DNA from: Gammaproteobacteria bacterium
GTDB lineage: Bacteria; Pseudomonadota; Gammaproteobacteria; Pseudomonadales; Porticoccaceae
Direction of reading: 5' to 3'
Length of the DNA: 35,048 nucleotides
Assembly: GCA_003645535.1 (NCBI GenBank)
Contig: QNFP01000013.1
Location: forward strand, 1-35,048
The notes below the pieces were generated by a model, which did no database searches, was not told the DNA's origin, and saw only the letters and a program-made list of their open reading frames with translations. The position numbers and the translations under genes were made by a program. Below are positions 1 to 35,048 of the stretch, piece by piece. Positions within the stretch are counted from its first letter, which is position 1. Each line of letters starts with the position of its first letter.

Positions 1-1
1 A

Positions 2-544
2 AGTGGATCTACCATGCTGATGCGATGGCGCAATCAGTTTGTTGAGATGTGTGACTTGTTTGCCGCCAGCGACCCCGACATGAGGCTTACGTGGGCAGGG
101 CCAGATATGGGACTTAAAATGTTTGCCACTGCGAGGTTAATGGAAACCTGGGCTCATGGTTGGGAGATCTATGATTTGCTCGGTGTGGCTCGCAAGCAAA
201 CAGACCGGATTCGTCATATTGCCACTATCGGTGCAAAAACCTATGGGTGGACTTTTGCCAATCGTAAACTGGAGCCCCCGGGACCAATTCCCTACCTTAA
301 TCTAACTGCACCATCTGGGCAGACCTGGGAGTGGCACGCACCCCAGGAGGACAACCAGATCTCTGGAAGGGCAGTGGAGTTTTGCCAGGTGGTTACCCAG
401 GTTCGCAATATCGAAGATACCGGACTACAGGTAAGTGGTGAGCCAGCAAAACAGTGGATGGCTATTGCTCAGTGCTTTGCCGGGCCGCCTGAGGAACCGC
501 CAGCAAAAGGCTCTCGCGGACCATCATGTGAGCAGGAAGAATAA
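2..544 (+). CDS. MDMPI-like / TIGR03084-type metal-binding protein, 5' partial
   Basis: The frame is open to the left window edge, so the first ATG (position 14) is probably internal and the true start lies upstream. The visible 180 or so residues resemble the C-terminal part of the TIGR03084 family, related to mycothiol-dependent maleylpyruvate isomerases and the DinB four-helix fold. The stretch WAGPDMGLKMFATARLMETW, followed by AHGWEIYDLLG, is typical of that family, whose members usually run to about 250 residues. The substrate is unknown. The family is best known in actinobacteria, and mycothiol is not expected in a gammaproteobacterium, so another thiol or no thiol cofactor is likely. 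The metal-ligand half lies mostly outside the window. Confidence 0.7.
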   Translation, partial: SGSTMLMRWRNQFVEMCDLFAASDPDMRLTWAGPDMGLKMFATARLMETWAHGWEIYDLLGVARKQTDRIRHIATIGAKTYGWTFANRKLEPPGPIPYLNLTAPSGQTWEWHAPQEDNQISGRAVEFCQVVTQVRNIEDTGLQVSGEPAKQWMAIAQCFAGPPEEPPAKGSRGPSCEQEE

Positions 545-563
545 CTTTGAACTGTCCTGGCAG

Positions 564-611
564 AAATTATAGGTTTCTTAAATTATAGCTTTCTTAAATC
601 AGAGCCATTTT
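564..611. repeat. 16-bp imperfect tandem repeat at convergent gene ends
   Basis: Units begin at 564, 580 and 596. The first two differ at one base (AAATTATAGGTTTCTT and AAATTATAGCTTTCTT); the third is partial and diverges after about AAAT. The last unit covers the stop codon of the GFA-family gene (599-601 on the minus strand). See the findings on edge-located tandem repeats. Confidence 0.7.
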
Positions 612-967
612 AGCTTCGTATCTTCGTAAAAATCACCATCGGGCTCGAAGTGCTCTGGTTGATTAAGGCTGCCTAGCGTGATGTCGACGTATTTTTTATT
701 GTGTGTCGTCACACAGGCGATTGGGGTACCACACTCCGCGCAGAAGTAACGGTCACCTTCCGCCGAGGAATTGAGGTGTTTTGGCTGCTCCGCTACATAT
801 TGGAAGTTTTGCCTGTCCACCACTAGCCATGACATATACGGTGCGCCACTGGTACGTCGGCACATAGAGCAATGACAATTTACTACCCGTTTGACTTCGC
901 CGGTGATTTCGTAACGAATTTTGCCACAGAAACATCCGCCTTCTACTAATGCTTGATTAGTCGACAT
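599..967 (-). CDS. GFA / CENP-V family zinc protein
   Basis: A 122-residue protein of the GFA (glutathione-dependent formaldehyde-activating enzyme) fold. The N-terminal GGCFCGKIRYEI, then NCHCSMCRRTSGAP and the later FCAECGTPI give the set of zinc-binding cysteines expected for this beta-tent fold. A good Shine-Dalgarno (GGAGG) precedes the ATG at 967. Most small GFA paralogues have no proven substrate; only Gfa-type enzymes accept S-hydroxymethylglutathione, so formaldehyde handling is possible but not shown. It is convergent with the upstream MDMPI-like gene. Confidence 0.85.
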   Translation of the reverse strand: MSTNQALVEGGCFCGKIRYEITGEVKRVVNCHCSMCRRTSGAPYMSWLVVDRQNFQYVAEQPKHLNSSAEGDRYFCAECGTPIACVTTHNKKYVDITLGSLNQPEHFEPDGDFYEDTKLKWL

Positions 968-1034
968 TGTCGCCTCCGTCTGCCGCTGACTATAGCTGAC
1001 CAGTAATCTAACAAACCTGTATTTGGTCTAGTTT

Positions 1035-1221
1035 AGGGAATCTCTGATTAATTCTGGACGAAGTAGATTGTAGGCCAAAATGTTCAGATTCAAGGCGAAA
1101 ATCGCACGTAATAGCAGGCTATTGCGAAGATTTGCACCAACAGTAGGCGCTATTAAGGCGACGAAGAAGCTGGGTATTTTGGATGCAAGATACGAGTTCA
1201 TGAATTGATCAGAGGTTCCTT
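1035..1221. mobile_element. MITE-like non-coding element with 20-bp terminal inverted repeats
   Basis: The left end (1035-1054, AGGGAATCTCTGATTAATTC) and the reverse complement of the right end (1202-1221) agree at 17 of 20 positions, including CTCTGAT and AATTC. The ~190 bp element has no ORF of useful size. Its interior has a second, imperfect inverted repeat around AATAG/CTATT (about 1109-1125), so the transcript could fold into a long hairpin. It ends 8 bp before the stop codon of the class II aldolase-like gene. Similar short elements with GGAACCTCTGAT-type ends are, from general knowledge, common between genes in gammaproteobacteria and may be mobilised in trans. No second copy is seen in this window. 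Confidence 0.7.
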
Positions 1222-1229
1222 AGTTATTA

Positions 1230-2024
1230 TTAGTCAAACATATCCGGCTCTTCTGCCACAATTACATTGTAAAGCGGCTGGAAACTGAACCATCCGGCCT
1301 GTTCAGTGCCCACTGTATCGTAAGTAATATTAGCGATTTTTGGCCTAATCAATTTTGGTGTTCCCGCGGCCTCAGCCAACAGTTGTGCCTGGCAAGTACG
1401 CTCCATGGTGATAAACCACCAGACCGCAGAATCCACCGACTCACCGACTGTTAGCAGGCCATGATTCTGCAATATGCAGGCTTTGTATTGACCCAGTACC
1501 GAGCCGATGCGCTTGCCCTCGCTATCATCTAGCACTACTCCCGTGAAATCGTCGAACAGAGAATGATCTTCGTAGAATGCACAGGAATCCTGTGTCAAGG
1601 GATCGAGCTTGCGCCCCAAAGATGACCAGCTTTTACCGTATACTGAGTGAGCATGGGCGGCTGCTATTACATCCGGTCTGGCTGCATGAATATTACCGTG
1701 AATGGTAAAAGCAGCTCCATTGAGCAAACCTTCACCTTCAACTATCTCACCTTTGTGATTGACCAGCAGTAGCTGGGACATTGTCATCTGTTTAAAGGAT
1801 ACTCCAAATGGATTTACCCAAAAATGGTCAGTATGTTCAGGGTCTCGAACTGTGATGTGGCCGGCAGCACCTTCATCGAAACCGAATTTTCCAAATAAGC
1901 GAAATGCTGCTGTTAGCCTCTTCTTGCGATGTAATCGCTCTTCTTCAACTGTTGCGAAAGATTCCGTTTGCGAGGGGAAGCCTACGCTTTGAGGCATAAT
2001 CACGTTATATTCTGGTTTGTTCAT
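1230..2024 (-). CDS. class II aldolase/adducin family protein
   Basis: A 264-residue class II aldolase/adducin-fold protein. The N-terminal helix (LTAAFRLFGKFGFDEGAAGHITVRDP) matches the start of the fold. The HGNIHAARPDVIAAAHAHS segment carries the AHAHS metal-ligand histidine pair, and LQNHGLLTVGES supplies the third histidine (QNHG). Members include fuculose- and ribulose-phosphate aldolases/epimerases, but many of about this length act in uncharacterised catabolism, so the substrate is left open. The ATG at 2024 has GCAGGAG about 7 bp upstream. The MITE-like element abuts the 3' end. Confidence 0.85.
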   Translation of the reverse strand: MNKPEYNVIMPQSVGFPSQTESFATVEEERLHRKKRLTAAFRLFGKFGFDEGAAGHITVRDPEHTDHFWVNPFGVSFKQMTMSQLLLVNHKGEIVEGEGLLNGAAFTIHGNIHAARPDVIAAAHAHSVYGKSWSSLGRKLDPLTQDSCAFYEDHSLFDDFTGVVLDDSEGKRIGSVLGQYKACILQNHGLLTVGESVDSAVWWFITMERTCQAQLLAEAAGTPKLIRPKIANITYDTVGTEQAGWFSFQPLYNVIVAEEPDMFD

Positions 2025-2399
2025 AATGTTTCTCCTGCAAAGAACTCAAAGGCATTACGGACGGCACATTTGTTGGTTGCGGTGTGCGGGCCTGACTTTT
2101 GAAAAACTAAAAGTTGTTTGTTACGATTTTTCAGTTCGTCGTTTAGAGCGTAGCACAAAGTGTCCCAGTCGTGAGTTCTGAAACTGGGCTGACTATCGGG
2201 CCCTGATATGGGGGCAGCGTAGGGGTTTGTGATTTTGCTGTGCTTTCCTTATGGAACGCCTTATAGAAAGTATCATGGAAGCCTTATGCAAAACTTTATG
2301 GCAAGACTAACGAGAAGCTAAATGAACGACCTTTTGAAAGATATAACAAAATAATAGCCCAAAAACAGGTGGTTTCTTAAATGCTACAGGGCGCGAGAT
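2025..2399. other. divergent intergenic region
   Basis: 375 bp between the class II aldolase-like gene (minus) and the diguanylate cyclase gene (plus), so it should hold both promoters. The only clear element is an inverted repeat ACTTTT / AAAAGT at 2095-2114. No riboswitch, RNA gene or convincing small ORF was recognised. Confidence 0.5.
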
Positions 2400-3248
2400 A
2401 TGCAAGATAATATATTTTTCCTGGCATTCGCAGCGTTAATCTCTGGGCTTATCATTCTTTCGTTGGCTCTGTTTTCTTCGGTCCGACTGGTCCGAAAACT
2501 TCCGGATGGTACGCTCAAAAATCTGTGGGAATATTTGGTTTATTTTATATTATTATTTATCGCAGGCTATGTTATTTACGGAGTTACGATCTGGAATTCA
2601 GGATACTTGTTTGTCCATCTGGTTGTCTCGGGAATATTTTTATGTGGTGCTATATTCGTATATATTGTTTGCCTCTTAACCTTAAATACAATTAGCGATA
2701 TCCAGCGTATTTCCGTGCTCGAACAGGAAACGATTATAGACCCATTGATGGGTATTTTTAATCGTCGCTACCTTGAGCGTCGTCTCGATGAAGAGTTCAG
2801 CAGATCGCAAAGATACCATCTTTCCCTTTCTCTGCTTATGCTGGATATTGATCGCTTCAAAAACGTTAATGACGTATATGGGCATCAGGCAGGAGACATT
2901 GTGCTCAAAAACCTGGCCCGGTTAATCGTTAAACTGTTACGAGAAACAGATTTTGTCGCGCGCTATGGCGGCGATGAAGTAGTTGTTATTCTGCCAAACA
3001 CGACTATATCGGATGCCACTGTAATTGCTGAGCGAATCCGCATGCAGATTTTCGAACACCTTACCATTGGCGATGGTAAGGCCGCTGGGCGGACAATAAC
3101 CGGGATTACAGTAAGTATCGGTGTTTCCTGTGTAAGTGACAAAAATTACAACGTTCATGAGCTTACGCTAGCTGCTGACAAAGCTTTATACCAGGCCAAA
3201 GAAAAGGGTCGTAATCGAATTGCTGTTTATGATTCACAGGAAAATTGA
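2400..3248 (+). CDS. membrane-bound diguanylate cyclase (GGDEF domain)
   Basis: A 282-residue inner-membrane protein expected to make cyclic di-GMP from two GTP. Three hydrophobic segments (about 5-26, 43-64 and 69-95) precede a cytoplasmic GGDEF domain from about residue 113. The domain opens with DPLMGIFNRRYL, has metal-site LDIDRFKNVND (148-158) and the signature GGDEV at 190-194, with Val where Phe is usual. RETD at 181-184, five residues before the signature, is a standard product-inhibition I-site. There is no PAS, HAMP or EAL domain; the membrane part is too short to name as a known sensor. The Shine-Dalgarno is weak. It probably forms a single-gene unit. Confidence 0.9.
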   Translation: MQDNIFFLAFAALISGLIILSLALFSSVRLVRKLPDGTLKNLWEYLVYFILLFIAGYVIYGVTIWNSGYLFVHLVVSGIFLCGAIFVYIVCLLTLNTISDIQRISVLEQETIIDPLMGIFNRRYLERRLDEEFSRSQRYHLSLSLLMLDIDRFKNVNDVYGHQAGDIVLKNLARLIVKLLRETDFVARYGGDEVVVILPNTTISDATVIAERIRMQIFEHLTIGDGKAAGRTITGITVSIGVSCVSDKNYNVHELTLAADKALYQAKEKGRNRIAVYDSQEN

Positions 3249-3282
3249 TTCACAAGAGCTGATGTGGGAGGCTTGCTGTTCT

Positions 3283-3328
3283 ACCCTGAAAGAGGGTTGA
3301 GCATCTATTACACTATTATTTAGATGCT
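3283..3328 (+). other. two adjacent hairpins 3' of the diguanylate cyclase gene
   Basis: ACCCT-gaaag-AGGGT (3283-3297) is followed by an 8-bp stem AGCATCTA / TAGATGCT (3300-3307 and 3321-3328, 13-nt loop). Only AGTTTTG follows, so this is a weak candidate terminator or a 3' mRNA-stabilising structure. Confidence 0.35.
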
Positions 3329-3470
3329 AGTTTTGCGGCACTAGCTTATTAGGCACTAGACATCAGGTTTTGGGGTGCCAGCACAACCACATGCCCTCTA
3401 GTTGAGAGCTGATCGGCTGGTCAAAAAAGACATCTACCAGTGCGAATATTTTTAATCATGGCCGACCGTT

Positions 3471-3581
3471 TTAGCCAATCATAAGTGACACGAAAATTGC
3501 CAGGAACATAATTAAAAGGAGGGTTCCTATGGTCAACCCAATTCGTGTCCATGTTTGTTTGTCGCTAATAGATTCAGTCAT
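3471..3581 (-). CDS. 36-residue single-span membrane small protein
   Basis: ATG at 3581 with GGAGAG 8 bp upstream opens a 36-codon frame ending in TAA at 3471. The product starts MTESISDKQTWTRIG, a polar N-terminus with an aromatic/arginine pair, and then runs as a strongly hydrophobic helix (about residues 15-36, ending VSLMIG) right to the C-terminus. This is the layout of small inner-membrane regulatory peptides. The good ribosome site, a candidate promoter upstream and the regular amphipathic-to-hydrophobic layout argue for a real gene. The family was not recognised and no function is proposed. It lies downstream of the GDPD gene but seems to have its own promoter. Confidence 0.65.
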   Translation of the reverse strand: MTESISDKQTWTRIGLTIGTLLLIMFLAIFVSLMIG

Positions 3582-3625
3582 ATTTGACTCTCCGTTTGCA
3601 GATTCGTTTTCTCATGCTAGCCGAC

Positions 3626-3655
3626 TATATGCTAATCGAATAATTTTTAGGTCAA
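3626..3655 (-). promoter_or_regulatory. candidate sigma-70 promoter for the 36-residue protein
   Basis: On the minus strand TTGACC (3655-3650) is separated by 18 bp from CATATA (3631-3626), about 45 bp before the ATG. The -35 is good and the -10 mediocre; assigned by eye. Confidence 0.35.
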
Positions 3656-3701
3656 ATTGACAAGAATCAATAAATTATCAGCTTTAGGCTGGCAAAGTTC
3701 A

Positions 3702-4484
3702 TCATTCTTTGAGATGTAACTTACTGTCGATCAGGTTTGCGCAGGCATCCATTTGTTTGAGCATATTGCCTATGTCGAAAGTCTCGATTTTAGTGGCGCC
3801 ACGATCAAGCCAGTATAGAGCCCGCTGAGGATCATCGATTTCATAGAGGATAATTTCCGCAGCGATTTGACCGAGCCTGGCCTTTTTTGGTATTTTTTGA
3901 TATTTACAGAAAATGGTGTCCGGTTTAATCATCTGGATGTCAGCTTTATCTAGATCTTTCCAGTGATTAAGGACAATACCGCATCGGCGCCAGCCTTGAT
4001 GCCGGGCGTAAGCAATAAAGTTATAGTCGAAGCTAATTAAACAGCACTGGTTGGCCATTCCTTTCAGACAGTGGGTAAGTGCCAGAAATGTCTCGGTAAC
4101 CCCGGCAAAAGCAATCGCTTCTTTTTTGATCTCGATATAGGCAGTTACCTGAGGCTGTTTTCTTAGTAATTCTACGAAAGCGGATAGCGGGGTCACAGTT
4201 TCGTTAATAAAATCTTTGCCCAGGCGTTTAGGCTCATAAGCCGGTACCGCGCTCAGTTGCTGCAGAGATAAATCATTCAACTTGCCGGCTCTGCCACTGA
4301 CTCTTTGCAAGCGAGGGTCGTGATATAAAACAGGTTGTAGATCCGCGCTCAGTAGAATATCGGTTTCCAGGTTTAGTGCACCGGCGTCGATAGCCTTTTG
4401 ACAAGAGAGCAGTGTGTTTTCAGGGTAAAGCCGCTGATAGCCCCTGTGTGCAACCAGATGATTCCTGTATCTGTTCAATACCAA
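3702..4484 (-). CDS. glycerophosphodiester phosphodiesterase
   Basis: A 260-residue cytoplasmic GDPD-family enzyme (UgpQ-like), hydrolysing glycerophosphodiesters to glycerol-3-phosphate and an alcohol. The TIM-barrel metal/phosphate residues are visible: HRGYQRLYPENT (13-24), LETD (39-42), YHDP (54-57) and IEIKK. No signal peptide is present. The frame has no ATG near its beginning. The given start is a TTG with no clear ribosome site, an in-frame TAG lies about 30 bp upstream, and a second TTG at 4478 is equally possible. It follows the RibA gene by 78 bp on the same strand; a shared transcript is possible but there is no functional link. Confidence 0.88.
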   Translation of the reverse strand: MVLNRYRNHLVAHRGYQRLYPENTLLSCQKAIDAGALNLETDILLSADLQPVLYHDPRLQRVSGRAGKLNDLSLQQLSAVPAYEPKRLGKDFINETVTPLSAFVELLRKQPQVTAYIEIKKEAIAFAGVTETFLALTHCLKGMANQCCLISFDYNFIAYARHQGWRRCGIVLNHWKDLDKADIQMIKPDTIFCKYQKIPKKARLGQIAAEIILYEIDDPQRALYWLDRGATKIETFDIGNMLKQMDACANLIDSKLHLKE

Positions 4485-4562
4485 GGCTTTGCAGCCGTTG
4501 GGAAATCGCTGCTAACTCGGTAATAGCCTGTGGCAGTAGAAGAGCAGAGGATGACAGAGATT

Positions 4563-5354
4563 CTAAATGTCATCGGGCAGGGTATGACCTTTGCTGCGTT
4601 TGGAACGAAGGTAGCGGATATTGTGTTCATTGATACCTGTTACCAGTGGTACGACACCGGATACAATTTGCCCGCCCTGTTCGAGATGTTCTCGTTTGTG
4701 CGGATTGTTGGATAGCAGCTGTACGGGGCGTCCTGAAAGCAGGTAACGAAGGATTACTGCAGCATCGGAAAAATCTCTGGAGTCTTCTGGTAGCCCCAGC
4801 GATACGTTAGCCTCGAAGGTGTCCTGGCCCGCATCCTGTAATAGATAGGTAATAGCCTTCGCCCACAGTCCAATGCCACGACCTTCGTGACCGGACATGT
4901 ACACGACTGCACCGCCACCAGCATCCTTCATTTGTCGAAAGGCAGCGTCTAACTGGGGGCCGCAGTCACAACGCATGGAACCGAAGATATCTCCTGTCAA
5001 ACAACAGGAGTGAACGCGCACCAGTGGCCTGGTTTGTTCGCGAAAACCGGGCAGGGCAAATACGGAGTTCACTGACATGTTGGCCTGCAATAATTCTCTA
5101 AAAGCGTGGCTCTCACTGTTTTTGACATCTTTTGCCGCGGTAAGTACATGTGCTAATTCGACCCTCCTTACAAAGGGATACCATTGCAGATTTACGATTG
5201 TTCCGTCGATCAATCTGGGGATATTAACGGGGCCTAATACAGAAATGTAAGGTATCTCATCATCGCCAACTTCTCTGCCGTCTTGATCGAGATCGACCAA
5301 CTGGTGATTCCTGGCCAGTTGCTCGCGGATAGTTTTATCTACATAACTAAACAC
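4563..5354 (-). CDS. ribA: GTP cyclohydrolase II with extended N-terminus
   Basis: Converts GTP to 2,5-diamino-6-ribosylamino-pyrimidinone phosphate, formate and pyrophosphate, the first step of riboflavin synthesis. Zinc ligands Cys118, Cys129 and Cys131 lie in CLTGDIFGSMRCDCG. GHEGRGIGL (155-163), Tyr170 and DSR (191-193, with the catalytic-type Asp/Arg) are conserved, as are LLSNNPHK and the C-terminal VPLVTGINEHN. It is 263 residues against about 196 for E. coli RibA; the extra ~60 residues are N-terminal and do not look like a DHBP synthase (RibB) domain, so this is not a RibBA fusion. The start is GTG at 5354 with AAGG 8 bp upstream. No other rib gene is near. Confidence 0.88.
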   Translation of the reverse strand: MFSYVDKTIREQLARNHQLVDLDQDGREVGDDEIPYISVLGPVNIPRLIDGTIVNLQWYPFVRRVELAHVLTAAKDVKNSESHAFRELLQANMSVNSVFALPGFREQTRPLVRVHSCCLTGDIFGSMRCDCGPQLDAAFRQMKDAGGGAVVYMSGHEGRGIGLWAKAITYLLQDAGQDTFEANVSLGLPEDSRDFSDAAVILRYLLSGRPVQLLSNNPHKREHLEQGGQIVSGVVPLVTGINEHNIRYLRSKRSKGHTLPDDI

Positions 5355-5504
5355 ATTTAATACCTTGTTTATATCGGACGGGAGATCGTATCTAGCCTGT
5401 CGAATAGTTTACGAGACTAAAGTTTGGGGCAAAACAGATTTATTCAACAGTTCCAGCCCTTTAGCGGGCAGGTTGTGTTGGCGTCATAAGGCCTTTCGCT
5501 AACG

Positions 5505-6347
5505 TTACTGGCTGGCTTCTGCCGCCTCCAGAGTCTGCATGATCAAGGTGTTGATAGTCATCGGCCCGACACCGCCTGGCACCGGTGTGTACGCACTGGC
5601 TCGGTCGTGGATGGCTGATAATTCCACATCGCCAACGCCGCCCGGATGATAGCCGGCATCTATCACCACAGCGCCACTTTTGATCCATTCCCCTTTGATA
5701 AATTCAGGTTTACCTACGGCGCCGACCACAATGTCGGCTTGCCTGACCAGCCTGTCCAGGTCGAGAGTGCGGGAGTGACAAATGGTGACGGTAGCGTTTT
5801 TGTTTAGCAACATCATTGCCATGGGTTTGCCGAGAATTGGACTGCGTCCGACGATAACAGCATGTTTGCCTTCCAGGGGGATACTGTAAGCCGCCAGCAA
5901 GCGCATAATACCTTGCGGTGTAGCGGAACCGTAGGCAGGCTCAGCCATAGCCATGCGGCCAAAACCGTGACAGGTTACGCCATCCACGTCCTTGCGTAGT
6001 TCAATACTGTCAAAACAGAGCCTTTCTTCGATTTGCTCTGGCACCGGGTGCTGCAGCAAAATACCATGGCAATCAGGGTTGTCATTTAACTGGTGTATTT
6101 TTGCTAGTAACTCTTCCGTTGTGGTGTTGACAGGTAATTCAATGGCGACGGATTCCATGCCCACCCGTTGGCAGGCATTTTGTTTCATGCGCACATAAGT
6201 GGCTGATGCAGGATCATCGCCGACCAGAATAGTGGCGAGAATAGGGGTATTGCCCCCGCTGTTCGCCTTTAACGTTTGTACGCGTTGGGCAAAGTCAGAC
6301 TCGCTTTGTTTCGCCAGAGATTTGCCGTCAAGAATAGTGGCTGCCAT
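5505..6347 (-). CDS. folD: methylenetetrahydrofolate dehydrogenase/cyclohydrolase
   Basis: A bifunctional folate enzyme interconverting methylene-, methenyl- and 10-formyl-tetrahydrofolate with NADP. ATG at 6347 (MAATILDGK) is chosen over one 63 bp upstream because family homology begins here and AGGA lies just before it. Catalytic Tyr51 and Lys55 are in YVRMK. The loop normally written QLPLP reads QHPVP, with Gln99 kept. KDVDG, VVGRS-like [17 protein letters not shown] and [11 protein letters not shown] follow in order. The QHPVP form with [13 protein letters not shown] marks a divergent FolD subgroup. The tRNA cluster lies on its other side, an association seen for folD in several gammaproteobacteria. 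Confidence 0.93.
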
Positions 6348-6446
6348 TGAGTTCCTATTTGTTTGCAGGGTTTGGGGTAAGTAGAGTATGGATACGAAAC
6401 ATTTTCTCATGTCATTGCAGTCAAGAGAAGGACTCAGCGTAAGGCT

Positions 6447-6482
6447 GTTTGATGCAGGTTCGTTTGATGCAGGTTCGTTTGA
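6447..6482. repeat. 15-bp tandem repeat upstream of the tRNA promoter
   Basis: GTTTGATGCAGGTTC occurs at 6447-6461 and 6462-6476, exactly identical, with a third partial copy (GTTTGAT) from 6477. The third copy runs into the -35 box of the tRNA promoter. Confidence 0.85.
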
Positions 6483-6511
6483 TTGACCACATACACGGTG
6501 AGCGGTATCAT
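6483..6511 (+). promoter_or_regulatory. tRNA operon promoter with GC-rich discriminator
   Basis: TTGACC (6483-6488), a 17-bp spacer and TATCAT (6506-6511) are followed at once by GCGCGCC. Strong hexamers plus a GC-rich discriminator are typical of stable-RNA promoters under stringent (ppGpp/DksA) control. The tRNA-Pro begins 27 bp after the -10. Confidence 0.6.
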
Positions 6512-6537
6512 GCGCGCCTCCTTATGGGGTCGGTTTT

Positions 6538-6614
6538 CGGGGAATAGCGCAGTCTGGTAGCGCGCCTGCTTTGGGAGCAGGATGTCGGGGGTTCGAATCC
6601 CTCTTCCCCGACCA
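6538..6614 (+). tRNA. tRNA-Pro (anticodon TGG)
   Basis: A 77-nt cloverleaf: acceptor CGGGGAA pairs with TTCCCCG, the anticodon loop is TTTGGGA with TGG at positions 34-36, the T-loop is GGTTCGAATCC-like and CCA is encoded. Confidence 0.97.
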
Positions 6615-6648
6615 ATTTGCAAAGGTTATGTGGGTGTACAAAGATTAT

Positions 6649-6725
<77 letters not shown>

Positions 6726-6743
6726 CAACTTCCGGCGATGACC

Positions 6744-6782
6744 TGTGGCAATCACTTGTGGCAATCACTTGTGGTAATGCCT
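6744..6782 (+). repeat. 13-bp tandem repeat in the tRNA-Arg/tRNA-His spacer
   Basis: TGTGGCAATCACT at 6744-6756 and again at 6757-6769, then a diverged copy TGTGGTAATGCCT at 6770-6782. It would be part of the tRNA precursor. Confidence 0.85.
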
Positions 6783-6811
6783 GCTTCAAATCGAGATGTA
6801 AAAAGAGTAAT

Positions 6812-6888
6812 GGTGGCTGTAGCTCAGTCGGTAGAGCACAGGATTGTGATTCCTGAGGTCGCGGGTTCAATCCCCGTCAGCCACCCCA
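6812..6888 (+). tRNA. tRNA-His (anticodon GTG)
   Basis: Acceptor GTGGCTG pairs with CAGCCAC, the anticodon loop is TTGTGAT giving GTG, with encoded CCA. The extra 5' G (6812) and discriminator C (6885) are the His identity pair. It is the third gene of the operon. Confidence 0.97.
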
Positions 6889-6916
6889 TATAAATCAATG
6901 GGTTATACAGATTAGC

Positions 6917-6954
6917 CAATAAAGTTGTTTAACTTTATTGATGCCGGAAACGGC
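6917..6954 (+). other. tandem hairpins after the tRNA operon
   Basis: A perfect 10-bp stem CAATAAAGTT / AACTTTATTG with GTTT loop (6917-6940) is followed by GCCG-GAAA-CGGC (6943-6954). No T-run follows, so this may be a processing or Rho-independent-like end rather than a classic terminator. Confidence 0.4.
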
Positions 6955-6988
6955 CCTGAATAGAGTCTATGGAGTTAAACCTTGGTAT

Positions 6989-7014
6989 AAAAAAAGCCGC
7001 TAGTTCATAGCGGC
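6989..7014 (-). terminator. intrinsic terminator of the SMP-30 gene
   Basis: On the minus strand the stem GCCGCTA / TAGCGGC (5-nt loop, 6996-7014) is followed by seven T. It lies about 40 bp after the stop of the SMP-30-like gene. Confidence 0.8.
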
Positions 7015-7053
7015 CATTTTAAATATATAATTCTCCTGAATTGTTCAAATAAC

Positions 7054-7905
7054 TCAGGGCGACCCGCTTTCAGGCACATCAACATGGGCTATTTCAATTC
7101 GCGAAGCAGTCTTATCTTTGCCTATATCCTGAATAGAACCCTTATAAGTTAAGCCAAATAATGTACGACCATCGGGGCCACCGAGCGTGCAGGCTACTGG
7201 AAAGCGATCAACTACTTTAACTCGGTGAGTTATTTCGCCACCTTCCAACACGCGAATAAAATTATCCTGATTGAATACGGCTACCCACACTGCACCTTCA
7301 GCATCCAGGCAAATTCCGTCAGGCGCAGAGTCATCCAGATCAGCCCAGACGCGACGGTTCGTCAACGAGCCATCTGCCTCGATATCAAATGCACTAAGTT
7401 TTTTAGCCCAGGATTCAGCGACGATTAAGGTTTTGCCATCCGCTGTAATAACAGGCCCGTTGGGTACTGCCAGATCCCTGGCGACTTCGCTTACTGTGCC
7501 GTCTGCTGTAACCAGAACAAAGTTGGTGGGTTTAAATTGTTCTTTTTTAAATATATCGAAACCGATATTACCGATATAGGCATTGCCTTTTTTATCGACC
7601 ACCATATCGTTGATCTCGTAGGGGCATATTTCCGACAGATCGGCATGTAGTTCCAGTTTGCCATTAACCAGCTTCATCAGTTTACGGTCGTGCATGGAGA
7701 CGATTAATGGTGTGCCATCGGGTAAAAAGCCCAGACCGGATGGTTGGCCAGGTACGTCAACGACTTTTTCTCGCTTGCCATCCATACCCAGTGTGTAGAC
7801 AGTGTGACCGTGCATATCCGAAAGCCAGAGTTTATCTCCCCGCCAGCGTGGACCTTCAAGGAAAACAAAATCGTCGGCAAATACAGTGGTAGATAGTTCT
7901 TTCAT
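7054..7905 (-). CDS. SMP-30/gluconolactonase/LRE family protein
   Basis: A 283-residue six-bladed beta-propeller of the SGL family, whose members hydrolyse sugar or other lactones with one divalent metal. The expected metal ligands are Glu17 (LEGPRW), Asn99 (EINDMVVD), Asn149 (VPNGP) and Asp196 (APDGICLD). No signal peptide is visible, so the protein is cytoplasmic. GGAG precedes the ATG at 7905. It is divergent from a Zn-dependent alcohol dehydrogenase, a pairing that would suit alcohol/aldehyde to lactone metabolism, but this is inference. The true substrate cannot be read from sequence. Confidence 0.88.
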   Translation of the reverse strand: MKELSTTVFADDFVFLEGPRWRGDKLWLSDMHGHTVYTLGMDGKREKVVDVPGQPSGLGFLPDGTPLIVSMHDRKLMKLVNGKLELHADLSEICPYEINDMVVDKKGNAYIGNIGFDIFKKEQFKPTNFVLVTADGTVSEVARDLAVPNGPVITADGKTLIVAESWAKKLSAFDIEADGSLTNRRVWADLDDSAPDGICLDAEGAVWVAVFNQDNFIRVLEGGEITHRVKVVDRFPVACTLGGPDGRTLFGLTYKGSIQDIGKDKTASRIEIAHVDVPESGSP

Positions 7906-8127
7906 GGGATCTCCAGTTTTATTGGTATTTTGTTGTGCTTTAGATATGTATAGAAAGCTTGATGAAATTAAGATGATGCAGACAGGGTAGCATCAACTTG
8001 CTAAATCGTCCTGGTATGCACGGGAAAAACTAATCATAGTTGATGGCATATCTCAACATCATTGGTAGTGGTAAACTGCCGGCCAGTTTTGCGAAGCCCA
8101 TATTGATAAACGACTGGAGAGGTCTAA

Positions 8128-9222
8128 ATGAAAACAATGAAGGCAGTGGTAGCACGTGGATTGAATGACTATGCGGTGGAAGAAGTCACCCTGGATCCGC
8201 CCAAGGCCGATGAAGTATTAGTGAAAATAAAGGCTACAGGCATCTGCCATTCTGACCTGTCAGTCATTAACGGTACGATTCCGGTTGCTTTCCCAATGGT
8301 GCTCGGCCATGAAGGCGCGGGTGTGGTTGAGGAAGTTGGCGCCAATGTCACCAATGTTGCCCCCGGCGATCACGTAACTATGAGCTTTGTACCTAACTGT
8401 GGCGACTGTTATCACTGCCTGCGCAGCGAACCTTATCTGTGTTTAAAAAGCACGCCGGACGGCAAAATGATGGATGGCACCAATCGTGTGCACAAAGATG
8501 GCGAAGATATTAATGTTATGCAATTTCTTGGCAACATGGCTGAATACTCGGTGGTGCCATCTATGTGTCTGGTTAAAATAGATGATGACATTGATATGAA
8601 AGCCGCTGCCCTGGTGGGTTGCGGCGTTACTACTGGTGTTGGCGCTGCATTGAAAACTGCCGAGGTTAAACCCGGTAGTACGGTAGCGGTATTTGGTGCC
8701 GGCGGGGTTGGGCTATCTATAATCCAGGGTGCACGCATCGCCGGTGCGGCAAAGATTATTGCGGTCGACCTGTCTGATGACAAACTGGCTATGGCTAAGG
8801 AATTGGGTGCCACTGACGTGATCAATGCCAGTAGTGATACTGTCAAGGAAATCATGGCGATGACCGGTGGTATCGGAGTCGATTATGGCTTCGAAGCTAT
8901 CGGCATTCCGGCCGTCGTTGATCAGGCCCAGAAAGCAACCCGCCGTGGCGGTACGATGACGGTAGTTGGTGTCGGTAAACTTGATCAGAAACTGGAGCTC
9001 AACGCACTGATGTTTCCACTTACGTCAAAAACCATTAAAGGCTCAATGTACGGTGGTGCCGAATTCAAAGTTGATTTTCCTAAATACCTTGAATTGTATA
9101 AGCAAGGCAAGCTGGATCTCGATCGTATGGTGACGCAGACCTATTCAATCGATGAGGCAGTGCAGGCCTTCGAAGACCTTGAAGCGGGCAAGAACGCCCG
9201 TGGCGTTATTGTTTACGACTAA
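8128..9222 (+). CDS. zinc-dependent alcohol dehydrogenase (MDR family)
   Basis: A 364-residue medium-chain dehydrogenase oxidising an alcohol with NAD(P). Catalytic zinc ligands are Cys40 (GICHSD), His61/Glu62 (GHEGAG) and Cys165; the structural zinc lobe has Cys91, Cys94, Cys97 and Cys105. The nucleotide-binding motif is VFGAGGVGL (188-196), followed by AVDLS, where Asp favours NAD. It is closest in layout to the class III/AdhC-like branch. A strong GGAGAGG ribosome site precedes the ATG and a terminator follows. The real substrate is unknown; formaldehyde-glutathione adduct is one option, given the methanethiol oxidase locus next door. Confidence 0.9.
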   Translation: MKTMKAVVARGLNDYAVEEVTLDPPKADEVLVKIKATGICHSDLSVINGTIPVAFPMVLGHEGAGVVEEVGANVTNVAPGDHVTMSFVPNCGDCYHCLRSEPYLCLKSTPDGKMMDGTNRVHKDGEDINVMQFLGNMAEYSVVPSMCLVKIDDDIDMKAAALVGCGVTTGVGAALKTAEVKPGSTVAVFGAGGVGLSIIQGARIAGAAKIIAVDLSDDKLAMAKELGATDVINASSDTVKEIMAMTGGIGVDYGFEAIGIPAVVDQAQKATRRGGTMTVVGVGKLDQKLELNALMFPLTSKTIKGSMYGGAEFKVDFPKYLELYKQGKLDLDRMVTQTYSIDEAVQAFEDLEAGKNARGVIVYD

Positions 9223-9244
9223 AATTTCGGTCTTATTGTTGATC

Positions 9245-9278
9245 AAAAAAACCCGGCGCAAAACTGCCGGGTTTTCTT
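9245..9278. terminator. bidirectional intrinsic terminator
   Basis: Stem ACCCGGC / GCCGGGT (9251-9257 and 9266-9272, 8-nt loop) has TTTTCTTT on the plus side and seven A on the left side, giving a T-run on the minus strand. It separates the ADH gene from the convergent SCO-MauG fusion gene. Confidence 0.88.
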
Positions 9279-9352
9279 TATAAGAGAAGCCCTATACACA
9301 CTGGAGCAATAGCCAGTGAATCTGCAGTTTGTAACAAAAGTCAGGGTGCTTG

Positions 9353-9388
9353 TTATTCTGGATCACCAGTTTATTCGGGATCACCAAT
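9353..9388. repeat. 18-bp duplication across a stop codon
   Basis: Two 18-bp units (9353-9370 and 9371-9388) match at all but two or so positions. On the minus strand the gene ends GDPE-stop, and the second unit reads GDPE-stop again in the same frame directly after the stop. Confidence 0.85.
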
Positions 9389-11341
9389 GCTTGCTTGCAT
9401 AGTATCCGCGACAAGTGCAGCTACATTTGAACCGGTCAGGGACTCCATAAATCTTACCAAATTTATTTTTTCCTTTTTGCTAAGTTTGAGTGGGTGAATG
9501 CGCGGATCCTGATTGTCATTGGGAAAACCGCCTCGGTTATAGAATTCGACTACATCTTCCAGCGTGGTCAGGGAGCCATCGTGCATATAGGGTGCGGTAA
9601 GCGCAATATTGCGCAGGCTTGGGGTACGATATTTCCATCGATCCTGGGGAGACTGGGTGATTTCGTAAAGACCGAGATCATTTTGTCTGGGTCCAGAAAC
9701 TGAAGCAATAATGCTGTTGTTCACCTCGACAAACTGCCCAGGTGCGATCTGCACTCTGGTCGTAAGTGATGTGGTGGTAAGCGGAGAGGCCTGCATAGCC
9801 GTCTGGTATCCTAAACCCGTATTATGTAAGCCACTGTCGGTGAAGAGGGCATACTCTTCACTAACGAGATGGCAGCTGCTGCAGCCACCCTTACCCACAA
9901 ATAGTTCAAAGCCAGCGCGGGCCCCAGGATTAAGTGCATTATTTTGTTTGCCAAAGTACCACTGATCAAAGGATGAGTCAGCGGAAGTTAAAGTCCTTTG
10001 ATAGCTCGCCAACGCCATACCGACAGTTTCCATAGTTGCTGAACTTTGATATGCCGCTTCGAAAAGACCCTTATAGTCAGCAAGCAAATTTAGTTTCCGG
10101 ATAACAAAACCGACCGAGGGATTGGCCATTTCGTTAGGCGCCAGAAGTGGTCCCCAAACCTGTTGTTCCAGAGCGTACTCACGCCCGTCATGGAATAGCC
10201 GTTCTAAATAAGCGACATTGTAGAGAGTCGGAGCATTGCGGCGAACGCTACTGCCTTCGATACCTACAGCCGTGGCCATCTGATTGTTGGTAAAACCCTG
10301 TTCTGGCACATGACACATGGCACACGACATAGTGTTGTTGAGCGACAGTCGTCGATCGAAAAATAGTTTTTGTCCGAGATTGATAGCCGCCGCCGTTATT
10401 GGATTTTTATCAGGTACTGGCGGCGGGGGCAAACCTAAAAGCGACTTGCCAGACCAGCGTGATATGGAAGGGGAGGCATTACTGCTAGTTAAATCTGCTT
10501 TGTCCTGATCGGCGGCTTTTGTATTCGTTAGCGAAGCGGAGCTTGCTGCGTCTTCTATCTGTACCGTCTTGATATCACTGATCAGCGTATCTGCATGAAG
10601 ATAAGAGGTGCTATAAATATTACGTATTTTTTGATCCCGGTCGATTAAAAAAACTCGCAGAATATGGGAAAACCGCCCCGCGTCCTTGCCGTCTTTATCG
10701 AATACTTTTGAAACTGTCTGGGCATAATCATTAAGAATTGGTTGCAGGGTATCATCGCCACTGGTGGTCAGGAATTGCCAGTCAAGCGTGTCGCTTTGAA
10801 AACCTTTCCCATAGCGCTGCATAACCTCGGGTGTGTCATGTTGAGGGTCGAAGCTTATAGTGATCATGCGCAACGTAGTTGTAAGGTTGTGTTGTTCAGC
10901 AATCCTTCGCTTGATTTTGTGGAGTACCGCTGTCGCTAATGGACAACCATTGATGTCGTCGCAAGTAGCGTAGATGAAACTTAATAACACGATATGCCCA
11001 TCAAACAGATCGTGAAGTTTCAGCGATTCTCCATCTGTATTGATTACTTCGCCATCCGCTGCGTCGCCAAGAACTGGCAACGTATAGGTGTTAGGATCAG
11101 GTGCGGGGAACTCCAGGGATCGGTAACCGGGCGCCAGAATTTGAGCATCGGCATACGCAGTCTCGGAGCAGAGCAGCAGCACTGCTGTGCACAGCGCCAT
11201 TAAACCAGGGATTATTGAACCAAAAACTATTAAGCCAGATACGACTGAACCAGGTGCTACTGCAGCACGTACAGGCTCGCCAAAAATTACCGCGACGGTC
11301 TTGCTGTGGCGAACGCGTTCCAAACTCCAGCTTGCTATCAT
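9371..11341 (-). CDS. SCO1/SenC – di-haem cytochrome c peroxidase (MauG-like) fusion
   Basis: One 656-residue frame with two domains. Residues about 80-265 are SCO/SenC-like: VLLSFIYATCDDINGC has Cys127 and Cys133 (CX5C rather than the usual CX3C), and FSHILRVFLIDRD holds the SCO histidine (226). A Ser/Ala-rich linker and a PPPPVP stretch (266-310) lead to a cytochrome c peroxidase/MauG domain with haem motifs CAMCH (340-344) and CSSCH (487-491). The protein should be exported to the periplasm; the hydrophobic leader (about 28-64, ending AYADA) contains a pentapeptide repeat. The start is uncertain: ATG at 11341 or ATG at 11200. It lies 35-100 bp downstream of mtoX. SCO would deliver copper and MauG would carry out haem-dependent oxidation for MtoX maturation; that role is inferred from known mtoX loci. 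Confidence 0.85.
   Translation of the reverse strand: MIASWSLERVRHSKTVAVIFGEPVRAAVAPGSVVSGLIVFGSIIPGLMALCTAVLLLCSETAYADAQILAPGYRSLEFPAPDPNTYTLPVLGDAADGEVINTDGESLKLHDLFDGHIVLLSFIYATCDDINGCPLATAVLHKIKRRIAEQHNLTTTLRMITISFDPQHDTPEVMQRYGKGFQSDTLDWQFLTTSGDDTLQPILNDYAQTVSKVFDKDGKDAGRFSHILRVFLIDRDQKIRNIYSTSYLHADTLISDIKTVQIEDAASSASLTNTKAADQDKADLTSSNASPSISRWSGKSLLGLPPPPVPDKNPITAAAINLGQKLFFDRRLSLNNTMSCAMCHVPEQGFTNNQMATAVGIEGSSVRRNAPTLYNVAYLERLFHDGREYALEQQVWGPLLAPNEMANPSVGFVIRKLNLLADYKGLFEAAYQSSATMETVGMALASYQRTLTSADSSFDQWYFGKQNNALNPGARAGFELFVGKGGCSSCHLVSEEYALFTDSGLHNTGLGYQTAMQASPLTTTSLTTRVQIAPGQFVEVNNSIIASVSGPRQNDLGLYEITQSPQDRWKYRTPSLRNIALTAPYMHDGSLTTLEDVVEFYNRGGFPNDNQDPRIHPLKLSKKEKINLVRFMESLTGSNVAALVADTMQASIGDPE
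11199..11273. repeat. 15-bp degenerate tandem repeat coding for pentapeptides
   Basis: Units start at 11199, 11214, 11229, 11244 and (weak) 11259; the conserved core on the plus strand is ATTRANCCAG. If translated in the fusion gene they give VAPGS, VVSGL, IVFGS, IIPGL (residues 28-47) just before Met48. Confidence 0.75.
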
Positions 11342-11432
11342 TTATCGTGGCCTGAAATTCGCGACTTACTGTATGTTTTATGTCCAGCGTGTCGCTAGTA
11401 GGGCCGCCACTATCCCGCAGTTGGCCGGAGAA

Positions 11433-12797
11433 TTAATTTTTCACCAGCGATGCTGAATGGTCATCCGATGTTTGTGCTGTATAAAGTGAATAAGCTCCGA
11501 AACGCATCTGATGTGCTCGCCCAAGCTTTGCGGCAATGAAATCAATGGCGAACTGCTGTTTTAACTCTTTGCCATCCCAGCTGTAAAGCTTGAGGAACTG
11601 ATCGTTGTCCTCGCCTTTTTTATCCCAGTTTGCCAACAACGAAGTTGTATAGTAAAGCCGCTTGCCATCCCAGCTCGATGAAACCATGTTTACCTGCGCA
11701 CCGATTTGTTTTTCGTAGGTTTGTATCGGTTTGTGGGGATCAGAAATATCGAAGCCGCGGGTCTTGCCATCCATAAAGGTATTCACCCAAAGCATATTGT
11801 CATCGCTTTGTATGGATATATCTACCGGCAGGGGAATCTTTGCCGGGTCGCCAATGTCGGCAACTTCCTTCGCCTGCCACTCACCAGCCTTGTCTTCATA
11901 AATCAGCCAGATTTTTGAAGTAAGAGCGGTAGTCGTGAAGCAATAGTGGTTGTCGGCACCCAGGGCGCAACGGATTTCCAGGGGCGCGCCGGGCACGTCG
12001 AGAATTTTCTTCGGTTTACGGGTATGCAAATCCCAGATTACAACAGTATTACCAAAGCGCTTCATGGCTTCGGGGTCGCTGAGCATCTTGCCAAAATCCA
12101 TCATGTAATTGGACCAGCCGGTAAACGATGAGGTGACCATGACATTACGTTCAGGCAGGGCGCGTATGTCGTAGCCGTATCCTCCAGCGTAAACTCCTGA
12201 TTTGGTGGCGCCGCGCAGATCACTATCATTGGGCATCCAGTGAGTGGTGATGTATTCGCCATTATTTGTGTACTCAACCAGGGCCGTGCGTCCGCTGTGA
12301 TCCTTATTATTGGACAGACCCGTGATCATCATTCGGCCGGGCAGGGCATAGGTGGTATGCGGTCCTACTACACCTCCGCTTTTAGATACGAAATCGGTAA
12401 TCACTTTATGGAGCGTGGGTTTGCCCGGGTTGCTATGCACGTCGAAAATAAATATCTTGTTAGTGTCCAGACCACCGGCCCACAGGTAACGGCGGTCATC
12501 AGTAAATCCAGAGTGATGTGCTTCGTTTCGCCCCCCTACGGAAAGGCTGCCGACCACCTTGCCATAATTGTCCGAGGCAGGATTGACCGCGACGGTGACC
12601 AGTTTGTCCTGCTCGTCGCCAACACCAGGCATGCCCAGAGTCCAGACATAGACAAAATCTTCCTGGCCAATAATTTTTGCCATGTAGGGCGACATACAGG
12701 TTTCGTCGGCATGAGCGCCAGAGCTAAGTGTCGCGAAAACAGTCAGCAAACTTATTCCGAGGCCAGTAAAAAAAGAGCTTGTTTTTTTATTTTTCAT
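11433..12797 (-). CDS. mtoX: methanethiol oxidase (SBP56 / selenium-binding protein family)
   Basis: SBP56-family protein expected to oxidise methanethiol to formaldehyde, sulfide and hydrogen peroxide in the periplasm, using copper. ATG at 12797 is preferred to the in-frame TTG two codons upstream; it gives a signal peptide of about 31 residues ending SGAHA. Family hallmarks seen are YVWTLG, DKLVTVAV, VGGRNEAHHSGFTDDRRYLW, LDTNKIFIFDV, GGVVGPHTTYALPGRMMI and the C-terminal GRAHQMRFG. The mature length of about 420 residues suits bacterial MtoX. The histidine-rich signatures (NEAHHSG, GPHT, GRAHQM) are likely metal sites. The next gene on the strand is the SCO–MauG fusion, repeating the mtoX-SCO-mauG association known from methanethiol-oxidising bacteria. 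Confidence 0.9.
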   Translation of the reverse strand: MKNKKTSSFFTGLGISLLTVFATLSSGAHADETCMSPYMAKIIGQEDFVYVWTLGMPGVGDEQDKLVTVAVNPASDNYGKVVGSLSVGGRNEAHHSGFTDDRRYLWAGGLDTNKIFIFDVHSNPGKPTLHKVITDFVSKSGGVVGPHTTYALPGRMMITGLSNNKDHSGRTALVEYTNNGEYITTHWMPNDSDLRGATKSGVYAGGYGYDIRALPERNVMVTSSFTGWSNYMMDFGKMLSDPEAMKRFGNTVVIWDLHTRKPKKILDVPGAPLEIRCALGADNHYCFTTTALTSKIWLIYEDKAGEWQAKEVADIGDPAKIPLPVDISIQSDDNMLWVNTFMDGKTRGFDISDPHKPIQTYEKQIGAQVNMVSSSWDGKRLYYTTSLLANWDKKGEDNDQFLKLYSWDGKELKQQFAIDFIAAKLGRAHQMRFGAYSLYTAQTSDDHSASLVKN

Positions 12798-13210
12798 AAT
12801 CAACCCACTTTAAAATTCTGAGAGTTTAAATACTCGCTGTTTGCTGTGAATAAGAAGCACAATAGCGCCCACGCCAACAACGTCTTCGAAATCCGCAGCC
12901 AGACTGGAAGGGGGCTATTTGTTTGCTGTTATTACCTGCTCCTGTTACCGACTTTCTTTGTCATGTGGTTTACACTAACACGCTGATTGCCGCAAAGTAA
13001 TATTATTTATAGCACAGGATGATATTGGCGCCACCATACCAGTGGTATCTTGATTATGGATTATGGATTATTGGTAATAAGCCCAACTGTCGGGAGCCTG
13101 GATAAATTACGATCTGCCATGCATCCAGGCAACTTTGGGGAACAGGGCAATAGTTATTTGAATGGACAAAAATGTAATCCGCAAAAATTGACAACTGACG
13201 AGGAGATACC
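12798..13210. other. divergent control region between mtoX and the SDR gene
   Basis: 413 bp without a convincing gene. Visible elements: a 13-bp palindrome ATACCA-G-TGGTAT (13036-13048), three 7-bp copies of GATTATG/T (13052-13072) and an inverted repeat CCTGGAT / ATCCAGG (13097-13103 and 13123-13129). Promoters for both genes are expected here, but no hexamer pair was good enough to assign. Confidence 0.5.
13036..13048. promoter_or_regulatory. candidate operator palindrome
   Basis: ATACCA-G-TGGTAT is a perfect 6-bp inverted repeat around one base, about 160 bp before the SDR start and 240 bp before mtoX. The regulator is unknown. Confidence 0.35.
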
Positions 13211-13960
13211 ATGAATAGAGGACATGCACTTATTACTGGCGCAATCGGCGGTCTTGGCACCGCTATGACTAAAAAACTGATAGCGCAGGGAATCCCGGTG
13301 ATCGGTTGTGATCGCAAAGCTGACCAACTAGATGGGTGGCGAGAACGCGAACTCAACGAAGAACAAAGCAAAATGGTAACTTTGTTTCCCCTTGATGTTA
13401 CTAAAGAAGAACACGTCGATGCGGTAGCCACTGAGTTAGGAGAAAGAAATATCCATATTGCCTATCTTATCAATAACGCCGGCATTCAGGGCCCGGGTAA
13501 AGTCTGGGAGCAAGATACCAAAACATGGGATCGTGTCGTTAAGGTTAATATGTACGGTACCTTTTTCCTGTCCCGCGCGTTTTCAAAGCAAATGGTCGAA
13601 GCTGGTTTTGGCCGCATACTTAATTTTTCTTCCGGCGCTGCCTATAATCCGCCACGGGAATGGGGCAGCTACGCGGCAGCGAAGGCGGGTGTCCTCGGAT
13701 ATACACGTTCGCTGGCACAGGATCTTGCCCGCTACGGTATCACCGTCAATGTTATTGTCCCTGGCCTGATTATGCATGAAGGTATACGCGGCGTAATTCC
13801 CGACAAATTTTTTGAAAATCTGGAGAAGGAAATACCGATGAGGCGCCCGGGTAGACCGGAGGAAATAGCTGAAGCTGCTGCCTTCTTTATGTCAGAAGGC
13901 TCTTCGTTTGTGACCGGGCAGACTATGCATGTTAATGGCGGTATGTATATGCCCGCCTGA
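13211..13960 (+). CDS. short-chain dehydrogenase/reductase
   Basis: A classical SDR of 249 residues. It has cofactor motif TGAIGGLG (9-16), NNAG (88-91), the catalytic Ser near 140-141, and YAAAK (Tyr154, Lys158). Asp34 in IGCDRK after the second strand favours NAD(H). The C-terminal GQTMHVNGGMYMP is typical of FabG-like SDRs. The ribosome site GAGGAG is good. It could reduce a 3-oxoacyl substrate or oxidise a secondary alcohol; the sequence does not decide. It is divergent from mtoX and convergent with the second emrB gene. Confidence 0.9.
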   Translation: MNRGHALITGAIGGLGTAMTKKLIAQGIPVIGCDRKADQLDGWRERELNEEQSKMVTLFPLDVTKEEHVDAVATELGERNIHIAYLINNAGIQGPGKVWEQDTKTWDRVVKVNMYGTFFLSRAFSKQMVEAGFGRILNFSSGAAYNPPREWGSYAAAKAGVLGYTRSLAQDLARYGITVNVIVPGLIMHEGIRGVIPDKFFENLEKEIPMRRPGRPEEIAEAAAFFMSEGSSFVTGQTMHVNGGMYMPA

Positions 13961-14060
13961 TAGTGACTTTATTGGTGCAACAGGTTTGATTTTAACAGGC
14001 GGTTACAAAACACTAGCGAGGCCGGTGGTGCATGGCGGAGTTGACCACGCTGGCTGACCT

Positions 14061-15674
14061 TCAACTACCTGCCGCAGAAGGCGGTTGCGGTTTTTTAATT
14101 AAATAAGTTAGAGCTGCACCAATCCAGAATGCTGCACCAACAAAGTAAAAAGCATCGTTATAGGCCATCACATAACTTTCCCGTCGTGCAATGGCATCAA
14201 TGGCTCTCAGTGCCTGCTCCTGGGCGAGAATGGCATCAGCACCGAGGTTGATGAAATAGCCCTGTAAGCTCTGCAATCTGTCGACGGTTAAAGGGTTATA
14301 CAGGGAAATATTCTCGACAATATGGCTGGAGTGAAATTGTTGGCGTATAGATAGAAACGTTGCCAAAAAAGCTATACCGACAGCGCCGCCCAGATTACGG
14401 GTAAGGTTATACAGACCGGATGCTGAGCCGACCTGGGCTTGCTCAATGCCTACGGTGGCGATAACAGCGAGGGGTATGGAAAGCAGAGGTTGACCAATGC
14501 CCCGGATAAAATTGGCCAGCAACAGTTGTTCGTAGGCATATTCTGCGTTCATGTTGACATTGATCATGCAACTCCAGCCAAAGACGATGCAGCCGACACA
14601 TACCAAATGTCGCGGATCAACGGTTTTCATCAGTTTTACTAGTATGGGCACCATAATTAGCTGGGGAAAACCGAACCACATCATGGTGACTCCAGTTTGC
14701 CATGCGTTGTAATCCTGTATCTGCGCAAGATAGAGGGGCGTGATAAAAATCGTTCCATAAAGGCCCAGGCCCAGGATCACGCCAAGAATATTGGCGAGGC
14801 TGAAGTTCCAGCGCTTAAAAAGGCGGAGGTTGATAAAGGCATTGTTACCCCACAGCTGGCGGTATAGAAAAATCAGAAAACACCCACCAGCGAAGGCCGT
14901 CGCCCGAACGATAGCCTGTGATTCAAACCAGTCCAGACGGTTGCCTTCTTCAAGGATTATAATCATTGAGCCGAGGGCAATGGATAACGTAATAATGCCT
15001 GTCCAGTCGCCTGTTTTTAACAGACTGCGGTTGCCTTTGGTCTTTTCCAGGCCCCACGACAAAATTGCAAACATCAATATGGTAGGAATGATCTGCATAT
15101 AAAAAATCGACTGCCAGCCGATGGCTTCCGTCAGATAGCCACCAAGTGTCGGCCCGATACTGGGGGCCTGGGTAGCGGTGAGAGAGAACATGGCAATTCC
15201 CAGAGGCTGCTTGCTGGGCGGCAGTAAAGTCAAAATAACCGTAAAAGACAGCGCGATAAAAGAACCACCGGCAAAACCAGCAATGGTTCTAAACACCAGC
15301 ATGGATTCAAGATTCCAGGCCATAGCGCAGGCCATGGTGGCGGCCATAAACACGAGAGACGTGGTGAGTACAAAGCGCCGTAGCCCAAATACCTGGACCA
15401 GCCATCCTGTCAGCGGGATGACGATTACTTCGGCAGTTAGGTAGGCGGTGGATATAAAAGAGCCTTCATGTAGCGTTGCCGACAATGCGCCCTGGATTTC
15501 CTTCAGGGACGAGTTGGTGATCATGATGTTTAGAACGGCGATAAAGGCACCGATCACGCTGCCCCACACGGTGAACCAGGTGCGCATAGAGACGTAATCT
15601 TCGGGGAGAGTTTCCGCAGGTTCTACGGTTTCTCCTACTTCATTGTTGCCGTCTGCGGTGGTTGCATCATTCAT
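14061..15674 (-). CDS. DHA2-family multidrug MFS transporter (EmrB-like), copy 2
   Basis: A 537-residue inner-membrane proton-drug antiporter with the 14-span EmrB/QacA layout. DHA2 signatures include AVLNIMITNSSLKEIQGALSA at the first span, EVIVIPLTGWLVQVFGLRR, and the motif-C-like TATQAPSIGPTLGGYL. The N-terminal ~35 residues are an acidic cytoplasmic tail. It closely resembles copy 1 at 16126-17718: both end with the same QEQALRA(I/V)DAIARRES block, so they arose by duplication. It is last in an emrA–emrB–Rieske–emrB array and probably uses the same membrane-fusion protein. Confidence 0.92.
   Translation of the reverse strand: MNDATTADGNNEVGETVEPAETLPEDYVSMRTWFTVWGSVIGAFIAVLNIMITNSSLKEIQGALSATLHEGSFISTAYLTAEVIVIPLTGWLVQVFGLRRFVLTTSLVFMAATMACAMAWNLESMLVFRTIAGFAGGSFIALSFTVILTLLPPSKQPLGIAMFSLTATQAPSIGPTLGGYLTEAIGWQSIFYMQIIPTILMFAILSWGLEKTKGNRSLLKTGDWTGIITLSIALGSMIIILEEGNRLDWFESQAIVRATAFAGGCFLIFLYRQLWGNNAFINLRLFKRWNFSLANILGVILGLGLYGTIFITPLYLAQIQDYNAWQTGVTMMWFGFPQLIMVPILVKLMKTVDPRHLVCVGCIVFGWSCMINVNMNAEYAYEQLLLANFIRGIGQPLLSIPLAVIATVGIEQAQVGSASGLYNLTRNLGGAVGIAFLATFLSIRQQFHSSHIVENISLYNPLTVDRLQSLQGYFINLGADAILAQEQALRAIDAIARRESYVMAYNDAFYFVGAAFWIGAALTYLIKKPQPPSAAGS
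14072..14096 (+). terminator. intrinsic terminator of the SDR gene
   Basis: CCGCA / TGCGG stem (14072-14076, 14086-14090) followed by TTTTTTAATT. It lies inside the 3' coding end of the convergent emrB-like gene. Confidence 0.5.
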
Positions 15675-15707
15675 TTCTAATTTGGTCGTTTAGTTAATCT
15701 GCTCGGC

Positions 15708-16058
15708 CTAGATTTCAATGTTTAGTTCGTTGTCGGCAACTGTAACGGTATAAGTTTGCAGGCACTTTTCCTTACGAATAACATTAAGCATCTGGATCCC
15801 CGGTGGGAAATTCGCCCATTTATTCACGCCTCCGGTGGCTATATCGAACTGGGCACGATGTATTGGGCACTGCAATGTTTTGCCTCCATCCATTAATTTG
15901 CCGTTTTTCAGTGGCAGCATCAGATGGGGGCAGCTCGCCTGCACGGCATGAAAGCCACTGTCGAGATGAAAAAGAAGAACTTTTGTGCCGTCTAAGTTAA
16001 GTAGTTTCCTTTCGCCTATGGCCAGCTCATCGGCTGAACCTGCGTGATGACTTGTCAT
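15708..16058 (-). CDS. Rieske [2Fe-2S] ferredoxin-like protein
   Basis: A 116-residue soluble Rieske protein of the dioxygenase-ferredoxin or NirD-like type. Cluster ligands are Cys43/His45 (CPHL) and Cys64/His67 (CPIH), with the usual spacing. No signal or membrane anchor is seen, so it is not a bc1-type Rieske. It would pass electrons to an oxygenase or reductase, but none is encoded nearby; it lies instead between two emrB genes on the same strand with gaps of 33 and 67 bp. AGGAT precedes the ATG. Confidence 0.9.
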   Translation of the reverse strand: MTSHHAGSADELAIGERKLLNLDGTKVLLFHLDSGFHAVQASCPHLMLPLKNGKLMDGGKTLQCPIHRAQFDIATGGVNKWANFPPGIQMLNVIRKEKCLQTYTVTVADNELNIEI

Positions 16059-16085
16059 ATTATTATCCTGTCAATTATGTGTTGG

Positions 16086-16108
16086 TTTTGATTTTGATTT
16101 TGATTTTG
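16086..16108. repeat. 6-bp microsatellite (ATTTTG)n
   Basis: Four near-perfect copies of (A)TTTTG lie between the Rieske gene start and the stop of emrB copy 1. Confidence 0.8.
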
Positions 16109-16125
16109 CTATTAGCTTAGGTTGA

Positions 16126-17718
16126 CTAGTGCTCGGGCGTTGGCAGTTTTTTCATAAAAAAGATAAAACCGAGACTGACTATAAATGCAGCGCCCATAAG
16201 ATAGAAGCAATCATTGTAAGCCATAATGAAACTCTCTCGTCGTGCGATAGCATCGACAGCCCGCAAGGCCTGTTCCTGAGCAAGCACGGGATCGGCACCC
16301 AGGTTGCTAAAGTAGTTTTTGAAGCCCTGCAGGCGCTCTATCGTTATCGGGTTATAAGCAGATACTGATTCGAGGATATGGTTGGAGTGAAATTGTTGGC
16401 GTATCGACAGAAAGGTGGCCAGACCGGCGATGCCTACGGCACCACCCAGGTTACGCAGTACATTTAGTAAACCCGATGCGGAACCGACCTGTTCCTGTTC
16501 GATTTCAGCGGTGGCGATAACATTTTGCGGAACCATAATAAAGGGCATGCCCAGCCCCCGAATTACATTTGGCCATATGAGGTGATCACGGGCATAGTCG
16601 GCAGTCATGTAGATATTGAGCAAACAGCTGAGGCCGAAAATAAACGTACCGATGGCGAGCAGCACTCGCGGGTCGATCACTTTCATCAGGCGCAGAACAA
16701 TGGGTACTACTAGTAGCTGTGGCAGGCCCACCCACATCATCACCAGGCCAATTTGCATAGCGTTATAGCCGTGTACCTGAGCCAGATACATGGGCATGAT
16801 AAACACTGAACCGTACAAGCCGAGACCAAGCACGATCCCCACCAGATTGGAGAGCAGGAAGTTTCGTCGGGCCAACAGCCTCAGGTTGATAAAGGGTTGT
16901 TTACCTTTGAGTTCTATAGCGACGAATATTATCAGGCAGGCAATCGCCAATATGGTGCCGCGCAGAATAAAATCAGATTCCAGCCAGTCATTGCGCTCAC
17001 CCTCTTCGAGCATAATGATCATTGTGCCGAGGCCGACGGCCATAGCTGCCATCCCGTACCAGTCTCCATTTTTAAGTAGCGACAGGTTTGGTGCAGATTT
17101 CTTCAGGCCATGCCAGAGAATCAGGAACATTATCGATGTGGGGATAATCTGCAGATAAAAGATTGCCTGCCAACCAAAGGTCTCGGTCAAATAACCACCC
17201 AGGGTTGGGCCTATGGTGGGCGCCTGGGTGGCGGTCAGGGCAAACATGCCCATACCAATAGGCTGTTTGCTGGTCGGTAGCAAGGTAAGAATGAGGGTGA
17301 ATGACATGGGAATAAGCGTGCCGCCGGTCAGCCCCGCCAGCGTTCGGAATACCAGCATGGACTCCAGATTCCAGGCCATTGCGCAAAGCAGGGTGGCCCC
17401 GACAAAGAGTGCGATATTGACCAGCATGTATCGACGCAGACCGAACACCATGGCCAACCACCCGGTAAGAGGAATGACAATCACCTCTGCGGTCAGGTAG
17501 GCTGTGGAGATAAATGAACCTTCCTGGAGCGTGGCGGCCAGGGCTCCCTGAATGTCTTTCAGGGATGCATTGGTAATATGGATGTTAAGGACAGCAATAA
17601 ATGCACCGAGTACACCGCCAAAAACTGTCAGCCAGGTGCCGAAGGAGACATGGCTTTCATCCTCAACGAGTGTAGAGGGTATTTCTTCGACGTTATCGGT
17701 AGTGGAAGTGCCACTCAT
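16126..17718 (-). CDS. emrB: DHA2-family multidrug MFS transporter (EmrB-like), copy 1
   Basis: A 530-residue, 14-span transporter homologous to EmrB, which exports hydrophobic toxins and uncouplers through a tripartite pump with EmrA and an outer-membrane channel. It has AVLNIHITNASLKDIQGALAA at span 1, VFGLRRYM in the first loop, and ALTATQAPTIGPTLGGYL at motif C. It starts 31 bp after the emrA-like gene stops, a standard emrAB order, so it is the likely primary partner. No outer-membrane TolC-like gene is present in the window. The symbol is assigned by order and homology class. Confidence 0.92.
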   Translation of the reverse strand: MSGTSTTDNVEEIPSTLVEDESHVSFGTWLTVFGGVLGAFIAVLNIHITNASLKDIQGALAATLQEGSFISTAYLTAEVIVIPLTGWLAMVFGLRRYMLVNIALFVGATLLCAMAWNLESMLVFRTLAGLTGGTLIPMSFTLILTLLPTSKQPIGMGMFALTATQAPTIGPTLGGYLTETFGWQAIFYLQIIPTSIMFLILWHGLKKSAPNLSLLKNGDWYGMAAMAVGLGTMIIMLEEGERNDWLESDFILRGTILAIACLIIFVAIELKGKQPFINLRLLARRNFLLSNLVGIVLGLGLYGSVFIMPMYLAQVHGYNAMQIGLVMMWVGLPQLLVVPIVLRLMKVIDPRVLLAIGTFIFGLSCLLNIYMTADYARDHLIWPNVIRGLGMPFIMVPQNVIATAEIEQEQVGSASGLLNVLRNLGGAVGIAGLATFLSIRQQFHSNHILESVSAYNPITIERLQGFKNYFSNLGADPVLAQEQALRAVDAIARRESFIMAYNDCFYLMGAAFIVSLGFIFFMKKLPTPEH

Positions 17719-17749
17719 GGTGATATCAGTATTTGCTTAACTGAGACTT

Positions 17750-18802
17750 TTATTGATTTGTTGCCAGCTCGCTTTCATTGCCACCGCGGATATCAACTTT
17801 AGCGGTGACTGACATACCTGGACGTAGACGCTTGACCACAGGGTGGTCCAGGTCAAGCAAAATCTTCACTGGCACACGCTGTACTATTTTGGTGAAGTTG
17901 CCGGTGGCGTTATCTGCCGGTAATAAGCTGAATTGCGCACCACTGGCCGGCGATAGACTATCTACAACACCATCTATTATCTCACCCGGAAATGTATCTA
18001 TTTCAATTTTGGCTGTTTGGCCCGGTTGCATGTTGGTCAGCTGGGTTTCCTTGAAATTAGCGCTGACCCAAATCTCATCCAGTGATACCAACGCCATCTT
18101 GCGGGCACCGACATGGATGTATTCACCCGGTTCCACATGTTTGTTACCAACCACTCCGGAGCGGGGAGCCCTTATATCGGACAGATAAAGCGCGATCTCT
18201 GCTATACGTTGTCTGGCTTCGGCTTCCGCCTGCTCTGCGCTAAATTCTTCTGCTTCGGCGGTTAGTACTTCGCGCTGGGCACGAGAAGCGACATAGTTGG
18301 CCTGAGTGCGAGCCAGTTCGGCTTCGGCGGCAGCGACATCAGTAAGAGAGTGGTCATAAAGTTGTTTCTCGGCAAAACCCTTTTCCCTCAACTCCTGTGC
18401 GCGGACAAGATCCAGTTTGGCGCGCTGTAATTCTGCCTGGGCGGCTCTAACTTCAGCCTGACTTGCCTCAGTAGTCGATACCTGTAATGTTAGCCGGCTT
18501 TCGAGGTGCGCCAGACTCGCCTTGGCGCCAGCAACATCAGCTGCAGCTTTTGCGACACGTGCCGTAAAAGTGTGTTTATACATCGATATTAGAATGGCGC
18601 CTTCTTCAACTTTTTCATTGTTTTTCACATTGACCTGTTCGACGATGCCCGGCACCTTGGCGCTAATTACTGTGATATCAGCCTGCGTATAGGCGTTATC
18701 AGTCGATTCCCAATAACGACCTTCAACCCACCAGTTTTTTAGCCACCAGCCACCGCTTGCCAAAGCCAGGACTAACAGGGAGAGCAGAATAATTTTACGC
18801 AT
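17750..18802 (-). CDS. emrA: HlyD/EmrA-family membrane fusion protein
   Basis: The 350-residue periplasmic adaptor of an EmrAB-type pump. One N-terminal membrane helix (about 4-20) is followed by STDNAYTQADITVISAKVPG (the EmrA hallmark TDNAY), a lipoyl half-motif, an Ala/Glu-rich coiled-coil hairpin (about 80-200), the second lipoyl half (IRAPRSGVVGNKHVEPGEYI) and beta-barrel repeats (WVSANFKETQL). It is the first gene of the emr operon and divergent from a TetR regulator 316 bp away. Substrate specificity is unknown. Confidence 0.93.
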   Translation of the reverse strand: MRKIILLSLLVLALASGGWWLKNWWVEGRYWESTDNAYTQADITVISAKVPGIVEQVNVKNNEKVEEGAILISMYKHTFTARVAKAAADVAGAKASLAHLESRLTLQVSTTEASQAEVRAAQAELQRAKLDLVRAQELREKGFAEKQLYDHSLTDVAAAEAELARTQANYVASRAQREVLTAEAEEFSAEQAEAEARQRIAEIALYLSDIRAPRSGVVGNKHVEPGEYIHVGARKMALVSLDEIWVSANFKETQLTNMQPGQTAKIEIDTFPGEIIDGVVDSLSPASGAQFSLLPADNATGNFTKIVQRVPVKILLDLDHPVVKRLRPGMSVTAKVDIRGGNESELATNQ

Positions 18803-18965
18803 GACATTTGCCAGTTAATTTGTGGAGGAGGCAGCAGATATATTGTGTTAATCATTACTGCATATCAGATTGCTGTTCAACAAATAGCCCAATGGCCTGT
18901 TGTCGAGCCAGGTAAGCGAATTATATTTCTTTCAGGGACCACCGTAAGATATCTTGCTTAGTAGC

Positions 18966-19060
18966 GGTACTGTGCCGTACCCTAGCACCGAGACATTGAC
19001 CTTGCAAGGGTTTGAGATTTATTTAAGTTACTTTCCCGGATTGAAAAATGTGTGTAACTT
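18966..19060. promoter_or_regulatory. emrA/tetR control region with two inverted repeats
   Basis: The 316-bp divergent gap holds GGTAC-TGTGCC-GTACC (18966-18981) and AAGTTAC / GTAACTT (19025-19031 and 19054-19060). A plausible plus-strand promoter TTGACC (18996-19001), 18 bp, TATTTA (19020-19025) lies between and touches the second repeat. These are candidate TetR operators for autoregulation and pump control. Confidence 0.4.
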
Positions 19061-19118
19061 TATTAGTTGCAAAGCCTGCGGGGAAAACCTTTCAGCGCCA
19101 TGAATAAGGACACCAGGA

Positions 19119-19736
19119 GTGATGAAAGAACAAAACGATGATCTCGAACTGGAGCGGCGCAATATCATTCTCAAGGCGGGGATGGAGGTATTGTTTGAGT
19201 ACGGTTATCTTGGCGCCAGTGTTGATGAAGTGGTGCGTCGCGCTGGAGGATCCAAGCGGACGGTCTACAAATATTTCGATAACAAAGAGGGCCTGTTTGC
19301 GGCAATCGTAGCTAATCTTGTCGAGCAGATGATGGCACCCCTGCAGCCTGAGATTACTGATGAAAAGGGCCTGTACGATACTCTGGAAAACCTGGGTCAG
19401 AATTATCTGAGTGTCTTATTGCAGAAAGAAAGTATCGCAATTTTTCGTATCGTGGTATCGGAAGGCGCCCGGTTTCCCGAACTGGGTAACGCGCTTTTTG
19501 AGTCTGGGCCGGGGGTCGCAGTCGAAAGACTGTCAAAGTATCTGCGCCGCCAGACCGACCTGGGAGTACTCAAGGTAAATGATGCGGAGGCAGCGGCTCG
19601 ACAGTACTACGGCATGATTCGTTCCGATTTGCATATGCGGGCACTATTGGGGCTTGAGCTCCCTGATAAAGAGGAAATTGATGAGGGTATTAGCCGTGCC
19701 GTCGATATTTTTATTAAAGAATATGATGTTGATTAG
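19119..19736 (+). CDS. TetR/AcrR-family transcriptional regulator
   Basis: A 205-residue repressor with a N-terminal TetR helix-turn-helix: residues about 20-62 read ...EVLFEYGYLGASVDEV, then VVRRAGGSKRTVYKYFDNKEG. The C-terminal ligand domain is AcrR-like. The start may be GTG at 19119 (AAGGA 8 bp before) or the adjacent ATG at 19122. A divergent emr operon strongly suggests that it represses the pump and is released by a substrate, a role common for this arrangement. Confidence 0.9.
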   Translation: MMKEQNDDLELERRNIILKAGMEVLFEYGYLGASVDEVVRRAGGSKRTVYKYFDNKEGLFAAIVANLVEQMMAPLQPEITDEKGLYDTLENLGQNYLSVLLQKESIAIFRIVVSEGARFPELGNALFESGPGVAVERLSKYLRRQTDLGVLKVNDAEAAARQYYGMIRSDLHMRALLGLELPDKEEIDEGISRAVDIFIKEYDVD

Positions 19737-20029
19737 CAAGCCTGGGACGCTTACATGCTCACCTCAGTTTATCCACGCAAGGTATCCAGCAGATGTCGGA
19801 TTGACCTGTAATTAGCGGTTGGCGGTGATTTTGTAGTATCCTTAGTTGCGGCATTTACGATCTGCCCTCCTTGCACGTTGTTGTAAAGTAGTTGTAAAGA
19901 TGTTGCTGACAGGCATGTCCTCGCGCTGCCCGGTTTATTAATTTCCCCCGCATCATTCGCCATTATTTCAGTACAGGGATCTGTTATCTGAGTGCGCGTG
20001 GAACGGGATTAACGCACGGTAAAGTAGTT

Positions 20030-21646
20030 ATGAGTGTTAAACACCACCGCGACAATGCAAGGCTTGGCTTGTTCAGTTTGCGTCTTCTTTTTCTCCCCCT
20101 TTTGTTTCTGACTTGCTCAACTAGTTTATTTGCCGCATCAGCCACTTTTGGCAGCTTCGAGCGCAAATTAGCTACTTTTGATCCTGGCGGTCGGTACCTG
20201 ACCAAACCTATTGAGCGGCAGGTGCCTGGTCTCAGTATCAATGGTTCTTATTATCTATGGTCTGATAGCCTGGTCTCAGGACAGGACGACATTGGTTTTC
20301 GGGATCGGGATTTTCGTGCTTTGCAGGTACAGAATATTTTTGAAGTTGAGTTGAACTATCGTTTTTCGCCAAATATGGAAATTGCCAGTATTAACCATTT
20401 TTTGTACGATGCTGTGTATGACCTGGAAAGTGCTGATGGTCTGTATGCGTACCGTGTCGACAAAGCATTTCGTAATTACGATGATTCTGAACGGATAGCA
20501 CGGGAATTGTATTTTTCTTACCGCACCTCGAAACTGGATGTCGTGGTGGGCAAGCAACAAATCGCCTGGGGGAAAATGGATGGTCAATTTATCGATGTTA
20601 TAAATTCTATGGATCTGAGGGAATCGGTGCAGTTAGAGGCCAGTGATTACGAGATGCGCCGCCTGCCGATGTGGATGGCAAATGTGACTTACTATTTTGA
20701 AGATGTTTCTCTTAACTTATTATTGATTCCGGATTTTGAAGAAAACTTTAATCCACGCTACGGCGCACCCTGGTCTTCGCCATTACTGCCACCCGATGAT
20801 GCCAATGCAGCGTCGAATCAGGCGCTACTAGATGGCAAGACCAACGCTGCGGGTGATCGTATTTCTCATGCGAATAACCCTGACTGGTACAGATTTAGTG
20901 ACCAACAGTTTGCAGCTCGTATAGATGTCGCCAACGGGCCGCTTACCTGGGGGCTGATTTATTATTACGCATGGGAGCGTGATGCCGTTCAGTCTGTCAC
21001 CGGCAGATTTACCGATGCGACCGGCGACCATTTACTTATTGATCCTGAGTACGAACGGCTTCATCATTTTGGCTTTACCTCCGATTACGCCTGGGTGATA
21101 CCCAGTGTTCCCTGGGTGGGCGCGCTGCCCATCGTGTTCCGAGCAGAAGCTCTGTATACCAGGAATGCTCACTTTACGGACTATAGCAAGCTCGCGGCAG
21201 CATATTCCGGCGCGTTGAATAACGGTGTTAGTGAGCATGATACTGTCCGCGCTGCACTGGCTTTTGAGTTTGCCCTGCCAGCCAATGTTACCGCTATATT
21301 TCAGCCTTCCTTTTATTATACGGACAACTGGCATGACGGGCTGGGCGTAGGTTTTGGCGGAGCGATTGGCGACCGCTGGAATTTCATTCCCGTTGTCTTT
21401 GTCGAAAAGCCAATTAGAGCCACACGGGATAGACTAAAGCTAAATGTGACTTTGAGCCCTTATTTTAGTGGTCCTGACCGGGGTTACCAGGGTGGTAAAG
21501 CCAGGTTTGTGGCCAGCTATGAAGTTAGTCAATATATCAAAGGCAGTATTATCTACACTGATTACAGTGGGGGAGACAATGATGATCTCTTTGGTCAGTA
21601 TGACAAGTGGGATAATATTGGTATCGAGCTACAATATGAATTCTAG
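20030..21646 (+). CDS. DUF1302 outer-membrane protein
   Basis: A 538-residue protein with a signal peptide (about 1-36, ending SLFA-AS) and a beta-rich body. It has the family's VPGLSINGSYYLWSD start, VVGKQQIAWGKMDGQFIDVIN region and a C-terminal ...IELQYEF ending in Phe, as expected for a beta-barrel assembled by BAM. DUF1302 proteins occur with DUF1329 and often with MMPL/RND exporters, and are thought to act in envelope traffic of hydrophobic compounds. Only 3 bp separate it from the DUF1329 gene, so the two are one operon. The start ATG has a weak ribosome site. Confidence 0.85.
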   Translation: MSVKHHRDNARLGLFSLRLLFLPLLFLTCSTSLFAASATFGSFERKLATFDPGGRYLTKPIERQVPGLSINGSYYLWSDSLVSGQDDIGFRDRDFRALQVQNIFEVELNYRFSPNMEIASINHFLYDAVYDLESADGLYAYRVDKAFRNYDDSERIARELYFSYRTSKLDVVVGKQQIAWGKMDGQFIDVINSMDLRESVQLEASDYEMRRLPMWMANVTYYFEDVSLNLLLIPDFEENFNPRYGAPWSSPLLPPDDANAASNQALLDGKTNAAGDRISHANNPDWYRFSDQQFAARIDVANGPLTWGLIYYYAWERDAVQSVTGRFTDATGDHLLIDPEYERLHHFGFTSDYAWVIPSVPWVGALPIVFRAEALYTRNAHFTDYSKLAAAYSGALNNGVSEHDTVRAALAFEFALPANVTAIFQPSFYYTDNWHDGLGVGFGGAIGDRWNFIPVVFVEKPIRATRDRLKLNVTLSPYFSGPDRGYQGGKARFVASYEVSQYIKGSIIYTDYSGGDNDDLFGQYDKWDNIGIELQYEF

Positions 21647-21649
21647 ACT

Positions 21650-23089
21650 ATGATTATTAATGACACCGCAAACGTCTGGTCGCTGAGCTACCGTCGGTTG
21701 TGCATTTTAACGAGCCCGGCCCTCAAACCGTTGTTATCTTATTTAACAGCGGTTTTTTTTATGCTCGCACACCCACAGTCCGAGGTGTTTGCCAGCGACA
21801 TATCTACGCCTGATCAGCAAGCTGTGCAAAAAGGCGTAGTGAATAAGAGGGTTACTCATAAGGGAATGTGGCGAACACCTGGAAACTTAACAGCAAGCGA
21901 ACAACGCCGCGTTGATATTAATTCGAGTTCATCTGACCGCGGCACCGTGTCCTACCTGCCTACAGAAGAGTGGCCCTTCGAAGCGCCATTTTCGGCCCAG
22001 GAGATTGGCTATCGCGTAATGGATTTTAGCCATGTACCACGATGGTCCCATGTCATGGCCGATGCCTTTGGTGTATTGACCAAAGCTGGCTATTTGACTC
22101 AGGGTGTGACAGTAGGAATGGTAGAGCAAATATCCGCACCGGGGGCACTGACACAGATCGAGTCCCAACCCGGTGATATTTATTCGCGACAAATTTATTT
22201 TGATGTTTATCCACCTAAAAATAAAGGGCTGCAGCAAATGTGGCTAATGCGGCGCTCCGGCGCAGATAACCCTACTAAGTTGGATTTTTTCATCTATAGC
22301 CCATCACTCCGTCGCGTGCGGCGGCAACCACCACCCCGGCGTGAAACACAGTTTCCGGACATGGTGCAATCCTTTGACGATATAACGGGGCGAGAGGCCT
22401 GGGAGTTCGACTGGCGATTACTGGGTGCTGACACTCTTTATAAAACGGTGCGCTTCCCAATAAACCGTGAAACCATTACGCTCGGTCGCGCGAACGGTAG
22501 CTATTATGATGTACCTACTGCAGAGATCAAAATGATGGGTGAACGGTATCCGTTTTATCGGACCGATGGGGGTGTTGATTGTTTTGTCGTTGAGGCAAAA
22601 CCCAATCGCGACTGGTTGCCCAATTATGAAATTTCAAAATTAATTTACTGGGTCGATCAGTTCTATTTTTATCCGCTTCGTATCGAACAATATAATGAAA
22701 ACGGTGAACTGAAGACGGTGCAGGTACGATTGGCGCGGCACGATAATACCAAACTGGCAGAAGGCTATGGCTATTCCAACAACCTTTCTGTTTACTACGA
22801 TCTTCAGCAGGATTTATTGAGTTATAGTCTGCATGACGCAATTATGGTACGTGAGTGGAGTGAGGAGGAGCTCACTATGTTTACGCCAGACTTTATGCGT
22901 CGGCGTTGGTTAAAGTATCCACAGCAAAGTCAGGCTTTAGTCGATAGCCCTGAGCAATTTTATCTACGCCCGCAACTTCTCAAAGATCGCTTTCCAGAGG
23001 AACGTCCAATAAAAATTACTGAGGATGTGGTGGCGAGAATTAAGGAGCAAAATAAAAACGGATACTTAAAGTTTTCTGAAAGCGATTGA
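21650..23089 (+). CDS. DUF1329 family exported protein
   Basis: A 479-residue periplasmic protein of the DUF1329 family, structurally akin to LolA/outer-membrane lipoprotein-sorting proteins. The N-terminus has a long polar n-region, then a hydrophobic core and a probable cleavage after VFA (about residue 48). Family features include EEWPFEAPFSAQEI, YSPSLRRVRRQPPPR and the KLIYWVDQFYFYPLRIEQYNENG block. It is coupled tightly to the DUF1302 gene. Together they may carry a hydrophobic substrate across the periplasm; here no MMPL transporter is adjacent, and an emr pump is the closest exporter. Confidence 0.85.
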   Translation: MIINDTANVWSLSYRRLCILTSPALKPLLSYLTAVFFMLAHPQSEVFASDISTPDQQAVQKGVVNKRVTHKGMWRTPGNLTASEQRRVDINSSSSDRGTVSYLPTEEWPFEAPFSAQEIGYRVMDFSHVPRWSHVMADAFGVLTKAGYLTQGVTVGMVEQISAPGALTQIESQPGDIYSRQIYFDVYPPKNKGLQQMWLMRRSGADNPTKLDFFIYSPSLRRVRRQPPPRRETQFPDMVQSFDDITGREAWEFDWRLLGADTLYKTVRFPINRETITLGRANGSYYDVPTAEIKMMGERYPFYRTDGGVDCFVVEAKPNRDWLPNYEISKLIYWVDQFYFYPLRIEQYNENGELKTVQVRLARHDNTKLAEGYGYSNNLSVYYDLQQDLLSYSLHDAIMVREWSEEELTMFTPDFMRRRWLKYPQQSQALVDSPEQFYLRPQLLKDRFPEERPIKITEDVVARIKEQNKNGYLKFSESD

Positions 23090-23143
23090 ATTTTGATGAA
23101 CGTTTTATTCAAAAGAAGATAATAAAAAAATGAGGATTGGATA

Positions 23144-24310
23144 ATGACTTACTTACCCTTAACGAAAGAGCAGCAGGATTTAAAAGATCTGGCGGCACAG
23201 CTAGCAGTAGCGGAAGTGGCCCCGCGCGCCAGTGAAACAGACAAGACTGGTATGTTTCCGCGTGCCTCGCTGGACGGATTAAAAGCGAGCGGATTGTGGG
23301 GCTTGCGCGTATCGAAAGAACACGGAGGTATGGGCGCTGATTTGCTATCGACCTGCCTGGTTGTGGAAGAACTCGCAAAAAAATGTCCCTCCACAGCGAT
23401 GTGTTACAAAATGCATGTGGAAGCGGCTGAGTTAATTAGCAAAATGCCTAGTGATTATCAGGTCGAGAACTTTGTTAAAAAAATAGCTGCCGGAGAAATA
23501 TTGTGCACCGTAGCTGGTGGAGAAACTTCCGGTAAGGGAGATGACTGGATACCGGGTATGGTGTTGTCCTCCGTGGAAAAGGGCAGTGATGGGTACATCC
23601 TTGATAATGTCCGCAAATCCTATGTGACATCGGCAGGGGAGGCGTCGCACTATTTTATGCTATGCAGGGTCGGAGATGAAGCAAAAGGTCACCAGTTGAC
23701 CGCCCTGTTTATTGAAGCTGACAAGGTAGATTGGGAAACACTGGGCGAGTGGAATGGTCTGGGTATGCGCGGCAATAATAGTATGCCCATTTGCTTCAAT
23801 GGAGTAGTGCCGGAGCAAAATCGTCTGGGTGAAGAGGGTGCTGCATTGAAATATCTGGGAGCAATAATGATGCCGGTGGTTGCCTTAACCTATGGGGCGG
23901 CTTATCTTGGCGTGGCGTCAGGCGCTTACGAATTAGCGATGGAAGAAGCATCGAAAGTACACCCAAGCGGAGCCAAACGCCTGGATAGCCCGATTAATCA
24001 ACGGCGCATGGCTGAGTTGAGTGCCAAAATTGAAGCAGCACGAGCATTGCTACACGTTGCCGCAACAGCAGGTGATGCTGGCCAGGTAGGCGCACCACTG
24101 CCTTATTTGCAGGCTAAAGTATGTTGTTCAGAGGTGGCGGTACTGGTTACCCAGGAATTGATGACTATGTTTGGCGGCACTGCCTTTGCAGCTCGATTAC
24201 CCTTTGAGCGTTATTTCCGTGATGCGCGGGCGGGTATGATTATGGGTCTGGCCAATGATGATGCTTATCAAACCATCTACAGTATGTTGTTCCCCGCAAA
24301 GAAGAAATAG
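23144..24310 (+). CDS. acyl-CoA dehydrogenase family flavoprotein, catalytic Glu not seen
   Basis: A 388-residue ACAD-fold flavoprotein: N-terminal helical domain (1-120), beta domain with VAGGETSGKGDDW, and C-terminal helices with FGGTAFAARLPFERYFRDARAG. Typical ACADs carry the base Glu in a YEGT-like motif right after RDA; here that region reads MIMGLAND, with Gly near 368 where Glu should be. The alternative Glu position of the IVD/LCAD type (helix near ALTYGAAYLG) is also not Glu. It could therefore be a monooxygenase-like or inactive ACAD homologue. It follows DUF1329 by 54 bp with GAGGA before the ATG. Confidence 0.85.
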   Translation: MTYLPLTKEQQDLKDLAAQLAVAEVAPRASETDKTGMFPRASLDGLKASGLWGLRVSKEHGGMGADLLSTCLVVEELAKKCPSTAMCYKMHVEAAELISKMPSDYQVENFVKKIAAGEILCTVAGGETSGKGDDWIPGMVLSSVEKGSDGYILDNVRKSYVTSAGEASHYFMLCRVGDEAKGHQLTALFIEADKVDWETLGEWNGLGMRGNNSMPICFNGVVPEQNRLGEEGAALKYLGAIMMPVVALTYGAAYLGVASGAYELAMEEASKVHPSGAKRLDSPINQRRMAELSAKIEAARALLHVAATAGDAGQVGAPLPYLQAKVCCSEVAVLVTQELMTMFGGTAFAARLPFERYFRDARAGMIMGLANDDAYQTIYSMLFPAKKK

Positions 24311-24360
24311 TGCGCAGCCATCCGACTCCTGCCATCTGAAGCGTTGGTTTAAGCTATATT

Positions 24361-24655
24361 ATGAAAGTTCATATTGATTTGTGTTTGATTCCCAGGGCGG
24401 GGATGTGTCGGTGTCCCGGGATATCGCCGAATGCCAGAAAATATTTGCGAAACGAGGTTTGACGCACTATTTACATGCCTATGGAACCAATGTCGAAGGC
24501 GATTGGGACGAGGTGATGAATGCAGTTAAAGAATGCCATGGGCGTGTTCCTTAGGTCGTACCAGAATCTCATCAACACTCAAGATTGGTACGCGAACTGA
24601 TCGGGAACAAAGTCTGGATGAAAAGGTCGACAGTGTGGCGGATAAGCTGCGCTGA
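24361..24655 (+). pseudogene. thiamine-binding family (MTH1187/YkoF-like, PF01910) pseudogene
   Basis: Three fragments in different frames rebuild one ~97-residue protein: MKVHIDLCLIP (from ATG 24361), then GDVSVSRDIAECQ...HAYGTNVEGDWDEV...KECHG (from about 24399, other frame), then RISSTLKIGTRTDREQSLDEK to TGA at 24653-24655. HAYGTN-EG and ISSTLKIGTRTDR are hallmarks of the thiamine-binding family. Frameshifts lie near 24394 and 24548. No insertion sequence is involved. An assembly error is possible but two separate shifts make true decay likely. Confidence 0.8.
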
Positions 24656-24691
24656 TAACACCATCGGAAACGAGTACAAGGGGAGGTCAAT

Positions 24692-25522
24692 ATGGCCCAT
24701 AGTATTAGATTTGTAGTTTTTTTTATCAGTTTGTTTGTTGCAATTATTTGTGCGGCGGAGGGCACAACAAGTTCCGGCGCTATACAGGACATACTCCAGA
24801 GTCCGGATCGTACGCCGGCCTTCGCCAGTCGTGATATCTATCGTCATCCTTCGCAAACCCTGGTTTTTTTCGATGTGCAAGCCGACATGACGGTGGTCGA
24901 GATCTGGCCTGGTACAGGCTGGTATACGGAAATACTGGCTCCGTATTTGAGTTCCGGTCAACTCTACGCCGCACACTTTCCAGCGGACTCCGGGGTAAAG
25001 TATTTTGCTGACTCGCGGATGTTTTTTGAGGAAAAGCTCAAAGCGTACCCAGATGTGTACGCATCTGTCGTACTGGGCGAATTCAGCCCGAAGATGAATG
25101 TTTTGACCGTGCCCGACGGTAGTGCTGATAGAGTGTTAACCTTTCGTAATGTACATAACTGGTTGCGTAGTAAGAATGAAGCGGAAGCTTTTTCACTTTT
25201 CTACAGGGTATTAAAACCGGGTGGAATTTTGGGTGTCGTCGAACACCGAGCCAAACCGGGAACTGACTGGGAGACGATGAAAAAGAGTGGCTATATGACA
25301 GAGGCTTATGTGATTGAGCTTGCCGAACAGGCCGGTTTTGTTCTTGAGGCGCGCAGTGAGATTAACGCTAATCCAAAGGATAGCACTTCCCATCCCAAAG
25401 GCGTGTGGGCCTTACCACCGACCTTGCGCTTGAAGGACAAGGAGCGGGATAAGTACCTGGCGATCGGTGAGAGTGATCGTATGACCTTGCGGTTTAGCAA
25501 GCCGCTGTCTGCAAACAAGTGA
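24692..25522 (+). CDS. exported class I methyltransferase-like protein (COG4798)
   Basis: A 276-residue Rossmann-fold methyltransferase-like protein. The N-terminus is a clear signal peptide (about 1-22), so the product should be periplasmic, where S-adenosylmethionine is not expected. Motif I is VVEIWPGTGWYTE (68-80), and GSADRVLTFRNVHNW and FYRVLKPGGILGVVEHRAKPG complete the fold. Its true ligand is unknown. A strong GGGGAGGT site precedes the ATG. Its stop codon overlaps the GTG start of yheU (GTGA), so the two genes are translationally coupled. Confidence 0.85.
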   Translation: MAHSIRFVVFFISLFVAIICAAEGTTSSGAIQDILQSPDRTPAFASRDIYRHPSQTLVFFDVQADMTVVEIWPGTGWYTEILAPYLSSGQLYAAHFPADSGVKYFADSRMFFEEKLKAYPDVYASVVLGEFSPKMNVLTVPDGSADRVLTFRNVHNWLRSKNEAEAFSLFYRVLKPGGILGVVEHRAKPGTDWETMKKSGYMTEAYVIELAEQAGFVLEARSEINANPKDSTSHPKGVWALPPTLRLKDKERDKYLAIGESDRMTLRFSKPLSANK

Positions 25523-25758
25523 TCCTTGTTCCACCGGATCGACTAGGGGCAGATATTCTGACGGCCCTTATCGAGGAATTCATCCTCCAGGAAGGCACTG
25601 ATTATGGTCGTTACGAGACGGCACTGGCTAACAAAACCGAACAGGTGCGAAGGCAGATTGATAAAGGGGAAGTTTTTATCACCTATGATGAGCAGACGGA
25701 AAGTTGCAATTTGTTGACCAAAAGAGAGTATCAGCGTTATCAGGATAGTCTGGTTTAG
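25519..25758 (+). CDS. yheU: YheU family (UPF0270) protein
   Basis: A 79-residue small cytoplasmic protein; LIEEFILQEGTDYG is the family core, although function is not known. The start is GTG at 25519 overlapping the upstream TGA, with no free Shine-Dalgarno, so translation probably depends on the upstream gene. Confidence 0.9.
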   Translation: MILVPPDRLGADILTALIEEFILQEGTDYGRYETALANKTEQVRRQIDKGEVFITYDEQTESCNLLTKREYQRYQDSLV

Positions 25759-25910
25759 TTATTCAGAGCTTTGAGCGGGAAATTTCAGCAGTGAACTTAT
25801 CATAATAAAGTAGTTGAAGAATATTCTACAACCAATTGAATTAACTGTATTTTTATTATGAACTATGATGCAGTAACAAAGCGCTTTCTCTTTGCTTCTG
25901 CAATGAAAAC

Positions 25911-26192
25911 TTAATGCGTAAGCAGCGTCACTTTCTCAGGGATGGTAAGCAGCGGACTGACCAGGGTCACCAGTTCGCGCCGTTGTTTTGATCGAAGCCA
26001 GTGCTGCCAGTCCTCTTTGCTCTTCATTTTTACAATGATATAGCGGGCATTAGGGTCATCCACTCCGCAAAGAGATTCGCCTGATATAAAGCCACGTGCT
26101 GAGACCGTAGCCTGAATGATTTTGTTTGCGAAGTTTTCGTAAGTACTGCTCATATCTGGGGCGATATGTCTTTCAATAATGACTGTGATCAT
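25911..26192 (-). CDS. ABM-domain (antibiotic biosynthesis monooxygenase-like) protein
   Basis: A 93-residue ferredoxin-like dimeric alpha/beta barrel. The start is set at ATG 26192 (MITVIIERHIAP) because the ABM fold begins there; the 37 preceding in-frame residues are hydrophobic and lack family match. Hallmarks are the alternate beta strands, the NFANKIIQATVSARGFISGES block, and WQHWLRSKQRRELV. ABM proteins include quinol monooxygenases and haem-degrading IsdG relatives; no cofactor residue allows a finer call. It is divergent from tusA. Confidence 0.75.
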   Translation of the reverse strand: MITVIIERHIAPDMSSTYENFANKIIQATVSARGFISGESLCGVDDPNARYIIVKMKSKEDWQHWLRSKQRRELVTLVSPLLTIPEKVTLLTH

Positions 26193-26311
26193 GGCTGAGA
26201 TAAAAAATGTTTTCCTGGAGGATAGTGGGCGTATTAAGGCGTTAATTAATAAAAGTACGAAAACGCTTATGATACTGGAGCACTCTTTTTCTGTCCTGGA
26301 CAAATTGGCAA

Positions 26312-26545
26312 ATGAACATACCTTTTGACCTGTTGCTGGATACGACGGGCCTGGTTTGCCCCGAACCGGTAATGATGCTGCACAGTGCGGTACGGGGTCT
26401 TGGCGCCGGTAAAGTCATCAAGGTTGTTGCTACCGATCCCTCCACGACTCGCGATATTCCCAGATTCTGTGGTTTCCTGGGCCATGAACTGCTCGCCCAG
26501 GAGCAATTAGAACAGTCCTACTGCTATTTTATTCGTTGTGGATAA
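26312..26545 (+). CDS. tusA: sulfurtransferase TusA family
   Basis: A 77-residue sulfur carrier. Cys16 in the CPEPVM motif carries persulfide from a cysteine desulfurase to the TusBCD relay for tRNA thiolation or to other acceptors. DPSTTRDIPRFCGFLGHEL matches the family C-terminal half. The ribosome site is weak. Confidence 0.93.
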   Translation: MNIPFDLLLDTTGLVCPEPVMMLHSAVRGLGAGKVIKVVATDPSTTRDIPRFCGFLGHELLAQEQLEQSYCYFIRCG

Positions 26546-26570
26546 AATAGCAGTAAATTTATTTAGCTAG

Positions 26571-26630
26571 TCAGTTAGGCTGTTAGTTAGGTCTTCAGTT
26601 AGGCTGTCAATTAGGTAGTCATTTAGCGCT
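26571..26630. repeat. 12-bp tandem repeat, five copies, with repeated in-frame stops
   Basis: Units of consensus TCAGTTAGGCTG begin at 26571, 26583, 26595, 26607 and 26619. The last contains the TAA stop of the minus-strand 230-residue gene. Because 12 is a multiple of 3, the minus-strand TAA recurs in frame in each unit. Confidence 0.85.
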
Positions 26631-27315
26631 TAGCCAGCGCTGAGATGGCGGCTAACGCCTCGGGATCGCCCGCCTTTATTTTGTTGGCGATATTGTGCTG
26701 AAAGTAATAGTGAAACTCTGGATGTGGTTCCGTTGCATACAGGGCGGCATCCCCGGGTAACACGGGGGTATCGATGACTTTATCATCGTCGGCTACCAGC
26801 CCAAGTATCTGGCCACCATGAAGTAACCGCCAACTGATGACTGATTTCAATACCAGGGTTTCGAATTTATCGCCGGAGAATACGGCATGGGTGCCTATGA
26901 CATCAGGGATTTCCTGTATGACATCGGTTTCATGTTCGCAGGCGTAATCGTAATAATCGACAGCAGTTTCAAGTTCCAGCGATTTATGGATGGGTGCTTC
27001 GTGAAAAATTTCTTCGCTGCCGGGGTCGTAGTAGCCTTCCCATTCGCCGTTTAGTGGATCTTTGATTTCAGGGCAGGGCGTAAGTCGGTCTAACCAGGGG
27101 ATCATCCCGACGACCTCACCATCCTCTCTGAGCCCCCAGCAAAGTATTTTGACGCTAAACAATTTCTGTTTGTGGGCATCATTTGTGTAAAGCATTTCGA
27201 GCCCGTCGAGTTCCGGTGCGAGACGAATAAAACGGTACGTTTTAGATGATGCGTAGGGCTGACCAGTGAAGAAATCAATAACGTTATTATTAGTAGCTGG
27301 TTCGGAAGTAGACAT
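26623..27315 (-). CDS. conserved-looking protein of unknown function with internal duplication
   Basis: A 230-residue soluble, acidic protein; family not recognised. Two blocks look alike: VKILCWGLREDGEVVGMIPW (about 55-74) and the one around VISWRLLHGGQILGLVAD (about 159-176), each W-x-L...G-x-(V/I)-x-G, suggesting a two-repeat fold. An acidic middle (DPGSEEIFHEAPIHKSLELE) joins them. There is no signal peptide, helix-turn-helix or metal motif. AAGGGGA 7 bp before the ATG supports the start. The stop is embedded in a 12-bp repeat. Confidence 0.75.
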   Translation of the reverse strand: MSTSEPATNNNVIDFFTGQPYASSKTYRFIRLAPELDGLEMLYTNDAHKQKLFSVKILCWGLREDGEVVGMIPWLDRLTPCPEIKDPLNGEWEGYYDPGSEEIFHEAPIHKSLELETAVDYYDYACEHETDVIQEIPDVIGTHAVFSGDKFETLVLKSVISWRLLHGGQILGLVADDDKVIDTPVLPGDAALYATEPHPEFHYYFQHNIANKIKAGDPEALAAISALAKR

Positions 27316-27330
27316 GTCGCATTCCCCTTA

Positions 27331-27394
27331 CTCAATATTAGAAAGTTCAATATTTAAAAGCTTCAATATCGGAAATGTTCAGTGTTGGAAACGA
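27331..27394. repeat. 16-bp degenerate tandem repeat, four copies
   Basis: Units start at 27331, 27347, 27363 and 27379, with core TCAATATT.GAAA. They fill the 5' region of the 230-residue gene. Not translated. Confidence 0.75.
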
Positions 27395-27588
27395 TCTGGG
27401 GTTCAAATTCCACCAAATCAAGTACTACCGCTACATAAGGTACCTTTTGGGCGACAAATACACAATACCTTGTGGTATATTTTTTTTCATGATGTTGTGG
27501 GCAGTATGCTACTGCGGGTTATATCAGTAAAATAAGGCGTTGCTTCCGTCTGTGCATAATGCGCAGCGTAATCGTTCCCGGAGCATTT

Positions 27589-27622
27589 ATGGCGGTTAAT
27601 CAAAGATGACGGTTAATAACAA
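27589..27622 (+). repeat. 17-bp duplication of the epmC start region
   Basis: ATGGCGGTTAATCAAAG (27589-27605) is followed by ATGACGGTTAATAACAA (27606-27622). The first copy gives a six-codon frame ending in TGA that overlaps the epmC ATG (ATGA). GGAG at 27580-27583 is placed for the first ATG. Confidence 0.75.
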
Positions 27623-28193
27623 TCTGGTTCTAATCCGGCAGGCTAACGTTAAGGATCTTGAGCGCCTGTTTTTTGAATGTTTCTATAAGGACTATGCCAC
27701 CGTACTGGTTGGGGGCTACAGTGAACCACTGTATTTGCCAGCTGGAGATGATCGCAGAGAATGTCAGTTACAATTCAGGAAGGATTTCTTTGCCAGCGCG
27801 CTTCATGAGATTGCACACTGGTGCATTGCCGGACGTGAACGCCGCAAATTGGTGGACTTTGGTTACTGGTATCGCCCAGATGGCCGGACGCCCGCCGAGC
27901 AAAAAGCGTTTGAACTTGTGGAGGTAAGGCCACAGGCGCTCGAATGGGTATTTTCTATGGCCACCGGTGTGTGCTTTCAACTTAGCAGCGACAATTTGCA
28001 GGCTGAAGAGCCTGCATCAAATGGTGATTTTGCTGATGCTGTTTACCAACAGGTACTTAGTTATTGCGCGCAGGGATTGCCACCACGAGGCGAGCTATTT
28101 GCGCGAAAGCTGGCCGCTTATTACGGGCTTGGTGACCCGGTCGATAGCTCATTTTATGATCGGCAAATACTGTCAAGGCGCCCATTGTCATGA
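27606..28193 (+). CDS. epmC: elongation factor P hydroxylase
   Basis: A 195-residue enzyme that hydroxylates the beta-lysyl-lysine of EF-P after EpmA/EpmB action. The core LHEIAHWCIAGRERR (66-80) has HExxH (His67, Glu68, His71) iron ligands, followed by DFGYWYRPDGRT and VEVRPQALEW. The start ATG overlaps the end of a six-codon upstream frame (see the 17-bp duplication). pdxB follows 46 bp downstream; E. coli keeps the two in the same neighbourhood. Confidence 0.93.
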   Translation: MTVNNNLVLIRQANVKDLERLFFECFYKDYATVLVGGYSEPLYLPAGDDRRECQLQFRKDFFASALHEIAHWCIAGRERRKLVDFGYWYRPDGRTPAEQKAFELVEVRPQALEWVFSMATGVCFQLSSDNLQAEEPASNGDFADAVYQQVLSYCAQGLPPRGELFARKLAAYYGLGDPVDSSFYDRQILSRRPLS

Positions 28194-28223
28194 GACACCC
28201 TGTAGAAAGCCTGACAATTAGCT

Positions 28224-28236
28224 GGGCGATTCGCCC
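28224..28236 (+). other. short hairpin in place of a ribosome site before pdxB
   Basis: GGGCG-att-CGCCC (28224-28236) ends 3 bp before the pdxB ATG; no Shine-Dalgarno is seen. The hairpin could reduce initiation. Confidence 0.45.
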
Positions 28237-28239
28237 CTA

Positions 28240-29352
28240 ATGATGAACATCCTCGCTGATGAAGATATTGTCGATGTCGTCAAACTATTTGGCCGCTTTG
28301 GCGATGTAGACACCTGCCCGGGGCGAGATATTACCAATGATCGCCTTACCGGTGTTGACGTACTACTGGTTCGCTCAGTCACAAATGTAGATCGGCAGTT
28401 GTTATTACATAGTGATGTGCGCTTTGTTGGCTCGGCAACCATTGGCATTGACCACGTCGATCATCAGTACCTGCAAAGCAATAATATTCAATTCGCCCAT
28501 GCTCCGGGCTGTAATGCCAGCGCTGTGGTGCAGTACGTGCTTGCTGTACTTTGCAGTAGTGTGTGTGACTGGCGTGATAAAACAATAGGCATTATTGGTT
28601 GTGGTAATGTCGGTGGTCAGTTATTGCGGTGTCTGCAAAAGCTGGGGGTCAAATGCAAAGTCTATGATCCTGTCCTGAATGAAACACAATGTCCTGTATT
28701 GGTTGATTTCGCCAATGTTATGACCGCGGATATCATCTGCTGTCACACACCGCTTACCAGAAGTGGATCGTTTCCTAGCTACCATATGATTGACCAGGCC
28801 GTACTTGAATCATTGCAGGGGGAAACTGTGTTAATAAATGCTGGTCGTGGCGCGGTCATTGATGGCTGTTCGCTGCTGGATGTGTCGAAGAAGAACCGGT
28901 ATCTGCAGGTCGTGCTGGATGTATGGGAGCACGAGCCGGCGATAAGTTTGCCTTTGTTAAGTGAGGCGTTGCTGGGTACGCCACATATTGCCGGGCACAG
29001 TATCGAGGGTAAGCTGCGCGGCACACAAATGTTACTCGAAGCATTTTGCCAGTGGCGAGGCGAATCGAGTCCGGATTTTTCTGTGGGGAGAGAAGCCATA
29101 CCGCTGCATGTGGATAAAAATGCTTCTCTGGAAAGTATCGTGTTGCAGGTCTATAACCCGCTTCGCGATTATAAGGAAATGGTTGCAGCGTTAACTGGTA
29201 GTGATATTGAAGTAGGGCAACAATTTGACATGCTGCGTCGTTGTTACCCGCAGCGACGGGAGTTTAGCCACTACTCGGTCGTTGGTGTAAGTGAGAAAGG
29301 AATATTAGAGGATCTCAAGGTGCTGGGCTTTCGTTTGAAGCAACTCGTTTGA
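28240..29352 (+). CDS. pdxB: erythronate-4-phosphate dehydrogenase
   Basis: The second enzyme of DXP-dependent pyridoxal phosphate synthesis, oxidising 4-phosphoerythronate with NAD. It is a D-2-hydroxyacid dehydrogenase of 370 residues. VRSVTNVDR and GSATIGIDHVD at the catalytic domain, GCGNVGGQL for NAD binding, NAGRGAVIDG with the catalytic Arg, EHEP with Glu and PHIAGHS with His are all present. The PdxB-type C-terminal dimerisation domain follows (to 370). Two start ATGs sit in tandem (28240 and 28243). The last codons lie in a 14-bp tandem repeat. Confidence 0.94.
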   Translation: MMNILADEDIVDVVKLFGRFGDVDTCPGRDITNDRLTGVDVLLVRSVTNVDRQLLLHSDVRFVGSATIGIDHVDHQYLQSNNIQFAHAPGCNASAVVQYVLAVLCSSVCDWRDKTIGIIGCGNVGGQLLRCLQKLGVKCKVYDPVLNETQCPVLVDFANVMTADIICCHTPLTRSGSFPSYHMIDQAVLESLQGETVLINAGRGAVIDGCSLLDVSKKNRYLQVVLDVWEHEPAISLPLLSEALLGTPHIAGHSIEGKLRGTQMLLEAFCQWRGESSPDFSVGREAIPLHVDKNASLESIVLQVYNPLRDYKEMVAALTGSDIEVGQQFDMLRRCYPQRREFSHYSVVGVSEKGILEDLKVLGFRLKQLV

Positions 29353-29400
29353 AGCAACTCGTTTGAACCGTTTCGTTTCAACCGCTTCGTTTCAATCAGT
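29331..29400. repeat. 14-bp tandem repeat, five copies, over the pdxB stop
   Basis: Units TCGTTTGAAGCAAC start at 29331, 29345 (identical), 29359, 29373 and 29387, the last three diverged. The pdxB stop (29350-29352) is inside unit two. Confidence 0.85.
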
Positions 29401-29417
29401 GTGTATAAACCACCGCG

Positions 29418-29455
29418 TATAGGCCATGTGCTGAGGTGCAGGATACAGGCCTATA
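29418..29455. other. inverted repeat 3' of pdxB
   Basis: TATAGGCC (29418-29425) and GGCCTATA (29448-29455) can form an 8-bp stem with a 22-nt loop. No T-run; at best a weak end signal. Confidence 0.35.
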
Positions 29456-29521
29456 AATCGGTTTAATTCGTATCAGCAGGTGATTAAAGCGGGGGAGGCA
29501 GGCGGCAAAAATGCGGCTTGA

Positions 29522-29707
29522 TCAGGCAGGTGAGCTGTCAGATTCTTTGGTGTCTGGACTAGCCTGGTTAAGTCGCTTACATGCGTCCTGAATCATGTCT
29601 TCAGTGATTGGCGTCTCACTGCCATCTTCATTGAGGATCGCGGCTTCGTGAAAGTCGAGAGTCTCATTCTCACTGCTTTGATTTACTGTCTCTTTGCCCA
29701 TTTCCAT
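29522..29707 (-). CDS. small acidic protein, resembling PA1571-type proteins
   Basis: A 61-residue acidic, soluble product. The core ...AAILNEDGSETPITEDMIQDACKRL resembles a short conserved Pseudomonas family (PA1571-type, from memory, with GGAI-x-D-x-x-G-x-E-x-PITEEMIQ-x-AC). Function is unknown. There is no obvious Shine-Dalgarno beyond ATATGGA before a second ATG (MGK...), so the start may be codon 3. It lies alone between pdxB and alaA. Confidence 0.55.
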   Translation of the reverse strand: MEMGKETVNQSSENETLDFHEAAILNEDGSETPITEDMIQDACKRLNQASPDTKESDSSPA

Positions 29708-29892
29708 ATCTCTGTCGACCTATTTACATCGCTACAAAATAATACGATAACAACAACATAACACGAAACTCATGACATATCCGTGACATAGGTCAGTGAT
29801 CTAAATTAATAGAAGGTAAACTGCGCAGGCAATCACATTTTAAAGTAGAGCTGCTTATCAATCAGGCCAATGCTTGATGAGGGTTTATAAAC

Positions 29893-29923
29893 TTTCAGCC
29901 CATGGGCCAAAACATGGCTGAAA
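29893..29923. other. inverted repeat downstream of alaA
   Basis: TTTCAGCC (29893-29900) and GGCTGAAA (29916-29923) form an 8-bp stem, 65 bp past the alaA stop on the minus strand; weak T-rich tail. Confidence 0.35.
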
Positions 29924-29988
29924 ATGGTTAAAAAGCGGATATTACCGATATTTTCATCTGGGTTAATAATAAAAACGGCGTCTTTTGG

Positions 29989-31206
29989 CTATTTTTCCCT
30001 TAGCCCGGTCAGGAAGTGGCTGAATCGTGACATGGCATCATTAAGTTCGTCCTGGCGAGGCAGGAAGACAAGCCGATAATGCTGGCTATCGATCCAGTTA
30101 AATGCCGTGCCTTGCACAATTAGCATCTTTTCCTGTAACAACAGATCGAGCACCAGTTGTTCGTCATCTTTGATGGGATAAACGTCCGGGTCGAGGCGTG
30201 GGAATAAATATAAAGCGCCTTTTGGTTTAACGCAGCTGACGCCGGGCATTGCGTTGAGCTGTTCCCACCCCAGGTCGCGCTGGTCGTGAAATCGCCCCCC
30301 AGGTTTGACCAGATCTTCCACACTCTGGTAGCCACCCAGTGCGGTTTGAATGGCATACATAGCCGGCACGTTGGCACACAAGCGCATGGAAGCAAGCATT
30401 TCAATACCCTGGATATAATTTCGCGCGAGGTGTTTGGTGCCACTGGTGATCAGCCAGCCGGAGCGAAACCCTGCCAGGCGGTAATTCTTGGACAGGCCGT
30501 TAAAGGTGATGGTCAGAATATCGTCGGCCAGGCTGCCCATCGGCCAATGCACTGCGTCGTCATAAACAATACGATCGTAAATTTCATCGGCAAAAATAAT
30601 AAGGTTATTGACTCGGGCCAATTCAATAATTTGTTCGAGGGTCTCTTTGCTGTACACCGCCCCGGTGGGGTTATTCGGATTTATGACCACAATGCCCTTG
30701 GTGCGTTTACTGATTTTGCTGGCTAGATCGTCGAGATCGGGCTGCCAGTCAGCACTTTCGTCGCAGCGGTAATGCACTGCCTTGCCGCCGGCCAGGGTGA
30801 CGGCGGCTGTCCATAGAGGATAATCCGGTGTGGGGATAAGAATCTCGTCGCCATCATTTAACAGGGCTTGCATGGACATGACGATCAATTCGCTGACGCC
30901 ATTACCGAGAATAATATCTTCAATATCAACATCGGCAATGCCCTGTATCTGACAGCGCTGCATAATCGCCTTGCGGGCACTGAATATCCCTTTGGAATGG
31001 CTATAACCCTGGGCTTCAACCAGGTTCATAATGACATCCTGGATAATTTCATCCGGCGCTTCAAAGCCAAAGGGAGCGGGGTTACCGATGTTCAGCTTGA
31101 GAATGCGATGGCCTTCCTCTTCGAGACGGTGCGCCTGGTCGAGAACCGGGCCACGGATGTCGTAACAAACGCTATCTAATTTGGTAGACTTCTGGAACTG
31201 TTGCAT
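29989..31206 (-). CDS. alaA: alanine aminotransferase
   Basis: A 405-residue class I/II PLP aminotransferase close to E. coli AlaA (YfbQ), making alanine from pyruvate and glutamate. Seen: LNIGNPAPFGFEAPDEI, YSHSKGIFSAR, NPNNPTGAVYS, FADEIYDRIVYDD and FNGLSKNYRLAGFRSGW with the PLP lysine. It is divergent from msrB across 95 bp, an order also found in Pseudomonas. CAGGAAG lies about 11 bp before the ATG. Confidence 0.92.
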   Translation of the reverse strand: MQQFQKSTKLDSVCYDIRGPVLDQAHRLEEEGHRILKLNIGNPAPFGFEAPDEIIQDVIMNLVEAQGYSHSKGIFSARKAIMQRCQIQGIADVDIEDIILGNGVSELIVMSMQALLNDGDEILIPTPDYPLWTAAVTLAGGKAVHYRCDESADWQPDLDDLASKISKRTKGIVVINPNNPTGAVYSKETLEQIIELARVNNLIIFADEIYDRIVYDDAVHWPMGSLADDILTITFNGLSKNYRLAGFRSGWLITSGTKHLARNYIQGIEMLASMRLCANVPAMYAIQTALGGYQSVEDLVKPGGRFHDQRDLGWEQLNAMPGVSCVKPKGALYLFPRLDPDVYPIKDDEQLVLDLLLQEKMLIVQGTAFNWIDSQHYRLVFLPRQDELNDAMSRFSHFLTGLREK

Positions 31207-31301
31207 TAAAAATAGGCTTCCTGATACCGGTGGTTCAAGTAAATAAGTACTATTGTACCGTAAATATATGAGCGTAAAGGGTTAAAAAAACTGGAGAAAC
31301 A

Positions 31302-31706
31302 ATGAACGATTCACGAGATAAAGATGATAATCAGTGGCGCGAGAAATTAACGCCACAACAATATGAAGTTTGTCGAAACAAAGGCACAGAGCCTGCGTTT
31401 ACCGGTGAATACAATGCCGAAAAGGCAGAGGGAGAATATCTTTGTGCGTGTTGCGAGACAAAGTTATTTGACTCTGAAAGCAAATATGATTCTGGTAGTG
31501 GCTGGCCCAGTTTTTATGCGGCTGCAGAAAATGCCTGCATTGATGAAGAGGTAGATAACAGTCGCGGCATGGCGCGCACAGAAATCACCTGTTCAAAATG
31601 CGGCAGCCATTTAGGACATGTGTTCCCTGACGGCCCACAACCTACAGGTCTACGTTTTTGCGTGAACTCGCTCTCATTAAAGTTCGAAAAGCAGGAAGAG
31701 AGCTAA
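31302..31706 (+). CDS. msrB: peptide-methionine (R)-S-oxide reductase
   Basis: A 134-residue MsrB reducing methionine-R-sulfoxide. Zinc cysteines 48, 51, 97 and 100 (two CxxC), substrate motif SGSGWPSFY and catalytic Cys120 in RFCVNS are all present. No signal peptide; cytosolic. GGAG precedes the ATG. Confidence 0.95.
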   Translation: MNDSRDKDDNQWREKLTPQQYEVCRNKGTEPAFTGEYNAEKAEGEYLCACCETKLFDSESKYDSGSGWPSFYAAAENACIDEEVDNSRGMARTEITCSKCGSHLGHVFPDGPQPTGLRFCVNSLSLKFEKQEES

Positions 31707-31751
31707 GTCTCCCCCAGGTTGTTCATCAGGTTATTTGTTTAAGGAAAAGCC

Positions 31752-32456
31752 ATGCTGAAAATTACCGCTATAACGGCATTAATCATGGTGGTGGGCGGGG
31801 TGCTGACCTATCGCCTTGGCCTCTTACCTTTTAATATCGCTTTTTATGGTTTTGGTATTGGACTGATTGTCTGCGCTTTATTGGCACTGACGTCCTCGGC
31901 CATGGTCTTCCGGCGCATGGCCAGAAAGGAAGCCCTGGGGCCAGTCCTGATGATTACAGTGGCAACGGTCGCTCCCGTGCTTATTGTTTTGATGACGGTG
32001 GGTGCCTCTGGGTTTAAAGCGCCCGCCATTCACGATATCACTACCGACACTTATGATCCCCCGCTATTCAGTTTTGCTCAGGAATACCGCAAACCGGGTG
32101 AAAACAGCCTCGACTATGGTGGTAAGGATCTGGCCAGCCTGCAGACCGCAGCCTATCCAGATATTAAAACTGTCTACCTGCCCGTTACCCAGGAGCAAGG
32201 TATGACGATAGTAAGGGCAGTTATTGATTCACTAGGTTGGCAGGTGTTAGGCGAAGATGTCGAGAACGGTCAAATCGAGGCCGTTGATAGAACGCCGGTA
32301 ATGGGCTTTGCCGATGATGTTGTCATACGTGTCAGGCCGCTAAACGATGCCGTGTTGATCGACCTGCGCTCAGTGTCGAGAGTCGGTGTCAGTGATCTCG
32401 GTGCTAATGCCAAACGAATTAAACGCTTTGTCAAAGAGATCAAGGCGCAATACTGA
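31752..32456 (+). CDS. DUF1499 family membrane protein
   Basis: A 234-residue protein with three N-terminal membrane helices (about 2-20, 26-50 and 64-86) and a C-terminal DUF1499 domain (about 110-234). VRPLNDAVLIDLRSVSRVGVSDLGANAKRI is the family signature. It follows msrB by 45 bp and may share its transcript. Function is unknown. Confidence 0.85.
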   Translation: MLKITAITALIMVVGGVLTYRLGLLPFNIAFYGFGIGLIVCALLALTSSAMVFRRMARKEALGPVLMITVATVAPVLIVLMTVGASGFKAPAIHDITTDTYDPPLFSFAQEYRKPGENSLDYGGKDLASLQTAAYPDIKTVYLPVTQEQGMTIVRAVIDSLGWQVLGEDVENGQIEAVDRTPVMGFADDVVIRVRPLNDAVLIDLRSVSRVGVSDLGANAKRIKRFVKEIKAQY

Positions 32457-32517
32457 AAAATAAATATAGAAATACCAACACACACGATTCAACTCGAACA
32501 AACATAAGGATAAAAAG

Positions 32518-34044
32518 ATGATTGACGTCGAAGTTATGCACGGCAAATTACAGGGTTCTGAAAAAGATGGCATTTACGTTTTTAAAGGTATTCCCTATGC
32601 GTTCCCACCTATGGGCGAGTTCCGTTGGCAACCACCTCAGGATCCATGGCCATGGACAGGTGTACTCGATGCCAGTGAATTCGGCAAATGGGCGCCACAG
32701 AACAAATCGGCGATGGACGCCATCATGGGCGCAGAGGAAGGTGAGCAAAGCGAAGGTTGCTTAACGCTTAACATCTGGACGCCGGGTATGGACAACGCCA
32801 AACGCCCGGTTATGGTGTGGATACATGGCGGCGGCTTTACCATTGGTTCCGGCGCGCAGGGTGTTTACGAAGGACGAACATTGGCTCGTCACGGTGATGT
32901 CGTGGTGGTCACCATCAATTACCGTCTTGGCATCTTTGGTTTTGCCAACCTTAAAGAGGCTACCGGCGGCAGGATCCCGGCCACCGGCAATGAAGGCTTA
33001 CAGGATCAGGCCAAGGCACTTGAATGGGTGGCGGATAATATCGATTTGTTTGGCGGCGACCCCGGCAACGTCACTATATTTGGTGAGTCTGCCGGTGGTA
33101 TGAGCACAGGTGGCTTATTGGCGCTGCCGGAGGCGAAAGGCTTATTTCATAAGGCCATCCCTCAGTCAGGTTCCTGCCACACAGCCGCAAGTATGGATAC
33201 CGCACCTCTGGTGGGTGAAGCTATCTTGAAGGATACCGGTCTTGATGCTGAAGGTTTAAACAGCGCCAGCGTCGAAGTGCTTTTGCGTGCACAACGACAT
33301 ATCGAAGGTGGCAAGGTGGCGGGATTCCCGCTGTCTAAATTAGGCAGCTTACCGTTTCGACCAGTAATCGATGGTTCCATATTGCCTTGCTTGCCTATCG
33401 ATAGTATCCGAGCGGGCGGGGCAGCCAATATTCCCATTATGGCTGGCAGTACAGCGGACGAATGGCGGCTGTTTGGCGCGCTGTCGCCGGCGATTACCGG
33501 CCTGACCGAAGATACTATGAATACCCGTCTGGGCTATCTTGTCGGCAAGGAGTATATTCCGGGATTAGTAGGCGCCTACAAAGAGGGCCTGGCAGGGCGG
33601 GGCATAGAGCCGACGCCGCCAGAAGTGTTTATGGCCATACAGACCGATCGCATTTTCCGTATTCCCGCTATTCGCTTACTCGAAGGCCAACGGCCCCACA
33701 ACGAAAATGTCTACACTTACATATTTGACTGGAAGTCCCCAGCAGCCAGAGGCGCACTGGGTGCCAGCCATGCCGTGGAGCTGGCCTATGTGTTTGGTAC
33801 GCACACTAAACCCGGCGCAGAAAAATTCTATGGTAGTGGACCTGGCGCAGCAGAATTGGCTACCGCAACCATGGATGCCTGGTCAGCATTTGCCCGCGAC
33901 GGTAATCCCGGCTGGCAGAGCTACGACACTGATACAAGAGCAACGCGAATAATGGGTGAAAACTGTCGAACTGAGAATGCACCGTTAGAATTAGAACGGG
34001 CCGCCTGGGACGACGTGCCGGATGATTATCTTGGCTCGCTTTGA
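32518..34044 (+). CDS. type-B carboxylesterase
   Basis: A 508-residue alpha/beta hydrolase. It has the oxyanion motif HGGGF (103-107), SEGCLTLNIW and the nucleophile elbow GESAGG with Ser191, with an acid probably in the STADEWRLFG region and His in GASHAVELAYVFG. No signal peptide is seen, so it is cytoplasmic. The substrate range (short esters, carbamates or xenobiotics) is unknown. AGGAT lies about 8 bp before the ATG. Confidence 0.93.
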   Translation: MIDVEVMHGKLQGSEKDGIYVFKGIPYAFPPMGEFRWQPPQDPWPWTGVLDASEFGKWAPQNKSAMDAIMGAEEGEQSEGCLTLNIWTPGMDNAKRPVMVWIHGGGFTIGSGAQGVYEGRTLARHGDVVVVTINYRLGIFGFANLKEATGGRIPATGNEGLQDQAKALEWVADNIDLFGGDPGNVTIFGESAGGMSTGGLLALPEAKGLFHKAIPQSGSCHTAASMDTAPLVGEAILKDTGLDAEGLNSASVEVLLRAQRHIEGGKVAGFPLSKLGSLPFRPVIDGSILPCLPIDSIRAGGAANIPIMAGSTADEWRLFGALSPAITGLTEDTMNTRLGYLVGKEYIPGLVGAYKEGLAGRGIEPTPPEVFMAIQTDRIFRIPAIRLLEGQRPHNENVYTYIFDWKSPAARGALGASHAVELAYVFGTHTKPGAEKFYGSGPGAAELATATMDAWSAFARDGNPGWQSYDTDTRATRIMGENCRTENAPLELERAAWDDVPDDYLGSL

Positions 34045-34152
34045 ATGTATTTTGTTCGTCGAGTTTGAGTTGAGGGCATATCTACCCCTTGATATGCCCA
34101 TCAACCCAGCCTTCACGCGCGACAGGGCGTCTGACATAGGAGAGCCCAGACC

Positions 34153-35048
34153 ATGAATGCCCCCACTTCATCCTCGACCTCACCATCTATCATGCACGGC
34201 ATGCAAATGCCGGATGTCGCTGGCTGGTCCGAACGAGTCATTGTCGCAGTCGGTCAGAACCCCAGTTCATTCACTGGGCCGGGCACCAACACCTATCTGG
34301 TCGGCACCGGATCCCGTCGCATCCTCATTGACACTGGCGATGGTCGACCTGAATACCTTCCCATTCTTGATCAGGCACTTGAAAAAGCTGGTTGTACCAT
34401 CCAGGAGATTATCCTCACCCACGGCCACATCGATCATATAGGTGGAGTCCAGAGTATTCATCAGCGCTACGGCGTATGTCCTGTCAGCAAGATGCCCTGG
34501 CCGGAGATCGATGCCCGATACGCGTTCGAGATAACCACGCTTGAGGACGCTTGCGTGATCGAATCCGAAGGCGCACGGCTGCATGGAATTCACACGCCCG
34601 GCCACGCGCCAGATCACCTGTGCTTCCTGCTTGAGCAGGAGAACACACTCTTTAGCGGCGATAACGTACTCGGTATCGGCACCACAGTAATCCCGACAGA
34701 TACGGGCGATCTGGCGCAATACATGACCTCACTAGGTCGCTTACTCGAGCGCGAGCCAGTCGGAATCTATCCCGCACATGGTCCCTTCATCAAAAACGGA
34801 ACTGAGAAATTACGTGACTACATCGCCCATCGGTGGGAGCGAGAAGAACAAATTCTATCTGCGTTGGCCGAAGGCATTCACAAAATCGAGGCCATCGTAA
34901 AAATCATCTATGCCGCCTATCCCACCTTTCTCCATGCCGCAGCCGGGCAGTCTGTGGGCTCCCATCTGCTCAAGCTGGAGCGCGAATTGCGTGTGCGACG
35001 CGAAGGTGAATCCGAGGCGCTGCCCACCGAAGTTAGCTGGTATAGAGT
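34153..35048 (+). CDS. metallo-beta-lactamase fold hydrolase, LACTB2-like, 3' partial
   Basis: The frame is open to the window end (298 codons seen). Metal-site motifs are THGHIDHIGG (89-98, His90, His92, Asp94, His95), TPGHAPDH, FSGDN and PAHGP. The order matches LACTB2/ribonuclease-Z-like hydrolases, including the C-terminal helices with TFLHAAAGQSVGSHLLKLE. AGGAGA lies about 10 bp before the ATG. Third positions are richer in C than in neighbours (ATC, GCC, CTC), which may mean recent transfer, judged by eye only. Confidence 0.88.
   Translation, partial: MNAPTSSSTSPSIMHGMQMPDVAGWSERVIVAVGQNPSSFTGPGTNTYLVGTGSRRILIDTGDGRPEYLPILDQALEKAGCTIQEIILTHGHIDHIGGVQSIHQRYGVCPVSKMPWPEIDARYAFEITTLEDACVIESEGARLHGIHTPGHAPDHLCFLLEQENTLFSGDNVLGIGTTVIPTDTGDLAQYMTSLGRLLEREPVGIYPAHGPFIKNGTEKLRDYIAHRWEREEQILSALAEGIHKIEAIVKIIYAAYPTFLHAAAGQSVGSHLLKLERELRVRREGESEALPTEVSWYR

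Follow-up and report, generated by a model that had tools for sequence, protein, structure and literature searches.

Studies of bacteria that grow on or tolerate hydrophobic compounds repeatedly encounter DUF1302 and DUF1329 proteins, whose mechanism is unsettled. In Castellaniella defragrans, AmeABCD comprises a DUF1302 protein, a DUF1329 protein, a COG4447 protein and an HAE3 RND transporter, and deletion of the set is reported to lower monoterpene tolerance (PMC6394551). Four-gene sets of the same composition (DUF1302/DUF1329/COG4447/HAE3) are reported to be assigned to aromatic-catabolism regulons (PMC6449761), while the P. putida pair PP_0765/PP_0766, which is involved in Tween 20 use, reportedly shares fitness phenotypes with the unlinked genes PP_2018/PP_2019 (PMC10866462). 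In Delftia Cs1-4, DUF1302 and DUF1329 proteins are described from nanopods and, in cells grown on phenanthrene, a DUF1302 protein from the outer membrane (PMC3110197). In the literature that we searched, which excluded bioRxiv preprints altogether and subscription papers for the most part, neither DUF1302 nor DUF1329 occurred together with an "emr-" word.

The window, as we call the whole stretch of 35,048 nucleotides analyzed here, is one contig of a Porticoccaceae genome (G000; 4.15 Mb, 578 contigs, 92% completeness) and contains a DUF1302–DUF1329 pair beside genes for an EmrAB-type pump:

14061–15674, minus strand: emrB2, second EmrB-type (DHA2 MFS) transporter (TIGR00711, 351.6 bits, cut-off 230.2)
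15708–16058, minus strand: Rieske [2Fe-2S] ferredoxin gene, 116 aa (open reading frame; the G397 ortholog matches Pfam Rieske at 4e-15)
16126–17718, minus strand: EmrB-type (DHA2 MFS) transporter (TIGR00711, 382.4 bits, cut-off 230.2)
17750–18802, minus strand: EmrA-like periplasmic adaptor (TIGR00998, 234.8 bits, below the curated cut-off of 390.8)
18966–18981, no strand: operator-like palindrome in the emrA/tetR gap (0–3 mismatches at the same place in 14 of 14 genomes)
19119–19736, plus strand: TetR-family regulator with an AefR-like C-terminal domain (PF14246, 114.4 bits; PF00440, 55.1 bits)
20030–21646, plus strand: DUF1302 outer-membrane beta-barrel protein with a C-terminal Phe (PF06980, 43 bits, cut-off 23.2; predicted barrel model)
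21650–23089, plus strand: DUF1329/LolA-like protein, probably periplasmic (PF07044, 40 bits, cut-off 23.1; PF17131, 46.1 bits)
23144–24310, plus strand: flavoprotein resembling acyl-CoA dehydrogenases but lacking their usual catalytic glutamate (PF02771 and PF00441)

The run emrA-emrB-[Rieske ferredoxin]-emrB2 is divergent from tetR, which lies between emrA and the DUF1302 gene. Intergenic gaps are 316 bp (emrA/tetR), 293 bp (tetR/DUF1302), 3 bp (DUF1302/DUF1329) and 54 bp (DUF1329/flavoprotein). Both profile matches and coordinates agree with the original prediction that the exporter nearest to the pair is of the EmrAB type, with a TetR gene between them; the Rieske ferredoxin gene was absent from the gene list given there.

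Like AmeABCD, which is tied to hydrophobic-compound tolerance (PMC6394551), the window encodes an outer-membrane protein of the DUF1302 family together with a DUF1329 protein of the LolA superfamily. However, HAE3/MMPL and COG4447 genes are absent from the window, the pair lies beside tetR-emrAB, and the DUF1329 match is only 40 bits, with LolA_like scoring higher. PP_0765/PP_0766 resemble the window in being a DUF1302–DUF1329 pair whose transporter partners lie elsewhere, but the published partners are PP_2018/PP_2019, not Emr, and the accessible part of the source describes no TetR–Emr neighbourhood (PMC10866462). Similarly, DUF1302 and DUF1329 proteins are common to Delftia Cs1-4 and the window, whereas no Emr link is described for Delftia in the text available (PMC3110197).

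With EmrAB–TolC type pumps, the window shares an EmrA-like adaptor encoded beside a DHA2 EmrB that exceeds the TIGR00711 cut-off, as does the second copy. It differs in its divergent TetR, in the presence of a second EmrB copy, separated from the first by a Rieske ferredoxin gene, and in its EmrA, which has TIGR00998 as its best family at a score below the cut-off. Orthologs of emrB2 (77–93% identical) are present in G396, G397, G398 and G466. The ferredoxin, of which G399 has a copy that is 87% identical, has intact Rieske motifs (C-X-H as C43-P-H; C-X2-H as C64-P-I-H). The block contains no gene for a TolC-type outer-membrane channel; E. coli emrAB likewise has none alongside.

The pair represents a distant branch of both families. 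This genome has six DUF1302 and 11 DUF1329 matches, and the bit scores of the window proteins, although above the Pfam cut-offs, compare with values of up to 353.8 (DUF1302) and 386.5 (DUF1329) for the other copies. Structure prediction for the DUF1302 protein yields a barrel rich in strands (mean pLDDT 66.2), whose best solved matches in a fold search are porins; the 50 matches listed are porins and other barrels, with TM scores of 0.33–0.44 by query length and 7–12% identity. Because of these low values and the model's pLDDT, we restrict our claim to "barrel". A C-terminal Phe, which is a mark of outer-membrane barrels, is present in all nine aligned DUF1302 proteins. For the DUF1329 protein, a profile search identified the LolA-like structure 3bk5 (E 1e-4); its assignment as LolA-like is based on profiles, the quality of the predicted model (mean pLDDT 50.4) being insufficient for a fold search.

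Conservation of the arrangement among relatives

The gene-neighbourhood survey called for by the original prediction was run in 112 genomes of the family. Nine of them contain the window DUF1329 family: all six of the same genus and three of genus g150. In a class-wide draw, 3 of 369 genomes were positive at E 1e-25 or better, this one included; in an order-wide draw (single-sequence query, 1e-10) only this genome was (1/390). The family was not found on the plasmids searched. Among named records, close relatives of the gene come from three Porticoccaceae MAGs, in line with the assignment of this genome to that family. There are two DUF1329 types, one paired with DUF1302 and one solitary, about 45% identical to each other.

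In five of the six genomes of the genus (G000, G396, G397, G398 and G399, the last represented by a DUF1302 fragment at a contig end), DUF1302 adjoins tetR-emrAB, and the predicted placement of the pair beside EmrAB rather than MMPL is thus borne out in one clade. As the same gene order recurs in relatives, the arrangement is more than chance: it is real, and it is conserved in one lineage. Conversely, the pair is located away from emr in four of the nine carriers (G395 and all three of g150).

EmrA orthologs (E 1e-60 or better) are present in 14 of the 112 genomes, namely the nine DUF1329 carriers, two further g150 genomes and three of genus g147. Their emrA is divergent from tetR in every case (14/14), and five of the 14 have tetR-emrAB without the pair. 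Since EmrA and tetR are distributed more widely than the linked pair, we consider tetR-emrAB to be older and the pair to have been added later. In the DUF1329 tree, the four linked copies (G000, G396, G397, G398) form one clade (support 100/99); the EmrA tree (five linked copies together, 78/85) and the DUF1302 tree (linked copies together, 61/55) agree with it weakly. The link of the pair to emr is therefore young and loose, and co-occurrence of the two is confounded by kinship.

It is possible, though unlikely, that the two are chance neighbours, the pair having landed beside tetR-emrAB once and never having been separated since. A single origin accounts for all cases, and G395 has what appears to be the unoccupied site: its tetR is directly followed by the methyltransferase gene that comes after the flavoprotein gene in the window, then by the 26623 gene and epmC, an order that corresponds to the right part of the window minus the pair. 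However, the block is intact in G396, G397 and G398 although their flanks differ from those of the window on both sides; when eleven other window genes were used as probes, none was found beside the block in these three genomes except for a 27% SDR match.

Outside the linked clade, the neighbours of the pair vary. In G395, its neighbours are three genes resembling flavin monooxygenases and an RND pump of the AcrB type. In two genomes of another family (L079, L080), the pair is followed by weakly YtkA-like, DUF5667 and CoA-transferase III genes in both. Solitary DUF1329-like genes (L062, L063, L065) lie beside genes for an amidohydrolase and an outer-membrane efflux protein; where the contig extends far enough, genes for an adaptor and AcrB are present too. 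In genus g147 (L077, L078), tetR-emrAB is near an amidohydrolase gene whose product is 74–76% identical to that beside the solitary DUF1329 genes. An amidohydrolase was considered as a common partner and rejected: those near the g150 pairs have no detectable relation to those of the solitary DUF1329 and g147 emr loci, and with two unrelated sets no single partner emerges.

MMPL transporters and other exporters

A tblastn search with the seven MMPL proteins of this genome found no MMPL gene in the window; MMPL genes are present elsewhere in the genome. With the same seven proteins, we looked for an MMPL gene hidden near the pair at the 17 loci of the subfamily (the window and 16 related loci) and found none. 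Nor did any of the 17 loci have a match to the YCF48-like (COG4447) protein encoded on contig C143, a protein named by eye rather than by profile. On C143, the gene run is MMPL, YCF48-like, DUF1329, DUF1302, and this is the only one of the six DUF1302 genes of the genome with an MMPL gene in the same run; a second copy, on C4, is about 11 kb from one. The premise that the pair usually goes with MMPL is therefore not the rule in this genome.

In a rival explanation, the partner of the pair would be an MMPL/HAE3 pump whose gene lies elsewhere, as has been proposed for P. putida, and its adjacency to emrAB would reflect only shared regulation or capture of a TetR promoter. We consider this explanation rather unlikely, but keep it alive because the C143-type MMPL is present in all nine genomes with the window DUF1329 family (in two pieces in G467), and because the fitness phenotypes of PP_0765/PP_0766 are reported to be common to the unlinked PP_2018/PP_2019 (PMC10866462). 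In addition, contig C169 (L097; 6.9 kb) has two tandem HAE3/MMPL genes and a YCF48-like gene but no DUF1302 gene, making the tandem genes a candidate for the in-trans partner. The C143 MMPL, on the other hand, already has its own DUF1329 and DUF1302 proteins, the former only 24% identical to the window's over 209 aa, and the absence of MMPL genes from all 17 loci also speaks against the proposal.

To relate the subfamily to other pumps, we divided it into seven lineage groups (linked paired, G395, g150 paired, genus solitary, g150 solitary, G573 and G794; contig-end fragments L032 and L066 were left out). In four of the seven, a pump of the EmrAB or AcrB (HAE1-RND) type is encoded no more than about 8 kb away, while 5.5–10.7% of the genome lies within 5–10 kb of such a pump in three genomes. 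At a background of 8–10%, the chance of four in seven is about 0.001–0.003, a value for a grouping made after the loci had been seen. For this reason, and since one of the four groups has no DUF1302, we regard pump proximity as a lead only.

These observations bear on whether the pair and EmrAB could form one trans-envelope machine, in which EmrB would energise transport, EmrA and DUF1329 would pass on the cargo and DUF1302 would be the outer exit, an MFS motor standing in for the MMPL of Ame-type systems. TolC-type channels have a helical barrel as the docking site for the adaptor, and the DUF1302 protein is predicted to be porin-like, without such a barrel. The pair without linked emr in four genomes, emr without the pair in five, and the greater age of the tetR-emrAB unit also argue against a single machine, which we consider quite improbable even though the linkage is stable in one clade, no MMPL is near any of the 17 loci, and pump proximity in four of the seven post hoc groups exceeds expectation. 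Highly improbable, in our view, is the elaboration that the DUF1329–DUF1302 relay is a modular outer half open to various inner-membrane motors, that EmrAB replaced its MMPL/HAE3 motor in this clade, and that the Rieske ferredoxin links transport with an oxygenase for which the cargo is the substrate. A lineage with the pair stably tied to another pump class, next to a single TetR switch, offers a natural test of whether the pair is autonomous as an outer-membrane module or depends on belonging to an MMPL machine.

Putative regulation and a proposed explanation

Every emrA-tetR gap (14/14) contains a palindrome matching GGTACTGTGCCGTACC with 0–3 mismatches. The pattern GGTAC-N6-GTACC occurs once in this genome (18966–18981), compared with five occurrences of a reversed control pattern. 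An operator shared with the pair was sought upstream of DUF1302 and rejected, the best match having six or more mismatches in 9/9 regions, linked loci included; no copy of the palindrome is present on the contigs with the unlinked pair (G395 and the three g150 genomes). Between tetR and DUF1302, a terminator scan lists no site, but its overall yield does not exceed that from shuffled sequences. A short element in this gap, TTGTAGTAT, is common to G000, G397, G398 and G399 and might be a separate promoter for the pair. Given the palindrome in all emrA-tetR gaps, its absence upstream of DUF1302, the lack of a terminator-like site and the TTGTAGTAT element, we regard TetR control of emrA and tetR as likely, and that of DUF1302-DUF1329 as no more than possible. 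With just one operator-like site in the genome, the extent of the regulon is open to a direct test.

We tentatively favour, with somewhat less than even confidence, a TetR-governed divergent cluster for tolerance or transport of a hydrophobic compound that uses separate routes rather than one EmrAB–DUF1329–DUF1302 machine. Here, TetR would bind the conserved palindrome at 18966–18981 and be released when the compound binds to it; emrA-emrB-ferredoxin-emrB2 would then be expressed in one direction, and tetR, probably together with DUF1302-DUF1329, in the other, with co-transcription of the pair by read-through from tetR, as we infer. The DUF1302 outer-membrane barrel and the LolA-like periplasmic carrier DUF1329 would carry the compound across outer membrane and periplasm, a direction of transport that we likewise infer, while EmrAB, with a TolC-type channel encoded elsewhere, would keep excess out of the cytoplasm and inner membrane. 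Pair and EmrAB would thus handle the same compound along separate routes and not in a single complex; the pair might still use an MMPL pump encoded elsewhere, and the flavoprotein would be a passenger enzyme, joined in some strains.

Gene identities, conserved linkage and the conserved palindrome are observations; the divergent cluster as proposed is supported by the linkage in five of six genomes as one clade, by the intact block amid differing flanks and by the palindrome in 14 of 14 gaps. The absence of a listed terminator-like site between tetR and DUF1302 and the porin matches of the barrel model add to this, as do the reported monoterpene tolerance (PMC6394551) and aromatic-catabolism regulons (PMC6449761) of Ame-type sets. 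Counting against it are the pair's location away from emr in G395 and the three g150 genomes, without the palindrome there or upstream of DUF1302, the 293-bp tetR-DUF1302 gap with its possible separate promoter, and the confounding by kinship.

The flavoprotein and other genes in the window

The flavoprotein has both acyl-CoA dehydrogenase end domains. The catalytic Glu of the C-terminal Tyr-Glu-Gly motif is absent, with Gly368 in its place in all ten aligned orthologs (10 of 11; G444 was left out), while a paralog in this genome has IYEG at the motif. No Glu was found near the alternative catalytic site, at what we take to be its location in this protein. Because of the Gly in all ten orthologs, an ordinary acyl-CoA dehydrogenase reaction seems unlikely.

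Orthologs are present in 11 of the 112 family genomes and adjoin the pair in two (G000 and G398), so that the flavoprotein was rejected as a core part. In G396 and G397, it lies beside SDR, enoyl-CoA hydratase, NudC-like, metallo-hydrolase and luciferase-like genes; in G398, this block, without the SDR gene, follows the flavoprotein, and in g150 the block with SDR neighbours tetR-emrAB, the SDR match missing in G468. Of the overall reading given by the original prediction, the neighbourhood with Emr instead of MMPL thus stands, while the single envelope path ending in the flavoprotein is not supported.

Elsewhere in the window, the genes at 9371–12803 (minus strand) include a 656-aa open reading frame that fuses SCO1/SenC and MauG-type di-haem peroxidase domains, beside an SBP56 gene; this resembles the methanethiol oxidase operon with two of its genes fused. 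At about 24361–24656 (plus strand) is a remnant of a small MTH1187-type thiamine-binding-like gene, apparently frameshifted when inspected by eye. The gene at 24692–25522 (plus strand) encodes a methyltransferase-domain protein whose start, also judged by eye, is signal-peptide-like, which is unusual for a methyltransferase.
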